Assembly: GCA_016787805.1 (NCBI GenBank)
Contig: JAEUTY010000021.1
Span: 1-64,000, forward strand
Direction: 5' to 3'
Origin: Flavobacterium sp.
GTDB lineage: Bacteria; Bacteroidota; Bacteroidia; Flavobacteriales; Flavobacteriaceae
DNA length: 64,000 nt
Part shown: positions 1 to 64,000 of the stretch, piece by piece
Numbering within the stretch: the first letter of the stretch is position 1
Layout of the letters: each line of letters starts with the position of its first letter
Notes under the pieces: generated by a model
Databases searched by the model: none
Told to the model about the DNA's origin: nothing
Seen by the model: only the letters and a program-made list of their open reading frames with translations
Made by a program: the position numbers and the translations under genes

Positions 1-338
1 TTGGTTACAGTGTCAAAGTATGAGTCGCCACCTGGAGCAGTTGTAGTAGCACCAGCACCAACATTCACTGTATAAGTGTTTCCTGGTATAACAGTAACTA
101 CTTTTCGTGCATAGGCACCACCACCACCACCACCGTAACCATTGTTGCCGAAAGTTCGTGATCCACCTTTTCCACCACCACCCCAAGCTTCTACAGTAAT
201 AGAAGTAACACCTGCAGGCACAGTAAACGTTCCTGAGGTATTATAGGTTTGTGAAATAGTTTGCGCTTTAGCTACAAATGTTGTTAGCATCAGAAGCAAG
301 AAGCAAAACTGTGTTTTTAAATTTGTAAAATTTTTCAT
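1..338 (-). CDS. Secreted glycine-rich protein, N-terminal part (runs off window)
   Basis: Only the first 112 codons lie in the window; the gene continues past position 1. The ATG at 338 gives a typical signal peptide ([10 protein letters not shown]..., hydrophobic core, cleavage after KAQ near residue 26). It is followed by a beta-rich segment ([22 protein letters not shown]) and a Gly-rich stretch GGGGGG. This is the glycine-rich N-terminal domain often seen in long, multi-domain surface proteins of Flavobacteriaceae, many of which end in a T9SS sorting domain; the end here cannot be seen. A -7 box (TATATTTG in sense) lies at 418-425, and three copies of the motif shared with the next surface genes lie at 444-497. 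Role beyond being secreted is unknown. Confidence 0.8.
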
Positions 339-417
339 AACTTATAGGGTTTAGTTTATGATTTAATTTTTAATGAGTTAGTAAGCGAGCTTAAAAACTC
401 CTTTTTGTTTGACAAGA

Positions 418-497
418 CAAATATAGAATGGAATTTTAAAAAATCCGATAAAAAGCATAATAAAATCGATAAAATGCATAATATCGATGAAATGCAC
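418..497 (-). promoter_or_regulatory. Promoter with three copies of a shared 14-bp motif
   Basis: The minus strand carries a Bacteroidota -7 box TATATTTG (418-425) about 80 bp ahead of the ATG at 338, with no good -33 box. Upstream on the + strand are three related words: CGATAAAAAGCAT (446-458), TCGATAAAATGCAT (466-479) and TCGATGAAATGCAC (484-497), 18-21 bp apart. The same word is found upstream of the genes starting at 4633 and 9955. The weak -33 and adjacent repeats suggest an activator-dependent promoter; the factor is unknown. Confidence 0.65.
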
Positions 498-557
498 TGT
501 ATAATTCTTACAAATATTTTTTTTTAGACCTTTTTTGATGTTTTAAATATTGGAACT

Positions 558-589
558 AAAAAAACCATCAAAATGAATTTGATGGTTTT
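558..589 (-). terminator. Intrinsic terminator of the HYR/calcium-repeat gene
   Basis: AAAACCATCAAA (561-572) and TTTGATGGTTTT (578-589) form a perfect 12-bp stem with a 5-nt loop. Read on the minus strand it is followed by seven T, 31 bp after the stop at 620. Confidence 0.85.
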
Positions 590-619
590 CCATAAGAACT
601 TGATTTGGGGCTGTAAAAA

Positions 620-3600
620 TTATCTTTTTACGATTCTTATATTTTTAGTTTCATTAGCATTAGAAACAATCATGGTGTAAACACCTGTTGGATAGTTAGC
701 ACCAAAAGATATAGTTTCTAATTCATTAGTATTTATAGAACCATTATCTACTAAACGACCCATTAAATCGTATACTTGGTAAGTAATGGTTTCTTCTTTG
801 AAATTCTCCACTTTTAAATTGAACGTTTCTGCGAATGGATTTGGAGCAACTATAGCAGTGAATTCTTTTGTTTCTGCTTGAACTTCGTCCATTCGGGTAG
901 TTGCTTTAAAGGTTGTAATTGTACAAGCTTGTCCGTAAGGAAGTTCAGGTCCGCTTGGATTAGATGCAGCAACTTCAACTATGTAAGTTTTGTTGAATTC
1001 AATTCCGGTTAAGAAAGAGAATTTTAATGTTCTTGAAACCGAGTTAAAGATTTGCGTGTTGCTTGGATTAGTGGATTCTGTAATTCTGAATCGATATCCT
1101 GGAGCATTTGGCACAGCAACAGCATATAAAGTTGTTCCCAGATTGGTGATAGTTATACCACATTGAGTTGATTGTAATCTAGTAGTAACAGTAGGAGTAA
1201 TAATTGAACAAGCAGGAATACGTGTGAAGTCAGACCAAACTCCAGCTAATTTAACAGCAACTTCAACATAGAAAACAGTATTGTATGCGTGATTGTTAAC
1301 TTGAGTTAAGTTAAATGTACGTAAAGCTCTGTCGATAGTAGCCACTTGATTTGTATATAAATTAGTTACTCTGAATCGATAACCTTGAGCACCAGAAACT
1401 GCATTAGCATAGATTGCTTGGTTTAATGTATTTAAACGGATTGGCTTAACAGTTGCATTGTTGTCATTACAATCGTAATTGTTATTTACACCACACGCTA
1501 CTATTGTTGAAGATCCGAAAGTATCACCGTCGTTATCTAAATATTGAATTTCATTATCATTACAGTCATCACTATTTGTAACTCCACATGCTACCATAGT
1601 TGTAGACCCGAATGAATCGCCATCGTTATCCGCATATTGAATTTGATTATCATCACAATCAGAATTATTTGCTACACCACAAGCTACTTGAGTAGTTGAA
1701 CCAAAACCGTCGTTATCGTTATCTAAATATTCAATTTGGTTGTCGTTACAGTCTGAGTTGTCAGTGATTCCGCAAGCAGCTAATGTTTGTGAACCAAAAC
1801 CATCATTATCAGCATCTGCATAAGTAAGTAAGTTATCGTCGCAATCTTCATTGTTTGCTACACCACAAGCTACTTGAGTTGTTGAACCAAAACCATCAGC
1901 ATCAGCATCTAAATATTGAATTTGAGTATCGTCGCAGTCATCACTATTCGTAACACCACAAGCTACCATAGTGGTTGATCCAAATGAATCGCCATCATTA
2001 TCCGCATATTGAATTTGGTTGTCGTCGCAATCAGCATTGTTGGCTACACCACAAGCTACTTGAGTAGTTGAACCAAAACCATCGTCATCAGCATCTAAAT
2101 ATTGAATTTGAGCATCGTCACAGTCATCACTATTAGTTACACCACAAGCGGCCATAGTGGTAGATCCAAATGAATCACCATCGTTATCTGCATATTGAAT
2201 TTGGTTGTCGTCGCAATCAGCATTGTTGGCTACACCACAAGCTACTTGTGTTGTTGAACCAAAACCGTCAGCATCAGCATCTAAATATTGAATTTGAGTA
2301 TCATCGCAATCTGTATTGTCTGAAACATATCCAACTGGAGCGGTTGCGCCTGTTGTAGTTGCTAAAGGATTTCCGAAACCATCACCATCTAAATCTTGGT
2401 AATAAGTATTACTGTTGTTACTGTTAGGATCATTATCGTCTAAATCATCAGTATTAGTAACACCGTCGCAATCTACCATAGTGGTAGAACCATATCCGTC
2501 ACCGTCATTGTCAGCATATTGAATTAAATTGTCGTCGCAATCGGTATTGTTGGCTACACCACAAGCTACTTGAATAGTTGAACCAAATCCGTCACCATCT
2601 AAGTCTTGGTAAAGTACTTGAGAATCATCGCAATCACTAGTGTTAGTTACTCCACAACCTGCTAAAACAGTTGATCCAAATCCATCTAAATCTATATCTT
2701 CGTATAGAATTTGGCTATCATTACAATCATCAGCATTATCTGCAAAACCAAAAGGTTGGAAGCAAGCGGTTAATGAACCCAATGCATCACCAAAACCATC
2801 ATTATCTGAATCTTGGTAAAAAGTAACAGGAGAAGTAAGTTCAGGATTATTATCGTCACAATCACTTGAATTGGCCACACCACAAGCAGCTGGAGTTGTT
2901 GAACCAGCTCCATCACCATCAGCATCTACATATAAAATTTGAGTGTCATCACAATCCATATCGTTGGTAACATATCCTTCAGGTTGTGTACAAGAAGGTA
3001 AGATGTTTAAACCTGTTCCGTAACCATCACCATCAGCATCTTCGTAATAAGTGGTTGGGAAATTGATGAACATATCAGTATCATCACAATCGATGTTGTT
3101 TTCTACACCACAACCAGCCAATACTGTAGAACCAAGTCCGTCACCATCGCTATCTTCATATTGTAAAGCAGTGTCGTCACAGTCATCAGTATTATCAATA
3201 TAACCTTCAGGTATAGAACATGCTTCGATAGTTACTGCTTCGTTTCCAAAACCGTCACCATCATTGTCTTGATAATAGGTAGTTGTACCAAAAATTTCTG
3301 GGTTCGAATCGTCGCAATCGCTAGTGTTAGTTACTCCACAGCCTGCTAATACTGCTATACCAAAGCCGTCACCATCATTATCAACAAACTGAATTTCGTT
3401 ATCATCACAATCGTCAGCATTGTCAACATAACCTTCAGGAAGTGAACAAGCTTCTACAGAAACAGCTTCATTTCCGAAACCGTCACTATCATTATCTTGG
3501 TAGTAAGTAGTAGTTGTTCCGCCAACAGCAATTATAACTGTTTGTGTTTGGGAAGAGGTGTTACCATTACCATCATTGTATGTCCAAGTAATCGTATAAG

Positions 3601-4633
3601 TACCCGCAACATTGTAAGATAGCGGATTTGATGTAGTAGCAGTAACCGATCCAACACAATTATCTGTCGCTGTTGGAATTTCAGTTATAGTGGCAGAACA
3701 TTGTTCTGATATTGTAGGTAGTGATGTTACATCGGCAACAGGTGCAAATGTGTCATTTACAGCTACAGTTTGTTGTTGAGTTGAAGAATTACCTTCCGCA
3801 TCAGTATAAGTCCAAGTAATAACATAAGTTCCTTCGGTATTATAAGTTAGAGGGTCAGTTGTAGTTCCTAAGATGGTTCCACTACAATTATCGGTTGCAG
3901 ATGGAGATGTAACTGTTACAGAACATTGTCCTGATAGAGTTGGTAAACTTGTAATATTTGGAACCGGTTCTATAGTGTCATCAATGATGACAGTTTGTGT
4001 TTGTGTTGCTATATTACCTTGACCATCATTATAGGTCCAAGTAATTTCATAAGTTCCTTGTTCAGAATAAGTAAAAGGACTTGTAGTTGTTGCTGTTACT
4101 ATTCCCGAACAGTTGTCAGTAGCTGTTGGAGCAATTACTGTAGCAGAACATTGCTCAGTAATGGTTGGTAAACTTGACAAATTTGGAATTGGAGCTGTAG
4201 TATCGCTAACGATTACAGTTTGTGTTTGTGTCGAAGTATTTCCATGGCCATCATCATATAACCAAGTTACAAAATAAGTTCCTTGAGTAGTAAAGGTCAA
4301 TGTTGAGGTTGTGCCTTCAATTGGACCATAACAATCACTAGTAGCTGTTGGCGGAGTTAATGTTACTGAACATTCTCCAGTTGCATTAGGCAAGCTTGGA
4401 ACATCTGGAACAGGAACTCCACAATCAATTGCATTGGTGTTGCCTTTCTTTTGAGCTACTGAAACCAATTTGTTGATTTCATTAAAGTGTTGTTTACTAT
4501 TTGTTTTGAAACGAAAGACAACTTTATCTTTTTCACTCAAATAGTAATTTGCCGTTTTATTGTAACCATTGCTTGCCATCGATAGGTTGGATAGCAGAAT
4601 AGTTAAGAACAAAATTAAGGTAAATTTTTTCAT
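620..4633 (-). CDS. Large secreted T9SS protein with HYR domains and about 20 thrombospondin-3-like calcium repeats
   Basis: 1337 residues. Order: signal peptide (1-20); a short segment (about 25-65) matching the start of the propeptide of the neighbouring M14 peptidase; four HYR-like Ig domains (about 70-415) each with a Cys pair (QCSATV ... TDNC); about 20 units of roughly 25-31 residues built on Y.D.DGDGFG and DCDD motifs (about 420-1060), a thrombospondin type 3-like calcium-binding array with two Cys per unit; two fibronectin-like segments (about 1065-1250); and a type A T9SS sorting domain (about 1263-1337: APNPF, YDLMGRLVDNG, GVYTMIV, IRIVKR). By family knowledge it is exported by T9SS and attached to or released from the cell surface. 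No catalytic domain is visible; a rigid calcium-stabilised stalk or adhesin is inferred. The DNA is strongly repetitive (93-bp and 186-bp periods), so the repeat number may vary between strains or be mis-assembled. Confidence 0.9.
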   Translation of the reverse strand: MKKFTLILFLTILLSNLSMASNGYNKTANYYLSEKDKVVFRFKTNSKQHFNEINKLVSVAQKKGNTNAIDCGVPVPDVPSLPNATGECSVTLTPPTATSDCYGPIEGTTSTLTFTTQGTYFVTWLYDDGHGNTSTQTQTVIVSDTTAPIPNLSSLPTITEQCSATVIAPTATDNCSGIVTATTTSPFTYSEQGTYEITWTYNDGQGNIATQTQTVIIDDTIEPVPNITSLPTLSGQCSVTVTSPSATDNCSGTILGTTTDPLTYNTEGTYVITWTYTDAEGNSSTQQQTVAVNDTFAPVADVTSLPTISEQCSATITEIPTATDNCVGSVTATTSNPLSYNVAGTYTITWTYNDGNGNTSSQTQTVIIAVGGTTTTYYQDNDSDGFGNEAVSVEACSLPEGYVDNADDCDDNEIQFVDNDGDGFGIAVLAGCGVTNTSDCDDSNPEIFGTTTYYQDNDGDGFGNEAVTIEACSIPEGYIDNTDDCDDTALQYEDSDGDGLGSTVLAGCGVENNIDCDDTDMFINFPTTYYEDADGDGYGTGLNILPSCTQPEGYVTNDMDCDDTQILYVDADGDGAGSTTPAACGVANSSDCDDNNPELTSPVTFYQDSDNDGFGDALGSLTACFQPFGFADNADDCNDSQILYEDIDLDGFGSTVLAGCGVTNTSDCDDSQVLYQDLDGDGFGSTIQVACGVANNTDCDDNLIQYADNDGDGYGSTTMVDCDGVTNTDDLDDNDPNSNNSNTYYQDLDGDGFGNPLATTTGATAPVGYVSDNTDCDDTQIQYLDADADGFGSTTQVACGVANNADCDDNQIQYADNDGDSFGSTTMAACGVTNSDDCDDAQIQYLDADDDGFGSTTQVACGVANNADCDDNQIQYADNDGDSFGSTTMVACGVTNSDDCDDTQIQYLDADADGFGSTTQVACGVANNEDCDDNLLTYADADNDGFGSQTLAACGITDNSDCNDNQIEYLDNDNDGFGSTTQVACGVANNSDCDDNQIQYADNDGDSFGSTTMVACGVTNSDDCNDNEIQYLDNDGDTFGSSTIVACGVNNNYDCNDNNATVKPIRLNTLNQAIYANAVSGAQGYRFRVTNLYTNQVATIDRALRTFNLTQVNNHAYNTVFYVEVAVKLAGVWSDFTRIPACSIITPTVTTRLQSTQCGITITNLGTTLYAVAVPNAPGYRFRITESTNPSNTQIFNSVSRTLKFSFLTGIEFNKTYIVEVAASNPSGPELPYGQACTITTFKATTRMDEVQAETKEFTAIVAPNPFAETFNLKVENFKEETITYQVYDLMGRLVDNGSINTNELETISFGANYPTGVYTMIVSNANETKNIRIVKR
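1490..3510 (-). repeat. Tandem coding repeats, 93-bp unit with 186-bp higher-order period
   Basis: The calcium-repeat part of the HYR gene. Between about 1500 and 2330, units of 31 codons (DCDDNQIQY.D.DGDSFGSTT...ACGV.N..) alternate between an ACGVAN and an ACGVTN form, so near-identical DNA recurs every 186 bp. Older, more diverged and partly shorter units continue to about 3510. The near identity at the 3' part of the gene points to recent expansion by unequal recombination. Confidence 0.85.
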
Positions 4634-4654
4634 GTCTTTTTAGTTTTGATAAGA

Positions 4655-4729
4655 CAAACCTACTTAAATCATTTTATCTAGCAAAATTAAAAGTCGATAA
4701 AAAGCATAAAAAATCGATTAAATACAATA
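4655..4729 (-). promoter_or_regulatory. Promoter with two copies of the shared 14-bp motif
   Basis: Sense (minus) strand: TTTG (4682-4685), 19 bp, TAGGTTTG (4655-4662), an exact Bacteroidota promoter 22 bp before the ATG at 4633. Eight bp further upstream lies TCGATAAAAAGCAT (+ strand, 4694-4707) and, 20 bp on, a weaker copy TCGATTAAATACAA (4714-4727). Boxes and spacing are identical to those upstream of the M14 peptidase gene. Confidence 0.8.
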
Positions 4730-4760
4730 ATTAAGAAAAATAAGAAGTTATATCTTACAA

Positions 4761-4793
4761 AAACAGTCGTTAAATTGACTTTAACGACTGTTT
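4761..4793 (-). terminator. Hairpin terminator of the M14 peptidase operon
   Basis: AAACAGTCGTTAAA (4761-4774) and its exact complement (4780-4793) form a 14-bp stem with a 5-nt loop, 24 bp after the stop at 4817. The T run on the minus strand is short (five T, partly inside the stem). Confidence 0.7.
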
Positions 4794-4816
4794 GCTTCAA
4801 AAGATTTGGGGATAAT

Positions 4817-5665
4817 CTATTGTTTAATCATTCTAATAGTTTGACTATTATTGTCTTGCGAAATAACTATATTATAAATACCAGCTGCATAATTAGAACC
4901 AACTTCAAGAGTTTCTAATTGATTTAAATCAACATTTTGGCTGTCTATTAATCGTCCAATCATGTTGTAAACTTTGTATTGAATTGGATTTTCTGAAGCT
5001 GATTTTACACTGATTGAAAAGCTATTTTTAAAAGGATTTGGATTCCCTACAACTGCAAAACTATTAGTATTCAGATTTTCTTCAGAATTTCTAGGAACTA
5101 ATCCAATCGAATTTTGATTTCCATCACAATAAACAGTTGCTAACATTCTTGTTAGTCCGCGTTGAATTTTGTTTTGAGGAACCAACTTTGAGCTTAACTC
5201 AGTACGTAACGGAAGCGAACTAGTTAATCTAAATCGTGCGAATTTGATGCTCTGGTTTTGGGGCAAATGAACTGTTTTTCCACTTGATAAACTCACCGGA
5301 CTTTGTGTCCAACGCAATTGATTACTCTCTTTTGTATGTTGAGTTATTAATGTGTTGAATTGATTGAATTTTCCATTTTGATCTTCAATTACAGTCAATG
5401 AAGTTGTAGCATTATTCGGAATTAATTGATTATCATAGAGTAATGATCCTTGAATAGCGGCAAGCGATAATGAAGTAGACCCAGTATTCGTGACATAAAC
5501 ATCAAATTCTAATGTTTTAGTATTTGGATTGTTAATGTTTTGAATTTTTATCGCGATTTGGTTACCAGAACAATTTTGAGAATAACCAGTAACAACTGTA
5601 AGAATCAATAAGGCTAAAAGTAGCAATACTGTTCTGTTATTTGTATGTATTTTCAATGATTTCAT
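4817..5665 (-). CDS. Small T9SS-sorted secreted protein, possible cohesin-like domain
   Basis: 282 residues: an N-terminal membrane-spanning signal (hydrophobic 13-27, cleavage after YSQ), a beta-rich domain (about 31-165) and a type A T9SS sorting domain (about 206-282: NPNPFKNSF, YNMIGRLIDSQ, AGIYNIVIS, IRMIKQ). The beta domain starts with TLEFDVYVTNTGSTSLSL and QGSLLYDNQLIPN, a pattern like the strand layout of cohesin and related domains of secreted Bacteroidota proteins; this assignment is an inference. It starts 27 bp after the stop of the M14 peptidase gene and shares its terminator, so the two are probably one operon. Because the peptidase ends in a dockerin-like module and lacks a sorting domain, this protein is a candidate surface partner for it. 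No enzyme motif is visible. Confidence 0.75.
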   Translation of the reverse strand: MKSLKIHTNNRTVLLLLALLILTVVTGYSQNCSGNQIAIKIQNINNPNTKTLEFDVYVTNTGSTSLSLAAIQGSLLYDNQLIPNNATTSLTVIEDQNGKFNQFNTLITQHTKESNQLRWTQSPVSLSSGKTVHLPQNQSIKFARFRLTSSLPLRTELSSKLVPQNKIQRGLTRMLATVYCDGNQNSIGLVPRNSEENLNTNSFAVVGNPNPFKNSFSISVKSASENPIQYKVYNMIGRLIDSQNVDLNQLETLEVGSNYAAGIYNIVISQDNNSQTIRMIKQ

Positions 5666-5692
5666 ATTTTTTTATTTAATCGATGTTTATAA

Positions 5693-8600
5693 TTAAGGTG
5701 TAATTTTGAAGATGAAATTATTGGCATTGGTTTCCCAAATTGAATAATCACCATTGTCAACGTTTCCATCACCATTCAAATCAGTAATAAAATCTCCTGA
5801 TTCAAAATTGTTAGCGTCTGTTTCCCAAATAGAGTAATCACCATTGTCAACGTTTCCATCGCCATTGATATCACCTGAATAAAGAGCCCAAACACCAGGT
5901 TCCATTTCTTTCATATTGGAACCATAAGCCTTAGTTCCTTGATTGGTGAAATCATAACTAACAGGAGTTGATCCTACAGCTATAGGATTACCGCTCCAAG
6001 TTTCAACTATATTGCTTCCTTTAATAACTAAGTAAAAAGAACCAGTTGGAGCCGTTGCAAAAGTACATGTTGCAGTTCCGTCAGTTAATAATGAAGCTGT
6101 TGTTGTATCAACTAAAGAGTAATTGTTTTGATTTCTCAACTCAACGGTTATAGTTTCAACTTCGGTAGCGTTGGCACTTACTCCGCGATTCATTCTGGCC
6201 GATGTCATCGATCCGTTTCCAGAATAATAACCTTCAAAATAGAGTTTGGCATTAACGATAGAAGAACAAGAATTTGTTAAACTATAGCTATTATCATTAC
6301 AATCAGTATTGTCTGATACATAACCATTTGGAGCTACACAATTTGTAGTGGTTACGTTGTTATTTCCAAATCCGTCACCATCTAAATCTTGATAGAAGGT
6401 AACTATTGGTCCACCATTAGTAATAATTACAGTTTGGTTTTGATTAGTGAAATTCCCTTTAGCATCGGTATATTTCCAAACAATTGTATATGTACCTTGC
6501 GTATTGTAAGTGGTTGGATTAACCGTTGTTGCAGTTATCGTACCAAAGCAATTATCAGTTGCTGTTGGAGCAGTTACAGTAGCCGAACATTGACCTGTAA
6601 CTGTTGGCAATGAACTAACATTTGGTACAGGAGCAATGGTGTCACTAATGTTAACTATTTGGGTTTGATTTGTGAAATTTCCTTTCGCATCCGTATATTT
6701 CCAAGTAATTGTATAAATTCCTTGTGTATTATATGTCGTTGGATTAACAGTAGTTGCAGTTATCGTACCAGAACAATTATCGGTAGCTGTTGGAGCAGTT
6801 ACAGTAGCAGAACATTGACCGTTAATCGTTGGTAATGAACTTACATTAGGAACTGGCGGAGTTGTATCATTTACAATTACTGTTTGATTTTGGTTTAGAG
6901 TATTTCCTTTAGCATCAGTATAAGTCCACACCACAGTAAAAGTACCTTGAGTATTGTAAGTAGTTGGGCTAGCTGTTGTTGCAGTTATTGTTCCCGAACA
7001 ATTATCAGTAGCTGTTGGAGCTGTTACGCTAGCCGAACATTGACCTGTAATTGTAGGCAAATTAGTCACATTGGGAACGGGAGCTTGTGTATCACTCACA
7101 ACTACTGTTTGTGCCTGGAAAGCTTGATTACCTCTACTGTCAATGTATTCCCAAATAATATTATAAGTTCCTTGAGCAGTGTAGGTTAATGGATCGCTAG
7201 TAGTTGCAGTAACTGTTCCCATACAGTTGTCTGTAGCCGTTGGAGCCGTCACAGTAGCAGAACATTGTCCAGTTACTGTAGGCAGATTTGTCACATTTGG
7301 AACTGGTGCAACAGTATCGGTAATTATTACATTTTGAAATTGACCAGAAGTTAAACCATGACCATCATTGTAGGTCCAATAAATTTGATGAGTTCCTTGG
7401 GTGGTATAAGTTAAAGGAAATGTTGTTGTTGCAGTAATTTGACCATAACAATTACTTGTTGCGGTTGGCGGTGTTACTGTAGCCGAACATTGAGCTGTAA
7501 TATTAGGTAAGTTGGTTACGTTTGGAACGGGAGCACTACAATTGCCTGTTATAGTAACTGTTTGCGCAGGAGTAGTAGTAGAATTACAGTTGTTAAAAAC
7601 CGTAACGTTTGCAGTTCCCGCTGTTGCTACATCGGTAGCAGTAATTGCAGCAGTTAATTGTGTTGAACTTACAAATGTTGTAGTTCTATTAGTACCATTC
7701 CATCTTACAATTGATTGGCCACTGATAAAGTTGGTTCCGTTTACTGTCAATGTGAAAGCACCAGAACCAGCTGTTCTTGTATTCGGATTTACTGAAGTAT
7801 TTGTTGGGTTAGGAGTAACGGTAACAATTACTTCGTCTCTATTACTTTTTGCAGGTTCAAATTTCCAGTTGAAAAATTGGAAGAAAGTTCCAGTACCACC
7901 ATTTCCAGTAATTGTAATTGTGCTATTTGTATATGGATATGTAATTCCAGAAGTAGCACAAGTTAAGTTCATAGCAGAAATTTGTCTCGAAACCAAGCGT
8001 AAGCCTGTTCCAACAGGAATAAAAAAGTCTAATGGAATATCTTGTGAACCAGAAGCTGATAAACGAATCACTTTTGATTCTAACATAGTTCCCGAGCTAT
8101 CTCGTAATTCAACCAAAATTTGGCCAGCAGCAGAAGCCGTAATCAAAACCGACTTTAATTTAGTAGGTGTTGTACAATTGAAGACTAAGTACTTGTTAGC
8201 TACTGTTGTGTTAGCTGTTGCTGTTCCTGAAACCGTTGCAGGTCCAACATTTGCTAAAGCTACTTCTCTTTCTACCCAATATGATGTTGTAGATGTTAAA
8301 GCCGGTGTAGTGAAATTAGCACCAGTAAAAGTTGGAGTAGTTCCATTAGCTGTAGTATACCATTTAATTGTTCCTGAACTTGCAGTACTCAAAGCGGCGG
8401 TTTGCCCTGTACAAATAGTTGCATCACTTACTGCTGGAACAGTTGTAGATGGCACCATAGTAACATTTAAAGTGGTAGTAGTATTATTTGTTAAAGTAAC
8501 TGGAATAGTTTGTGTAGCATATCCAGGCGCTTCAAAAATTACATTGTAGCTTCCTGCAATTTGCAGTTTGTGGTAATCCCCTTTTGTTGGAGAAGTTTCA

Positions 8601-9955
8601 ACCCAAGATCCCCAACCATCTAAAGTTCCACTGATGTAAACTTTAGCATGAACTGGATTTCCTGATTGGTCAGTTACAATACCATGCAATCCATAATTGG
8701 CTTGTTTGATATAGTTCAACATTGCCTGTCTGTTTCTGTCCCAATGAAAGGGTAGGTTAGAAGCAGCAGGAAATTTTGTTGCTGATACTTCAATAGTAGA
8801 TTCTTTATTGTGATTAAAAAAGTTGTTGCAATCCTGACGACCACCTTTTACAGTATACCAAATTGCACCGTTTGTTGTTCCTGGGAATTGACCACTTCCG
8901 TAAACGTCATCCATATAATTTAAATTACCATCTGCGGTTTGACAAGTTTGGGCATACTCTTGAGCCACAAATTTGAAATAGTTGTCGTGTGGGTGAATAC
9001 TCACCGCTGAAGCACCAGTAGCAGAGTTTGAAGTATCCCAAGGATAATTGAAAACTTCCGCTCCACCATGATAATTAGCAGCTAAAACAAAATGACGTGT
9101 AGCTTCAAAATTCATAAAAGCAATAGTTTCAGGTTGATATACTGCACTATCAGGGTGTAAACCTCCGATTGGATCTGGGTAATTTCTATTTAGGTCAATG
9201 TTATTAGCATTGGCTCTAGTGGCAGTATTACCAGTTGTGTTCATCGTATCGTTTCCAGCAGTTCGATAGGAACCATCTGGATTTGCCAAAGGACAAATGA
9301 ACAATTCAGTTCCGTTGATTATATTAGTTACTTCTGACAACGAGCCGTAATTGGTCAATAAATAATCAATAAAACGCAACATGGTTGGATAACCCGTAAT
9401 TTCGTCTCCGTGCATAGATGATGAATAGAAAAATTCAGGTTCAGTTTCATCACTAGCTACATTATCTGAAATTTTTAGTACATATAAGGTTCTTCCGTTT
9501 GGAGTTGTTCCAATATTTTGAAGTGTACATAAACTAGGATAGGTAGCTGCCCAAAATTGCATTTTTGCAACATACTCGGAATACTTAGGATAAGCATCCC
9601 AAGTGGTGTCCCAAGCGTTGACTGCTTGTGTGGAATATTGGGTAAATTCTTGCGGAATTTCATTGTCTTCAGCTGTTACGCGATAAGCTAATCCATAAGA
9701 TAAAAACCGTTGAAATTGGTCTTTGTTAGCATAAGCTTCGACTTCCAACAAGTTTTCGTCAACACGTTTGTGACTGACAGAAAGAAACTCGTTAAGCTCT
9801 AAAAATTGCTGCTTGCTATTGGCTTTGAAAGTAAAGATAACTTCACCTTTCTCGCGTAAATACTGCAACGCTTTTTCGTAAGAACCATCTTTTTGTGCAA
9901 ATGAAATGCTCGAAAACAAGACAGTTAACCAGAGAATTAGGGTAATTTTTTTCAT
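5693..9955 (-). CDS. Secreted M14 metallocarboxypeptidase with HYR domains and C-terminal dockerin-like module
   Basis: 1420 residues. Signal peptide 1-20; propeptide-like region to about 110; M14 peptidase about 118-415 with zinc ligands H182 and E185 (HGDE) and H296 (NYHGG), substrate-binding N256/R257 (DLNRNYP) and catalytic E389 ([10 protein letters not shown]); a transthyretin-like domain (about 420-500) as in carboxypeptidase D/N enzymes; an Ig-like domain with CTGQ (about 505-565); an IPT/TIG-like domain (about 705-785); five HYR domains (about 795-1200); one thrombospondin-3-like unit; a beta domain; and, in the last 60 residues, two copies of [17 protein letters not shown], a dockerin-like double calcium loop. 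There is no T9SS sorting domain at the C-terminus although the next gene has one. It probably removes C-terminal residues from extracellular proteins or peptides. Promoter and shared motif lie at 9979-10051. Confidence 0.9.
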
Positions 9956-9978
9956 ATAGATTTGGGGTTTATGAAAAG

Positions 9979-10051
9979 CAAACCTAATTAATACTTTGTT
10001 TTTTGCAAAATTTTTAATCGATAAAAAGCATTATAAATCGATAAAAAGCAT
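9979..10051 (-). promoter_or_regulatory. Promoter with two exact copies of the shared 14-bp motif
   Basis: Sense (minus) strand: TTTG (10006-10009), 19 bp, TAGGTTTG (9979-9986), 24 bp before the ATG at 9955. Two perfect copies of TCGATAAAAAGCAT on the + strand (10018-10031 and 10038-10051) are exactly 20 bp apart, the nearer one 8 bp upstream of the -33 box. This is the expected place for an activator; the 20-21 bp direct-repeat period resembles sites of response regulators that bind as tandem dimers, but the factor is not identifiable here. Confidence 0.8.
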
Positions 10052-10192
10052 TATTATTTAAATAATGTAGTCTTTAAATTACAAAAATTAATTTATGATA
10101 AATATAAAATATATAGGATAACTTAAGTTTTTTTTTATCAAATTTTTCAGAGTATAAAATGTAGACAATAAATTCCGTACTATAGTAGGTAT

Positions 10193-10221
10193 AAAAAAAT
10201 CCCAACCATTTCTGATTGGGA
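10193..10221 (-). terminator. Terminator of tRNA-Met
   Basis: On the minus strand TCCCAA...TTGGGA (10200-10221) forms a short hairpin immediately downstream of the tRNA and is followed by seven T (10193-10199). Confidence 0.75.
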
Positions 10222-10225
10222 CTTG

Positions 10226-10299
10226 TAGCGAGAGGGAGATTTGAACTCCCGACCTCAGGGTTATGAATCCTGCGCTCTAACCGACTGAGCTACCTCGCC
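10226..10299 (-). tRNA. tRNA-Met (anticodon CAT)
   Basis: 74 nt folding as a complete cloverleaf on the minus strand: acceptor GGCGAGG with G-U pairs at its ends, D stem GCTC/GAGC, anticodon stem CAGGA with loop TTCATAA, T stem GGGAG and TTCAAAT loop. No encoded CCA is needed. Its own promoter lies at 10329-10359 (sense TTTG, 19 bp, TATATTTG). A CAT anticodon can also belong to initiator or lysidine-modified tRNA-Ile; the first pair is G-U rather than the mismatch of an initiator, so elongator Met is preferred, with tRNA-Ile2 not fully excluded. Confidence 0.88.
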
Positions 10300-10328
10300 T
10301 TGTGTCGGTACATCCTTGAATGCGGGTG

Positions 10329-10359
10329 CAAATATAAGACTAATATCACACCTTGCAAA
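10329..10359 (-). promoter_or_regulatory. Promoter of tRNA-Met
   Basis: Sense strand TTTG (10356-10359), 19 bp, TATATTTG (10329-10336), ending 30 bp before the tRNA 5' end. A full match to the Bacteroidota housekeeping promoter. Confidence 0.85.
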
Positions 10360-10440
10360 TATTAAAAGCAAAAAAATATTTTTTTTATAAATGTTTTTTT
10401 TACCAATAAATATTATATATTTCGACCAAATTTATGTCTT

Positions 10441-10833
10441 ATGTCAGAAAAAGTACGATACGAAATAGAATTTCCGATCAATTCATCGCCACAATTGTTG
10501 TATCAATACATTTCAACTCCTTCAGGTTTGCAAGAATGGTTTGCTGATACAGTCAATTCAAGAGGTGAGTTTTTTACTTTCGAATGGGATGATGTGGAAG
10601 AAAATGCACGTTTGGCTTCTAAAAAAACAGGTGAAAAAGTGAAGTTCAAATGGGTTGATGATAATAAAAAAGATACTGAATATTATTTTGAATTACGAAT
10701 TTTAGAAGACGAAATCACCAAAGATGTCTCGTTGATGATTACTGATTTTGCTGAAAAAGACGAAGTAGATGAGTCGAAAATGTTGTGGGAAAATCAAGTG
10801 TCTGAGCTAAAACACGTTATTGGCTCTATTTAA
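10441..10833 (+). CDS. START-like/SRPBCC-fold protein
   Basis: 130 residues, no signal peptide. The N-terminus (YEIEFPINSSPQLLYQYISTPSGLQEWFAD) and the following strands match the START-like (SRPBCC, AHSA1-related) cavity fold that is a small conserved cytoplasmic protein in Flavobacteriaceae. The ATG at 10441 is chosen because the nearby ATG at 10434 is out of frame. It lies alone, head-away from the tRNA, and is followed by the hairpin at 10860-10891. Ligand and role are unknown. Confidence 0.85.
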   Translation: MSEKVRYEIEFPINSSPQLLYQYISTPSGLQEWFADTVNSRGEFFTFEWDDVEENARLASKKTGEKVKFKWVDDNKKDTEYYFELRILEDEITKDVSLMITDFAEKDEVDESKMLWENQVSELKHVIGSI

Positions 10834-10849
10834 AATACTTTATAAAATG

Positions 10850-10857
10850 TATATTTG
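10850..10857 (+). promoter_or_regulatory. -7 box for the class IV aminotransferase gene
   Basis: TATATTTG, followed by GCACC as at other start sites of this genome. Expected transcription start is about 10863, which falls inside the left arm of the hairpin at 10860-10884. No clear -33 box is seen. Confidence 0.65.
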
Positions 10858-10859
10858 CA

Positions 10860-10891
10860 CCGTCTTATTATTAGAATGAGACGGTTTTTTT
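10860..10891 (+). terminator. Terminator of the START-like gene, placed directly before the next ATG
   Basis: CCGTCTTATT (10860-10869) pairs with AATGAGACGG (10875-10884), one G-U pair, followed by seven T (10885-10891) and then the ATG at 10892. Transcripts coming from the upstream gene would end here, while transcripts from the -7 box at 10850 would start inside the left arm and not form it. Confidence 0.8.
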
Positions 10892-11728
10892 ATGGTAAAT
10901 TGGAACGGAAATATTGTTGCAGAAGAAACTGTTTTATCAGCTTCAAATAGAGGTTTTTTGCTTGGCGATGCAGTTTTTGAAACGTGTAAAGTAGTGAATA
11001 ATAAACTACTGTTTTTTGAGGATCATTACTTCCGATTGATGTCGTCGATGCGAATTTTACGCATGAGAATTCCGATGCAATTTACACTAGAGTTTCTCGA
11101 AAATGAAATGCTAACTTTAGTTAATCGACTTGAGAAATCAGATGCTTATAGAGTTCGAATTACGGTTTATCGCAATGAAGGTGGTTTGTATCTTCCTAAA
11201 GACAATTCTATTTCTTACATTATACAAGCAAATCCAATTGAAAATGAGGGTTATTTTTTTAATGAAAATAGCTATGAAGTTGATTTGTATAAAGATTTTT
11301 TTATCAGTAAACAATTGTTGTCTACAATCAAAACCACCAATAAAATGGTTCACATTACAGGAAGTGTTTTTGCAGAAGAAAACAACTTGCAAAATTGCCT
11401 TTTGTTGAATAATGAGAAAAATGTTGTTGAAGCTTTGAATGGCAATTTGTTTATGCTTACCGGGAAAAAATTAGTCACACCGCCAGTTTTGGATGGTTGT
11501 TTGAATGGAGTAATGCGCAAACAAATTCTTGCTTTGGCTAAGAAAATGAATGAGATAGAAGTTACAGAAGAATCAATTTCAGCATTCGAATTGCAAAAAG
11601 CAGACGAGTTATTTATCACCAATGTTATTGGCGGAATTCAACCGATTACAAAATACCGCAAAAAAGAATTCACAACGAACTTTTCTAAAAACTTGGTTGA
11701 AAAATTGAATGAATTAATAGAAGTTTAA
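10892..11728 (+). CDS. Class IV PLP-dependent aminotransferase (aminodeoxychorismate lyase-like)
   Basis: 278 residues, the usual length for PabC and branched-chain/D-amino-acid aminotransferases of fold type IV. Visible marks: N-terminal NRGFLLGDAVFETCKV, the catalytic lysine K147 in STIKTTNK, and the glycine-rich GGIQPITKYR near the end, which binds the PLP phosphate. The closest role by pattern is aminodeoxychorismate lyase (folate pathway), but branched-chain or D-amino-acid aminotransferase cannot be excluded, so no symbol is given. Its stop overlaps by 3 bp the stop of the convergent yqgE-type gene (TTAA). Confidence 0.85.
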   Translation: MVNWNGNIVAEETVLSASNRGFLLGDAVFETCKVVNNKLLFFEDHYFRLMSSMRILRMRIPMQFTLEFLENEMLTLVNRLEKSDAYRVRITVYRNEGGLYLPKDNSISYIIQANPIENEGYFFNENSYEVDLYKDFFISKQLLSTIKTTNKMVHITGSVFAEENNLQNCLLLNNEKNVVEALNGNLFMLTGKKLVTPPVLDGCLNGVMRKQILALAKKMNEIEVTEESISAFELQKADELFITNVIGGIQPITKYRKKEFTTNFSKNLVEKLNELIEV

Positions 11729-12285
11729 TTCAAAATAGGGTTTTCGGGTGCATTAGACCAAATAATGTATTCGCCACCTAATTCCATTATTTTATCGCGC
11801 CAAAATTCGACACTCGGAGTGCTAAGGATTTCGTTTTTGAAGTTGTTTTGGGTCAAAATCCATGAGTTGGCTTGTACTTCTTCATCCAATTGTTGAGAAC
11901 TCCACCCAGAATAACCTAAGAAAAATCGAATGTCTTCTTTTTGAATCGAACCATTGTTAATCAATTGCTTGGTTACTTCAAAGTCGCCACCCCAATAAAT
12001 TCCATCTGATATTTCTATACTATCAGTAATTAACTCTGGAATAGTGTGAATGAAATACAAGTTGTCTTGTTCTACTGGACCACCATTATATACAATAAAA
12101 GAAGCTTCAATATCAGGAACCAAATCGTTTACTGTAAAATCCAATGGCTTGTTTAAAATAAAACCTACTGAGCCACTTTTATTGTGGTCGGCTAACAATA
12201 TCACAGATCGACTGAATGAAATATCTCCAATAACAGAAGGTTCAGCCAAAAGTAAAAGTCCTTTTTTAATAGTGTCTTTGGTCAT
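11725..12285 (-). CDS. YqgE/AlgH family protein
   Basis: 186 residues from the ATG at 12285 (an upstream in-frame TTG at 12297 adds only four residues). The family hallmarks are present: KGLLLLAEPSV, F.RSVILL.DH...GSVGFILNKP near the N-terminus, YNGGPVEQDNLYFIHT in the middle and FLGYSGWSSQQLD..EV...SW towards the end. The family is widespread, folds as a single domain and is probably cytoplasmic; its function is not settled. It is convergent with the aminotransferase gene and monocistronic here. Confidence 0.9.
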   Translation of the reverse strand: MTKDTIKKGLLLLAEPSVIGDISFSRSVILLADHNKSGSVGFILNKPLDFTVNDLVPDIEASFIVYNGGPVEQDNLYFIHTIPELITDSIEISDGIYWGGDFEVTKQLINNGSIQKEDIRFFLGYSGWSSQQLDEEVQANSWILTQNNFKNEILSTPSVEFWRDKIMELGGEYIIWSNAPENPILN

Positions 12286-12343
12286 GGTTGGAGGCAATTT
12301 TGAAATAAAAATACTAAATATTTTTTGAATTGCATTGTTTTGT

Positions 12344-12378
12344 AAAAAAAAATCATCCCGATAAACGAATCGGGATGA
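12344..12378 (-). terminator. Terminator of the HU gene
   Basis: TCATCCCGAT (12353-12362) and ATCGGGATGA (12369-12378) form a perfect 10-bp stem with a 6-nt loop; nine T follow on the minus strand. Confidence 0.92.
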
Positions 12379-12404
12379 CTTAATTATATTAGATATAAAC
12401 TAAA

Positions 12405-12677
12405 TTAGTTTACTGAACCATCTAAATCAGCACCTGCTTTAAATTTAACTACATTTTTAGCAGCGATTTTGATTGTTTTTCCAGTTTGTGGGTTTCTTCC
12501 ATCTCTAGCAGCTCTTTTAGAAACTGACCAAGATCCAAAACCTACTAAAGAAACTCTACCACCTTTTTTCAAAGTTTTTCCTACGTTTCCTAAAAATGAT
12601 TCTAAAGCTAATTTTGCAGCAGCTTTTGTAATTCCTGCGTCAGCAGCAATAGCATCGATTAATTCTGATTTGTTCAT
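12405..12677 (-). CDS. hup: HU-family DNA-binding protein
   Basis: 90 residues, the standard HU length. It starts MNKSELIDAIA, has the G.GSW core, the DNA-contacting arm RAARDGRNPQTGKTIKIAAKNVVKFKAG and no acidic or long C-terminal extension. HU dimers bend and compact chromosomal DNA. It is monocistronic, with promoter at 12727-12756 and a strong terminator at 12344-12378. Confidence 0.95.
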   Translation of the reverse strand: MNKSELIDAIAADAGITKAAAKLALESFLGNVGKTLKKGGRVSLVGFGSWSVSKRAARDGRNPQTGKTIKIAAKNVVKFKAGADLDGSVN

Positions 12678-12726
12678 AATAAATAGTTATTAATTGTTGG
12701 TTAAACATTTTTTTTGTTAATCATAA

Positions 12727-12756
12727 CAAATTTAGTAGAAAAAACAGACTGCACAA
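12727..12756 (-). promoter_or_regulatory. Promoter of the HU gene
   Basis: Sense (minus) strand: TTG (12754-12756), 19 bp, TAAATTTG (12727-12734), 50 bp before the HU start. Confidence 0.75.
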
Positions 12757-12862
12757 GCGCTCAGCGTGTTTTTTGACATTTTTGTTGATAACTCAGCGCA
12801 TTTGTTGATAAACAAGCCTTTTTTTGTCCGAAAAACGGAGCGATACCACTGTTTTCATAGCC

Positions 12863-13825
12863 TCAAAGCGCTTTTGCTTCAACTGAAAATGCTATTCCGT
12901 TCAATAATTCGGAAGTATTCATTCTTTTTTTGCCTGGAAATTGTAAATTCAGAATGTGCAGAAAACCATTTTTGACCGCAATTTTCATTTCTTTCTTAGT
13001 AGTAATAATTGTTCCTACACTTAACTCATGTGAAATTAACTCCAACGAAGCTTCATACATCTTCACATTCCATTCGTCATTTCCATCCTTAATATAGCAC
13101 CAAGCACTTGGATAAGGCGACAAACCTCGAATTAAGTTGTAAATTTCTTCACCCGATTTTTCAAAATCAATTTTGCAATTGTCTTTGTTGAGTTTGTAAG
13201 CGGTTTTAATTTCTGGAGAATCAGTTTGTTTTTGTGTAGTGATATTGCCTTTCTCTATTATACGTAATGTTTCAATAACAGTGTCGCATCCCAAATGCAT
13301 TAGTCGATCGTGAAGTTGTCCTGCATTTTCGTTCGAACCAATTTGAATTTCTCTGCAGAGAATCATTTCGCCAGTATCAATTTTATCATCAATAAAAAAA
13401 GTAGTGACTCCAGTTTTGGTTTCACCATTAATAATAGCCCAATTAATTGGAGCCGCACCACGGTAATTAGGAAGCAATGACGCGTGCAAATTGAATGTTC
13501 CGTATTTTGGCATTCGCCAGACTATCTCGGGCAACATCCTGAAAGCAACAACTACTTGTAGATTGGCATTTAAACTTTTCAGTTCTTCTAAAAATGTTGC
13601 GTCCTTTAAGTTGGTCGGTTGTAGCAAACGCAAGTTATATTCCAAAGCATACTCCTTTACCGCCGAATATTTGATTTTTTGACCACGACCTGCTGGTTTG
13701 TCGGCTGCGGTAATTACACCGACCACTTCAAAATTATTTTTTACAATAGTGTCTAAAATCCCAACGGCAAATTCGGGCGTTCCCATAAAAACGATGCGCA
13801 ATTTTTCTACTGGTGCTGAATTCAT
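12863..13825 (-). CDS. fmt: Methionyl-tRNA formyltransferase
   Basis: 320 residues. It transfers a formyl group from 10-formyl-THF to initiator Met-tRNA. The N-terminal Rossmann half shows LRIVFMGTPEFAV, the conserved tRNA-contacting loop ADKPAGRG, the catalytic region FNLHASLLPNYRGAAPINWAI (Asn, His) and D at IDTGEMI; the C-terminal OB-like half starts near residue 205 (YNLIRGLSPYPSAW). The ATG at 13825 is 7 bp after the stop of recQ, so the two are likely co-transcribed. Confidence 0.95.
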   Translation of the reverse strand: MNSAPVEKLRIVFMGTPEFAVGILDTIVKNNFEVVGVITAADKPAGRGQKIKYSAVKEYALEYNLRLLQPTNLKDATFLEELKSLNANLQVVVAFRMLPEIVWRMPKYGTFNLHASLLPNYRGAAPINWAIINGETKTGVTTFFIDDKIDTGEMILCREIQIGSNENAGQLHDRLMHLGCDTVIETLRIIEKGNITTQKQTDSPEIKTAYKLNKDNCKIDFEKSGEEIYNLIRGLSPYPSAWCYIKDGNDEWNVKMYEASLELISHELSVGTIITTKKEMKIAVKNGFLHILNLQFPGKKRMNTSELLNGIAFSVEAKAL

Positions 13826-13832
13826 TTCAGTA

Positions 13833-15722
13833 TTATTTTAACGAATATAAGTTAGTAAGCCCAACAACAACTCGATTGTTTTCGAGCAAGTTTTGGAGTG
13901 CAAATATAATATCGTCTGAAGGATATTTCAGTTGTTTTTGAATTTCTCTTGAACTCAAATCACTTTTGGATAAAAGTTGTATGATTTTCTCAGCTATCGT
14001 TTTGTTTTCAACACGTTGTTTTAAAGTAATACAATACGAACAAATGCCACAATGTTCGGGTTTGGTTTCGCCGAAATAACGAAGCAATAATTGACTTTTG
14101 CATTGCTGATGCTCCTTAATATAATAGAGTACACTTTTTAATTGGTGTTTTTTGAGTTGATTTTGTGCTTCTAAATATTTGGCAATACGATTGATGGTTT
14201 TTTCGTCTTCGCGGACTTCATTGAACGTAATGGTCGAATCATTGTTTTTGGAAGTGTACGCAATGATGTCTTTCTCCTTCAGGTTTTCAAACAATTGTTC
14301 GATTTTCTTTTCTTCAGAATTAGATTTTTTGGCTATTAAAGGAAGATTGATATTCGTTGGTATTTCATAAACACCAGGATAGGTGCGTAAAATTGTCATC
14401 AAAATTGCTTCGTGATTCGGATGCAAACTGATGTAACGAATGACTTCTTTAGATGGAATTAGGAATTGAATCGTAATTTTTTCTGAAAACTCTTGTGATA
14501 AAGTAATGATGCTTTGTCTGTCAAGGAAAAGTAACGCGTTATACGTTTTTGTAGGCGGAAAATTGTACTTCACACAAAACTGATTCATATTGAAACTAAA
14601 CTGTTCGTCGATTCCTTCGCCATAAGCAATTTGAAAGTAAGCACTCAGTTTTTTATACACTTGTGTTAAGAATTCTTTGTCAGGAAGATTCGATAAGAAC
14701 TGCGCTTCGGCGTTCATTGTATCCGACGGATGAACCAACAAAACCGCAAAAGCCTTTTCGCCATTTCGACCTGCGCGACCAGCTTCTTGGTAATAATTCT
14801 CAATATTTTGTGGCAGATGCATATGAATCACCGATTTTACATTCGCTTTGTCAATTCCCATTCCGAATGCATTCGTAGCGACCATTACTTGTGCTTTTTC
14901 TTCCATCCACAATTTCATCTGGTTTTCTTTGTCTTTTGATGAAAGTCCGCCGTGATAAAATGTAGCCGTAAAACCCAAACTTTCCAATTGCTTTACAATT
15001 TCAGTGCACGATTTTCGAGTATTTACATAAACAATAGAAGGTTGCGGATTTTTTCTCAAAATTTGTTCCATCAAAAACAGTTTGTCTTCGACTTCAAAAA
15101 CCATATAAGCCAAGTTGTCTCGCGCAAATGATTTTGTAAAAAACTGAGGTTCTTTGAGTTGTAGTTGCAGTACAATATCGTCTTGCACTCTTTGCGTTGC
15201 CGTAGCAGTCAAAGCAATAAATGGCACTTTTGGGAAATATTCTCTTAACTTCACAATTTTCAAATAAGCAGGTCGAAAATCATGTCCCCATTGCGATACA
15301 CAATGCGCTTCGTCTACTGCGATTAAGTTGACAGGCAAGTTTTTAATGCGTTCAACAATCCAATCATTTTGCAAGCGTTCGGGAGAAAGATAGAGGAATT
15401 TGTAGTTGCCAAACTGACAATTATCTAAAATGTCGATTATATCATTTTCATAGATTCCGCCAGTCAGCGCGATGGCTTTGATACCTTTATTTTGCAGATT
15501 TTGCACTTGGTCTTTCATCAGCGCAACCAAAGGTGAAATGACGATGCAAATGCCTTCCATCATCAGCGCTGGAACCTGAAAACAAATTGATTTTCCGCCG
15601 CCTGTAGGAAGTAATCCAAAGGTGTCATTTCCTGCTACAACTGATGCGATGATTTGCTCTTGTGGCGTACGAAACGCATCGTGATTCCAGTATTTTTTTA
15701 AGATTTCTACTGCGGATGACAT
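13833..15722 (-). CDS. recQ: ATP-dependent DNA helicase RecQ (short form without HRDC)
   Basis: 629 residues. Walker A LLPTGGGKSICFQVPA, DEAH box DEAHCVSQWGHDFRP, motif V/VI region NAFGMGIDKANV and QEAGRAGRNG, then the RQC zinc site C..CxxC (HCGICSYC near residue 560) and a winged-helix segment. The C-terminal HRDC domain of E. coli RecQ is absent; the protein ends shortly after the winged helix. This short form is common in Bacteroidota, which often carry more than one RecQ. The family unwinds DNA 3'-5' during recombination repair. First gene of a recQ-fmt operon. Confidence 0.93.
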   Translation of the reverse strand: MSSAVEILKKYWNHDAFRTPQEQIIASVVAGNDTFGLLPTGGGKSICFQVPALMMEGICIVISPLVALMKDQVQNLQNKGIKAIALTGGIYENDIIDILDNCQFGNYKFLYLSPERLQNDWIVERIKNLPVNLIAVDEAHCVSQWGHDFRPAYLKIVKLREYFPKVPFIALTATATQRVQDDIVLQLQLKEPQFFTKSFARDNLAYMVFEVEDKLFLMEQILRKNPQPSIVYVNTRKSCTEIVKQLESLGFTATFYHGGLSSKDKENQMKLWMEEKAQVMVATNAFGMGIDKANVKSVIHMHLPQNIENYYQEAGRAGRNGEKAFAVLLVHPSDTMNAEAQFLSNLPDKEFLTQVYKKLSAYFQIAYGEGIDEQFSFNMNQFCVKYNFPPTKTYNALLFLDRQSIITLSQEFSEKITIQFLIPSKEVIRYISLHPNHEAILMTILRTYPGVYEIPTNINLPLIAKKSNSEEKKIEQLFENLKEKDIIAYTSKNNDSTITFNEVREDEKTINRIAKYLEAQNQLKKHQLKSVLYYIKEHQQCKSQLLLRYFGETKPEHCGICSYCITLKQRVENKTIAEKIIQLLSKSDLSSREIQKQLKYPSDDIIFALQNLLENNRVVVGLTNLYSLK

Positions 15723-15789
15723 ACTACAATTGGACTAGGCGTTGAATTTTGAAAGTATAAATATATAAAAAAATATACAATTGACTTTC

Positions 15790-16332
15790 TTAGGCCTTTT
15801 GCAGTTCAGAGAAGATGAATTCAATACGCTCGGTTACGGTTCCTTTAGGAACTTCAATTAAGTTGTAGCCGTATTTTTGATAGGTTTCTTTTAGATGTTC
15901 GAAAATGAGTTTGGCTTGCTCGTAGTTTTCATAACGCGCTTCGTCACTTTCGTAAATTTCTTCCCAAGGTGGTAAAACAAAAACCTTACTATATTGATGT
16001 TCTTTGCAGGCTAAGTCAAAAAATGAAGGATAACTATCGCCTATATAATGCATATAAGCCAAAATATCGGGAATGCCACGATCGATAAAAACAGTAGCTG
16101 AAGTTTCTTCAATGGCCGAATAGTATTGTTTTTTTCTACCTTCTAAAAGGAGTTCGCTAAATAAAAGGGGTTTTTCAAGAAACAATTGTTCGATGCCTTG
16201 TTTTTTGGCTTCCATAGTAACTTGTCGCGAAATTTCGGGATAACACGTGTGACCCTGTTCGATCAATTGATCGATGATAGTGGTTTTTCCTGTTCCTGGG
16301 CCGCCAGTGATGACAATAATTTCTTTTTTCAA
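15790..16332 (-). CDS. AAA family ATPase (AAA_28 type)
   Basis: 180 residues. A P-loop at the very N-terminus (ITGGPGTGKTTIIDQL), an FIDRG Walker-B-like strand (TVFIDRGIPDILAY) and a lid-like region (PPWEEIYESDEARYENYEQA) match the AAA_28 / NadR-kinase-like family of small nucleotide kinases. Substrate is unknown. The start codon is TTG: the frame has no ATG between the upstream TAA and this point, and TTG places AAA AAA directly after the start as in its relatives. Stands alone between recQ and a divergent gene. Confidence 0.82.
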   Translation of the reverse strand: MKKEIIVITGGPGTGKTTIIDQLIEQGHTCYPEISRQVTMEAKKQGIEQLFLEKPLLFSELLLEGRKKQYYSAIEETSATVFIDRGIPDILAYMHYIGDSYPSFFDLACKEHQYSKVFVLPPWEEIYESDEARYENYEQAKLIFEHLKETYQKYGYNLIEVPKGTVTERIEFIFSELQKA

Positions 16333-16432
16333 CGTTCTAGAAATAAAGCCGCAAATTTATTGAATTGTTTTAGATAATTAGATGGCTTTTACCAATTTTA
16401 TTTTAGTGTACGACGATGACTTTCTAGCCCTG

Positions 16433-16505
16433 ATCTCGTTGTTACCAACGAGATGAAATGCAGGAAAATGGAAACCAAGAATGCCGTCTCGTCTGAAGGA
16501 CGAGA
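16433..16505. repeat. Pair of related hairpins upstream of the DUF493 gene
   Basis: ATCTCGTTG (16433-16441) pairs with CAACGAGAT (16446-16454), and TCTCGTC (16487-16493) pairs with GACGAGA (16499-16505). Both stems share the word TCTCGT. Neither is followed by a T run, so they are not ordinary terminators. The preceding CTAGCCCTGAT resembles the end of the inverted-repeat element at 50781-50859, so this may be a degenerate interspersed repeat. Confidence 0.5.
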
Positions 16506-16555
16506 TCGCTCCAAAAAATCTAACTTCTAAATTCCAACTTCTAACTTCAAAATCG

Positions 16556-16563
16556 TATATTTG
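16556..16563 (+). promoter_or_regulatory. -7 box of the DUF493-DUF4290-murA region
   Basis: TATATTTG followed by GCC, 21 bp before the ATG at 16585. The -33 region is not conserved. Confidence 0.6.
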
Positions 16564-16584
16564 CCTTTATTTTTAATTTAGAGA

Positions 16585-16869
16585 ATGGATAAGAAGACCG
16601 AGGATTTTTACAACCGATTGAAGGAAGAACTACAAAATACTTCTGAATGGCCCAACGAATATTTATTTAAATTTATCGTACCTACTGAACCCAAAAAAAT
16701 TGAAGAAGTTGAAAACGCTTTTGATAATTTAGGCGCGGTAATTCATACCAATCAATCCAAAACAGGAAAATACACGAGTGTGTCAGTTAATGTAATGATG
16801 CAAAGTCCAGAAGACATTGTAGAAAAATACATCGAAGTATCAACCATTGAAGGAATAATTTCATTGTAA
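16585..16869 (+). CDS. DUF493 family protein
   Basis: 94 residues, the usual length of the DUF493 (YbeD-like) family with an ACT-like ferredoxin fold. Visible pattern: WPNEYLFKFIVP near residue 22 and TGKYTSVSVNVMMQSPEDIVEKYIEVSTIEGIISL at the end. Its last base is the first base of the next ATG (TAATG), so translation is probably coupled to the DUF4290 gene. The role is unknown; a small regulatory protein is suggested for the family. Confidence 0.88.
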   Translation: MDKKTEDFYNRLKEELQNTSEWPNEYLFKFIVPTEPKKIEEVENAFDNLGAVIHTNQSKTGKYTSVSVNVMMQSPEDIVEKYIEVSTIEGIISL

Positions 16870-17597
16870 TGAATCAGCAAAAATATTATAAAGAACACGC
16901 GCACGATGTTGTACACTTTTTAGAGTACAATGCCGAGCGTCCGCATTTGATTATTCCAGAATACGGAAGACATTTGCAAAAATTAATTGATCAAGCCACT
17001 TTTATTGCAGATAGAGAAGAGCGCAACAAAGCGGCCAAATACATCATTCAGGTGATGGGAAGTTTGAATCCGCATTTGCGTGATGTACCCGATTTTCAGC
17101 ACAAATTGTGGGATCAGATTTTTATTATGTCGGATTTTAAATTGGATGTTGATTCGCCTTACCCAATTCCGACACGCGATGTAATCAATTTGAAACCTGA
17201 GCGTTTGGATTATCCTCAAAAAAATCCGAAATACCGATTTTATGGCAATAATATCAAGTACATGATTAATGTAGCCAACAGTTGGGAAGAAGGGGAGATG
17301 AAAGGTGCTTTAGTAAAAGTGATTGCCAATCACATGAAAAAATCGTATTTGAGTTGGAACAAAGATACCGTGGAAGACACCGTAATTTTTGATCATTTAT
17401 TCGAACTTTCAGATGGTAAAATCAACCTGCACCAAAGTTCAGAAGAGTTGTCAAACACGACTGATTTAATGCGTACGAATAAAAAAATGTCTAACAAAAA
17501 TCAGCCTTCTAACGGTCAGAAAAACCAAAAAAACAACAACTTTAAGAAGCAAAACGGCAAAAAACAGTTTACTAAAAATAACAATAATCCAAAATAA
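16869..17597 (+). CDS. DUF4290 family protein
   Basis: 242 residues. The core (about 1-185: YNAERPHLIIPEYGRHLQKLID, MGSLNPHLRDVPDFQHKLWDQIFIM, Y.RFYGNNIKYMI) matches DUF4290, a family restricted to Bacteroidota. The tail from about 205 is Asn/Lys/Gln rich (KKNNFKKQNGKKQ pattern) and probably disordered. It lies between DUF493 and murA, a conserved neighbourhood in Flavobacteria, suggesting a cytoplasmic housekeeping role. Function unknown. Confidence 0.88.
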   Translation: MNQQKYYKEHAHDVVHFLEYNAERPHLIIPEYGRHLQKLIDQATFIADREERNKAAKYIIQVMGSLNPHLRDVPDFQHKLWDQIFIMSDFKLDVDSPYPIPTRDVINLKPERLDYPQKNPKYRFYGNNIKYMINVANSWEEGEMKGALVKVIANHMKKSYLSWNKDTVEDTVIFDHLFELSDGKINLHQSSEELSNTTDLMRTNKKMSNKNQPSNGQKNQKNNNFKKQNGKKQFTKNNNNPK

Positions 17598-17616
17598 TTA
17601 CGAGTTGCATGTCTCG

Positions 17617-17642
17617 CGTTTTGAGTTCAAGAACTCGAAACG
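17617..17642 (+). repeat. Hairpin between the DUF4290 gene and murA
   Basis: CGTTTTGAGTT (17617-17627) pairs with AACTCGAAACG (17632-17642), 11 bp with one G-U pair and a CAAG loop. No T run follows, so termination is doubtful; it may be a degenerate spacer repeat or an mRNA processing signal. Confidence 0.5.
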
Positions 17643-17671
17643 TGAAACCTAAAACTTGAAACTAAATCACT

Positions 17672-18982
17672 ATGGGAACTTTTAAAATTGAAGGAGGCAT
17701 TCGCTTAAAAGGAGATGTTACACCACAAGGAGCCAAAAATGAAGCATTGCAAGTTTTGTGTCCGGCTTTGTTGACATCTGAAAAAGTTAGAGTTACAAAT
17801 ATCCCTGATATTATTGATGTCAATAAATTAATTACACTGTTGGGCAATTTGGGTGTTAAAATCCAAAAAAATGGTCCAGGAGATTATACTTTTCAAGCCG
17901 ATGAGGTGAATGTGGATTACCTAAAAACCGAAGCTTTCAAAAAAGAAGGCGGAAGTTTGCGTGGTTCAATCATGATTGTAGGCCCGCTATTGGCACGATT
18001 TGGCTGTGGTTATATTCCGAAACCAGGTGGCGATAAAATTGGCCGTCGTCGATTGGATACGCACTTTGAAGGTTTTATCAATTTGGGAGCCAAATTCCGT
18101 TACGAAAGAGAAGACCATTTTTATGGTGTAGAAAATGAAGGTCGATTAAAAGGTGCTTACATGTTGTTGGATGAGGCTTCTGTAACTGGAACCGCCAATA
18201 TCGTAATGGCAGCTGTTTTGGCAGAAGGGACGACCACCATTTACAATGCGGCTTGCGAACCGTATTTGCAACAATTGTGCAAAATGTTGAATTCAATGGG
18301 CGCAAAAATTACTGGTGTTGGGTCTAATTTATTGACCATTGAAGGTGTGGAAAGTTTGGGTGGATGCGAACACCGTATTCTTCCAGATATGATTGAAATT
18401 GGTTCTTGGATTGGCTTAGCGGCGATGACTCGAAGCGAAATTACTATCAAAAATGTGTCGTGGGATAATTTGGGTGTGATTCCGAATGTGTTTAGAAAAC
18501 TCGGAATTACCTTGGAACGAAAAGGCGATGATATTTATATTCCAGCTCACGAAAATGGATACGAAGTAAAAACCGATATTGACGGTTCGATTTTAACCAT
18601 AGCCGATGCACCGTGGCCAGGATTTACGCCTGATTTATTGAGTATCGTTTTGGTGGTCGCAACGCAAGCCAATGGCGATGTATTGATTCACCAAAAAATG
18701 TTCGAAAGCCGTTTGTTCTTCGTAGATAAATTAATCGATATGGGCGCTAAAATCATGTTGTGTGATCCGCACAGAGCAGTAGTTATGGGACACAATTTCC
18801 AATCGCAATTAAAAGCAACGGTAATGAGTTCACCCGATATTAGAGCGGGAATTTCGTTGCTGATTGCAGCGCTTTCTGCTAAAGGAACGTCTACTATTCA
18901 AAACATCGAACAAATTGACCGCGGTTACGAGCGTATTGACGAACGTTTGCGTGCATTAGGAGCCAATATAGTTAGAGTTTAA
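17672..18982 (+). CDS. murA: UDP-N-acetylglucosamine 1-carboxyvinyltransferase with Asp in place of the catalytic Cys
   Basis: 436 residues. It catalyses the first committed step of peptidoglycan synthesis: transfer of enolpyruvate from PEP to UDP-GlcNAc. K22-N23 (GAKNEAL), R109 (LLARFG), the active-site loop PGGDKIGRRRLDTH and the C-terminal DIRAGISLLIAAL are all visible. In E. coli the loop is PGGCAIG and Cys115 is the residue alkylated by fosfomycin; here the position is D121 (codon at 18032). Enzymes with Asp at this place, as in mycobacteria and chlamydiae, remain active and are insensitive to fosfomycin, so intrinsic resistance is predicted. A strong terminator follows at 18998-19047. 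Confidence 0.96.
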   Translation: MGTFKIEGGIRLKGDVTPQGAKNEALQVLCPALLTSEKVRVTNIPDIIDVNKLITLLGNLGVKIQKNGPGDYTFQADEVNVDYLKTEAFKKEGGSLRGSIMIVGPLLARFGCGYIPKPGGDKIGRRRLDTHFEGFINLGAKFRYEREDHFYGVENEGRLKGAYMLLDEASVTGTANIVMAAVLAEGTTTIYNAACEPYLQQLCKMLNSMGAKITGVGSNLLTIEGVESLGGCEHRILPDMIEIGSWIGLAAMTRSEITIKNVSWDNLGVIPNVFRKLGITLERKGDDIYIPAHENGYEVKTDIDGSILTIADAPWPGFTPDLLSIVLVVATQANGDVLIHQKMFESRLFFVDKLIDMGAKIMLCDPHRAVVMGHNFQSQLKATVMSSPDIRAGISLLIAALSAKGTSTIQNIEQIDRGYERIDERLRALGANIVRV

Positions 18983-18997
18983 TAGATAATCAATATT

Positions 18998-19047
18998 AAA
19001 AATTCCAAATTCCAATTCGACAACTTTTTGGAATTTGGAATTTTTTT
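18998..19047 (+). terminator. Terminator of murA
   Basis: An 18-bp perfect inverted repeat (18998-19015 with 19028-19045) built from AATTCCAAATTCC and its complement, 12-nt loop, ending in seven T. Confidence 0.9.
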
Positions 19048-19085
19048 GTTAATTGAGATTTGCTGTTTGTTATTTTTTTTCAATT

Positions 19086-19856
19086 ATGGAAACCTACAGT
19101 ATCATATTACTTTGTATCGCTTCGTTTTTTGCGGGGTTTGTTGATGCTATTGTAGGCGGTGGCGGATTAATTCAAACTCCAGTCGCCTTAATTTTGCTGC
19201 CCAATGTTTCAGTTGCTTCCATTATTGGTTCGTTGAAAATTCCAGCTTTTAGCGGAACCAGCTTTGCAGCGCGTCAGTACTTGAAAAAAGTCGATATGAA
19301 CTGGAAATTGCTTTTACTCATGGCCATTGTAGCTTTTGGAGCAGCATTTCTAGGTTCGCATTTATTGACCTTAACTTCCAACGATTTTATGAAACCTTTG
19401 TTGTTGGTTGCACTAACGTTAATAGCAATTTACACTTTTACCAAAAAGAATTTTGGACAACATCAAGTCAAGCTGTTTTCGCAAAAGAAACAACTTTTTT
19501 TGGCACTTTTGATAAGTATTGTTATTGGTTTTTACGATGGTTTTATTGGCCCAGGAACAGGAAGTTTCTTGGTTTTGGCTTTCGTTTCCGTGTTGGGTTT
19601 TGATTTTCTTCACGCTTCCGCAAATGCTAAAATGGTCAATTTAGCGACTAATTTTGGTTCGATTTGCTTGTTTGTTTTGAAGGGAAAAATCATCTGGGCT
19701 ATTGCCATTCCGATGGCAATTTGTAATGCTTCGGGTGGATTTATAGGTGCAAAATTAGCCATCCAAAAAGGAAATGGTTTTATTCGAATATTCTTCTTAA
19801 TTGTAGTGATTGGAACTTTAATCCGATTTGGATACGATGCGTTTTTAAGTAAATGA
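19086..19856 (+). CDS. TSUP family (TauE/SafE-like) membrane transporter
   Basis: 256 residues from the ATG at 19086; an in-frame TTG at 19053 would add 11 poorly fitting residues. About eight hydrophobic helices are visible, with the two-repeat signature of the family: FFAGFVDAIVGGGGLIQTP at the N-terminus and IGFYDGFIGPGTGSFLVLAF at the start of the second half, then ASANAKMVNLATNFGS. The family exports or imports sulfur-containing or organic anions across the inner membrane; the substrate cannot be told. Monocistronic, convergent with the gene ending at 19927. Confidence 0.9.
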   Translation: METYSIILLCIASFFAGFVDAIVGGGGLIQTPVALILLPNVSVASIIGSLKIPAFSGTSFAARQYLKKVDMNWKLLLLMAIVAFGAAFLGSHLLTLTSNDFMKPLLLVALTLIAIYTFTKKNFGQHQVKLFSQKKQLFLALLISIVIGFYDGFIGPGTGSFLVLAFVSVLGFDFLHASANAKMVNLATNFGSICLFVLKGKIIWAIAIPMAICNASGGFIGAKLAIQKGNGFIRIFFLIVVIGTLIRFGYDAFLSK

Positions 19857-19926
19857 TTTCAAAATTCAAAATTCCAAGTTGAATATTCATTATTCAAAAC
19901 AATCAATGTAGTTTTATTTCAGAATC

Positions 19927-20289
19927 TTACTTCCACTCCGAATACAAAACACTGTCATTGGCTACAAGATGCGTAAGATGAATGCATGTATTTCCTTTTG
20001 GAGCCAAAGGTGTCCAATATTTTGCATAAAAAATAATGGCTTTTTTTCCGATTAAATCGTTTCTAGCCTTTTCAAGTGAAAACCCATTTTCCAAACCGCG
20101 ATTGATGTAGTAAGAGAGCGAGTCATTTTTTAATGTAATCACTAAATCTTTATCGCCGCCCTGCGAGACGGATTGAACAATTCCCGTTGTTTTAACACTG
20201 TTTTCTGCTGAAGTGTCTATTGGCCTCAATATTAAAACTAATAGAATTGCTAAAACAGTTAAACTTGTATATAAGATTATTTTTTTCAT
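19927..20289 (-). CDS. Hypothetical membrane-anchored protein
   Basis: 120 residues from the ATG at 20289; an upstream in-frame TTG at 20307 adds six residues ahead of a typical MKK start. One N-terminal hydrophobic segment (about 5-22, ending LILRPI) followed by a small polar, beta-rich domain (KTTGIVQSVSQGGDKDLVITL..., KKAIIFYAKYW). I do not recognise the family. It follows the DUF5686 gene by about 40 bp and is probably its operon partner, acting on the periplasmic face of the inner membrane. Confidence 0.65.
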   Translation of the reverse strand: MKKIILYTSLTVLAILLVLILRPIDTSAENSVKTTGIVQSVSQGGDKDLVITLKNDSLSYYINRGLENGFSLEKARNDLIGKKAIIFYAKYWTPLAPKGNTCIHLTHLVANDSVLYSEWK

Positions 20290-20328
20290 GTTGACGTTTA
20301 GTGTCAAAACGCTACAATCACTGTTATA

Positions 20329-22803
20329 TTATTCAATTAAATTTAAAAACTTCAAACCAAAAACAATGGCATCGCCTTGGTAACCATTTTGATACGATCG
20401 AACGTAATCAAAACGGAACAAGCGTAATTTTCCGAAACCTAAATTATCCAACCCAATTGTAAACTCCTGATACGGTTTTTGATTCGGAATGGCCAAATTA
20501 TGAAAACCCAACACCAACTGCGATTGTAATTTATTGAGCAACGGAATTTTATTCATAATGTAGCCTTTGTCATTGTGTTCGATATGTGTTTCAAAATAGC
20601 TGTCGTTGGTACTCATCGAATAATAAGGCAAATTGTTAAATACATTCAAATAGCTTCCGCCATTGGCAATATGGGTTTGATTTCCGTTGAAATGTTTGTA
20701 GTCAACAAATGAAATGTTGTCGCCATTGAAAAATTTTCCACCTTTCAAATTCATTTGCATTTCACCTTTGTTTCCAATTGATAAATTGTGACTCACTCGT
20801 GCTGAAACGAAGTCGAATTCGTAGTTTTTATTGTTGGCCGCAAAGCCTTTTTCATAAGCGAAAAATAGGATTGGGTATTTGTTGTTGCCCAAATTGAATT
20901 TCCCATCAGGACGCGTCCAATATTCTTGACCAAATTTGATTTGAGCACTTAATGATGCTTTGACTAAATTGTGTTTTTCAATGGCTGGAGTTTCAAAATC
21001 AAAAGGCAAAAGCGGATGGTTTGATGTGTAATCATCCTCAGATTTAATCCAGCGTTGCTCTGTCGTATTCCACAACGGTTTTCGTTCGGCATACTCAATC
21101 GAAGCATTCATATTTACACCATTGATAACTTCTTTTCCGAAAGAAATAGTCGCATAATTTTTTTCATACAATTTCATGAAATTATTAACAAATAGCAAAC
21201 TGCTAATCGTATTAACATTCTTTGAGATAGGATTATTTCCGTTGAATTGGCTTACCAAACTTCCGCCATTAATGTAGAGTGTGCTGTTGTCGTTGTTGTT
21301 AAATTTGCGAATGTAACTTGCAGTAGCTCTGAATTTATCTTCGGCAAAGCCATAACTTAAACGTGTGCTGATACGCGAATACGTTCGTTTGTCTTCATCA
21401 TTGGTTCCGTAGGAAAAGCCAACCGAAGTGTTCCATCCTTGAACGGTGTTGAACGAAGTGTTTAAAAGTGGACCGTCGTAGTTGAATGTCCATTTTTTAA
21501 AAGTATTGCTGTAAGTGTAGCCCGAAATCGGACTCATGAATCGAAATTTATTCTTTTTCGCATCTATAGAATCCAAATATACTTTCGATTTTTTCTTAGT
21601 TTGAAGTGCGTCTTTTTTTAGGTAATCATTGGTTTCTTCCGTCGTTAAAGGAACTGGACGAATGGTGTTCCAAAACGCATCTTCTTTTTTGTTGGCGTTT
21701 TCTTCAAATTTTAAGACTTCTGCTCCAAATGTTTTCTTTTCAAATTTTTCTGGAAATTCAAAGTTGGAGAAAACATAAGTAAAACGACCATTCATTTTTA
21801 GTGTTAAAATTCCAGCTTCAAAATCGATGGTTTGCGTGTTTTTTATCCAAATTTTATTGCGATTGTTGTAACTGAAATTTTGTTTTAAAGTCAGAGTATT
21901 CAAAGCCGGAGTTTGCATTTGAACACCCGTTATGGTCAAATCAATGGCGTAAATGGCCCAACTATCATCAACCAAATAAATGTGACCTTCCATAACAGGT
22001 TCATTCGCTCGTTTTGGAGTTACTTTTATCTTATTTATTAATTGATTGTTTTCGTCTGTAAAAGAACCTTCAAATTTGTATTTATAGTAATTGAAAGCAT
22101 TGTCTGCGATTGGCGAAATGGCTTTTTCGTTGAACTCAACAGTATTTTCATAAAAGTCAAAGTTGGCAGAAGCTGCGTTGTTAAAGCTAAATCCATTGTC
22201 GTTTCCACTAACTTTTGAAGCTACAATAGTTTCTTTCATTTTGTCGGGCTTTTGAAATGAAATTTTAGATACCGTTTCCGATAAATACAATATTCCACTT
22301 CGTGTAGAATCGATAACATCATCAAATAAGTCGAGTTTTTGTCCGAGTATATTTTTGGGAAGGTTTTTGACTCTAAAAATACCTTTTGAATAAAAATCGG
22401 CATTGTAACGAGCGGTTTTATTGGCATTGATTTTTCGATTGGCTATTGCGTTTCGAATCATTTCATTGGCTGGATTGACTTTTGGATCGATTACAACTTC
22501 ATTAAGCTTAACCTCTTCTTCAACCAAAACAACATCAACTATTTGTGGAAATTTTTCGGCGTCAATTACTTTTTTTTCAGTTTTGTAACCCAAATATTGG
22601 AATAGAATAATGTATTTTCCAGGGTTTTTAACATTCAAATCGTACTTTCCTTGCTCATTTGTAGTTGTGCTAATATAAGTGTCTTGTACATAAATATTCA
22701 CAAATGCCATTGGATTTCCGTGACTATCAACAACGCTTCCTCGAATTTGTGCAAAGGAATAGTAGGACAGAAAAAGCAGTACAAAAAGTGCTATTTTTTT
22801 CAT
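20329..22803 (-). CDS. DUF5686 outer-membrane protein with carboxypeptidase-like regulatory domain
   Basis: 824 residues: signal peptide (1-18, ends SFAQ), a CarboxypepD_reg-like beta-sandwich (about 19-95: IRGSVVDSHGNPMAFVNIYV, GYKTEKKVI), then the long DUF5686 region with many alternating strands typical of a TonB-receptor-like beta-barrel and no TonB plug. Flavobacteria carry several such proteins; substrate is unknown. It lies 27 bp downstream of aroQ on the same strand and is followed by a small membrane protein gene, forming a three-gene operon. Confidence 0.85.
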   Translation of the reverse strand: MKKIALFVLLFLSYYSFAQIRGSVVDSHGNPMAFVNIYVQDTYISTTTNEQGKYDLNVKNPGKYIILFQYLGYKTEKKVIDAEKFPQIVDVVLVEEEVKLNEVVIDPKVNPANEMIRNAIANRKINANKTARYNADFYSKGIFRVKNLPKNILGQKLDLFDDVIDSTRSGILYLSETVSKISFQKPDKMKETIVASKVSGNDNGFSFNNAASANFDFYENTVEFNEKAISPIADNAFNYYKYKFEGSFTDENNQLINKIKVTPKRANEPVMEGHIYLVDDSWAIYAIDLTITGVQMQTPALNTLTLKQNFSYNNRNKIWIKNTQTIDFEAGILTLKMNGRFTYVFSNFEFPEKFEKKTFGAEVLKFEENANKKEDAFWNTIRPVPLTTEETNDYLKKDALQTKKKSKVYLDSIDAKKNKFRFMSPISGYTYSNTFKKWTFNYDGPLLNTSFNTVQGWNTSVGFSYGTNDEDKRTYSRISTRLSYGFAEDKFRATASYIRKFNNNDNSTLYINGGSLVSQFNGNNPISKNVNTISSLLFVNNFMKLYEKNYATISFGKEVINGVNMNASIEYAERKPLWNTTEQRWIKSEDDYTSNHPLLPFDFETPAIEKHNLVKASLSAQIKFGQEYWTRPDGKFNLGNNKYPILFFAYEKGFAANNKNYEFDFVSARVSHNLSIGNKGEMQMNLKGGKFFNGDNISFVDYKHFNGNQTHIANGGSYLNVFNNLPYYSMSTNDSYFETHIEHNDKGYIMNKIPLLNKLQSQLVLGFHNLAIPNQKPYQEFTIGLDNLGFGKLRLFRFDYVRSYQNGYQGDAIVFGLKFLNLIE

Positions 22804-22830
22804 TTTTTTAGAATAAGATGTAGGCTTGCA

Positions 22831-23244
22831 TTACAAAAAAGAAAGTAGAGCTAATTCATAACTTTTTAAACCAAAACCAATAATTATTCCATTAGCATTG
22901 GGTGAAATAAAAGATTGATGTCGAAATGATTCGCGTGAAAAAGTATTTGATATATGAACCTCAATTACGGGAGTTGTAATGGCTTTTACAGCATCGCCTA
23001 TGCCAACAGAAGTGTGCGTGTAAGCGGCAGAATTCAAAATAATGCCATCATAAGAAAAACCTGTTTCTTGAATTTTGTCGATTATTTCACCCTCAATATT
23101 GCTCTGAAAATAATCCAAATTGACAGAAGGGTATTTTTGCTTCAAATCTCTAAAATAACTTTCAAAACTTTGATTGCCGTATACTTCAGGTTCTCTTTTG
23201 CCTAATAAATTTAGGTTTGGACCATTGATGATTATGATATTCAT
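22831..23244 (-). CDS. aroQ: Type II 3-dehydroquinate dehydratase
   Basis: 137 residues, standard for the dodecameric type II enzyme of the shikimate pathway (3-dehydroquinate to 3-dehydroshikimate). Active-site residues are visible: N10/N12 and R17 (NGPNLNLLGKRE), Y22 (EVYG), the NSAAYTHTSVGIGDA stretch with catalytic N and H, and EVHISN with the second His. First gene of a minus-strand operon and divergent from the region leading to xerD, an arrangement common in Flavobacteria. Confidence 0.95.
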   Translation of the reverse strand: MNIIIINGPNLNLLGKREPEVYGNQSFESYFRDLKQKYPSVNLDYFQSNIEGEIIDKIQETGFSYDGIILNSAAYTHTSVGIGDAVKAITTPVIEVHISNTFSRESFRHQSFISPNANGIIIGFGLKSYELALLSFL

Positions 23245-23658
23245 AAAAAGGAATTGTTTGGAGTAAAAGTAGCAAATTGCAAGCGATAATTTGTTTTCTT
23301 TTAGAAAATCCTAACATATTTGGTAAGGTATTTTTTTTCCTTTACTACTACTAATCATTTTACTTAGATGAGATTTCAAGTTTTTTATGTTGCTCAATTC
23401 AAGGGGAAAATTAGTAGTGCGTTCGTCTTAAATGTTGACAAGAAAAATAAATTTAACAAATGTTTAATTTTGGTAGCTATTTATTTGTTACAAAAGCATT
23501 TGAAAATCAACTGTGTAGTATTTTTCTGTTATAAAAGAGAAATTTTAAAGAAGACGATTTTTTGTTAACAACTCTGTTGATAAGTCCGTAAAACCTTGTA
23601 ATTGTGGGCAAAAGGAATAAAGTTATATTTACATCATTAATTTTAAACAAAATAAAAC
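23245..23658. other. Intergenic region between aroQ and a beta-barrel gene
   Basis: 414 bp, very AT-rich. It holds the promoter of the gene at 23659 (TTG 23602-23604, 19 bp, TATATTTA 23624-23631). No gene, repeat or stable hairpin was recognised in the rest; short frames here lack coding character. Confidence 0.6.
23602..23631 (+). promoter_or_regulatory. Promoter of the first beta-barrel gene
   Basis: TTG (23602-23604), 19 bp, TATATTTA (23624-23631), 28 bp before the ATG. Confidence 0.65.
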
Positions 23659-24237
23659 ATGAAAAAAATTATTTTATCAATCGTTGCGGTTTTAGCTTTT
23701 GGCTTTACAAATGCGCAAGAGGTTAAATTTGGAGCTAAAGCTGGTTTGAGTGTTACAACTGTTACTGGCGGTGAATTCAGTGCTGGTTCTAAAGTTGGTT
23801 TTCACGTAGGAGGTTTGGCTGAAATCAAATTTGGAGAAAAATTTGCTATTCAACCAGAATTATTGTATTCAACAAAAGGTGCTTCATACAGCCTTTTTGG
23901 ACTTGATCAAAAAGTAAATTACTCATACATTGATATTCCTGTTATGGTTAAATATTATGTAATTGAAAATTTAAGTATTGAAGCTGGTCCACAAGTTGGT
24001 GTTTTAATGAGTGCTAAGTCAGAAATAGATGGAGAATCAGTAGATATTAAAGATGATTCAAAAGGAATTGATTTCGGATTCAACATCGGAGCGGGTTACA
24101 AACTATCTAACGGAATTATGTTCCAAGCTCGTTACTGCTTAGGTTTAGCTGATGTATCTGAAGATGTTGAAGGTGCTGTAGTAAACTACAATGAGAAAAA
24201 CAATGGATTCCAAATTTCAGTTGGTTACCAATTCTAA
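23659..24237 (+). CDS. Outer-membrane beta-barrel protein (porin-family/PorT-like)
   Basis: 192 residues: signal peptide (1-19, AFGFTNAQ) and a small beta-barrel of about eight strands, with family patterns FGAKAGLSVTT, FHVGGLAEIKFGEKFAIQPELLYSTKGAS, YIDIPVMVKYY and a final FQISVGYQF ending in Phe. It matches the OMP_b-brl_2 family. It lies in outer membrane; function unknown. Its leader and start are nearly identical to those of the next gene, so the two look like diverged duplicates. Own promoter and terminator. Confidence 0.88.
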   Translation: MKKIILSIVAVLAFGFTNAQEVKFGAKAGLSVTTVTGGEFSAGSKVGFHVGGLAEIKFGEKFAIQPELLYSTKGASYSLFGLDQKVNYSYIDIPVMVKYYVIENLSIEAGPQVGVLMSAKSEIDGESVDIKDDSKGIDFGFNIGAGYKLSNGIMFQARYCLGLADVSEDVEGAVVNYNEKNNGFQISVGYQF

Positions 24238-24258
24238 TCTTAATTTATAAATATTACG

Positions 24259-24291
24259 AAGAGCTTCTCATTAGAGAAGCTCTTTTTTTTT
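24259..24291 (+). terminator. Terminator of the first beta-barrel gene
   Basis: AAGAGCTTCTC (24259-24269) and GAGAAGCTCTT (24274-24284) form an 11-bp perfect stem with a 4-nt loop, followed by T. Confidence 0.92.
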
Positions 24292-24462
24292 TGGAGACAA
24301 CAATAATTCTTTAAAAACCAGATAGTTGAATGGTTTTTTCTGATGGTTATTAACATTTTTTTTAGAAATTATGCTTTGTGAATCCCTTTAAAAACAAGTG
24401 ATGTTAATAACTATGTTCATAAATCTGTGTTAAAATGTTTTCACTTCAAATTTTCTTGTGTT

Positions 24463-24470
24463 TATCTTTG
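24463..24470 (+). promoter_or_regulatory. -7 box of the second beta-barrel gene
   Basis: TATCTTTG followed by TGCAC, 26 bp before the ATG at 24497; no convincing -33 box. Confidence 0.55.
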
Positions 24471-24496
24471 TGCACTTAATTTTAAACAAAATAAAC

Positions 24497-25102
24497 ATGA
24501 AAAAAATCGTATTAAGTTTAGCAGCTGTTTTAGCATTTGGTTTTGCTAACGCACAAGACAAAAAAGAAAATTCTGGTGAAGGATTTGGTAAAGGAGATAT
24601 TTTTATTACCGGTGCTTTTTCTGTTGGAAGTACTAATGATAAAAATACAGATGTAAAAACTAATAGTTTTGAAATTGCTCCTCAAGTAAACTATTTCTTG
24701 ACAGAAAACATTTCTTTAGGTGCTAAAATTGGTTACACTTCTGATAAAGCTGAAAATGCTGTAACAGATACTCAAGATGATTCTACAATTACTTTCGGGT
24801 TACAAGGTAGATATTATTTTACACCAGCTTCTAAATTTTCTTTATTTACAGGTTTAGGATTTGATTACAACTCAACTTCTGACAATTTAGCTGATCCTAA
24901 AGTTAAAACGAATGGTTTTGATTTAGGTTTAGGTTTAGGTGTAAACTATTTTATTTCTGACAACTTTTCAATCGAAGCTGGTTTTGCTGCTTTGAACTTT
25001 GAATCAAGCAAAGTTGATGTTGATGGTGCTGAAAATGAAACTGCTTTCGGAATTGGAGCTGATTTAAGAGCGTTAAGCTTCGGTTTAAACTACAGATTCT
25101 AA
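24497..25102 (+). CDS. Outer-membrane beta-barrel protein
   Basis: 201 residues from the ATG at 24497; the longer in-frame reading from 24458 runs through the promoter and is rejected. Signal peptide (1-20, AFGFANAQ), then about eight amphipathic strands (FEIAPQVNYFLTENISLGAKIGYTSD, TFGLQGRYYFTPASKFSLFTGLGFDY, LGLGLGVNYFISDNFSIEAGF) ending in FGLNYRF, with terminal Phe as in barrel proteins. Probably an abundant small outer-membrane protein; function unknown. Paralogous leader with the gene at 23659. Confidence 0.88.
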   Translation: MKKIVLSLAAVLAFGFANAQDKKENSGEGFGKGDIFITGAFSVGSTNDKNTDVKTNSFEIAPQVNYFLTENISLGAKIGYTSDKAENAVTDTQDDSTITFGLQGRYYFTPASKFSLFTGLGFDYNSTSDNLADPKVKTNGFDLGLGLGVNYFISDNFSIEAGFAALNFESSKVDVDGAENETAFGIGADLRALSFGLNYRF

Positions 25103-25122
25103 TTTTTAGATTTATAGATTTC

Positions 25123-25150
25123 AAAACCACGCAAGTTGCGTGGTTTTTTT
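25123..25150 (+). terminator. Terminator of the second beta-barrel gene, overlapping the xerD promoter
   Basis: AAAACCACGCA (25123-25133) and TGCGTGGTTTT (25137-25147), 11-bp stem, 3-nt loop, seven T at 25144-25150. The right arm and loop contain the GTTG used as -33 box by xerD. Confidence 0.9.
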
Positions 25151-25164
25151 ATTTCCTACATTTG
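25135..25164 (+). promoter_or_regulatory. Promoter of xerD (predicted leaderless start)
   Basis: GTTG (25135-25138), 18 bp, TACATTTG (25157-25164). The ATG at 25169 is only 4 nt after the -7 box, so transcription should begin at or next to the start codon. Confidence 0.7.
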
Positions 25165-25168
25165 TATA

Positions 25169-26068
25169 ATGAATTGGTCAACTTATATAAAGAGTTTTCA
25201 GTCGTATCTCAAAATTGAACGTGGATTGTCTCAAAATACAATCGATAATTATTCGTTCGATATTGAGCGTCTTTGCGCTTTTTTAGAAGCTAATTCAATC
25301 AGTGTGTCGCCAATTAAGATAACGGAAGAAACTATTCAGCAGTTTATTCATTCGGTCTCTAAAGAGGTAAATGCACGCAGTCAGGCACGAATTATATCGG
25401 GCTTGAAAAGTTTTTTCTCTTATTTGATTTTTGAAGATTACCGAAACGACAGCCCAATGGAACTTATTGAAGCTCCTAGAATCGGAAGAAAATTACCAGA
25501 CACACTTTCTGTAGCAGATATTGATGCGATTATAAATGCTATAGACCTTACTAAAGAGGAAGGCGAACGCAATCGAGCCATGCTTGAAACATTGTATGGC
25601 TGTGGATTGAGGGTTTCAGAATTGATTACGCTCAGAATTTCGGATTTGTTTTTCGAGGAAGGTTTTATCAAAATTACAGGAAAAGGAAATAAACAGCGCT
25701 TTGTTCCTATTAGTGCTGTTACACAAAAATATATTGGTATTTACAAAAACCAAATTCGCTCTCATTTAACTATTCAAAAAGGATTTGAAGACACCCTTTT
25801 TTTAAATCGAAGAGGAAAACAACTAACACGTGCAATGGTTTTCACTATTATAAAACAATTAGCTGAAAAAATTGGTTTGTCAAAAGTGATTAGTCCACAT
25901 ACTTTTCGACATTCTTTTGCTACTCATTTGTTAGAAAACGGAGCCGATTTAAGAGCTATTCAGCTAATGTTAGGGCACGAATCGATTACTACAACTGAGG
26001 TTTATGTTCATCTTGATCGTAAACACCTGACGCAAATAATGAATACTTTTCATCCAAGAAAAGAATAA
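25169..26068 (+). CDS. xerD: Tyrosine site-specific recombinase XerD
   Basis: 299 residues from the ATG at 25169, the usual XerD length; the longer reading from 25136 runs through the terminator and promoter. SAM-like N-terminal domain (about 1-90: YLKIERGLSQNTIDNYSFDI) and catalytic domain with the full set R148 (GLRVSEL), K172 (TGKGNKQR), H244/R247 (HTFRHSFATHLL), H270 (MLGHES) and nucleophile Y279 (EVYVHL). Together with XerC-type partners it resolves chromosome dimers at dif. The housekeeping context and aroQ neighbourhood argue against an integrase of a mobile element. Confidence 0.94.
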   Translation: MNWSTYIKSFQSYLKIERGLSQNTIDNYSFDIERLCAFLEANSISVSPIKITEETIQQFIHSVSKEVNARSQARIISGLKSFFSYLIFEDYRNDSPMELIEAPRIGRKLPDTLSVADIDAIINAIDLTKEEGERNRAMLETLYGCGLRVSELITLRISDLFFEEGFIKITGKGNKQRFVPISAVTQKYIGIYKNQIRSHLTIQKGFEDTLFLNRRGKQLTRAMVFTIIKQLAEKIGLSKVISPHTFRHSFATHLLENGADLRAIQLMLGHESITTTEVYVHLDRKHLTQIMNTFHPRKE

Positions 26069-26229
26069 TGGTACTACTTCTCTGTAGTAATTGTTTGACG
26101 GATTTAACTGTTTGGTTTTCAAATAAAATACATTTCTTTGCACCGCTGATTCGGAATCGTTTTGGTGAATGAATTTGATTTGGTTGTTGAAGATATATAA
26201 AGCCTTAACCTACATTTTTCGATTAAGTA

Positions 26230-26313
26230 TAAAAATAATGAGCAGGAGTGTAAGAACAATTATGGTTCTAATCCCCAAAGAATTACTAATTAATTAGCAT
26301 TCCTGCTTTTTTT
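26230..26313 (+). ncRNA. Candidate small structured RNA
   Basis: AGCAGGAGTG (26241-26250) pairs over 10 bp, one G-U, with CATTCCTGCT (26298-26307), enclosing two smaller hairpins (AGAAC/GTTCT at 26253-26269 and the palindrome CTAATTAATTAG near 26286-26297). A run of seven T (26307-26313) follows at once. A possible -7 box TACATTTT lies at 26211-26218 with TTG about 21 bp upstream. No reading frame covers it. It does not match a family I know; it could instead be a multi-branched terminator or attenuator. Confidence 0.45.
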
Positions 26314-26431
26314 GAAAAAGATAAAATACAAGGAATGGTTTCTGTGTTCAAAATAGTTTGATTTGAGCCTAACTTAAAAATAAATAGACGTGGTAAAGTT
26401 TTACTATGTTTTATTTGATTGTTTGTTGAAA

Positions 26432-26461
26432 AAAAAGCTGCTCATCACTGGGCAGCTTTTT
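26432..26461 (-). terminator. Terminator of rny, probably bidirectional
   Basis: AAAAAGCTGC (26432-26441) and GCAGCTTTTT (26452-26461) form a 10-bp stem with T runs on both strands, 22 bp after the rny stop. Confidence 0.85.
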
Positions 26462-26482
26462 GATTTTATAAACAATTGTTTC

Positions 26483-28045
26483 TTACTTGGCAATATTTAC
26501 GGCTCTAGTTTCACGGATTACCGTAATTTTAACCTGACCTGGATACGTCATTTCAGTTTGGATTTTTTGAGAAATTTCAAACGATAAGTTCGATGCCATT
26601 TCATCTGAAACTTTTTCGCTTTCAACAATCACACGCAATTCTCTACCAGCTTGAATAGCATAAGCATTCTTCACACCATTAAATCCAAAGGCAATATCTT
26701 CAAGGTCTTTCAATCGTTGAATGTAAGAATCTAGTACTTGTCTTCTTGCTCCTGGTCTTGCTCCCGAAATGGCATCACAAACCTGAATAATTGGAGAAAT
26801 CAAATACTTCATCTCAACTTCGTCGTGGTGAGCACCGATGGCGTTACAAACTTCTTCTTTTTCGCCGTACTTTTCTGCCCATTGCATTCCTAATAATGCG
26901 TGAGGTAAATCACTCTCTGTATCAGGCACTTTTCCAATATCGTGAAGTAAACCAGCGCGTTTGGCCAATTTTACGTTCAATCCCAATTCAGCAGCCATAA
27001 TTCCACATAACTTGGCAACTTCTCTTGAATGTTGTAACAAGTTTTGTCCGTAAGAAGAACGGTATTTCATTCGACCTACAATCTTAATCAATTCGGGATG
27101 TAAACCGTGAATTCCTAAATCAATTACAGTACGTTTTCCTACTTCAATAATCTCGTCGTCAATTTGTTTGGTAGTTTTGGCAACCACTTCTTCAATTCGA
27201 GCTGGGTGAATACGACCGTCGGTAACTAATTTGTGCAATGACAAACGTGCAATTTCTCTTCGAACAGGGTCAAAACAAGAAAGAATAATGGCTTCTGGTG
27301 TGTCGTCAACAATAATTTCAACTCCAGTAGCGGCTTCTAAAGCACGAATATTACGTCCTTCACGACCAATAATTCTACCTTTCACGTCATCAGACTCTAT
27401 GTTGAATACCGAAACACAATTCTCAACCGCTTCTTCAGTACCCACACGTTGAATAGTGTTGATGATTACTTTTTTAGCTTCTTGTTGTGCCGTAAGTTTA
27501 GCTTCTTCTAAAGTCTCTTGAACATAAGCCATTGCTTTGGTTTTGGCTTCAGCTTTAAGACTTTCTACCAATTGTTCTTTAGCATCTTCAGCAGATAAAC
27601 CCGAAATCACTTCCAATTGTTCTACTTGGCTTTTGTGTAGTTTTTCAAGTTCTTGTTGTTTCTTGTCTAAATAATCAATTTTCGACTCGTATTCTTTAGT
27701 TTTAGCTTCAAAATCGTCATTAACTTTCTTTGCTTTAGCTAATTCACTTGAAACCTGAGATTCTTTGTCTCTAGTTCGTTTTTCAGCTTCAGCAATTTTT
27801 TTATCCTTGTTTAAAATTTCTTTTTCGTGTTCTGATTTTAATTCTAGAAATTTTTCTTTTGCTTGAAGCAATTTGTCTTTTTTGATGTTTTCTCCTTCTA
27901 AATTGGCGTCTTTTAAAATGGAAGCGGCTTCTTTTTTAGCGTTTTTGATTAGAGTAGAAACGTTGTTCTTTTCCAAATATTTCGCTATTCCAAATCCAAC
28001 TCCAACACCAACTGCAATTCCAATAATTATACTTAATATATCCAT
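26483..28045 (-). CDS. rny: Ribonuclease Y
   Basis: 520 residues, the typical length. N-terminal membrane anchor (about 4-22), a long charged coiled coil (about 25-185), KH domain with [19 protein letters not shown] and VDDTPE, and HD domain with [10 protein letters not shown] and LLHDIGK (metal ligands H and HD). RNase Y is a membrane-bound endoribonuclease that starts mRNA decay. It lies downstream of zapA and the 6S-type RNA on the same strand. Confidence 0.96.
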
Positions 28046-28064
28046 AGTGTGTAAAAAAAATTAT

Positions 28065-28226
28065 AAAAAAACCTACATTAATTGCTTGTATAAACTCGTA
28101 AGGACAAGTTTTGAGTTAACTCACTGTTCAAGTTTCCCACCTTGGCGGGCATACTATAGTAGCGACGATTCACTCATTTTAATTTGTTAGTGTTGAGTTT
28201 ACCAAAAATGAACTAATGTAGGCAGT
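28065..28226 (-). ncRNA. ssrS: 6S-type RNA (6S-Flavo candidate)
   Basis: About 160 nt directly downstream of zapA, the place of the 6S RNA gene in many bacteria. The ends pair: CCTACATTA (28072-28080) with TAATGTAGG (28214-28222), closing a long rod. Inside, TAAACTC (28091-28097) pairs with GAGTTTA (28195-28201), an open centre follows, and a CCCGCC...GGTGGG apical stem lies near 28135-28150. Seven T follow the closing stem on the minus strand (28065-28071), giving a terminated 3' end. 6S RNA mimics an open promoter and sequesters sigma-loaded RNA polymerase. Assignment rests on position and fold, not on a covariance search. Confidence 0.7.
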
Positions 28227-28254
28227 ATTTTTAGTTATGTAAAGAACGTGTGTA

Positions 28255-28548
28255 TTATTTTGAAAGATATTGCTCTAATAAATTATTCATTTTCGTCAAC
28301 CTTTCTAGAGTTTCCGTACCATCCATCGAATTATTGATTTGCTTTTGTTCTACTTGAGCGGCAAATTGCAAGGCACACATGGCCAAAACGTCTTGTTTGT
28401 CGCGAACAGCATAATTCTCTTCGTATTGCTTAATCATAGTATCAATTTTTTTTGAAGCACTTCTCAATCCTTCTTCCTGCGCAACGTCTACCGTTAACGG
28501 ATAAACTCTGTCAGCAATTGATATTTTTATTTTAAGCTTTTCACTCAT
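28255..28548 (-). CDS. zapA: Cell division protein ZapA
   Basis: 97 residues. N-terminal beta-hairpin (LKIKISIADRVYPLTV), the conserved E..LR.A...ID helix and ALQFAAQVEQ followed by a C-terminal coiled coil match ZapA, which stabilises FtsZ protofilament bundles at the division ring. It starts 3 bp after the stop of the upstream coiled-coil gene and is followed by the 6S-type RNA. Confidence 0.9.
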   Translation of the reverse strand: MSEKLKIKISIADRVYPLTVDVAQEEGLRSASKKIDTMIKQYEENYAVRDKQDVLAMCALQFAAQVEQKQINNSMDGTETLERLTKMNNLLEQYLSK

Positions 28549-28551
28549 GGT

Positions 28552-28842
28552 TTAATCTGACAACTGTGCTATGCAATAATCAATTTCTCGAATTAATGAA
28601 TTTATTTTAAGCTTTGTATCTCGTTTGTAATCTTCACTGCCAAGCAATGAATTGGTTAATTTGAGCGATTCGTATTCTTTTTTTAGCGTCTCAACAGCTT
28701 TCAATTGGTTTTGATACGCGATCGTACTTTTGTTTAACTCTGCTTCTAAAATCTTGTTTTTTTCTTCTAAACTGACAATTTTGTTTAAAAGCGAACCGAT
28801 TTTACTTTCAAGAGAATCAATTATTTGTACAATTTCACTCAT
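28552..28842 (-). CDS. Short coiled-coil protein upstream of zapA
   Basis: 96 residues, almost entirely heptad-patterned helix (IIDSLESKIGSLLNKIVSLEEKN..., LKAVETLKKEYESLKL). No signal or membrane segment. It is translationally adjacent to zapA (3-bp gap) and shares its promoter at 28871-28901. Size, composition and context suggest a ZapB-like division partner, but sequence similarity to ZapB is not evident, so this is inference. Confidence 0.75.
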   Translation of the reverse strand: MSEIVQIIDSLESKIGSLLNKIVSLEEKNKILEAELNKSTIAYQNQLKAVETLKKEYESLKLTNSLLGSEDYKRDTKLKINSLIREIDYCIAQLSD

Positions 28843-28870
28843 TTATAATCTTCTTCATTACTTTATCTTA

Positions 28871-28901
28871 CAAATTTATAATTCCTAATCTATTAAAGCA
28901 A
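28871..28901 (-). promoter_or_regulatory. Promoter of the coiled-coil/zapA operon
   Basis: Sense (minus) strand TTG (28899-28901), 20 bp, TAAATTTG (28871-28878), 28 bp before the start at 28842. Confidence 0.7.
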
Positions 28902-29030
28902 TTTTTTAGCAAAAAAAATCAATTTTTAACGCTTTTATTTCTAATCTTCTGTTAAGCAAATAATTACCAAGCTTGTATTATTTTTTTTAACGATAAAGTT
29001 TTTATATTTTAGCAAAAACAGTTTTACATT

Positions 29031-30725
29031 ATGCGACTACTTGCCTTATTATTTTTTACAGTCTCTGTTTTCAGCCAAAAAAATTATCCTAAAGATTTTC
29101 GTGCTCCGCTCGATATACCCATGCAATTGTCGGGCAATTTTGGCGAATTGCGCCCCAATCACTTTCATGCGGGTTTTGATTTTAAAACCAATCAACGCGA
29201 AGGTCTCAATGTTTATGCGGTAGGAGATGGTTATGTTTCACGTATAAAAATTTCCACTTTTGGATACGGCAAAGCGATTTATATTACACATCCCAATGGT
29301 TTTACTACAGTTTACGGTCATCTACAAAAAGCGGTTGGCGACATCGAGGCAAAAATCAAGGAAACACAATACAAGGAAAATGCTTATGAGGTTGAACTGT
29401 TTTTAAAGCCAAATGAACTTACCGTAAAAAAAGGTGATATTATAGCAATTTCAGGTAACACAGGTGGTTCTGAAGGACCACATTTGCATTTTGAATTTCG
29501 CGATACCGCAACAGAAAAAGCAATTAATCCGCAGTTTTTCGGGTATGATGCTAGTCTTAAAGACACAAAGAAACCTGTTGTAAGTAATTTGGTTGTGTAT
29601 CCGATCGATTCTGAATCGGTTGCCAATAAATCAAAACGTCCTGTTAATTTAGGATTGTCCTTACAAAGTGACGGAACTTATATTTCTGAAAAAGTAGCAG
29701 CTTCAGGAAAAATTGGTTTCGGGATAACTGCAATCGATTTTGATGATGTTTCGTTTAACGGTAACGGAACTTATAAAGGAGAATTATCTGCTAATGGTAA
29801 AACCATTTTTGAATACCGTTTTGATGAAATGGCATTTGATGAAGGTAGATATATCAACGCTTTTATCGATTATTCACGTTATAAAAAACAAAAAAATAGA
29901 GTGCAAAAATTGTTTATGAAACAACCTTATGAATTGAGCAATATTTATCAAAAAACAGATAATGGAATTCTTGATATCACGCCCAATTATTCCCAATCAT
30001 TAAAAGTAGTTGTTTCCGATTTTAATGAAAATAAAACCATAATCAACATTCCTGTGGTTTATTCTGATCAAAAAAGCATCATTGCTTCTGATCTTCAGAC
30101 AACGCCTTATTTAGCGAAGTATAACCGCGATTTTATTTTTGAAAAAGACAATTTTACCGCTACTTTTTTGGCTGGTACATTCTATGACGATACGTATTTG
30201 AATTTAGAGGTTAAAAACCAAACGTTGTTTTTACACGAAGATGTAATTCCAGCTCATAAAGCTTTCTCGATTGCTTATGATGCGTCAAATGTGCCTGAAA
30301 ATCAACGCGAAAAATCATGTTTAGCTACTTTCAATGGTAATAAATGGAACTACATTGCAACAAAACGCAATGGAACTACGTTTACTGCTAGTACCAAAAC
30401 ATTAGGACAATTCAAATTGGTACAAGATTATATTGCGCCCAAAATTGCAATTGCCAAAAGCATTGAAGGAAAATGGATATCGGAGCAAAAAACAATTGTG
30501 GTAACTATTTCGGATGATTTTTCGGGAATAAAAAGTTACAATGGTTACCTTAACGGGAAATGGGTTTTGTTTGAATACGAATCCAAATTGAAACGATTAA
30601 CACACACTTTTGATGACGGAATGGTTGCCGAAGGTGAAAATATTTTAAAGATAGTGGTTACCGATAATGTTGGAAATTCTACTACCTTTGAAACTAAATT
30701 TTTTAGAAGTCAAAAAAATAAATAA
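29031..30725 (+). CDS. Secreted M23 family metallopeptidase
   Basis: 564 residues: signal peptide (1-15, VFSQ), then the LytM/M23 domain at the N-terminal side (about 30-185) with zinc ligands H46 and D50 (HFHAGFD) and the HLHFEF motif near 145, followed by a long C-terminal beta-rich region (about 190-564) without recognised family. M23 enzymes cleave peptidoglycan cross-links; placement of the peptidase domain before a large periplasmic region is usual for this Bacteroidota subgroup. The next gene starts 2 bp after its stop, so it is co-transcribed with a TonB-dependent receptor. Confidence 0.9.
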   Translation: MRLLALLFFTVSVFSQKNYPKDFRAPLDIPMQLSGNFGELRPNHFHAGFDFKTNQREGLNVYAVGDGYVSRIKISTFGYGKAIYITHPNGFTTVYGHLQKAVGDIEAKIKETQYKENAYEVELFLKPNELTVKKGDIIAISGNTGGSEGPHLHFEFRDTATEKAINPQFFGYDASLKDTKKPVVSNLVVYPIDSESVANKSKRPVNLGLSLQSDGTYISEKVAASGKIGFGITAIDFDDVSFNGNGTYKGELSANGKTIFEYRFDEMAFDEGRYINAFIDYSRYKKQKNRVQKLFMKQPYELSNIYQKTDNGILDITPNYSQSLKVVVSDFNENKTIINIPVVYSDQKSIIASDLQTTPYLAKYNRDFIFEKDNFTATFLAGTFYDDTYLNLEVKNQTLFLHEDVIPAHKAFSIAYDASNVPENQREKSCLATFNGNKWNYIATKRNGTTFTASTKTLGQFKLVQDYIAPKIAIAKSIEGKWISEQKTIVVTISDDFSGIKSYNGYLNGKWVLFEYESKLKRLTHTFDDGMVAEGENILKIVVTDNVGNSTTFETKFFRSQKNK

Positions 30726-30727
30726 CA

Positions 30728-33208
30728 TTGAAGACAAAACAAAAACTATTCGTAAGCCTATTTTTATTGTTAAGTGCTTTTTTATCCGCTCAAACAGCCA
30801 AAGTTGTAGGTGTCATTTCTGATGAAAATAATAATCCAGTGAACAATGCTAATATTAGTTGTCAGGGAAAAAGTGTAACATCCAATAAAGATGGTTCTTA
30901 CATCATTCAAGTACCTGCCAATACAAAGGTTACGATTGTGTTTTCTCATGTTTCTTTGAAAAAAAGTACTGTTTCAGTTGAATTAAAAGCAAATGAAATT
31001 TACGAATTGAACCCTGTTTTGAACTCTGAAGCAGAAGGTTTAGGCGAAGTTATCATTATCAATAACAAAAGAAGAGTACAGGGAATAACCGCATTGGAGC
31101 CTGAAACCATAAAAAAAATTCCAGGTTTAAATCCGGGTGTTGAAACTATTATCAAATTACTGGGAGGAACTGGAGGAAACGACGATTTGAGTTCTCAATA
31201 CACTGTTCGTGGAGGAAATTATGATGAAAATTTGGTGTATGTAAATGAGGTTGAAATTTACCGTCCGTTTTTAATACGATCTGGGCAACAAGAAGGGTTG
31301 AGTTTTACCAATTCGGATATGATTCAAAGCGTTGACTTTTCGGCTGGTGGTTTTCAAGCTAAATATGGCGATAAATTATCTTCAGTTTTAGATATTACGT
31401 ACCGAAAACCAACCCAATTTGGAGCCGCTTTTGAAGCTAGTTTCCTTGGCGGAAGCGCCACAGTGGATTTGGCATCCAAAAATAAAAAATGGTCAGCAAT
31501 AACAGGCGTTCGTTACCGTGATAATTCTCTTTTGGTTAATAGTAAAGAAACCGAAACCAATTTCCGTCCGACTTTTATCGACGTTCAAACGAATGTCAAT
31601 TTTTTGGTAAATAGTAGGTTGAATTTCAGTTTTTTGGGTAACATTTCGCAAAACAAATACAACTACCAGCCGTTGTCACGTCAGACAAATTTCGGAACCT
31701 TGAGCGATCCTATTGCATTGCAAATTTTTTATGAAGGACAAGAAAACGATAAATACAAAACACTCTTTGGCGCTTTAAAAACAGTTTTTAATGCAACCGA
31801 TAATAGCACTTACAAATTAATTACATCAGTTTACAATACCCAAGAACAAGAGTACTATGATATAGATGCAGCTTATTTTTTAGGAGAAGTTGACACCAAT
31901 ATTGGATCTGAAACTTTTGGCGACGTATCTTTTAGTCGAGGTATTGGTTCGCAACTTAATCACGCCCGAAACGATTTAGATGCTGTGATTTTCAACGCTG
32001 AAATCAAAGGAAATCACAATGCAAAAAAGAAATTTCAAATTGATTGGGGTGTAAAATATACGCATGAGAACATACGCGATAGAATTGTAGAATGGGAAGT
32101 CATTGATTCAACAGGATTTTCTATTAATCCACCTAACTTAGACGGTGTTGATTTGCCTATCAATGATCAACCTTACAATCCATATGTTGGGCCGTTAGTT
32201 CCATTTAAAAATGTAAGAGCGACCAATTTTGTAAATATCGATAGAATTTCAGGTTTTATTCAATCCAATACAAAAACGTATTTAGGTGAAAGTGAATTTT
32301 GGATAAACATTGGTGTGAGAGCTCACAATTGGTTGGTTTCGGGAGATAAAGTAGCTTCTTCAAAAAGTCAAACTGTTTTTTCACCTCGCGCCCAATTTTC
32401 GCTCAAGCCCAAATGGGAACGAAATGTTGTCTTTCGATTGTCTGCAGGAATGTACCATCAACCTCCGTTTTACCGGGAATTACGTGATGAAAATGGCGAA
32501 GTTCAACCCAATGTAAAAGCGCAACAATCGATTCATTTTGTGTTTGCTGGCGATTATAACTTTAAGATGTGGAAGCGACCATTCAAATTTGTAGCAGAAA
32601 CCTATTACAAATCGATGACTGATGTCAATACGTATACACTTGAAAATGTAAGAATCCGATATAGAGCCAATAATGAAGCAGAGGCTTATGCATACGGATT
32701 GGATATGCGCTTGAATGGTGAATTTGTGCCTGGCACCGAATCATGGTTTAGTTTTGGATATTTGAAAACGGAAGAAAATCAAAATAATAAAGGGTTTATT
32801 GCTCGCCCAACAGACCAACGATTGAAATTCGGAATCCTTTTTCAAGATTATATGCCCGTTTTACCAAGCATGAAATTGTATTTGAATTTGGTTTACAACA
32901 CAGGTTTACCTGGTGGCTCGCCATCGTATGCAGACGTGTACCAATACCAAACTCGTTTGCGCGATTATCGTAGAGCAGATGTTGGATTTTCGTATGTTTT
33001 TACCGAAAAAAACAAATTGAGACCTGATTCGCATTGGTTGAAAAAATTCGAAGATTTATCATTAGGATTTGAAATTTTCAACTTGTTTAACAACCAAAAC
33101 GCCATAACAAATACATGGGTTCGTGATGCGTATACTAAGAATCAATATGGAATTCCAAATTACATGACTACGCGAGTTTTTAACTTGAAATTGACAGCTA
33201 AATTGTAA
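30728..33208 (+). CDS. TonB-dependent receptor with carboxypeptidase-like N-terminal domain
   Basis: 826 residues. The start codon is TTG, 2 bp after the M23 stop; it places MKTKQKLFVSLFLLLS at the N-terminus, a good signal peptide (to about 21). A CarboxypepD_reg-like domain (about 22-100: VVGVISDENNNPVNNANISC) is followed by the plug (VRGGNYDENLVYVNEVEIY..., DFSAGGFQAKYGDKLSSVLDI, about 115-235) and a 22-strand-type barrel ending FNLKLTAKL. It imports a large or scarce substrate through the outer membrane using TonB energy; no SusD partner is present, so a polysaccharide is not favoured. Confidence 0.92.
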   Translation: MKTKQKLFVSLFLLLSAFLSAQTAKVVGVISDENNNPVNNANISCQGKSVTSNKDGSYIIQVPANTKVTIVFSHVSLKKSTVSVELKANEIYELNPVLNSEAEGLGEVIIINNKRRVQGITALEPETIKKIPGLNPGVETIIKLLGGTGGNDDLSSQYTVRGGNYDENLVYVNEVEIYRPFLIRSGQQEGLSFTNSDMIQSVDFSAGGFQAKYGDKLSSVLDITYRKPTQFGAAFEASFLGGSATVDLASKNKKWSAITGVRYRDNSLLVNSKETETNFRPTFIDVQTNVNFLVNSRLNFSFLGNISQNKYNYQPLSRQTNFGTLSDPIALQIFYEGQENDKYKTLFGALKTVFNATDNSTYKLITSVYNTQEQEYYDIDAAYFLGEVDTNIGSETFGDVSFSRGIGSQLNHARNDLDAVIFNAEIKGNHNAKKKFQIDWGVKYTHENIRDRIVEWEVIDSTGFSINPPNLDGVDLPINDQPYNPYVGPLVPFKNVRATNFVNIDRISGFIQSNTKTYLGESEFWINIGVRAHNWLVSGDKVASSKSQTVFSPRAQFSLKPKWERNVVFRLSAGMYHQPPFYRELRDENGEVQPNVKAQQSIHFVFAGDYNFKMWKRPFKFVAETYYKSMTDVNTYTLENVRIRYRANNEAEAYAYGLDMRLNGEFVPGTESWFSFGYLKTEENQNNKGFIARPTDQRLKFGILFQDYMPVLPSMKLYLNLVYNTGLPGGSPSYADVYQYQTRLRDYRRADVGFSYVFTEKNKLRPDSHWLKKFEDLSLGFEIFNLFNNQNAITNTWVRDAYTKNQYGIPNYMTTRVFNLKLTAKL

Positions 33209-33216
33209 TTATTTAG

Positions 33217-33224
33217 TACTTTTG
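33217..33224 (+). promoter_or_regulatory. -7 box of the EF-hand lipoprotein gene
   Basis: TACTTTTG, 15 bp before the ATG at 33240, with TTG at 33191-33193 about 23 bp upstream. Confidence 0.5.
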
Positions 33225-33239
33225 ATAAAATTCAAAGCA

Positions 33240-33959
33240 ATGAAAACCATTTCAAAATCGATATTCTATTTACTACTTTTTCTTTTTATTAGTTGTAAAG
33301 AAGAAGAGAAGGTAAAACCTAAAGTGAATTACGATACTAAAACTAAGGCTGAAAAGGCAAAACCTTCTGAAGTAAACACGCTTTTAGTAGCAGATTTACC
33401 TATTCAAATGGATGGGACTTCTGTTTTGATTCATCCAATAGGTGAGTTTAGTGTACGTGATTCTATATCGAGAGTTAAATATTCAGGAAGTGAACGAGAA
33501 AGTTTTGTGGTTTCCAATTATGGAGGCTATGAAATTACGGGTTATTTGAGTAATTTGAAATTTCAAGAAGTGGGTTCCGATTCACTGAAAGTATTGACCG
33601 ATAAGCCAATGATGATTGAACGTGTTACTTATTTAAAAACCCTAGCTGATAAAACCAAAAAACAGTTGTTAGTTTATGTTTTAGAAGATATGGACTCCAA
33701 TAAAGATGGTAAGTTGGATGGAAATGACATCAAAGATTTATACATCAGTACAATCAATGGATCTAATTTCACTAAACTTTCTGCCGAATTTCACGAACTT
33801 ATCGATTGGAGTTTAGTTGAATCTCAAAATCGATTGTACTTCAGAACTATCGAAGACACCAACAAAAATGGTGCTTTTGACAAAGATGATAAAGTGCATT
33901 ATCATTTCGTTGACTTACTTGCTAAAGAATTGAAAGTAGAAGAGTATCAGCCGCTTTAA
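33240..33959 (+). CDS. Lipoprotein with two EF-hand-like calcium loops
   Basis: 239 residues from the ATG at 33240; the TTG-initiated longer form adds six residues before a normal MKT start. The signal ends in a lipobox (LFISC) giving an acylated Cys near residue 19. Most of the protein is unrecognised beta-rich sequence; near residues 150-165 and 205-220 are DSNKDGKLDGND and DTNKNGAFDKDD, each with the spacing of an EF-hand loop. Probably attached to the outer or inner membrane facing the periplasm. Its stop overlaps that of the convergent DUF3667 gene by 4 bp. Confidence 0.75.
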   Translation: MKTISKSIFYLLLFLFISCKEEEKVKPKVNYDTKTKAEKAKPSEVNTLLVADLPIQMDGTSVLIHPIGEFSVRDSISRVKYSGSERESFVVSNYGGYEITGYLSNLKFQEVGSDSLKVLTDKPMMIERVTYLKTLADKTKKQLLVYVLEDMDSNKDGKLDGNDIKDLYISTINGSNFTKLSAEFHELIDWSLVESQNRLYFRTIEDTNKNGAFDKDDKVHYHFVDLLAKELKVEEYQPL

Positions 33960-34747
33960 CCAATAAATAGTTGTTTGTCTATATATCCAGCTTTTATCAA
34001 ATAAGCAAAAATTATTATTCCAATAAAAAATAACAGTAGTATAAAAACGGTAATGTTAAAGGCAAATAATAACATTCTTAATATTACACTTCCCAAATCT
34101 TGTTTTTTGTATAATTGAACTACAAGCCAAATAGTATATCCAATAGGAGGAATAATTGTTAAAAAGCTAAATAGAACTAAATAAGGACTTTCTCTTAAAA
34201 AATATTGTATTGGGAAAAGTAGTATGCCAATTATTAAACGCTGACTTGTTGCAAAACAATTGATAATGATGTTTTCAATATAGTTGTATCCAAATTTTTT
34301 AAAGGCTAACCAAGAACAGAAAGCATAAATTGGTAAAACAAACAATTCATAAAGTGCATAGTTTTTTGTCAAAAAATCGTAGATTTCTTTTCCTATTTTT
34401 TGTTGTCTTGCAACATCAGTATCTGGAGTTGGTTTATAAATAAAATCTTCAACAGGAAGAAAGTGCATCAATAAACCATTCAAACCTGCTAAAACAAATA
34501 GCAATAATATAGGTTTGTAATGTTGAACCCGTTTTCCTTCAATAAATTCTCTAACAGTATCCCCAGGGCGAATGAAAAGCTGTTTTGCAGTGTATAAAAA
34601 CCCTTTGTTGATGTGTAAAAAAGTATATTTTAACTCGTCTTGAATGTAATGCCAATCCAATCGAACGGTATTGGTTTTTTGGCCGCAATTGGAACAAAAG
34701 TTACCTTGAAATACGTGTTCGCAGTTTTTACAAAGTTGAGGTTGCAT
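33956..34747 (-). CDS. DUF3667 membrane protein with zinc ribbon
   Basis: 263 residues. N-terminal zinc-ribbon pair C-X2-C (LCKNCEHVF and CSNCGQK, residues 5-22), then the family hallmark HINKGFLYTAKQLFIRPGDTVREFIEGKRVQHYKPILLLFVLAGL, and about four to five membrane helices. DUF3667 proteins are found in Bacteroidota inner membranes; function is unknown. Confidence 0.9.
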   Translation of the reverse strand: MQPQLCKNCEHVFQGNFCSNCGQKTNTVRLDWHYIQDELKYTFLHINKGFLYTAKQLFIRPGDTVREFIEGKRVQHYKPILLLFVLAGLNGLLMHFLPVEDFIYKPTPDTDVARQQKIGKEIYDFLTKNYALYELFVLPIYAFCSWLAFKKFGYNYIENIIINCFATSQRLIIGILLFPIQYFLRESPYLVLFSFLTIIPPIGYTIWLVVQLYKKQDLGSVILRMLLFAFNITVFILLLFFIGIIIFAYLIKAGYIDKQLFIG

Positions 34748-34859
34748 AGGGATGTGTTAGTGTTTCCCAAAAATAAAAATTTAATTCAAATAGCATTTAA
34801 CAAAAAAGATTTTTTGTGCTATTAAAATTAATAGTTTTTCTGTTAAGCTAATTGATTGG

Positions 34860-35024
34860 TTAAATTTTTGGGAATTTAACCGAGTATTGACCAACAAAAT
34901 AAGCAATCAACATCCAAATAATAATGTATTTCGATGGTGTTTCAAAACCAAAAAAATGAGTTAATACTAAGTAAAATAGAGTAAAAACGATAAAAAACAA
35001 TGCGCCAAAATATTCTCTCTTCAT
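34860..35024 (-). CDS. Small 54-residue two-helix membrane protein
   Basis: A short frame starting at the ATG at 35024, 3 bp after the stop of the ABC exporter gene, and ending with TAA at 34860-34862. Two hydrophobic helices (about residues 5-26 with FGALFFIVFTLFYLVLTHFF, and 33-46 with YIIIWMLIAYFV) are joined by a short polar loop (FETPSK), and the end is basic. Tight spacing implies translation coupled to the exporter, so it may be an accessory subunit or simply an operon passenger. No family recognised. Confidence 0.7.
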   Translation of the reverse strand: MKREYFGALFFIVFTLFYLVLTHFFGFETPSKYIIIWMLIAYFVGQYSVKFPKI

Positions 35025-35027
35025 AAT

Positions 35028-36845
35028 TTATTCAAAAGATTGTAAGGCAACCAAATTTGAGTAAGTTCCGTTTAAAGCTAGTAGTTCATTGTGAGTACCT
35101 TGTTCTACGATTTCACCTTTTTTCATCACAATAATATTGTCTGCTTTTTGTATTGTAGATAGTCGGTGAGCGATTACAATCGAAGTTCGGTTTTGCATCA
35201 TGTTTTCTAAAGCAACTTGCACTAATTTTTCGCTTTCAGTATCCAAAGCAGAAGTAGCTTCGTCTAAAATCATAATCGGTGGATTTTTCAAAACGGCTCG
35301 TGCAATCGAAATGCGTTGCTTTTGTCCGCCCGAAAACTTGTTGCCACTATCGCCCACATTGGTGTAAATTCCTTCAGGTAAATCTTTTATAAACTCATAT
35401 GCATTGGCAATTTTTAGCGCTTCAATGATTTCTTCATCAGTAGCATCTAACTTTCCAAGTGCGACATTACCACGAATAGTATCGTTAAATAAAATAGAAT
35501 CTTGAGTGACCAATCCTAATAAATTTCGCAATGAATGCATTTCAATGTCTTTGATGTCAATTCCGTCTACTTTAATAGCTCCTTCTTGAACATCATAAAA
35601 ACGAGTAAGCAAATTGGCAATGGTACTTTTTCCACTTCCTGATTGACCAACTAAAGCTATGGTTTTTCCTTTAGGAACGGTTACCGAAAAATTCTTTAAA
35701 ACATTTTCATCGCCATAGCGAAAAGTAATGTTTTCAATGGCAATGTGGTTGTCAAATGAAGTTTTCTTGATTGCATCGGGTTTGTTGTCGATGGTGTTTT
35801 CTTGTTCCAAAATTTCCAAAACTCTATCGGCTGCGGCCATTGCACCTTTTAAAGTGTAGGATGCTTTAGATAATGATTTGGCTGGAGTTAAAATGTTGTA
35901 AGCCAATCCCATATAGGTGATAAACTCGGTTCCTTTGAGGTTGCCTTCAAAAACCATATTACCACCAAACCACAACAGAACGGCAATTACTACGATTCCT
36001 AAAAATTCACTGATTGGCGTTGAAAGGTTGTTTCGATTGATTAAACTATTCGAATACTTGTACAATTTTTGAGCCGATTCTTTGTACTTTCCTTGAAAAT
36101 TATCTTCCGAATTGTAGCTTTTGATGATTTTTAGACCCGATAAAGTTTCATCGATAATAGACAAAAATATTCCCGATTCTTGTTGTACTCGATTGGATTT
36201 TCGTTTCAAGCTTTTTCCAATAAATGAAATTAGAAATCCTGAAGTTGGGATAAAAATAAAGACAAAAAGAGTCAGTTTTGGGCTCAAATAAAACATCGAT
36301 GCAATCGTAAAAATAATGGTCATCGGTTCCTTAATGATGATTTCCAATATTGATAAAAAAGAAAATTGCACCTCACCTACATCATTGGTCATTCGAATCA
36401 TCACGTCGCCGCGTCTTTTCTCAGAATAGAATGATAAAGGCAAATGAATGACTTTTTTATACATCGCCAAGCGCAAATCTTTTAATGTTCCGTTGCGCAG
36501 AAAGGTTACATAATACATTGCCAAATAGTTAAAGATGTTTTTTAGGAAAAACATCATGATAACCAATCCAACCATGAGTAATAACGATGCCTGCTCGTCT
36601 TTTTGTTGCGTGACAACGTAATCTAAATATTCTTTACCATATTTCGGAAGTTCTTTCAATCCGGTGTAAACAGGTTCTGTGTAAATTTTTTCCGTATTGC
36701 CAAACATCACATCCAACATGGGAATGAGCATTACCATCGACAGAGCGTTGAAAACCGCATACAATATATTGAAGAAAATGTTCAAAAAGGCAAACCTTTT
36801 ATAAGGTAAAGCGAAACGTAATATTTTAAAAAAAGTGTTATTCAT
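35028..36845 (-). CDS. ABC transporter, fused permease-ATPase (MsbA/multidrug type)
   Basis: 605 residues: six membrane helices in the first 330 residues, then an ATPase domain with Walker A GQSGSGKST, signature FSGGQKQRISIARA, Walker B PIMILDEATSALD and the H-loop IAHRLSTIQ. A half-transporter acting as homodimer. Length and layout match exporters of lipids (MsbA-like) or drugs; the substrate cannot be told. It directly follows the phosphosugar mutase gene (start next to its stop) and precedes the 54-residue protein. Confidence 0.92.
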   Translation of the reverse strand: MNNTFFKILRFALPYKRFAFLNIFFNILYAVFNALSMVMLIPMLDVMFGNTEKIYTEPVYTGLKELPKYGKEYLDYVVTQQKDEQASLLLMVGLVIMMFFLKNIFNYLAMYYVTFLRNGTLKDLRLAMYKKVIHLPLSFYSEKRRGDVMIRMTNDVGEVQFSFLSILEIIIKEPMTIIFTIASMFYLSPKLTLFVFIFIPTSGFLISFIGKSLKRKSNRVQQESGIFLSIIDETLSGLKIIKSYNSEDNFQGKYKESAQKLYKYSNSLINRNNLSTPISEFLGIVVIAVLLWFGGNMVFEGNLKGTEFITYMGLAYNILTPAKSLSKASYTLKGAMAAADRVLEILEQENTIDNKPDAIKKTSFDNHIAIENITFRYGDENVLKNFSVTVPKGKTIALVGQSGSGKSTIANLLTRFYDVQEGAIKVDGIDIKDIEMHSLRNLLGLVTQDSILFNDTIRGNVALGKLDATDEEIIEALKIANAYEFIKDLPEGIYTNVGDSGNKFSGGQKQRISIARAVLKNPPIMILDEATSALDTESEKLVQVALENMMQNRTSIVIAHRLSTIQKADNIIVMKKGEIVEQGTHNELLALNGTYSNLVALQSFE

Positions 36846-38573
36846 TTAGTTCAACTGCATTGCAGCAATAATGTTTTTGATTTTATTGTCTAATTGTTTT
36901 TCTGCCAATTCAAAATTTTCGACACTGTCTAAATCGGAATTAACGCTAAAATAAAATTTTATTTTTGGTTCTGTTCCACTTGGTCGAGCGCATATTTTTG
37001 AGCCATCTTCTAAGTAATAAATCAATACATTCGATTTTGGAACAGTAATCTTTTCGACTTCGCCTGTCATGACGTTTTTAGAAGTTGAGTTCTGATAATC
37101 TTCAATACAAACCACGCGTTGTCCGTCAATTTCATTCACAGGATTTTCACGCAAATCAACCATCATTTGATTGATTTCTTGTAAACCCGAAATGCCTTTT
37201 TTGGTTAATGATATCAAATGTTCTTTATAAAATCCGTGGTCAACATATAAATTCAATAGTTCTTTATATAACGAGCTTCCGGCTGCTTTTGCTTGAGCTG
37301 CAATTTCACAAACTAATAATGTAGCACCAACAGCGTCCTTATCGCGAACAGCATCACCCACCATAAATCCGAAACTTTCTTCGCCGCCGCCAATGAATTT
37401 TAGTTCAGGGAAATCTTTGATGAATTTGGCAATCCATTTGAAACCTGTCAAACCTACTTTACATTCTACACCATAAGCAGAAGCCAATTCGAGCATCATA
37501 GGAGTAGAAACGATGGTTGAACCAATAAACTCTTTACCTGTAATTTTTCCAGCACGTTTCCATTGTTCGAGTAAAAATGCGGTCATAATGACCATGGTTT
37601 GATTTCCGTTTAATAAAATCATTTGACCATTGGTATCGCGAACTGCCACACCAAGTCTGTCGGAGTCTGGGTCAGTTCCAATCACAATATCGCCATTGAT
37701 TTTATCGGCCAAAGCCAAAGCCATAGTCAACGCTTCTGGTTCTTCAGGATTTGGAGATTTTACGGTAGGGAAATCGCCATTCGGTTCGGCTTGTTCAGGC
37801 ACAATGTTTACATCGGTGTAACCTGCTTTTGTCAAAACATTTGGAATCGCTTTTATCGAAGTTCCATGTAATGAAGTGTAAACAATTTTTAGGTTTTCTT
37901 TGGCAGAACTAGGTGTATTGAAACTAGCATTAGCAACAGTTGAGGTTGCAAAAGCTTCATCAACAGCCACGTCAATGTATTCAATTAAATTTTCATTAGC
38001 TTCAAATTTGATTTCGATGTAATTTAAAGCTTCAATCGTATTGATGATTTCGTGGTCTTGTGGAGGAACGAGTTGTCCGCCATCTTGCCAATATACTTTG
38101 TAGCCGTTGTATTCTGGTGGATTGTGTGAAGCAGTCAAAACAATTCCAGCATGACAGTTTAAATGTTTCAATGCAAATGATAATTCGGGTGTTGGACGCA
38201 TATCAGAAAAAAGATACACTTTGATTCCGTTGGCCGAAAAAACATCCGCAACCACTTTGGCTAGTGTATTACTGTTGTGACGACAATCGTACGCAATCGC
38301 AACTTTGAGTTGTTCGTTGGGAAACGATTTTTTCATGTAATTAGACAAACCTTGCGTGTTTTTGCCTAAAGTGTATTTGTTGATTCGGTTGGTTCCAACG
38401 CCCATGATTCCGCGCATTCCACCAGTTCCGAATTCTAAATTTTTATAAAAACTTTCTTCCAACTCTTTGGGAGCAGAAGTCATCATTTCTTTTATTGAGT
38501 TTTGGGTTGCTTCGTCAAAAGTTGGTGTCAACCATTCGTTTACTTTATCCAAAATGTTTTGTTCAATGTGCAT
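36846..38573 (-). CDS. Phosphoglucomutase/phosphomannomutase family enzyme
   Basis: 575 residues from the ATG at 38573; a TTG seven codons upstream would overlap the ORF6N gene and is less likely. The alpha-D-phosphohexomutase marks are all present: phosphoserine loop VLTASHNPPEYNGYK, metal loop GTDPDSDRLGVAV, sugar loop GGGEESFGF and phosphate loop ARPSGTEPKIKFY. This large form interconverts hexose 1- and 6-phosphates (and possibly ribose phosphates). It abuts the ABC exporter downstream. Which sugar is preferred is not visible. Confidence 0.93.
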   Translation of the reverse strand: MHIEQNILDKVNEWLTPTFDEATQNSIKEMMTSAPKELEESFYKNLEFGTGGMRGIMGVGTNRINKYTLGKNTQGLSNYMKKSFPNEQLKVAIAYDCRHNSNTLAKVVADVFSANGIKVYLFSDMRPTPELSFALKHLNCHAGIVLTASHNPPEYNGYKVYWQDGGQLVPPQDHEIINTIEALNYIEIKFEANENLIEYIDVAVDEAFATSTVANASFNTPSSAKENLKIVYTSLHGTSIKAIPNVLTKAGYTDVNIVPEQAEPNGDFPTVKSPNPEEPEALTMALALADKINGDIVIGTDPDSDRLGVAVRDTNGQMILLNGNQTMVIMTAFLLEQWKRAGKITGKEFIGSTIVSTPMMLELASAYGVECKVGLTGFKWIAKFIKDFPELKFIGGGEESFGFMVGDAVRDKDAVGATLLVCEIAAQAKAAGSSLYKELLNLYVDHGFYKEHLISLTKKGISGLQEINQMMVDLRENPVNEIDGQRVVCIEDYQNSTSKNVMTGEVEKITVPKSNVLIYYLEDGSKICARPSGTEPKIKFYFSVNSDLDSVENFELAEKQLDNKIKNIIAAMQLN

Positions 38574-38577
38574 AATC

Positions 38578-39081
38578 TTAGCTTTTATAACCAATTTTTG
38601 GTCGGTCTTTTTTATCTGTAGTTGGACTATTTTTGTCCATCAAATGATTTAATATTTTATAAATATCAGGAAGCTGATTTTCAATATCTTCTACTTTTTT
38701 ACTTATTTCTTCCAAACTTAACAACGAGTTTCGTAACAGAACAAAAGTTCGCATTATTGCAATGTTTATTGTGATTGCTTTTTCAGAATTCAAAACACTA
38801 GAAAGCATTGCTATTCCTTGTTCGGTAAAGGCAAAAGGTAGGTATTTTGTATGTTTGCCTTTTCCTTTTTCTAAGGTCACAAATTGTGATCTTAAAGATT
38901 TGAGTTCTTCTTCTGTAAGTTCAAACATAAAATCATCGGGAAATCGGGCGATGTTTCTGCGAACCGCTTGTTTTAAAACTCTGGTTTCAATTTCATATAG
39001 CAATGCCAAATCATAATCTAACATTACTTTTCGGTTTCTAATAAAGTGTATTTTATTAGTAATAATTTCAATATTTTTCAT
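38578..39081 (-). CDS. ORF6N domain protein
   Basis: 167 residues. The N-terminal half (about 8-95: FIRNRKVMLDYDLALLYEIETRVLKQAVRRNIARFPDDFMFEL and FAFTEQGIAMLSSVL) is the ORF6N domain, a phage- and element-associated putative DNA-binding module related to KilA-N/Rha proteins; the rest is helical. Such genes are scattered singly in Bacteroidota chromosomes and their role is unknown. It sits 4 bp ahead of the mutase start, so it may have been inserted into an existing operon. Confidence 0.85.
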   Translation of the reverse strand: MKNIEIITNKIHFIRNRKVMLDYDLALLYEIETRVLKQAVRRNIARFPDDFMFELTEEELKSLRSQFVTLEKGKGKHTKYLPFAFTEQGIAMLSSVLNSEKAITINIAIMRTFVLLRNSLLSLEEISKKVEDIENQLPDIYKILNHLMDKNSPTTDKKDRPKIGYKS

Positions 39082-39122
39082 AGGCGTGTAATAAATGTAA
39101 AGGCGATTAGAAAATGGTTGTT

Positions 39123-40082
39123 TTATTTCATATTTACTTCAGTTGCAATTTTATAACGCTCTTCATTGTTTTTCGTTCGAAGAATGATTTCTCCTAAAAA
39201 CCCAGCCAAGAACAATTGTGTTCCAATAATCATTGAGGTTAATGCAATGTAAAACAACGGATTGCTTGTTACTAATATAGTTTCAAAGCCAGAGTATAAT
39301 TTGATTAATTTGATAGCGATAATAAAACCAGTTGCCAAAAATCCAATCACAAACATTAATACACCAACCGCTCCAAAGAGATGCATTGGTCTTTTCCCGT
39401 AGCGTGATAAAAACCAAATGGTAATTAAATCCAAAAAGCCATTGATAAATCGATTGATCCCAAATTTAGATTCGCCGTATTTTCGAGCTTGGTGTTTTAC
39501 GGGTTTTTCGCCAATTTTACCAAAACCTGCATTTTTAGCTAAAACTGGAATATAACGGTGCATTTCGCCCGAAACTTCTATGTTTTTGATGACTACATTT
39601 TTGTATGCCTTTAATCCGCAGTTAAAATCGTTAAGCTGAACGCCCGAAGTTTTTCGCGCGGCCCAATTGAACAATTTGGAAGGCCAATTTTTGGTTACAA
39701 CAGAATCATAGCGTTTCTTTTTCCAGCCCGAAACCAAATCAAAATGTTGATTGAGAATCATGTTGTACAAATCTGGAATTTCTTCAGGACTGTCTTGCAA
39801 ATCAGCATCCATGGTAATAATAACATCGCCTTTGGCTTTAGCAAAACCAGCATGCAATGCTTGTGATTTACCGTAATTACGCAAAAAACGAATCCCTTTT
39901 ACGTTCGGATTTTCGGTTGAAAGTTGTTCAATGGTTTGCCAAGAATTGTCGGTACTTCCGTCATCGATGAAAATAATTTCATACGTGTAGTGGTGTTCGT
40001 TCATGACTTTTACAATCCATGAGTGCAATTCGGGCAACGATTCTTGTTCGTTTAATAAGGGAATAATTATAGATAAATTCAT
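39123..40082 (-). CDS. Family 2 glycosyltransferase with C-terminal membrane helices
   Basis: 319 residues. GT-A domain with IIPLLNEQESLPEL, DDGSTDNSW, the DXD-containing MDADLQDSPEEIPDL and the acceptor region NDFNCGLKAYK, then two membrane helices (about 232-258 and 268-298). This layout matches the polyprenyl-phosphate glycosyltransferases (DPM1/GtrB/ArnC-like) that load a sugar on a lipid carrier at the inner membrane. Its start overlaps by 1 bp the stop of the DUF4199 gene. Confidence 0.92.
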   Translation of the reverse strand: MNLSIIIPLLNEQESLPELHSWIVKVMNEHHYTYEIIFIDDGSTDNSWQTIEQLSTENPNVKGIRFLRNYGKSQALHAGFAKAKGDVIITMDADLQDSPEEIPDLYNMILNQHFDLVSGWKKKRYDSVVTKNWPSKLFNWAARKTSGVQLNDFNCGLKAYKNVVIKNIEVSGEMHRYIPVLAKNAGFGKIGEKPVKHQARKYGESKFGINRFINGFLDLITIWFLSRYGKRPMHLFGAVGVLMFVIGFLATGFIIAIKLIKLYSGFETILVTSNPLFYIALTSMIIGTQLFLAGFLGEIILRTKNNEERYKIATEVNMK

Positions 40083-40612
40083 TAATAAACTTCTTTTTTT
40101 CTTGATTTCATTATTGCAGCTAAAATCAAACCAAAAATAATTGCTCCTAGTAATGCTTGCATAAAACCGAAGAATTGGCCTTTCAAAGAAAATTGCGAGT
40201 TTTCTCTTATCGATTCTGCTGCTTTTTGAATATCAGCGCTTGGGGCATCAAATTTTTCAAGCATACCAACTTGAAAGTCAACCAAATGTTCAGTAATGAT
40301 GTCTTTAGCTTCAGTATCTACAAAATTGAAGAGGAGAATGTTAAATGCGGTAGAAATTGCTATTCCAATAAGAGCTGATAGAAAATAAGCAGTAAAGCCT
40401 TCTTTAAAACTCAATTGACCATTTTTTTCTTTTTTACATTTGCTTAAAAGCATTACACCTATTATAATCCAAACGATCAACAACCCAAACCCAATCCACA
40501 TGTTGACAAAAAGTTTTAAATCGATGACATACATCATCAATGTTACTAAAAGGGCGATAACTCCAGAAATTAATCCGAAATTGGTAGCGTTTTTCTTGAT
40601 TATAGCATCCAT
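40082..40612 (-). CDS. DUF4199 membrane protein
   Basis: 176 residues with four membrane helices: two in the first 55 residues, one near 80-97 following QLSFKEGFTAYFLS, and one near 150-168, matching DUF4199, a small Bacteroidota inner-membrane family. It is translationally coupled to the glycosyltransferase, a conserved pair in Flavobacteria; a role with lipid-linked sugars is inferred only from context. Confidence 0.87.
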   Translation of the reverse strand: MDAIIKKNATNFGLISGVIALLVTLMMYVIDLKLFVNMWIGFGLLIVWIIIGVMLLSKCKKEKNGQLSFKEGFTAYFLSALIGIAISTAFNILLFNFVDTEAKDIITEHLVDFQVGMLEKFDAPSADIQKAAESIRENSQFSLKGQFFGFMQALLGAIIFGLILAAIMKSRKKEVY

Positions 40613-40700
40613 AATTGATAAGTTTAAATTAATCTACAAATATAGTAATTCCGTTATTATTAAAGTTAGTTCAATATAATTAAAAAAAGTTACACTTTAG

Positions 40701-40730
40701 TTTGATTTTAAAAAAATAGTTGTATTTTTG
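40701..40730 (+). promoter_or_regulatory. Promoter of rpmE2
   Basis: TTTG (40701-40704), 18 bp, TATTTTTG (40723-40730) followed by CACAC. A near-consensus Bacteroidota promoter. Confidence 0.85.
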
Positions 40731-40736
40731 CACACT

Positions 40737-40836
40737 CAAATTAAAAACAAGATTAATAAAAGTTGTAGTTGGTTTATACCTTTTAAACAAAAGCTTCAAA
40801 ACGAAACTACTTCATAACAAATAAAAGATTTACAAA
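40737..40836 (+). promoter_or_regulatory. Long structured leader of rpmE2
   Basis: About 100 nt between the predicted transcription start and the ATG. GTAGTT (40765-40770) pairs with AACTAC (40805-40810), and GTTT (40772-40775) with AAAC (40799-40802), giving a hairpin with an internal loop. A leader of this length before a ribosomal protein gene suggests autoregulation, but nothing proves it. Confidence 0.4.
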
Positions 40837-41088
40837 ATGAAAAAAGGAATTCACCCAGAAAATTACAGATTAGTTGCTTTCAAAGACATGTCAAATGAGG
40901 ATGTTTTTATCACTAAATCTACAGTTGAAACTAAAGAAACTATCACAGTTGATGGTGTTGAATATCCAGTGTACAAAATGGAGATTTCTAGAACTTCTCA
41001 CCCTTTTTACACCGGTAAATCGAAACTTATCGATACTGCAGGACGTATCGACAAATTCAAAAGCAAATACGCAAAACACGGAAAATAA
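40837..41088 (+). CDS. rpmE2: 50S ribosomal protein L31, type B
   Basis: 83 residues, starting MKKGIHPENYRLVAFKDMS and containing the type B signature region ISRTSHPFYTGKSKLIDTAGRIDKF. It lacks the zinc-binding Cys set of the C+ form, as expected. Part of the large subunit. Own promoter at 40701-40730 and own terminator at 41117-41142. Confidence 0.96.
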   Translation: MKKGIHPENYRLVAFKDMSNEDVFITKSTVETKETITVDGVEYPVYKMEISRTSHPFYTGKSKLIDTAGRIDKFKSKYAKHGK

Positions 41089-41116
41089 TAGTTTTAAGTG
41101 TTCAAATTTTATTAAG

Positions 41117-41142
41117 ACCTTCCATGTTTGGGAGGTTTTTTT
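41117..41142 (+). terminator. Terminator of rpmE2
   Basis: ACCTTCC (41117-41123) pairs with GGGAGGT (41130-41136), one G-U, 6-nt loop, followed by a run of T to 41142. Confidence 0.8.
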
Positions 41143-41158
41143 ATGTGCCAAACTTTTG

Positions 41159-41166
41159 TAACTTTG
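41159..41166 (+). promoter_or_regulatory. -7 box of the GlmU-like gene
   Basis: TAACTTTG, 27 bp before the ATG at 41194; no clear -33 box. Confidence 0.55.
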
Positions 41167-41193
41167 AAATCGCAACCATAATTCGCAACCTAA

Positions 41194-42369
41194 ATGAACT
41201 ATATACTTTTTGATGGAACCGTTCGCAATGCTTTATTGCCTTTTACTTTCACACGACCAGTTGCTGAAATTAGAATCGGAATTTTGACCATTCGTGAAAA
41301 ATGGGAAAAATATTTGGGTTACACCACAACAACCTTAACAGAAGAATATCTTTCTGATAAGTATCCAATGGTTGAAATGGAAGAAAATGTGATGATCAAT
41401 GCGTCATTTTTGCCTAACGATATACTGTCTGAAATGATCAAAAACCTTGAAAAAAATCAGGCTATTTTTAAAGGAGAAGAAGTCATTGCTTTTTATACTA
41501 ATGACACACAAGATGAAGTTGATTTTGAATCGTATGAGATAATAGAATTCAATCAAGATTGTTTGACAGTTGAGCATACTTGGGATATTTTTTCCAAGAA
41601 TGATGCCGCTTTACGCGAAGATTTTGAGTTGATTACCGAAGGAAGAAGTTCGCAACCAATCCCAAAATCAGTTAATGTGCTTTCGCCAGAAAATATTTTT
41701 GTCGAAGAAGGAGCCAAGTTAGAATTTGTAACATTAAATGCGTCAACAGGTCCGATTTATATAGGAAAAAATGCTGAAATCATGGAAGGTTCGGTAATTC
41801 GCGGTCCGTTTGCCTTATGTGAGGAAGCACAAGTGAAATTGGCAACCAAAGTATACGGAGCCACAACAGTTGGCCCGCATTGCAGAATAGGAGGTGAGGT
41901 AAATAATTCGGTTCTTTTTGGGTATTCTAATAAAGGTCACGACGGATTTTTAGGAAATTCAGTTCTAGGAGAATGGTGTAATATAGGCGCCGATAGTAAT
42001 AATTCCAACCTTAAGAACAACTACGAAGAAGTGAAATTATGGAGTTATGAAACCGAGAATTTCGCCAAAACGGGCTTGCAATTTTGCGGTTTAATGATGG
42101 GCGATCATAGCAAATGTGGCATCAACACGATGTTCAATACAGGAACTGTAATTGGCGTGAGTACTAACATTTTCGGCTCGGGTTTTCCGCGCAATTTTGT
42201 TCCCAGTTTTTCTTGGGGAGGCGCAGCAGGTTTTACGACTTATCTAACTTCAAAAGCGTTTCAAACTGCCAAAATAGTGATGTCGCGCCGTCATGTTGAT
42301 TTCACAGAAGAAGATGCCAAGATACTCGAACACGTTTTTGAAGAAACCAAAAAATATAGAAAAGAGTAA
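41194..42369 (+). CDS. GlmU-like sugar nucleotidyltransferase family protein
   Basis: 391 residues. N-terminal part (1-about 165) resembles the NTP_transf_4 family (LFDGTVRNALLPFTFTRPVAEIRIGILTIREKWEKYLG); the C-terminal part (about 170-375) is a left-handed beta-helix with hexapeptide repeats (IYIGKNAEIMEGSVIRGPFALCEEAQV...) and acyltransferase-like GGEVNNSVLFGYSNKGHDGFLG. This two-domain form is common in Bacteroidota and is annotated as putative sugar nucleotidyltransferase; the true substrate is not established. Convergent with the tail-fibre gene through a shared terminator. Confidence 0.88.
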   Translation: MNYILFDGTVRNALLPFTFTRPVAEIRIGILTIREKWEKYLGYTTTTLTEEYLSDKYPMVEMEENVMINASFLPNDILSEMIKNLEKNQAIFKGEEVIAFYTNDTQDEVDFESYEIIEFNQDCLTVEHTWDIFSKNDAALREDFELITEGRSSQPIPKSVNVLSPENIFVEEGAKLEFVTLNASTGPIYIGKNAEIMEGSVIRGPFALCEEAQVKLATKVYGATTVGPHCRIGGEVNNSVLFGYSNKGHDGFLGNSVLGEWCNIGADSNNSNLKNNYEEVKLWSYETENFAKTGLQFCGLMMGDHSKCGINTMFNTGTVIGVSTNIFGSGFPRNFVPSFSWGGAAGFTTYLTSKAFQTAKIVMSRRHVDFTEEDAKILEHVFEETKKYRKE

Positions 42370-42370
42370 T

Positions 42371-42399
42371 AAAAAAAGAGAACTTTGTTCTCTTTTTTT
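42371..42399. terminator. Bidirectional terminator
   Basis: A-rich arm ending AGAGAAC (42371-42383) and its complement GTTCTCT... (42387-42399) make a 13-bp stem with a 3-nt loop and A/T tails on both sides, serving the GlmU-like gene and the convergent surface-protein gene. Confidence 0.85.
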
Positions 42400-42448
42400 A
42401 TTACGATAAATTCACTGTCTAAATCAATTTAAAAAGTAAATGTGTTTA

Positions 42449-45400
42449 TTATCTTTTTTCAAAAGCTTCTTTTGGCTCAGGGTTTTTATTCATTTTTTCC
42501 GCCAAAGACTTTGCTTCTTGCTCTTCTTTTTTCTGTGCTTCCAAAAGTTCACGTTTAAATTTTTCTAATTCATGACTTTCTCTATTAACCCTGTCTTTTA
42601 ATCTGGTTGGGGTGAGTTTCACCTTATCAACCATTTGTTGTCTATCTGCTGCCGTATAATTTTCATTAATTTCAAAAGTATTTTCTTTAATTCTTGCCAT
42701 TGCAATCCAATTTACTGCGAATGAAGCTGAATAATCAGGAACACTAATAGTAAATCCATCGTGTGACTGATCAATAATTGTAATGCGCTCAGTACTATTT
42801 ACTCCTGTTATAGTTACAACAGGTATTGCATTATTGGTATTTGTTTTAAACTCTTCATTAAATGGAATAAACATTGTGTTGCTATTTATTGTAACTACTC
42901 CAAAATCGCTAATGTTTTTAAAAACTTCTTGGGTTTTAGTTTGTTTTTGATCTAATTCTTTTATAGCATTTATGGTTACATAATCTAGAGCATGTGAGTT
43001 ATAGCTCAAGTACTCTTCAATATTACTTTTGTCTGCTTCATTAGGTAAATATTCAAACTTACCAACTGTGTAAGGAGCAACTTTTTGCATTTCTTGTGCA
43101 ATGATTCCGATATGATATTCATCTTTAGGTGTTTTTGCTTTGCCATTGTATTTGTAATAAACGGGGTTTATTTTTTTTAATGTTTCTAAACCATCCTTAA
43201 ACGGATGTATATCCTCTTTCAAGCGTTCGTCTGAAACAATAGTCCAAGCGTTACTGCCCGGTTTTGCAGCCGAGTTGTTAGCAAGTTGCAAATCATAACC
43301 TGAAGTGGCTCCAAAGTTTACGGTTAGACCAACTGTATTTGCGCCATCATTAAAATCTGTTGTTGAAGAATAATCATGAAGGTATTCTACACTACCCGTT
43401 TGAACCTCAGTTCCATCTACATTTCCATTTCTGAAAATGGCAATTCGGGATGTTGCAATTGAAGGGTCATAAGCTTGCAATCTTGTAGCTGTTGGTGCAA
43501 TTATGCCAATACCGAGTCTTCCATCTCCTCTAAAACGCATTCCTTCAGTTATACCACTATACCATCTGTGGCTGTAAGTTAATGTAGCTTCTGGCACTGA
43601 ACTCCATAAAGTAGAACCAGTAATTCCTATGGCATAATCTGTAGAAGTAGCGGATACTTGCGGGTATAACACTAATTTTGTTCCTAAGCTTCGATTTGTA
43701 AAGCTTGGAGCCGCTACACCTGCACTATTAAAATTCAGCATGTTTGAATTTAAGCTATTCATATATAATTTTGCATTAGTGCCACCAAGTTCAACTAATT
43801 CTGTTGGGAATGCAGTTCCAAATCCAGCGTTTCCATTCATAAATATTCCTGAGAACCCCAGCGAATTTCCATCGGCATAAAGGGCTTGATCTGTATTTAG
43901 AGGTAAAGTTGCTACTCCTGTACCAAGACCAGCATAAACCCCTGTTGCATGCCAACTATTGGTATAATCACCAATTCCCATTACACCTGCACCATAACCC
44001 CAAGTGCTATTTCCACCTCTTCCATATCCCATGACACCTACGTTTTGGTAATCAGTGGCAGTACTCAATTGTCTTGCTTCACCAAGTATGGTGTTTTTGT
44101 TTGTGTCAGAATTTTTAAACACATGTAATGGTTGTAATGGATCAGCAATTCCAACACCAATATTTCCCGTAGTTTGTTTAACACGCATACGTTCAATTGT
44201 ATTGGTTCCAAAAACGATATCATTAGCATCAGTTGTACCTATATAGTTTTCAGTAGCTCCAATTGTAGATGTTCCATAAGTCACGGGTGTAGCTGGAGTC
44301 GTTATAGCAGTATTTCCATTTAGTCTCCAATCGCGGGTATTCGTAAGTCCAGCATAGGAAGTAACAATCCATCTCGCCAAAGTTGCATTGTAAACTAGAG
44401 TTACCGTAGAATTTCCTGCAGTTAAGCCAGTTAAGTTTCCGCCTGTTCCTGTTAAAATACCATTCGCCACATTGTTATTGGCAATACTCATAATTTGTCC
44501 AGTAGTATTTATTAATGTCAGCACTTGTCCGTCATTGCCACCACTAATGGTTTGCAATGAAAAGGCAACTGTTGGTCCTGTTACACGATAATGACTGTAT
44601 TCAGCACCAGCGGTTAGTGTGGCTGCAGGTGTTGCCGAATTGGGTAAAGCCAATGCGGGACCTTCTTTTAAAGCCAAATCACCATTCACATCCAAAACGG
44701 AGTTAGGTAAAATAGTATTCTTAATTCCCACTCTATTGTTCAAACCATCAACAGTCAATAATTGCGTGTTGGTAGCGTTTCCTAAAAAAATTCTGTTGGT
44801 GCCACCGTGCGCTGATAATCGAATATCTCCAGCGCCAGCACCACCAGTTGCGACACCTATTTTGAAGCGATAGGTTGGATCTCCAATTCTTACATCGCCT
44901 TCAGTAGCATTGGTGTCCCAGTTGTTAATTCCACGCACATCAAATAAAGTCCCAGGTGAAGAAGTGTTAATACCAACATTTCCCCCAGGAATAATTGACA
45001 TATCAGCAGTATCAATATAGGATGCTCCCAATAATAGTTTTCCTGTATTGAAGTTTTTAATGGCCATATCGCCATTTTGCGCATCGGTGAAGAAAGTTCC
45101 AGTTGTAGCGGCTCCAATTTGGGCATATTCATAAGTTCTTCCCAAAGAAAGATAGGATAATTGTGATGCATTCCCACTTAAAATTTGCAAACCAATAGTA
45201 TTTCCTGGTGCTAAAATATCAAGTTTATAGGATGGATTAGCTGTTCCTATTCCAACATTTCCTGAACTTTGTTTCAAACGCATGCGTTCAATTCCGTTGG
45301 TACCAAAAACAATGTCATTAGCATCGGTAGTTCCAAAGAAATTTTCAGTAGCACCAATTAAAGAGGTTCCGTAAGTTCCAGGTATTGCTGGAGTTGTAAT

Positions 45401-45736
45401 TCCTGAATTGCCTTCCAAACTCCAATCACGCGACGAATTTCCAGTAAATGTTATCCATCGGGTTCCATTCCAATAATAATAGCCTGGCGTAACACCATTT
45501 ACACCAGCCACAGTAGCTGTGTTGTAAACTAAAGTAGATTCTAGTATTGCACCTCCTTGCGGATTGACAACTGGTGCAGCAACATTAGTTCCTGCTAGAG
45601 CAACTCTAGGCAATAAAAAACCATTAGTTGTTGAGCTAATTTCCATCATTGCATTGGGTGTTGTTGTGTTAACCCCAACTTGTGCCATTCCATAACTAGA
45701 AATCAACAAAATTAAAATTGTAGTAAAATTCTTCAT
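42449..45736 (-). CDS. Secreted tail-fibre-like protein with Peptidase S74 intramolecular chaperone domain
   Basis: 1095 residues from the ATG at 45736, which gives a clean signal peptide (MKNFTTILILLISSYGMAQ); an ATG six codons earlier is also possible. The body opens with VGVNTTTPNAMMEISSTTNGFLLPR, a recurrent start of such Bacteroidota proteins, and contains many VGIGTANPS.KLDI units of a trimeric beta-structure. A block beginning RDWSLEGN...GATENFFGTTDANDIVFGTN recurs about 370 residues later, an internal duplication. The S74 chaperone (about 835-938: SDERLKEDIHPFKDG, IGIIAQEMQKVAP) normally sits at the extreme C-terminus and is cut off; here about 155 more residues follow, with a lectin-like beta domain (about 945-1016) and a charged helix. 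Probably a trimeric surface fibre; no T9SS domain. Confidence 0.85.
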   Translation of the reverse strand: MKNFTTILILLISSYGMAQVGVNTTTPNAMMEISSTTNGFLLPRVALAGTNVAAPVVNPQGGAILESTLVYNTATVAGVNGVTPGYYYWNGTRWITFTGNSSRDWSLEGNSGITTPAIPGTYGTSLIGATENFFGTTDANDIVFGTNGIERMRLKQSSGNVGIGTANPSYKLDILAPGNTIGLQILSGNASQLSYLSLGRTYEYAQIGAATTGTFFTDAQNGDMAIKNFNTGKLLLGASYIDTADMSIIPGGNVGINTSSPGTLFDVRGINNWDTNATEGDVRIGDPTYRFKIGVATGGAGAGDIRLSAHGGTNRIFLGNATNTQLLTVDGLNNRVGIKNTILPNSVLDVNGDLALKEGPALALPNSATPAATLTAGAEYSHYRVTGPTVAFSLQTISGGNDGQVLTLINTTGQIMSIANNNVANGILTGTGGNLTGLTAGNSTVTLVYNATLARWIVTSYAGLTNTRDWRLNGNTAITTPATPVTYGTSTIGATENYIGTTDANDIVFGTNTIERMRVKQTTGNIGVGIADPLQPLHVFKNSDTNKNTILGEARQLSTATDYQNVGVMGYGRGGNSTWGYGAGVMGIGDYTNSWHATGVYAGLGTGVATLPLNTDQALYADGNSLGFSGIFMNGNAGFGTAFPTELVELGGTNAKLYMNSLNSNMLNFNSAGVAAPSFTNRSLGTKLVLYPQVSATSTDYAIGITGSTLWSSVPEATLTYSHRWYSGITEGMRFRGDGRLGIGIIAPTATRLQAYDPSIATSRIAIFRNGNVDGTEVQTGSVEYLHDYSSTTDFNDGANTVGLTVNFGATSGYDLQLANNSAAKPGSNAWTIVSDERLKEDIHPFKDGLETLKKINPVYYKYNGKAKTPKDEYHIGIIAQEMQKVAPYTVGKFEYLPNEADKSNIEEYLSYNSHALDYVTINAIKELDQKQTKTQEVFKNISDFGVVTINSNTMFIPFNEEFKTNTNNAIPVVTITGVNSTERITIIDQSHDGFTISVPDYSASFAVNWIAMARIKENTFEINENYTAADRQQMVDKVKLTPTRLKDRVNRESHELEKFKRELLEAQKKEEQEAKSLAEKMNKNPEPKEAFEKR

Positions 45737-45954
45737 AATCGTTTCGGTTTTCATTTTGATTCATATTAAATTTAAATTTTTTGTAGGAGATGAATTAATA
45801 ATACCGACCATCTGCTAATTAATTCGATAAAAGGTTGTTTTTTTATATATAAGTAACTGAAATACAGTTTATTAGTGTAAGATATTTCCTAAGGGTAAAA
45901 AAGCATGAGTTTAAATTTGAATAGCATTCATTTTATCAATTCAAATAATGTACT

Positions 45955-45962
45955 TAAATTTG
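45955..45962 (+). promoter_or_regulatory. -7 box of mtaB
   Basis: TAAATTTG followed by CGCAC, 45 bp before the ATG at 46007. A second TAAATTTG at 45912-45919 is an alternative. Confidence 0.55.
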
Positions 45963-46006
45963 CGCACTCAATTTTTTGACAACGATTTCATCAATTGAGC
46001 TTATTT

Positions 46007-47344
46007 ATGGAAAATAAAAAACGAGTAGCCTTTTATACTTTAGGCTGTAAACTGAATTTCTCTGAAACTTCTACTATTGCGAGAAATTTTCAAGAAGAAG
46101 GTTTTGAACGTGTTGATTTTGAAGAGGTTGCTGATATTTACGTTATCAATACTTGTTCTGTAACCGACAATGCCGACAAACAATTTAAACAAGTCGTAAA
46201 GAAAGCCTTAAAGTTAAATGACAAAGCATTTGTAGCAGCTGTTGGTTGCTATGCGCAATTAAAGCCTGAAGAATTAGCGTCTGTTGATGGAGTTGACTTA
46301 GTTTTAGGAGCCACCGAAAAATTCAAAATTACCGATTATATTAATGATTTGTCCAAAAATGATATGGGCGAAGTGCATTCGTGCGAAATTGAAGAAGCCG
46401 ATTTTTACGTTGGCAGTTATTCTATTGGTGATAGAACGCGGGCTTTTTTAAAAGTGCAGGATGGTTGCGATTATAAATGTACCTATTGTACGATTCCTCT
46501 GGCACGTGGTATTTCTAGAAGTGATGCTTTGGATAATGTGTTAAAAAATGCCTACGAAATATCACAGCAAGGAATCAAAGAAATTGTGCTTACTGGAGTA
46601 AATATTGGTGATTACGGCAAAGGCGAATTTGGCAACAAAAAGCACGAACATACTTTTCTCGATTTAGTCAAAGCATTGGATGAAGTAGAAGGTATTGAAC
46701 GATTGCGCATTTCTTCTATCGAACCCAATTTACTCAAAAACGAAACCATTGAGTTTGTGGCTCAAAGTCGCACTTTTGTTCCGCATTTTCACATTCCATT
46801 GCAAAGTGGGAGCAATGAAATTTTAGGCAAAATGAAACGCCGTTACCAACGCGAATTGTATGCCGAACGTGTAGCCAAAATCCGGGAGGTAATGCCTCAT
46901 GCTTGTATTGGTGTTGATGTAATTGTTGGTTTTCCAGGTGAAACAGATGAACATTTCTTAGAGACTTACCATTTCTTAAACGATTTAGCTATTTCGTATT
47001 TGCACGTTTTTACGTATTCCGAAAGAGACAATACTGAAGCTGTTGCAATGGAAGATGTAATTCCAATGAATGTTCGTTCCAAAAGAAGTAAAATGCTACG
47101 TGGTTTATCGGTTAAAAAACGTCGCGCTTTTTATGAAAGCCAAATAGGAACCAACCGAAGTGTGCTTTTTGAAGGTGAAAATAAAGAAGGCTATATCCAC
47201 GGATTTACCGAAAATTACGTTAAAGTAAAAACACCATGGAACCCAGAATTGGTCAATACATTACACGATATTAAGTTGACACATATTGATGAGGAAGGAA
47301 GTGTTCGGATGGAGTTTTGTCAAATTACAAATTATCATAATTAG
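46007..47344 (+). CDS. mtaB: tRNA t6A37 methylthiotransferase MtaB
   Basis: 445 residues from the ATG at 46007; the TTG at 45995 would add four residues. Order: UPF0004 domain with cluster-binding Cys (LGCKLNFSE, NTCSVT, GCYAQ), radical SAM domain with CDYKCTYCTIP, and a C-terminal TRAM-like region. It converts t6A37 to ms2t6A37 in tRNAs reading ANN codons, using SAM and two iron-sulfur clusters. CKLNFSE and the overall length favour MtaB over MiaB or RimO. Monocistronic. Confidence 0.94.
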   Translation: MENKKRVAFYTLGCKLNFSETSTIARNFQEEGFERVDFEEVADIYVINTCSVTDNADKQFKQVVKKALKLNDKAFVAAVGCYAQLKPEELASVDGVDLVLGATEKFKITDYINDLSKNDMGEVHSCEIEEADFYVGSYSIGDRTRAFLKVQDGCDYKCTYCTIPLARGISRSDALDNVLKNAYEISQQGIKEIVLTGVNIGDYGKGEFGNKKHEHTFLDLVKALDEVEGIERLRISSIEPNLLKNETIEFVAQSRTFVPHFHIPLQSGSNEILGKMKRRYQRELYAERVAKIREVMPHACIGVDVIVGFPGETDEHFLETYHFLNDLAISYLHVFTYSERDNTEAVAMEDVIPMNVRSKRSKMLRGLSVKKRRAFYESQIGTNRSVLFEGENKEGYIHGFTENYVKVKTPWNPELVNTLHDIKLTHIDEEGSVRMEFCQITNYHN

Positions 47345-47352
47345 CAATTATT

Positions 47353-47694
47353 TTAATATTTATTGTGGAACCGAATCTTAGTAATTCGAAAAACAGTTTC
47401 GCTGTATTGTTCAATAAATTCGTACTTATGCCTGCCAGGTTGTTTGAAGTTGATGATTTTATCGGCTGAAACTTCGTAATAGCGTTGATTGCCTTCCATC
47501 ATGAATTTCAAGCCATTTTTACGGTAAGCCGAACGAACCAAGTCAAACTCTGACAGATTCCATGTGGTGTGTTCTGCATCCATATCATCTATTTCCGAGA
47601 ACAATCCTTCAGTAATTTCAGTTTTGCAACCGTAGTACTTTTCGATAGTTTCAAAAAAACCAATGATTTTAGTATTTAGTTCGTCGGAATTCAT
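47353..47694 (-). CDS. Hypothetical protein, about 113 residues
   Basis: From the ATG at 47694; a TTG at 47721 would add nine residues. No signal peptide or membrane segment; a mixed alpha/beta soluble protein (FFETIEKYYGCKTEITEGLF, HTTWNLSEFDLVRSAYRKNG, YEVSADKIINFKQPGRHKYEFIEQYS). I do not recognise a family. It is read in the same direction as the following small acetyltransferase gene but is separated from it by a terminator. Good codon structure supports it as real. Confidence 0.65.
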   Translation of the reverse strand: MNSDELNTKIIGFFETIEKYYGCKTEITEGLFSEIDDMDAEHTTWNLSEFDLVRSAYRKNGLKFMMEGNQRYYEVSADKIINFKQPGRHKYEFIEQYSETVFRITKIRFHNKY

Positions 47695-47725
47695 TGGATA
47701 AATATAATTTATTTTGGACAAAATA

Positions 47726-47756
47726 AAAAGCCGCTTCTGTAATTGAAACGGCTTTT
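47726..47756 (-). terminator. Terminator of the small acetyltransferase gene
   Basis: AAAAGCCG (47726-47733) and CGGCTTTT (47749-47756) form an 8-bp stem with a partly paired loop; on the minus strand a T run follows. Confidence 0.75.
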
Positions 47757-47774
47757 GAGATTATTTAGTGTAAA

Positions 47775-48086
47775 TTAAATTTTTATTCCAGGAGGCAATA
47801 AGTCACGGTAAGTAGTGTTTTTACGCATAAAAGCAGCAATTTTAGGTAAAATAGGAACCACTTTCAATTTGCGTTCGTAAGCGATTTCCATAATGTTTTT
47901 GAGCAAGTCAGAAATGAATTCTTCGTCGTCAAAACCTTCGAAAGTATTGATTCTTGTTAGAAATATTTTTTTCTCTTGAAATGAATATTCCACTGCAATC
48001 ATCTTTCCATCAATCAAAGTCTCAAATTGCCTAGCAAATGTGTTGTCTTTAATTTCCATTTTATCTAAAATTAACGGTGTTTCCAT
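47775..48086 (-). CDS. Small GNAT-family N-acetyltransferase-like protein
   Basis: 103 residues from the ATG at 48086; the upstream in-frame TTG at 48101 is not needed. The layout (NTFARQFETLIDGKMIAVEYSFQEKKIFLTRINTFEGFDDEEFISDLLKNIMEIAYERKLKVVPILPKIAAFMRKN) matches the short acetyltransferase group (YidJ/GCN5-related, Acetyltransf_CG), although the usual rGxG acyl-CoA loop is replaced by GFDDEEF, so acetyl-CoA binding is uncertain. Substrate unknown. Divergent from the hydrolase gene at 48165. Confidence 0.7.
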   Translation of the reverse strand: METPLILDKMEIKDNTFARQFETLIDGKMIAVEYSFQEKKIFLTRINTFEGFDDEEFISDLLKNIMEIAYERKLKVVPILPKIAAFMRKNTTYRDLLPPGIKI

Positions 48087-48164
48087 AATCAATTCAATCA
48101 AATAATTTATTTTTATGCAAATTTCGGAATAATATATGGATTAATCGAATTTTGAAAGTTAAAA

Positions 48165-48824
48165 ATGAATAAAATCCCCGTTTATTTTGTCCCAGGCATG
48201 GCTGCAGATATTACCATTTTTGAAAACATTCATTTACCTGATGATCAATTTGAAATGTTTTTCATTCCATGGAAGTTGCCCAAATCTAAAGAAAGTATCG
48301 AAGCTTACGCCAAACGTATGGCCAAAGAAGTGCATCATGACAATGCGGTTTTAATCGGAGTTTCTTTTGGAGGCGTTATGGTTCAGGAAATGGCTCAATA
48401 CTTAAACCTGAGAAAATTGATTATTATTTCAAGTGTCAAATCGAGCTCTGAATTGCCGAGACGAATGAAAATTGCCAAAACTACCAAAGCCTATAAATTA
48501 CTGCCTACAAGTTGGTTGCAAGATATTGAAAAATTAGTCAAATATGCTTTTGGCGATAGCTTAAAACGAAAATTAAAGCTATACGAAAAATATTTACATG
48601 TACGGGATAAAAACTACTTAGATTGGGCTTTAGAGAATATGATATGTTGGAATCGAACCCAAATTGATCCCAAAGTAATTCACATTCATGGTGATGCTGA
48701 TGAGGTTTTTCCGGCCAAAAACATCAAAGAATTTATCAATGTAAAAGGCGGAACACATGCGATGATTTTAAGCAAATACAAGTGGTTTAACTCCAATTTG
48801 CCTAAAATCATTCTCGAAGAATAG
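48165..48824 (+). CDS. Alpha/beta hydrolase
   Basis: 219 residues. Catalytic triad candidates: Ser in GVSFGG (near residue 66), Asp in HGDADEVFP (near 179) and His in GGTHAMI (near 198), in the proper order for the alpha/beta hydrolase fold. VYFVPGMAAD supplies the oxyanion-side strand. No signal peptide, so cytoplasmic. Substrate unknown; probably an esterase or similar. Confidence 0.85.
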   Translation: MNKIPVYFVPGMAADITIFENIHLPDDQFEMFFIPWKLPKSKESIEAYAKRMAKEVHHDNAVLIGVSFGGVMVQEMAQYLNLRKLIIISSVKSSSELPRRMKIAKTTKAYKLLPTSWLQDIEKLVKYAFGDSLKRKLKLYEKYLHVRDKNYLDWALENMICWNRTQIDPKVIHIHGDADEVFPAKNIKEFINVKGGTHAMILSKYKWFNSNLPKIILEE

Positions 48825-48872
48825 TGTTTTTGGTTTGGTTTTTGTAACTTAGCGATTATAAAGAAAATGAAC

Positions 48873-49754
48873 ATGAAAAGAATAAAGTATTTTGTAATTG
48901 TTGCTTTAGTTGTTGCTTTAAGTAGCGTATTGATTTACAGTGTGACCAAAAAAGAAGTACATCTTGGCTCATCAATGTATGTTCCAGCTGAAGTTAGTTT
49001 TGCTGGTGAAAAAGCACCGCTTGAAGTATATGATGTAAAAGAACGTTTTGAACGCGAATTGTTGGTCAATGCCAATTTGCATTCGTCTACTATATTAATC
49101 ATCAAAAGAGCCAACCGCGCTTTTCCAGTAATCGAACCTATTTTAAAAGAATACAATGTACCCGATGATTTCAAATATTTGGCTGTAATCGAAAGTGCGT
49201 TAACCAATGCTGTTTCTTCGGCTGGAGCCAGAGGTTTTTGGCAATTTATGGAATCAACTGCTAAAGAAAGTGGGATGGAAGTAACACCAACTGTAGACGA
49301 ACGTTATCATTTGGTAAAATCAACGCACGCCGCTTGTAAATATTTGCTAAAAGCCAAAGAAAAATTCGGAAGTTGGACACTAGCTGCAGCCTCTTACAAT
49401 GCTGGTATGAACGGAATTGCCAGTCAAATGGAATCGCAAAAGGCAGACAATTACTACGATTTATTGCTCAACGAAGAAACCTCACGTTATGTTTTCCGTA
49501 TTCATGCCTTAAAACAAATTATGGAAAACCCACAAAATTTTGGTTTTGCTATCAACAAAGAAGATTTGTACCAATTATTGCCTACCAAAAAAGTTGAAGT
49601 CGATTCAACCATCACTAATTTAGCCGATTTTGCCAAAACGCAAGGTATTAATTACAAAATTTTAAAATTGCACAATCCGTGGTTACGCGATAAGAAATTG
49701 CCGAATCCAACTAAAAAGATGTATGTGATTGAGATTCCTACTTCGGGATATTAG
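48873..49754 (+). CDS. Membrane-anchored lytic transglycosylase (SLT domain)
   Basis: About 293 residues from MKRIKYF (an ATG two codons earlier at 48867 is equally possible). One N-terminal hydrophobic segment (about 5-22) then an SLT domain (about 85-225): IESALTNAVSSAGARGFWQFMESTAKESG carries the catalytic Glu (ESA), and AAASYNAGMNGI is the second family motif. These enzymes cleave peptidoglycan glycan strands with formation of 1,6-anhydro-MurNAc; the layout resembles MltD/MltE-type enzymes without LysM repeats. Strong terminator at 49790-49834. Confidence 0.9.
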   Translation: MKRIKYFVIVALVVALSSVLIYSVTKKEVHLGSSMYVPAEVSFAGEKAPLEVYDVKERFERELLVNANLHSSTILIIKRANRAFPVIEPILKEYNVPDDFKYLAVIESALTNAVSSAGARGFWQFMESTAKESGMEVTPTVDERYHLVKSTHAACKYLLKAKEKFGSWTLAAASYNAGMNGIASQMESQKADNYYDLLLNEETSRYVFRIHALKQIMENPQNFGFAINKEDLYQLLPTKKVEVDSTITNLADFAKTQGINYKILKLHNPWLRDKKLPNPTKKMYVIEIPTSGY

Positions 49755-49789
49755 TCGCAGTCTCAGTATTCAGTCTCAGTAATTTATAG

Positions 49790-49834
49790 AAAATAAAAAA
49801 GCGCTTTAAATTTATGAAAGCGCTTTTTTATTTT
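49790..49834. terminator. Bidirectional terminator after the transglycosylase gene
   Basis: An 18-bp perfect inverted repeat (49790-49807 with 49817-49834) with core AAGCGCTTT and A/T runs on both sides, also suited to the convergent gene ending at 49863. Confidence 0.9.
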
Positions 49835-49862
49835 AACTGTAAACTGCGACTGCAAATGAAAA

Positions 49863-50378
49863 CTATATCTTCTTCATCTGCTCCTTCATCATCGCAATTT
49901 GATCTTTCAGCATTCCTTGTTTGTCTAATTTTTTTACTTCAGCAATTAAGTTTGTTGCTTCTAATTTTCTTCTTCGTGACATTGCAACACCAGCCAAATT
50001 CAACTTTGCAACGGCCAAATCCATGTCCATATTCAAACCTAATTCAATGGCTTTTTTGAAAAATTTTTCCGCTTGAAGTAAATTGGTTTGAGATAACATC
50101 AATCCTTGTAAATAATTGTAGTAACCTTGTTGTTTTTGAACTAAAGCCGTTTCCGGATTCGAAATTTTGGACAACCATTTTTTTGCACCATCAAAATTTT
50201 GCTTTCTCAATTGCAAAAATGCCAATAAAATATATTCATTTCTAAAATAAAGAAACAACGGAACCAACGATAAAATAATCAGGAAAATCCCGTTTCCAAT
50301 GTTGCTTTCGGTAAATTGCCAAACGGCTGCCACTAGTATAAGAGCGACTAAAATTAATTTGATATTTCTGTGAAACAT
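49863..50378 (-). CDS. Membrane protein with TPR-like helical domain
   Basis: 171 residues from the ATG at 50378 (MFHRNIK); the longer reading from 50417 adds 13 unlikely residues. Two hydrophobic helices (about 5-22 and 27-45) are followed by a helical repeat region (NFDGAKKWLSKI, GYYNYLQGLMLSQTNLLQAEKFFKKAIELGLNMDMDLAVAKLNLAGVAMSRRRKLEATNLIAEVKKLD) with tetratricopeptide-like pattern. Probably faces the cytoplasm and binds a protein partner. No more specific function. Confidence 0.75.
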   Translation of the reverse strand: MFHRNIKLILVALILVAAVWQFTESNIGNGIFLIILSLVPLFLYFRNEYILLAFLQLRKQNFDGAKKWLSKISNPETALVQKQQGYYNYLQGLMLSQTNLLQAEKFFKKAIELGLNMDMDLAVAKLNLAGVAMSRRRKLEATNLIAEVKKLDKQGMLKDQIAMMKEQMKKI

Positions 50379-50441
50379 AATAGTGTTTTTTTGAGTTGAC
50401 AAAGATAATAAAAGCAATTTAAAATATTTTTAAAAAACTAC

Positions 50442-50471
50442 TTGCAAGTAATAAAAATCGTTGTATATTTG
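50442..50471 (+). promoter_or_regulatory. Promoter of rpmH
   Basis: TTG (50442-50444), 19 bp, TATATTTG (50464-50471) followed by CACTC, 58 bp before the ATG at 50530. Confidence 0.85.
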
Positions 50472-50529
50472 CACTCGGTTTTAAAAAGACCTCTAAAACG
50501 ATTATTACACGATTTAAAGATAAAAAGCA

Positions 50530-50691
50530 ATGAGCAAAAGAACGTTTCAACCATCGAAAAGAAAAAGAAGAAATAAACACGGATTTATGGACAGAATGGC
50601 TTCTGCAAATGGAAGAAAGGTCCTTGCGCGTCGTAGAGCTAAAGGAAGACATAAATTGACCGTTTCTTGCGAACCAAGACACAAAAAATAA
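50530..50691 (+). CDS. rpmH: 50S ribosomal protein L34
   Basis: 53 residues, too short for a usual frame list but unmistakable: [43 protein letters not shown]. It is part of the large ribosomal subunit. In many bacteria rpmH lies next to rnpA near the origin; here it is a single gene with its own promoter and terminator, as in other Flavobacteria. Confidence 0.97.
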
Positions 50692-50714
50692 TGATTCGCA
50701 TTCAATCAATATTA

Positions 50715-50747
50715 AGCCGTTACTTTTATTAGTAGCGGCTTTTTTTT
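50715..50747 (+). terminator. Terminator of rpmH
   Basis: AGCCGTTACT (50715-50724) pairs with AGTAGCGGCT (50731-50740), one G-U, 6-nt loop, followed by eight T. Confidence 0.9.
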
Positions 50748-50780
50748 AAACCATGTTCATAAATTTTAATAATTTTATGA

Positions 50781-50859
50781 AGCTATTTCCCGCTATCCGT
50801 TCCAATCTTTTTATTTTTAAAGAAAAAATAAAAAGGATTTCCTCTGCTATCGGGGCTAG
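50781..50859. repeat. Palindromic intergenic element
   Basis: About 79 bp. The centre AATCTTTTTATTTTT (50804-50818) pairs with AAAAATAAAAAGGATT (50824-50839) with one bulge and an AAAG loop; outer words CCCGCTATCCG and CTATCGGGGCTAG are partly complementary. Read on the minus strand it starts CTAGCCCCGATAGCAG and ends GGATAGCGGGAAATAGCT. I recall similar hairpin elements between genes in many Flavobacteriaceae, so a dispersed repeat is likely, but this cannot be checked here. Confidence 0.6.
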
Positions 50860-50865
50860 AATTTG

Positions 50866-50950
50866 TCAATTAGAGAATGTGTCAATTAGTCAATTAGAGA
50901 ATGTGTCAATTAGCCAATTAGAGAATGTGTCAATTAGCCAATTAGAGAAT
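50866..50950 (+). repeat. 24-bp tandem repeat, 3.5 copies
   Basis: Unit TCAATTAGAGAATGTGTCAATTAG at 50866-50889, 50890-50913, 50914-50937 and a part to 50950; the copies differ only at the first base (T or C). A following stretch (about 50980-51030) repeats CCACATTG with 8-9 bp period. Both lie between the palindromic element and carB; no protein-coding or CRISPR character. Confidence 0.9.
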
Positions 50951-51080
50951 TAACCAATTAAAAGAATTAATAAAATTGCCAAATCAACACATTACCACAT
51001 TGCCACATTGCCACATTGACCAATTGCCACATTATAAATACAACTAACAACGATAAACTACAAACCACAAACAACACACA

Positions 51081-53933
51081 ATGCCAAAAGACAACTCCAT
51101 TAAATCAGTTTTAATCATCGGTTCAGGACCAATCGTCATCGGACAAGCCTGCGAATTTGACTACGCAGGTTCACAATCGGCACGTTCCATTCGAGAAGAA
51201 GGAATTGAAGTGATTCTTATCAATTCCAATCCAGCTACCATCATGACTGATCCTTCCATGGCTGATCATGTGTATTTAAAACCTTTAACTACCAAATCCA
51301 TTATTGATATCCTCAAAGCACATCCACAAATTGATGCTGTTCTCCCAACTATGGGTGGACAAACTGCTTTGAATTTGTGTTTAGAAGCCGACGAAAAAGG
51401 CATTTGGCAAGATTTCGGTGTGCGACTAATTGGCGTCGATATCAATGCCATCAATATTACCGAAGATCGTGAGCAATTCAAACAATTGCTTCAAAAAATA
51501 GACGTTCCAACCGCACCCGCCAAAACCGCAACTTCGTTCTTAAAAGGAAAAGAAATTGCACAAGAATTTGGTTTTCCATTAGTAATTCGACCTTCGTTTA
51601 CTTTAGGTGGAACTGGAGCTGCTTTCGTTCACAAAAAAGAAGATTTTGACGATTTACTTACGCGTGGTTTAGAAGCTTCACCGATTCATGAAGTGCTGAT
51701 TGACAAAGCTTTACTCGGTTGGAAAGAATACGAATTAGAATTATTACGCGATAAAAACGACAACGTGGTCATCATTTGTTCCATCGAAAATATGGATCCA
51801 ATGGGAATTCATACAGGCGATTCAATCACAGTTGCACCAGCAATGACGTTATCCGACACCACGTTCCAAAAAATGCGTGACATGGCCATTTTAATGATGC
51901 GTTCGATTGGGAATTTTGCAGGTGGTTGTAACGTACAATTTGCCGTTTCTCCCGACGAAAAAGAAGATATCGTGGCCATCGAAATCAATCCGCGTGTATC
52001 GCGTTCATCAGCATTAGCATCCAAAGCAACGGGTTATCCAATTGCAAAAATAGCTTCAAAATTGGCCTTAGGTTATACGCTTGACGAACTTCAAAATCAA
52101 ATCACCAAATCCACTTCGGCTTTATTCGAACCTACATTGGATTATGTTATCGTGAAAATCCCACGTTGGAACTTTGACAAATTTGAAGGCGCTGATCGAA
52201 CATTAGGGTTACAAATGAAATCAGTAGGCGAGGTGATGGGAATTGGACGTTCGTTTCAAGAAGCCTTACACAAAGCCACACAATCTCTAGAAATCAAGCG
52301 CAATGGTTTGGGCGCTGACGGAAAAGGCTACAAAAACTACGATCAAATTATTGAAAAACTCACTTTTGCCAGTTGGGACAGAGTGTTTGTGATTTACGAT
52401 GCGATAGCTATGGGAATTCCACTAAGTCGTATCCACGAAATCACCAAAATTGATATGTGGTTTTTGAAACAATATGAAGAATTGTATTTTATTGAAAAAG
52501 AAATTTCACAATATAAAATTGACACACTTCCAAAAGAATTATTACTCGAAGCCAAACAAAAAGGTTATGGCGATCGTCAAATAGCGCACATGTTGGGTTG
52601 TTTGGAAAGTCAGGTGTATAAACTGCGCGACGAGATGAACATCAAACGCGTATATAAATTGGTAGATACGTGTGCGGCCGAATTCAAGGCACAAACACCT
52701 TATTATTATTCGACATTTGAAGCCGAAATTCAAACTGCTGATGGCAAACGTTTTGTAGACAACGAAAGCAAAGTTTCCCACAAGAAAAAAGTTGTTGTTT
52801 TAGGTTCAGGCCCGAATCGAATAGGACAAGGAATTGAGTTCGATTACTCCTGTGTTCACGGTGTTTTGGCAGCCAAAGAATGTGGTTACGAAACCATCAT
52901 GATCAACTGTAATCCAGAAACGGTTTCAACCGATTTTGATACAGCTGATAAATTGTATTTTGAACCCGTTTTTTGGGAACATATTTATGAAATCATTCAG
53001 CATGAAAATCCAGAAGGCGTAATTGTGCAATTAGGAGGACAAACCGCATTGAAATTAGCGGAGAAATTATCCAAATACGGAATCAAAATTCTTGGAACTT
53101 CGTTTGACGCCTTAGATTTAGCCGAAGATCGTGGACGATTTTCTGAATTGTTGACCGATTTGAAAATTCCGTTTCCCAAATTTGGAGTGGCCGAAAATGC
53201 CGATCAAGCTTCCGCTTTGGCCGATGTGTTGGATTTCCCGTTGTTAGTTCGACCTTCGTATGTGTTGGGTGGACAAGGCATGAAAATCGTAATTAATAAA
53301 CAAGAGCTAGAAGAGCATGTTATTGATTTACTAAAAAATATTCCTGGTAATAAATTGTTGCTCGATCACTATTTAGATGGCGCCATCGAAGCCGAAGCCG
53401 ACGCGATTTGCGATGGTGAAAACGTATACATCATCGGAATCATGGAACACATTGAACCTTGCGGCGTTCACTCAGGTGATTCGAATGCTACATTACCGCC
53501 TTTTAACTTAGGTGAATTCGTAATGCAACAAATCAAAGATCACACTAAGAAAATTGCATTAGCATTGCGAACAGTAGGTTTGATTAACATTCAATTTGCC
53601 ATCAAAGATGACATCGTTTACATCATCGAAGCCAATCCGAGAGCATCGAGAACCGTTCCGTTTATCGCGAAAGCGTATGGAGAGCCTTATGTAAATTATG
53701 CTACTAAAGTCATGCTGGGCGTGAATAAAGTAACGGATTTTACCTTCAATCCGAAGTTAAATGGATATGCGATTAAACAACCTATTTTTTCTTTTAGTAA
53801 ATTTCCGAATGTCAATAAAGCACTCGGACCCGAAATGAAATCGACTGGTGAAAGCATTTTGTTTATCGATGATTTAAAAGACGATGCGTTTTACGAATTG
53901 TATAGCCGACGCAAAATGTATTTGAGTAAATAG
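51081..53933 (+). CDS. carB: Carbamoyl-phosphate synthase large subunit, short form without the MGS domain
   Basis: 950 residues. Two ATP-grasp halves are visible, each opening with a GSGP(I/N)xIGQ(A/G)xEFDY motif (residues about 12 and 575) and followed by the biotin-carboxylase-like N domain, ATP-binding loop (FTLGGTGAAF; YVLGGQGMKI) and metal-binding EINPR/EANPR strands. The E. coli enzyme has 1073 residues and a C-terminal MGS domain that binds the allosteric effectors UMP, IMP and ornithine; this protein ends at the point where that domain would begin (GPEMKSTGESILFIDDLKDD...). The stop is clean, so this looks like a natural short form. It supplies carbamoyl phosphate for pyrimidines and arginine; carA is not in the window. 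Confidence 0.95.
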   Translation: MPKDNSIKSVLIIGSGPIVIGQACEFDYAGSQSARSIREEGIEVILINSNPATIMTDPSMADHVYLKPLTTKSIIDILKAHPQIDAVLPTMGGQTALNLCLEADEKGIWQDFGVRLIGVDINAINITEDREQFKQLLQKIDVPTAPAKTATSFLKGKEIAQEFGFPLVIRPSFTLGGTGAAFVHKKEDFDDLLTRGLEASPIHEVLIDKALLGWKEYELELLRDKNDNVVIICSIENMDPMGIHTGDSITVAPAMTLSDTTFQKMRDMAILMMRSIGNFAGGCNVQFAVSPDEKEDIVAIEINPRVSRSSALASKATGYPIAKIASKLALGYTLDELQNQITKSTSALFEPTLDYVIVKIPRWNFDKFEGADRTLGLQMKSVGEVMGIGRSFQEALHKATQSLEIKRNGLGADGKGYKNYDQIIEKLTFASWDRVFVIYDAIAMGIPLSRIHEITKIDMWFLKQYEELYFIEKEISQYKIDTLPKELLLEAKQKGYGDRQIAHMLGCLESQVYKLRDEMNIKRVYKLVDTCAAEFKAQTPYYYSTFEAEIQTADGKRFVDNESKVSHKKKVVVLGSGPNRIGQGIEFDYSCVHGVLAAKECGYETIMINCNPETVSTDFDTADKLYFEPVFWEHIYEIIQHENPEGVIVQLGGQTALKLAEKLSKYGIKILGTSFDALDLAEDRGRFSELLTDLKIPFPKFGVAENADQASALADVLDFPLLVRPSYVLGGQGMKIVINKQELEEHVIDLLKNIPGNKLLLDHYLDGAIEAEADAICDGENVYIIGIMEHIEPCGVHSGDSNATLPPFNLGEFVMQQIKDHTKKIALALRTVGLINIQFAIKDDIVYIIEANPRASRTVPFIAKAYGEPYVNYATKVMLGVNKVTDFTFNPKLNGYAIKQPIFSFSKFPNVNKALGPEMKSTGESILFIDDLKDDAFYELYSRRKMYLSK

Positions 53934-53956
53934 GCAAAATAATAAAGTCAAAAGTC

Positions 53957-54388
53957 ATGATAATCAACCCTAAAAACGGTATCGATCAATTGTTGTTTGG
54001 AATGAAACAGAATGATGTTATTGCGCTTTACGGCAATCCTGACAAGCAATTTGAAGACGACGATAGTAATATTATCTTTCTTTATAATGCTAAAAAACTG
54101 CGTTTGACTTTTTACGAGGATGAACAATTTCGGTTGGGCTATTTGATTACTTCAAATCCAAATTGTGTTTTATTGGACCAAAAAGTGATTGGTAGAAATG
54201 TTGAAGAAGTAAAAACAAGTTTGCCTTTCAAAGCGTGGGAAATGGAATCGTTTGACTCAACTGAAAATCATTTTAATGAAAGCAATTGGTTGATTTTACA
54301 ATCAGAATACGAAGCCATCATTCGGGTTGAAATTGGCGCCATCATCAACGACAACGACGAATTCGATTGGAAGTTCAAAGGAAAATAA
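53957..54388 (+). CDS. Hypothetical protein downstream of carB
   Basis: 143 residues, no signal peptide. The N-terminus (KNGIDQLLFGMKQNDVIALYGNPDKQFEDDD) has the G-x(5)-V-x(3)-G-x-P shape of SmpA/BamE-like small domains, though it lacks a lipoprotein signal; the rest is acidic and beta-rich. It starts 24 bp after carB and ends at a strong terminator, so it is probably the last gene of that transcript. No role can be given. Confidence 0.7.
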   Translation: MIINPKNGIDQLLFGMKQNDVIALYGNPDKQFEDDDSNIIFLYNAKKLRLTFYEDEQFRLGYLITSNPNCVLLDQKVIGRNVEEVKTSLPFKAWEMESFDSTENHFNESNWLILQSEYEAIIRVEIGAIINDNDEFDWKFKGK

Positions 54389-54395
54389 AAGCAAT

Positions 54396-54425
54396 AAAAA
54401 AACCCTCAATTTCTTGAGGGTTTTT
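54396..54425. terminator. Bidirectional terminator between the carB unit and the isomerase operon
   Basis: AAAAACCCTCAA (54398-54409) and TTGAGGGTTTTT (54414-54425), 12-bp perfect stem, 4-nt loop, A and T runs on the two sides. Confidence 0.93.
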
Positions 54426-54428
54426 GTT

Positions 54429-55535
54429 TTATTGTTGGTTGATTTTGAGTAACTCGACTTCAAAAATCAAATCGCTTTTTGCAGGAATAACGCCGCCCAT
54501 TGCTCTTTCGCCATAAGCTAAGTTATAGGGAATGTAGAATTTGTATTTAGAACCTTCGTTCATTAATTGCAAACCTTCTGTCCAACCTGGAATTACTTGA
54601 TTCAAACCAAAATCAATTGGTTGACCTCTTTGAACACTGCTGTCAAAAACTTTTCCGCTAGTTAGTGTTCCAGTGTAATGCACTTTTACATTGCTTGTTG
54701 CTGTTGGTTTAGCACCAGTTCCTTCTTGTAATACAATGTATTTCAATCCGCTAGCAGTTGTTTTTCCGTTCTCAAATTCTTTCAAAGCGGCTGCATTAGC
54801 AATTGCTCTCTCTTTAGCTTCTTTTTCAGCTTGTGCTTTTTCTTCTACATCTTTATTGGCAAAATAATCAGTAAAAACTTTTACAGCGTCGAATTTTTTA
54901 GCTTCACTTCCTTTTTTAACAATTGTGATTGACTTGATTATGTCATCTTGAACAATAGCATTTACCACTTCCATTCCAGTAACAACAATTCCGAATACAG
55001 TATGTTTACCATCCAACCAAGGAGTGTCTTTGTGTGTGATAAAAAATTGAGAGCCATTAGTTTTTGGTCCGGAGTTAGCCATCGATAAAATACCGCCTTT
55101 GTAGTGTTTTAAATCGGTGATTTCATCTTTAAATGCATAACCTGGGCCACCAGAACCATTTCCAGCTGGATCACCACCTTGAATCATAAAGTCTTTTATT
55201 ACACGGTGAAATTTCAAACCATCGTAGAATTTTTTACCTTTATAATTCTCGCTAACTTTAGGATTAGTTCCTTCGGCCAACGAAACGAAATTGGCAACTG
55301 TAATAGGTGTTTTTTTGTATTCCAATTGAATAACAATTTTTCCTTTAGAGGTTTCAATTTCTGCAAAAATTCCTTCTTTGTCATTTACCACGGGAAGGTT
55401 AACTGGAGCCGCTGGTTTTGTTGGAGTAGCTACAGTTTTGGTTGTTTCTGCTTTTTTGGTTGATTTCTTCTTTGCGCCTTGAGCAAAAATCATAGTGGTG
55501 CTCAATAAAAGAAGTGCTACTAATTTAATTTTCAT
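54429..55535 (-). CDS. Periplasmic double-domain prolyl isomerase (cyclophilin-FKBP fusion)
   Basis: 368 residues: signal peptide (1-19, MIFAQ), Lys/Thr/Pro-rich linker (20-50), cyclophilin domain (about 57-215: [46 protein letters not shown]), a charged helical linker (about 225-262, [19 protein letters not shown]) and FKBP domain (about 268-366: [63 protein letters not shown]). Both halves catalyse cis-trans proline isomerisation in protein folding. It is the last gene of an operon with nrnA, gldI and a paralogous fusion gene. Confidence 0.93.
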
Positions 55536-55566
55536 AAGTATTCAGTTTATAATAGTTTAACGTAAT

Positions 55567-56649
55567 TTATTTTTCAGTCATTTCAAGTTCAAAAATAATG
55601 GTTGCGTTAGGCGGAATCACATTTCCAGCTCCTTGTGGACCATAGCCTAATTGAGGCGGAATTACAAAAACGGCTTTCTCACCAATACTCATTTGTTCAA
55701 TTGCTTCAATAAAACCAGGAATCAATCCTTCTTTAGTTCCAATTTTGAACGGAATAGGTGAATAACCATTTTGCTGATCTTTCATTGCATTGTATTTTCC
55801 GCATTGCTCTTCAATCGATTTCATGCTACTATCAAATAGTGTTCCATCTTCTAAAAACCCAGCATAATCAATATTTACAGTTGTTCCTGTAGCTGGTTTT
55901 TTACCTGAACCTTTTTGCGTAATCTTATAAATTAAACCACTTGGCAATTTGGTTCCAGTAGTTTTAGCGTCATTAATCATAGCCACAAATGGAGCTTTGA
56001 TTTTTGCCATAGCAGCCGATTGTTGTTTTTGTTTTTCTTCAAAAACTTTTGCTGCATCAAAGGCTTCAGCATCTTTACCTTTACGGATAATTTTTACGGA
56101 TTTAATGAAATCATCTACTACAATTTTATTGACAACTTCCATTCCTTTGTCCATAACTTTTCCAAAAACAGTATGCTTTCCATCGAGCCATGGAGTTGGA
56201 ACAATGGTAATAAAAAACTGGCTGCTATTGGTTCCAGGACCTGAATTTGCCATGGATAAGATACCTGGAGCATCGTGTTTTAAATCGGTGATTTCGTCGT
56301 TGAATTTATAACCTGCATCACCAGAACCATTTCCTAAAGGATCTCCTGTTTGAACCATAAAATCTTCAGCATCACCATTGCATTTTGAAATCACGCGGTG
56401 GAATTTTAATCCGTCAAAAAAACGTTTGCCTTTGAATGCTTCAGAAACCAAATTATTTTTACCTTCAGCCAAAGAAACAAAATTGGCTACCGTTATTGGG
56501 GTTTTTTTATAGTCCAATTGTACGATAATAGCGCCTTTGTTCGTCTCAATTTCGGCATACAAACCATCCGGTAAATTTTGGTGTTTGTCTTTGCAAGAAG
56601 TAAAAAAAGTGGAAATTAAAATGACTAAAATAAGAATTCTAGATTTCAT
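55567..56649 (-). CDS. Lipoprotein prolyl isomerase (cyclophilin-FKBP fusion)
   Basis: 360 residues with a lipoprotein signal (lipobox FFTSC, Cys near 19), cyclophilin domain (about 28-200: [50 protein letters not shown]), helical linker and FKBP domain (about 240-358: VNIDYAGFLEDGTLFDSS, FKIGTKEGLIPGFIEAIEQM, PPQLGYGPQGAGNVIPPNATIIFELEM). It is a paralogue of the downstream gene with the same domain order but a lipid anchor. It starts 3 bp after the stop of gldI, so it is translationally linked to it. Likely assists folding of outer-membrane or T9SS-exported proteins (inference). Confidence 0.93.
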   Translation of the reverse strand: MKSRILILVILISTFFTSCKDKHQNLPDGLYAEIETNKGAIIVQLDYKKTPITVANFVSLAEGKNNLVSEAFKGKRFFDGLKFHRVISKCNGDAEDFMVQTGDPLGNGSGDAGYKFNDEITDLKHDAPGILSMANSGPGTNSSQFFITIVPTPWLDGKHTVFGKVMDKGMEVVNKIVVDDFIKSVKIIRKGKDAEAFDAAKVFEEKQKQQSAAMAKIKAPFVAMINDAKTTGTKLPSGLIYKITQKGSGKKPATGTTVNIDYAGFLEDGTLFDSSMKSIEEQCGKYNAMKDQQNGYSPIPFKIGTKEGLIPGFIEAIEQMSIGEKAVFVIPPQLGYGPQGAGNVIPPNATIIFELEMTEK

Positions 56650-56652
56650 AAA

Positions 56653-57204
56653 TTATTTTTTTTCAGTTTCGATTTTATTTAAGGTTACAGTGCAAATAAG
56701 TGGTTCGTTGGTGCCAATTTTGTTGTTGTCACCATGGTAGCCATACGCCATGTGTGATGGGAAAAGAAATGTTACTTTTTCTGTTTTTTTCATCAATTTA
56801 ATGCCGTGACGTAATCCCATCATAATGTTTTGTTTATCAACTACATAAGTTTGAGGTTTCAATTCTTCTTTGGTGTAAATTACGTTGCCGTTCAAGTCTT
56901 TTACTTCGTAATCAAAGCTTGCAATATCTCCTTTTTTAGGATGAATAGTATCGTTTTCATTTTTAATCTCATAATGATACCAATAGCCCTTTTGTGAAGC
57001 TAAGTATTTGATTTTAGGATTACTTTTGATAATCGAATCAATTCTTCCTTCTTCGCCTTTGATGAGTTTTTTGTTGCGTTCTGCTGATTCTTTAAGGAAC
57101 GTTCCCGACGATTGCGAAATTGGTCTTCGGGCTTGTGGTTCTTTGCAACTCGTAAGTTGAAGCAAGCCGATAAAGACAATAAGTAAGTAGGTTATTTTTT
57201 TCAT
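56653..57204 (-). CDS. gldI: Gliding motility lipoprotein GldI (FKBP-type prolyl isomerase)
   Basis: 183 residues. Lipobox LTSC near residue 20 followed by KEPQARRPISQSSGTF, the characteristic GldI start, and an FKBP-like domain (about 85-180: GDIASFDYEVKDLNGNVIYTKEE, PSHMAYGYHGDNNKIGTNEPLICTVTLNKIE). In Flavobacterium johnsoniae GldI is a lipoprotein required for gliding. It starts directly at the stop of the DHH gene (no spacer) and is followed after 3 bp by the first fusion isomerase. Confidence 0.95.
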   Translation of the reverse strand: MKKITYLLIVFIGLLQLTSCKEPQARRPISQSSGTFLKESAERNKKLIKGEEGRIDSIIKSNPKIKYLASQKGYWYHYEIKNENDTIHPKKGDIASFDYEVKDLNGNVIYTKEELKPQTYVVDKQNIMMGLRHGIKLMKKTEKVTFLFPSHMAYGYHGDNNKIGTNEPLICTVTLNKIETEKK

Positions 57205-58209
57205 TTAAAAGGAGCTGTTTTTTACTATTTGTTCAAATTTTCTTATAGTGTTTTCCAACGAATCATACGATTTTCCTCCGGCAGCATTAATGTGTCCGCC
57301 ACCATTGAAATGTTCTCTGGCAAATTGGTTTACATCAAAATTGCCTTGTGAACGGAACGAAATTTTGATAATATTTTCATCACGATGTTCTATGAATATC
57401 GCGGCAAAAATAATGCCTTTTATGGTTAATCCATAATTTACAATGCCTTCGGTGTCGCCTTTTACATAACTGAACTCGTCCAATTCTCTTTGGGATAACT
57501 TGGTGTAAGCTGTTTTCTTTTCAGTAAAAACAGTCATATTCTGTAAAGCTCTTCCTAATAATTGCAAACGCTCAAACGAATTATTATCAAAAATTAAGGT
57601 AGGAATCTCTGTGTTTTCAATACCTAAATCTATGAATTCTGCTACAATTCGGTGGGTGGTTCCTGTTGTTTTTGGATAACGAAATTGGCCAGAATCGGTC
57701 ATTATTCCGGTATATAAACAAGTAGCAATCGTTTTGTCGATAAGTTCTTTTTGATTTAGAAAGCCAATGAAGTTGTATATCATCTCACAAGTAGAACCAA
57801 ACGCAGTATCGGAATAAGTGTAAGTGGCATAATTTCCTGGCAATTCATGATGATCAATCATAATCATTGGAACGGCCAGTTTATTCAAAACATTTTCCAT
57901 TTCACCTGTGCGATGCAATGCGTTAAAATCGAGTGTAAAAATCAACTCGGCTTCTTGTAAAACTGCTGAACTTTTTTCGCGGTCATTTTCATAAATCAAA
58001 ACCGTTTCTGAAGCGGGCAGCCAAGCTAAAAACTCAGGAAAATCATTGGGTGCAATAACTACAGGTTGATGGTTTAATTTTAGTAAAAAATGATACAAAC
58101 CCAACGTAGATCCCATGGCATCACCATCAGGACTTCGGTGCGGAATTATAGCAATTTTTTTAGGCGAAGCCAGTAGCTGTAGAATTGCTTGGATGTCTTT
58201 GTCATTCAT
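57205..58209 (-). CDS. nrnA: Bifunctional oligoribonuclease / pAp phosphatase, DHH family
   Basis: 334 residues. DHH domain with IIPHRSPDGDAMGS (H24, D28, D30), LDFNALHR, IDHHELPG and TGIMTDSGQFRYPKT, then the DHHA1 domain with FRSQGNFDVNQFA and GGGHINAAGG. The family degrades 2-5-nt RNA and converts 3'-phosphoadenosine 5'-phosphate to AMP. First gene of the operon with gldI; this pairing is known from Flavobacteria. Confidence 0.93.
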   Translation of the reverse strand: MNDKDIQAILQLLASPKKIAIIPHRSPDGDAMGSTLGLYHFLLKLNHQPVVIAPNDFPEFLAWLPASETVLIYENDREKSSAVLQEAELIFTLDFNALHRTGEMENVLNKLAVPMIMIDHHELPGNYATYTYSDTAFGSTCEMIYNFIGFLNQKELIDKTIATCLYTGIMTDSGQFRYPKTTGTTHRIVAEFIDLGIENTEIPTLIFDNNSFERLQLLGRALQNMTVFTEKKTAYTKLSQRELDEFSYVKGDTEGIVNYGLTIKGIIFAAIFIEHRDENIIKISFRSQGNFDVNQFAREHFNGGGHINAAGGKSYDSLENTIRKFEQIVKNSSF

Positions 58210-58341
58210 AGGGTGCGAAAATACTAAAAATCAGGTACAGATTGCACAGATTAACACAGATTTTTGAGTTTTTCGATTTCACACGAATTGCTCAAATTGG
58301 CACTAATTAATTTTATAAATGGGTGAGATTGAGTTGGAAGA

Positions 58342-58713
58342 CTATTTTGAAAGCAACAAACCAAACCAAACAGCAGCAAGTCCAACCAAAATACTTATTC
58401 CGATATATGCAAATGCTACCAATGAATGCTGATTTTGAAATAAAGAGTAGTTTTCAAGGCCGAAAGTAGAGAACGTTGTGTAACCACCGCAAAACCCAGT
58501 GATTAAAAACCATTTTAAATTAGAGTCGGCCAAATTGTTTTTTTCTAAAATTCCGATGAAAAGACCAATCAAAAAACAACCTAAAATATTGGCAATAAAA
58601 GTGGCTAACGGAAAATTATTCGACCAATATTTAGAAACTAAAATTGTAGTAAGGTAACGTAAAACACTTCCGATGGCACCGCCGATAGCTATGTAAATGA
58701 TGGTTTTGAGCAT
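58342..58713 (-). CDS. crcB: Fluoride exporter of the CrcB/Fluc family
   Basis: 123 residues with four membrane helices. Family marks: GGAIGSVLRY at the start, NILGCFLIG with the channel Asn near residue 42, and GFCGGYTTFSTFGLEN with the Phe/Tyr/Thr set near 74-86. CrcB dimers form fluoride channels in the inner membrane. The -7 box at 58730-58737 leaves a leader of only about 11 nt, so no fluoride riboswitch is present in front of it. Confidence 0.95.
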   Translation of the reverse strand: MLKTIIYIAIGGAIGSVLRYLTTILVSKYWSNNFPLATFIANILGCFLIGLFIGILEKNNLADSNLKWFLITGFCGGYTTFSTFGLENYSLFQNQHSLVAFAYIGISILVGLAAVWFGLLLSK

Positions 58714-59126
58714 GTTGTTAATTTGGAATCAAAAGTAATGAAATTTAGTTTTTAATCCTTCTTTTACTTCATCACTTACGGATTTTATAAAGTTAATTAT
58801 ACTCAATTGGCGGAAATATATATTTTACTTCATAAGCTAAGTAGGGTATTTTTTTTAACAACTGTTATACAATGAACTGAAAAGTTTTGAAATGTTAAAA
58901 CAATAAAAATACAATTAAGAACGCCCCAAGTCCATCACATTGTAATAATATTTTTGATAAAAATAATTGTTTAGTTCTCAATTGACATTGACTTAAATGA
59001 AATTCGAGTGAATTATAGCCAAGTTGATTAACTTAAATCTTGCTTAATTTTAATTATCTGTTTCTCAACAATATAAAGTCATAAGTAAAAAAACTAACTT
59101 TATCAAACAAAAGCGCAATAAGTGGC
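58714..59126. other. Intergenic region between crcB and the adhesin gene
   Basis: 413 bp, divergent promoters expected. Besides the crcB -7 box, a weak -7 box TAACTTTA (59095-59102) lies 24 bp before the adhesin ATG; no -33 box is convincing. No RNA gene, terminator hairpin or copy of the 14-bp surface-gene motif was found. Confidence 0.55.
58730..58737 (-). promoter_or_regulatory. -7 box of crcB
   Basis: Sense (minus) strand TACTTTTG, 16 bp before the ATG at 58713. The -33 box is unclear. Confidence 0.55.
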
Positions 59127-62100
59127 ATGAAAAAAAAATTTACTTTATTTATTTATTTATTTAAAGAAAATCATCACTTTGTTAATTTTGATGATGTTAA
59201 ATATTGGCTTTAGTCAGTTGGTATCTCAACCTACAAGCCCAGGAATACCCAATTTAACTATTGCCAAAAACTGGACAAGTGGTGGTTCAAATGTAGCATC
59301 TTTTAATGTTAAAGGAAAAACAGGTTCAGGTAATTTGGAGCCTACTACAGCAAGTACTTTACGCGCAACGTTCTCTTTTATATCAAATATCGGTCAATAC
59401 GGAGAAAAAATGAAAGGTTATGAACAGATGGGTAATATTCAATTTGGATATGAAGGACTCGATATGCCAGTTTTATTTACTCCGAAAGGGCTGATTCATC
59501 TTCAAAGGAAATACGAAAAAATTTCTCATGCTGAGGAAGAACGGTTAGAAAAACAAGGAATTCCAGAGGAAGAAATTGAACGTAAATTAATTATTACTGA
59601 CCGAGTAATTACAATGGAGTGGGTTGGTGCTAATCCGAATGTTGAAGTAATTACAGAAGAAAAAACAACTGATTATCATACGTACGGAATGATTCAGGAT
59701 AAGGCTTATGGGTATAAAAAACTCATTTATAAAAATATTTATCCAGGTATTGATCTTGTTTACAGTTTTAAAAATAATAATCTAGGTTTTGAATACAGCC
59801 TATTGGTGAAGCCTGGAGTTGATTTAAGTGTTGTAAAATTAAAATATGGGGGCGATGTAAAAAAAATCAAGATAGATCGCAAGGGTAATCTAATAATTCA
59901 GTCTGATATTGATGGAATTTCGACAACTGTTCCAGTTACTTATTATGGCGAAAGTTTGTTGAGTCAATCGGTTGATGAATTTAAGTCGGTTTATCAACTA
60001 TCGGGTAATGAAATTAGTTTTTCTTTTCCACAAGGATATGATAATACAAAATCTATCGTTATTGATCCCTTTGTAACTAGCACAAATAATCTTACTGGAG
60101 TAAATTCAGGAAAAGCTATTGATGTAGATTTTGATTATGCGGGTAATGTTTATGTAGCAGGTGGTGGTAATCTTGTTTCTACATTTGCGGCAGGAGCAAG
60201 CCATAAACATGCCAAATATAATAGTGCTGGAGTATTGGAGTGGACGTTCAACGGAACACTTACCATTCCATCATGGCAAGCTGATTTTTATTATGGTGGG
60301 TGGGTAGTTGACAAAACAAATGGAAGTCTATACATCGGTCAAGGGTATGCAACAGCTGGGTTTAGAGTAATTAGACTTAGTACAACGGGGTTGTATGATA
60401 ATTATATTTCAACTGGTAATCCAGCATTTCAAGAAGCATGGAAAATGTATTGGGTTTGTAACAATGGTACGCCACAAATAATTTGTGCTGGAGGCGGTAC
60501 CACTGGTCCAACTAATTTTGCCTATTGTTCACCACCATCCACTACTTTGAGCGCTGCTGTAAATCTTACTGGTAGTTCAGTTGCGGGACAAGATATGACC
60601 GATTTGATTATTGACCCAGTAACCAATAGTTTATATACTATTTACGCATCGCCTCTTGATGCTAGTACAGCCAACAAAATATTCAAACACAATCAGCCTT
60701 ATAGTGCGGCATCATCTGCTTGGAGTACGTTTACGGGTTATCCAAGTGCAATATTGGAATTGAAAAATAGACCTTACTTAGCTACTGGATATAATGACAA
60801 CTCTTCCAATATTTTAGGTCAAAATGCTACTTATATATTTTACTGGGATGGACAACATTTGAAAGCATTTAATAAAACTACAGGTGCAATAGCAGGAACT
60901 CCTTTAACCATTGCAACTAATGTACTTTTAATGCAGGGTGGTATAGTTGCTGATGCTTGCGATAATGTCTACATTGGAAGTACCAACGGCACAATAAAAG
61001 TGTATAAATTTAATGGTTCAACTTTTGATGATGCACTAGCACCTGATATTACCATTGCGGGTCACAATACTAATGTATATGATTTAGCTTTGGACGAATC
61101 TAAAAAATTATTATATGCTAGTGGTGATGGTTTTGTTGCATCCATTGATGTAGCGGCTTATTGCCCTACGACTATCTATACTGTAAATGTTGTGCCAAAT
61201 TGTGCTACAGCAAGTGCTACAGCTACTATTAGCCCTACACCTCCTACAAATTCTACCGTTACATATGCATTATTAATTGGGAGCACGTTTATAGCTACTA
61301 ATACAACTGGAATATTTACTGGATTACTCCCTAATACGACTTATACAGTTGTAGCAACTATAAATTTTGCTTGTAGTGGTGTGCAGACAACTACAGACTT
61401 TGTGCTTCCTGGACCAACAATTACTTTTACACAAACCAATACTACTTGTGGTGCGAATACAGGTACAATTAATGCAGCAGGTTCTGGTCCGCTAGGGCCT
61501 TATACCTATAGCTTAGATGGAGGAGCCTTCCAAGCAAGTGGAAACTTTACTGGTTTGTCAGCAGGTATACATACTTTAATTGTTCAAGGTGCAGGTGGAT
61601 GCCCTAATAGTGTCACTATAAACATTCTGAATAGTAACGGACCCGTATTGAATTTTACACAGACCAATGCCACTTGTGGAAACAATACTGGTACAGTAAC
61701 AGCCAATGTTACGGGTGGTACAGCTCCATATCAATATAGCCTTACGGGCAGTATTAATTATCCCTTTCAAACGGGGAATTTCTTTACTGGTTTAGTTTCG
61801 GGTCAATACACTTTAACAGTAAAAGATGCGACTAATTGTACTAATAGTGCGTTAGTAACAATCACTACAAGTCCAGCAGTATCATTAAATGCAATACCAG
61901 CCTCAGCTACCTGCGGACAAAATAATGGAACTATAACCGTATTTGGTAGTGGAGGAACTTTGCCATTAGAGTACAGTATTAATGGAAATACTTTTCAGGT
62001 AGCTAATATTTTCAACAATATTACACCTGGTAGTTATACAGTTTATGTAAAAGATGCAATAGGATGTATAGCTTCTGTTACAGTTAATGTTGCTAGTAAT

Positions 62101-64000
62101 CCAGTACCATCTGTTAGTGCAACTTCAACAGCAGCAGCTTGTGGTAATGTGAATGGAAGTATTACTGCAAATGGGTCTGGAGGAGTTGCACCATTGCAAT
62201 TCAGTATTAATGGAACTACTTTTCAAACAAGTCCATTTTTTAGCGGTTTAGCAGCTGGGAGTTACACGGTTACAGTAAAAGATAGCACAGGGTGTATTGC
62301 TACCACAGCAGTCGTTGTAGGAAGTACAGGAGGTCCTTCCGCAACAGCAACTTCTACTTCGGCGAACTGTGGTGCATCCAACGGTACAATAACTATCACA
62401 GCAACAGGTACTGGACCATTTACTTATAGTATAAATGGAGTAACTTATCAAGCAAGTAATCTTTTTTCAAGTGTTGCAGCTGGGAATTATTTTGTTTTTG
62501 TAAAAAATGCATCTGGTTGTATAGGAGCCGCTATAGTTGTAGTAAATTCGATAGCAGGTCCTACAATAAGTGCGGTAAGTACAGCAGCATCCTGTACTAT
62601 TAATGATGGTACAATTACTGCTACTGGGAGTGGTGGTAGTGCGCCATTAGAGTACAGTATTGATGGAGTAACTTATTCCTCAAGCGCTATCTTTACTAAT
62701 TTAGCACCTAACACTTATACAGTTTATGTAAAAGATGCTTTGGGTTGTGTTAAAACTACTACCGTAATTGTCGGAAATGCTTCTGGGCTTTCGCTTGCAT
62801 TAAGTGTAGTGTCATCTTCGTGTGGTAATAATGGAATAATAACTGCTACTGCTACTGGTGGAGTAGGACCATTACAATATAACATAAATGGTGGAGCATA
62901 CCAAGCTAGTAATATTTTTAGTGGTTTATCACCTGGCACATATACTATTAATGTAAAAGATGCAAATAACTGTATTATCACCAAACAAGGAGTAGTTGTT
63001 TCTGTAACGGGATTAACCTTAAATGCCTCAGCTGTTTTACAAGCAACTTGCGCATCAAATAATGCAGTTATTGTAGCAACTGGTAGCGGTGGTACTGCTC
63101 CTTTAACGTATAGTATAAACGGTTCAACTTATCAATCATCAGGTACTTTTATTAATGTAGCACCAGGTACTTATACTGTTTATTTAAAAGATGCTACAGG
63201 ATGTATTATTACGCAATCTGGGCTAGTAATAACAACAACTGGAACTGGTCCAGGAATTAATACATTCACTTTTACAGTAAAAAATGCTTTGGTGTGCGAT
63301 GGTGGGTTAGGAAGAATTCAAAACTTTAAGGTAAACGGAGCAACTTGCGGTTCTTGTACATTCAGTTTAGATTTTGGACCATTTTTAGCAGTTAATACTT
63401 TTACGAATATCTCCGTTGGTCAGCATTATGTAACAGCAATGGATGCAGCAGGTTGTACAAAAACTTTTCCTTTTACAATTAATGTTATAACAGGTGCTAC
63501 TGCTACTGCTGTTGTTACTGGAACTCCTTGTGGTTCTAATACAGGTCAAATTGTATTAACGGGCGTAAATGGAGATGGTAGCCCGCCATATTATTACAGT
63601 ATTGATGGAGGGGTGACATGGGTACAATTTAATACGACTGCAACACTTACAGGATATTCACCGGGAACTTATACCATAATTATTGCTGACGATTCTGGAT
63701 TCGATCCTGATCCTCCTGGTCCTAGTTGTACTACAACCATAACCGTTATTGTACCTGCAACTACTGGCAGTCCTACACTTTCAATTACCTCAACTAATGG
63801 AACTTGTAATTTAGCCAATGGAAGTATTACAGCTACTGGGTCAGGCGGCAGTGGTGGACCATACTCCTATAGTATCGATGGTGGAGCCTATCAGTCAAGT
63901 GGCATTTTTTTAGGACTCGTAGCTGGAACTTATATTGTTGAAGTAATGGATGATGCTGGATGTGTTAAGTCATCAACTGTAACTGTTATGAACGGTGGAG
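59127..64000 (+). CDS. Very large SprB-like adhesin, out of frame at its N-terminus and incomplete at the window edge
   Basis: An uninterrupted frame runs from 59131 to the end (over 1620 codons) but has no usable start: the in-frame codon before it is TGA (59128-59130), and its first ATG (59191) lies inside the hydrophobic core. The only fitting start, ATG at 59127, is out of frame by one base and ends after 28 codons (TAG 59211). Removing one TTTA unit (59144-59163) or one A (59130-59138) joins it to the long frame and yields a full signal peptide (MKKKFTLFIYLKK..., cleavage after GFSQ). Domains: DUF7948-like (NIGQYGEKM..., about residues 80-330), a beta-propeller-like region (about 350-690) and, from about 61,400, eleven SprB-type repeats (C......G.I.A.GSGG..PL.YSING..YQ.S..F..L..G.YTV.VKDA.GC). 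SprB proteins are T9SS-secreted adhesins moved by the gliding motor. Confidence 0.85.
59130..59163 (+). repeat. A9 tract and (TTTA)5 tetranucleotide tract at the adhesin start
   Basis: Nine A at 59130-59138 directly after the ATG, then TTTAC and five perfect TTTA units at 59144-59163, all within the signal-peptide coding region. Either tract can change length by slipped-strand mispairing, and each change alters the reading frame: 5 units with A9 is OFF, 4 units with A9 or 5 units with A8 is ON. Confidence 0.9.
61390..64000 (+). repeat. SprB-type protein repeats (about 11 units)
   Basis: Units of about 75-90 residues marked by a Cys-Gly start at about 61447, 61675, 61912, 62146, 62371, 62590, 62818, 63049, 63526 and 63811, plus one divergent unit near 63295. 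Each ends in a VKDA.GC-like motif. The array continues beyond the window. DNA identity between units is moderate, so expansion is older than in the calcium-repeat gene. Confidence 0.85.

Follow-up and report, generated by a model that had tools for sequence, protein, structure and literature searches.

Switching of genes by slippage in short repeats is best documented in mucosal pathogens, and the known variation in the Bacteroidota proceeds mostly through DNA inversion. In Haemophilus influenzae and Moraxella, tetranucleotide repeats govern phase-variable genes, some of which encode surface structures. These contingency loci usually carry many more units, with several loci per genome, whereas the locus described here has one short tract.

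A TTTA unit also operates in icaC, a surface-polysaccharide gene of Staphylococcus aureus. As described in PMC4117637, the reading frame of icaC changes when one ttta unit is gained or lost, in a reversible and RecA-independent manner; the study lists isolates carrying 4, 5 or 6 units and found reversion to be rare, about 1 per 45,000 divisions. The present locus shares with icaC the unit, the small number of units, and the position inside a coding frame. The shift in icaC truncates the product to 303 of 350 residues according to the same study, whereas the tract here lies in the signal-peptide codons of a Bacteroidota type IX secretion system (T9SS) protein, and reversibility, shown for icaC, is presumed here. 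For inlA of Listeria, PMC2831843 describes a 5' poly(A) tract with reversible frame shifts, likewise in a surface-protein gene; that tract is homopolymeric, in contrast to the tetranucleotide favoured here by the orthologue alignment.

Phase variation of a surface-related phenotype is on record in the same genus, as rough and smooth colonies of Flavobacterium psychrophilum (PMC4322650, and the title of a reference in PMC6668605). It is a colony phenotype, and the relevant passages of PMC4322650 give no DNA mechanism for it. Inversion systems of Bacteroides are named in a 2025 review of phase variation, in which no word beginning with Flavobacter was found by term search (PMC11868660). Among the matches listed in searches of open-licence PMC full text, none reports, by title or abstract opening, a tetranucleotide switch in a protein of the T9SS or SprB type. 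An earlier note on this DNA likewise knew of no such switch of SprB-type adhesins in Flavobacteria. The mechanism is already known; the host group and the protein class appear to be new within the literature searched.

Start region of the giant gene and its orthologues

The window analysed is a stretch of 64,000 nucleotides, bases 1-64000 of contig C8 (69,874 bp), from a single draft assembly of 3.23 Mb in 51 contigs with 99.93% completeness. On its forward strand a coding frame opens at 59131 and continues past the window end (59131..64000, to 68184 on the contig). It comprises 3,018 codons without a stop (about 9 kb) and is closed at 68185, just ahead of a gene that was read by eye as GMP-synthase-like. 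The earlier note had described a frame of more than 1600 codons lacking a start; the frame is indeed open, whereas that length was cut by the window end.

The sole plausible start, ATG at 59127-59129, lies one base off the coding frame. Its own frame is a leader of 28 codons (59127..59213, forward strand) that ends at TAG 59211-59213. A TGA at 59128, in the coding frame, overlaps this ATG and directly precedes the open frame, in which the first usual start codon (ATG, GTG or TTG) is TTG 59179 and the next ATG is at 59191. Directly after the ATG lies a run of nine A (59130..59138, forward strand), read as lysine codons, and then a (TTTA)5 tract (59144..59163, forward strand) within the signal-peptide codons, which is the proposed slip site; Phe-Ile-Tyr-Leu coded as TTT ATT TAT TTA gives the TTTA repeat. 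The arrangement of ATG, A9, (TTTA)5 and out-of-frame giant gene proposed in the earlier note was borne out, and its coordinates and the 28-codon frame were verified.

Upstream of the start, a two-box element, TAGGGTA-N14-TGTTRT, occupies 58842..58868 on the forward strand and recurs with the same 14-nt spacing 5' of all four orthologues described below. Its distance to the ATG is 285 nt in the window gene and 114-140 nt in the orthologues (L004-L007). The pattern has one match elsewhere in the whole genome and its reversed control has none; as judged from sequence, the element is a probable promoter. A sigma-70 scan predicted 5 sites against 4.2 expected from shuffles, and the element is not among them. 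Comparison of 58700-59300 with Rfam gave no match to an RNA element in the leader up to E 1.

A pattern-based scan of a collection with one genome per species returned five loci, L004-L008. Four of them (L004-L007) are orthologues at 74-75% identity. L008 is a remote match (29% identity over 213 residues) and was excluded from all alignments, and the entries L003, L065, and L066 duplicate L007, L006, and L005. Among the orthologue matches are Flavobacterium lotistagni CYK-4 and Flavobacterium sp. CYK-55, the latter classed in the same genus as the window. The distribution of the gene in the genus is patchy: it is present in 4 of 398 sampled Flavobacterium genomes, namely the window's own and three others (L005-L007). 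A relatives search added no further orthologue: the single positive among 120 was the genome of the window itself.

All four orthologues have intact starts. Three have open frames of 2,893, 2,899, and 2,901 codons, and in L004 the frame stays open as far as the analysed piece extends. Because they combine these intact starts with an ATG aligned to that of the window, ATG 59127 is very likely the true start. In a MAFFT alignment of the DNA, each orthologue shows an exact 4-nt gap opposite the TTTA tract, and this is the sole gap between the ATG and the end of the signal peptide. The site of the A run holds AAT followed by 6-8 A in L005-L007 and AATTATAGA in L004, ungapped against the A9 of the window. 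Since the gap sits opposite the TTTA tract and the A-run region is gap-free, the alignment places the frame shift in the TTTA tract and not in the A run. The earlier note had allowed either one TTTA or one A as the slipping unit; the former is sustained by all four orthologues, whereas A9 is less supported, and is a less likely candidate for the main switch. Of two protein alignments, the shorter, made with the frame as it stands, places a 2-residue gap in the orthologues, and the longer is gapless there.

Besides a unit number that varies between cells or strains and a reversible change in expression, a phase-variable locus of the slipped-strand (SSR) kind is recognized by a non-triplet tandem repeat in or before a reading frame, such as (TTTA)5 in these signal-peptide codons, and by a gene whose frame depends on the unit number while the rest of it is intact, as seen here in the 4-nt gap against all four orthologues and in a body that is open and under selection. 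In pairwise comparison of the window with each orthologue, pN is 0.142-0.149 and pS is 0.725-0.779, the latter near saturation (1,339-1,347 shared codons, under half the length of the gene). The compared part of the gene is thus under strong purifying selection, and therefore inactivation, if any, would be recent. The earlier note had suggested comparing orthologues for a tract at the same place. It is not kept: the longest TTTA run at that site in L004-L007 is 1-2 units. As none of the four retains the tract, it would not be a conserved switch.

Identity of the encoded protein

SprB is recognized by SprB repeats, by a type B C-terminal domain (TIGR04131), and by an adjacent sprF gene of the PorP/SprF family. 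The protein encoded here has SprB repeats (PF13573), in six stretches within the window part and at 14 places gene-wide, 6 of them over the cut-off. Its C-terminus matches the type A sorting domain TIGR04183 (33.6 bits, cut-off 23) and, also above cut-off, PF18962; the type C sorting model NF033708 reaches 28.4 bits there, under its cut-off of 40. A profile match to DUF7948 lies near the N-terminus, and both the coding frame and the orthologues have codons that resemble a signal peptide, as judged by eye. A signal peptide together with a type A sorting domain marks a T9SS type A surface or secreted protein, the class in which these features place the product of the gene.

The type B domain is found at 12 places in a TIGR04131 search of the genome, none of them on contig C8. 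The PorP/SprF-family model TIGR03519 has two matches in the genome, neither beside the gene; the only one over the cut-off is on contig C40, next to a different gene that carries a type B domain (TIGR04131), and the other, on C18, scores 20.1 bits. The protein is like Flavobacterium SprB in its repeats and in T9SS export, and unlike it in having a type A instead of a type B domain, a PorP/SprF-family gene that lies apart, and DUF7948 near the N-terminus. The type A sorting domain and the gene neighbourhood rule out SprB identity. The description "SprB-like" in the earlier note holds for the repeats and fails if it is taken to mean SprB itself, given the type A domain and the PorP/SprF-family gene on C40; the same features leave the term gliding adhesin without support. 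The proposal there of a giant surface-protein gene put out of frame by a slip-prone tract in its signal-peptide codons is supported, with a gene body that is uninterrupted and, in the compared part, under purifying selection.

The gldI gene lies near the giant gene on the opposite strand (56653-57204), in a group of three genes (54429-57204) with matches to FKBP-type peptidyl-prolyl isomerases. The gldI match is over the cut-off, as is a BamJ-family match (54429-55535), and the third is below; the two members other than gldI also match the cyclophilin type, more weakly. Two more large proteins, both with HYR_4C domains, are encoded on the reverse strand at 620-4633 and 5693-9955, the first with a T9SS sorting domain and the second with a zinc carboxypeptidase domain. 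A 24-nt unit is repeated in 3.8 copies, with 97% matches, at 50860-50950, just 5' of the gene for the carbamoyl-phosphate synthase large subunit at 51081.

The tract in the host genome and in the genus

The number of (TTTA)5 tracts expected from composition was calculated with Markov models trained on 451 kb of the host genome minus the tract region. For both strands genome-wide, models of order 3, 5, and 7 predict 0.0011, 0.0006, and 0.0009 tracts, against one observed. Because this count is far above the expectation, the tract is most likely a product of slippage growth. Runs of at least four TTTA units occur at two places in the genome (three matches, of which two overlap at the gene start), and five units are reached only at the gene start; the other tract, (TTTA)4, is on contig C36, where a gene has its stop codon. 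Tetranucleotide tracts of at least 4 units number 2 in the 451 kb. Homopolymers of at least nine number 26 in the same sequence, including the A9 at 59130, whose length is ordinary in this genome. Of the 25 others, 11 sites (12 rows) fall close to the 5' ends of open frames. Eight of these 11 sites were viewed by eye, and no clear second case of an out-of-frame start was found among them; L045:14609, L050:10935, and L061:1802 were left out of the inspection, and at L044:3523 the start in the piece inspected could only be TTG or GTG.

In the genus, start-adjacent (TTTA)5 was found in 12 of 398 Flavobacterium genomes (14 matches), compared with 9 of 398 (17 matches) for the reversed control, and so is hardly enriched. 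All 12 start-adjacent places were inspected, three overlapping matches in genome G405 being counted as one place. Two of the 12 open a long frame: L016, where the tract is in frame, and the window gene, where it is not. Switches with (TTTA)5 beside the start find no support as a genus-wide class, since the count is near the control level and only these two stand at long frames. L016 (G032:C9:1257194, ATG at 1501) encodes a DUF3857 protein with (TTTA)5 in signal-peptide-like codons, and on its sequence is a candidate for a second slippage locus.

A proposed slippage switch and competing explanations

We lean slightly towards the view that the TTTA tract is an on/off switch operated by replication slippage and that the assembled copy was caught in the OFF state. 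Slippage at replication would add or remove 4-nt units within the signal-peptide codons, and each change would bring the giant type IX secreted surface protein into frame with its only ATG or take it out again. Compared with the orthologues, the assembled copy is longer by the length of one unit, so that translation would end after 28 codons and no protein would be made. The tract could slip back, and hence a population should contain both ON and OFF cells. By analogy with the rare reversion of icaC, switching is expected to be slow; its reversibility, rate, and benefit are what we infer. The 4-nt gap, the open frame of 3,018 codons, a pN far below pS, the conserved upstream element, the excess of the tract, and the icaC precedent with its identical unit all speak for a switch, whereas the shortness of five units, the lack of the tract in orthologues, and the weak genus-wide enrichment speak against it.

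A rival explanation is a recent fixed loss, in which one slippage event inactivated the gene and the lineage is heading towards a pseudogene with no adaptive switching. One tract length is known, from one genome, the four orthologues lack the tract, and the gene appears dispensable because only 4 of the 398 sampled Flavobacterium genomes, its own included, have it. Such a loss is nevertheless unlikely in view of about 9 kb of frame without a stop and of the ability of the same tract to slip back. The extra unit could also be an assembly or sequencing error, as the sequence is of low complexity and comes from one draft assembly in 51 contigs. This is quite improbable: a 20-nt tract is generally spanned by ordinary reads, and a whole 4-nt unit is generally atypical of base-calling errors.

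Two further explanations concern how protein might be made from the assembled copy. Some protein may arise if RNA polymerase slips on A9, or if translation now and then begins at a weak codon, for example ATT 59155. This ATT lies in the open frame, three codons before a lysine pair and a hydrophobic core. PMC1088944 reports that, in a large share of 108 bacterial genomes, selection against transcription slippage is evident from A/T runs of nine, and that slippage on a nine-A run was described for a Thermus gene, so that slippage of this kind on A9 could contribute some leaky expression; the same paper states, however, that the threshold varies among organisms. If ribosomes slipped by -1 on the A run, no expression would be added, because they would enter the third frame, not the coding frame. 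A leaky ON state on the whole carries a low probability. The true start could instead be TTG 59179 or ATG 59191, the earliest usual start codons in the coding frame, which would place the tract within the leader. Either codon would drop the charged n-region of the signal peptide, whereas all four orthologues have an ATG aligned to 59127 and an intact N-terminus, and this explanation is highly improbable.

To return to the slippage switch, a broader reading is possible but more tentative: the locus may be a tetranucleotide contingency locus for a giant type IX adhesin, and AT-rich signal-peptide codons may readily become slip tracts and frame switches. If the switching is real, Flavobacterium would vary a surface protein of 3,000 residues through DNA slippage, which would suggest surface variation under pressure from phages, grazers, or attachment.
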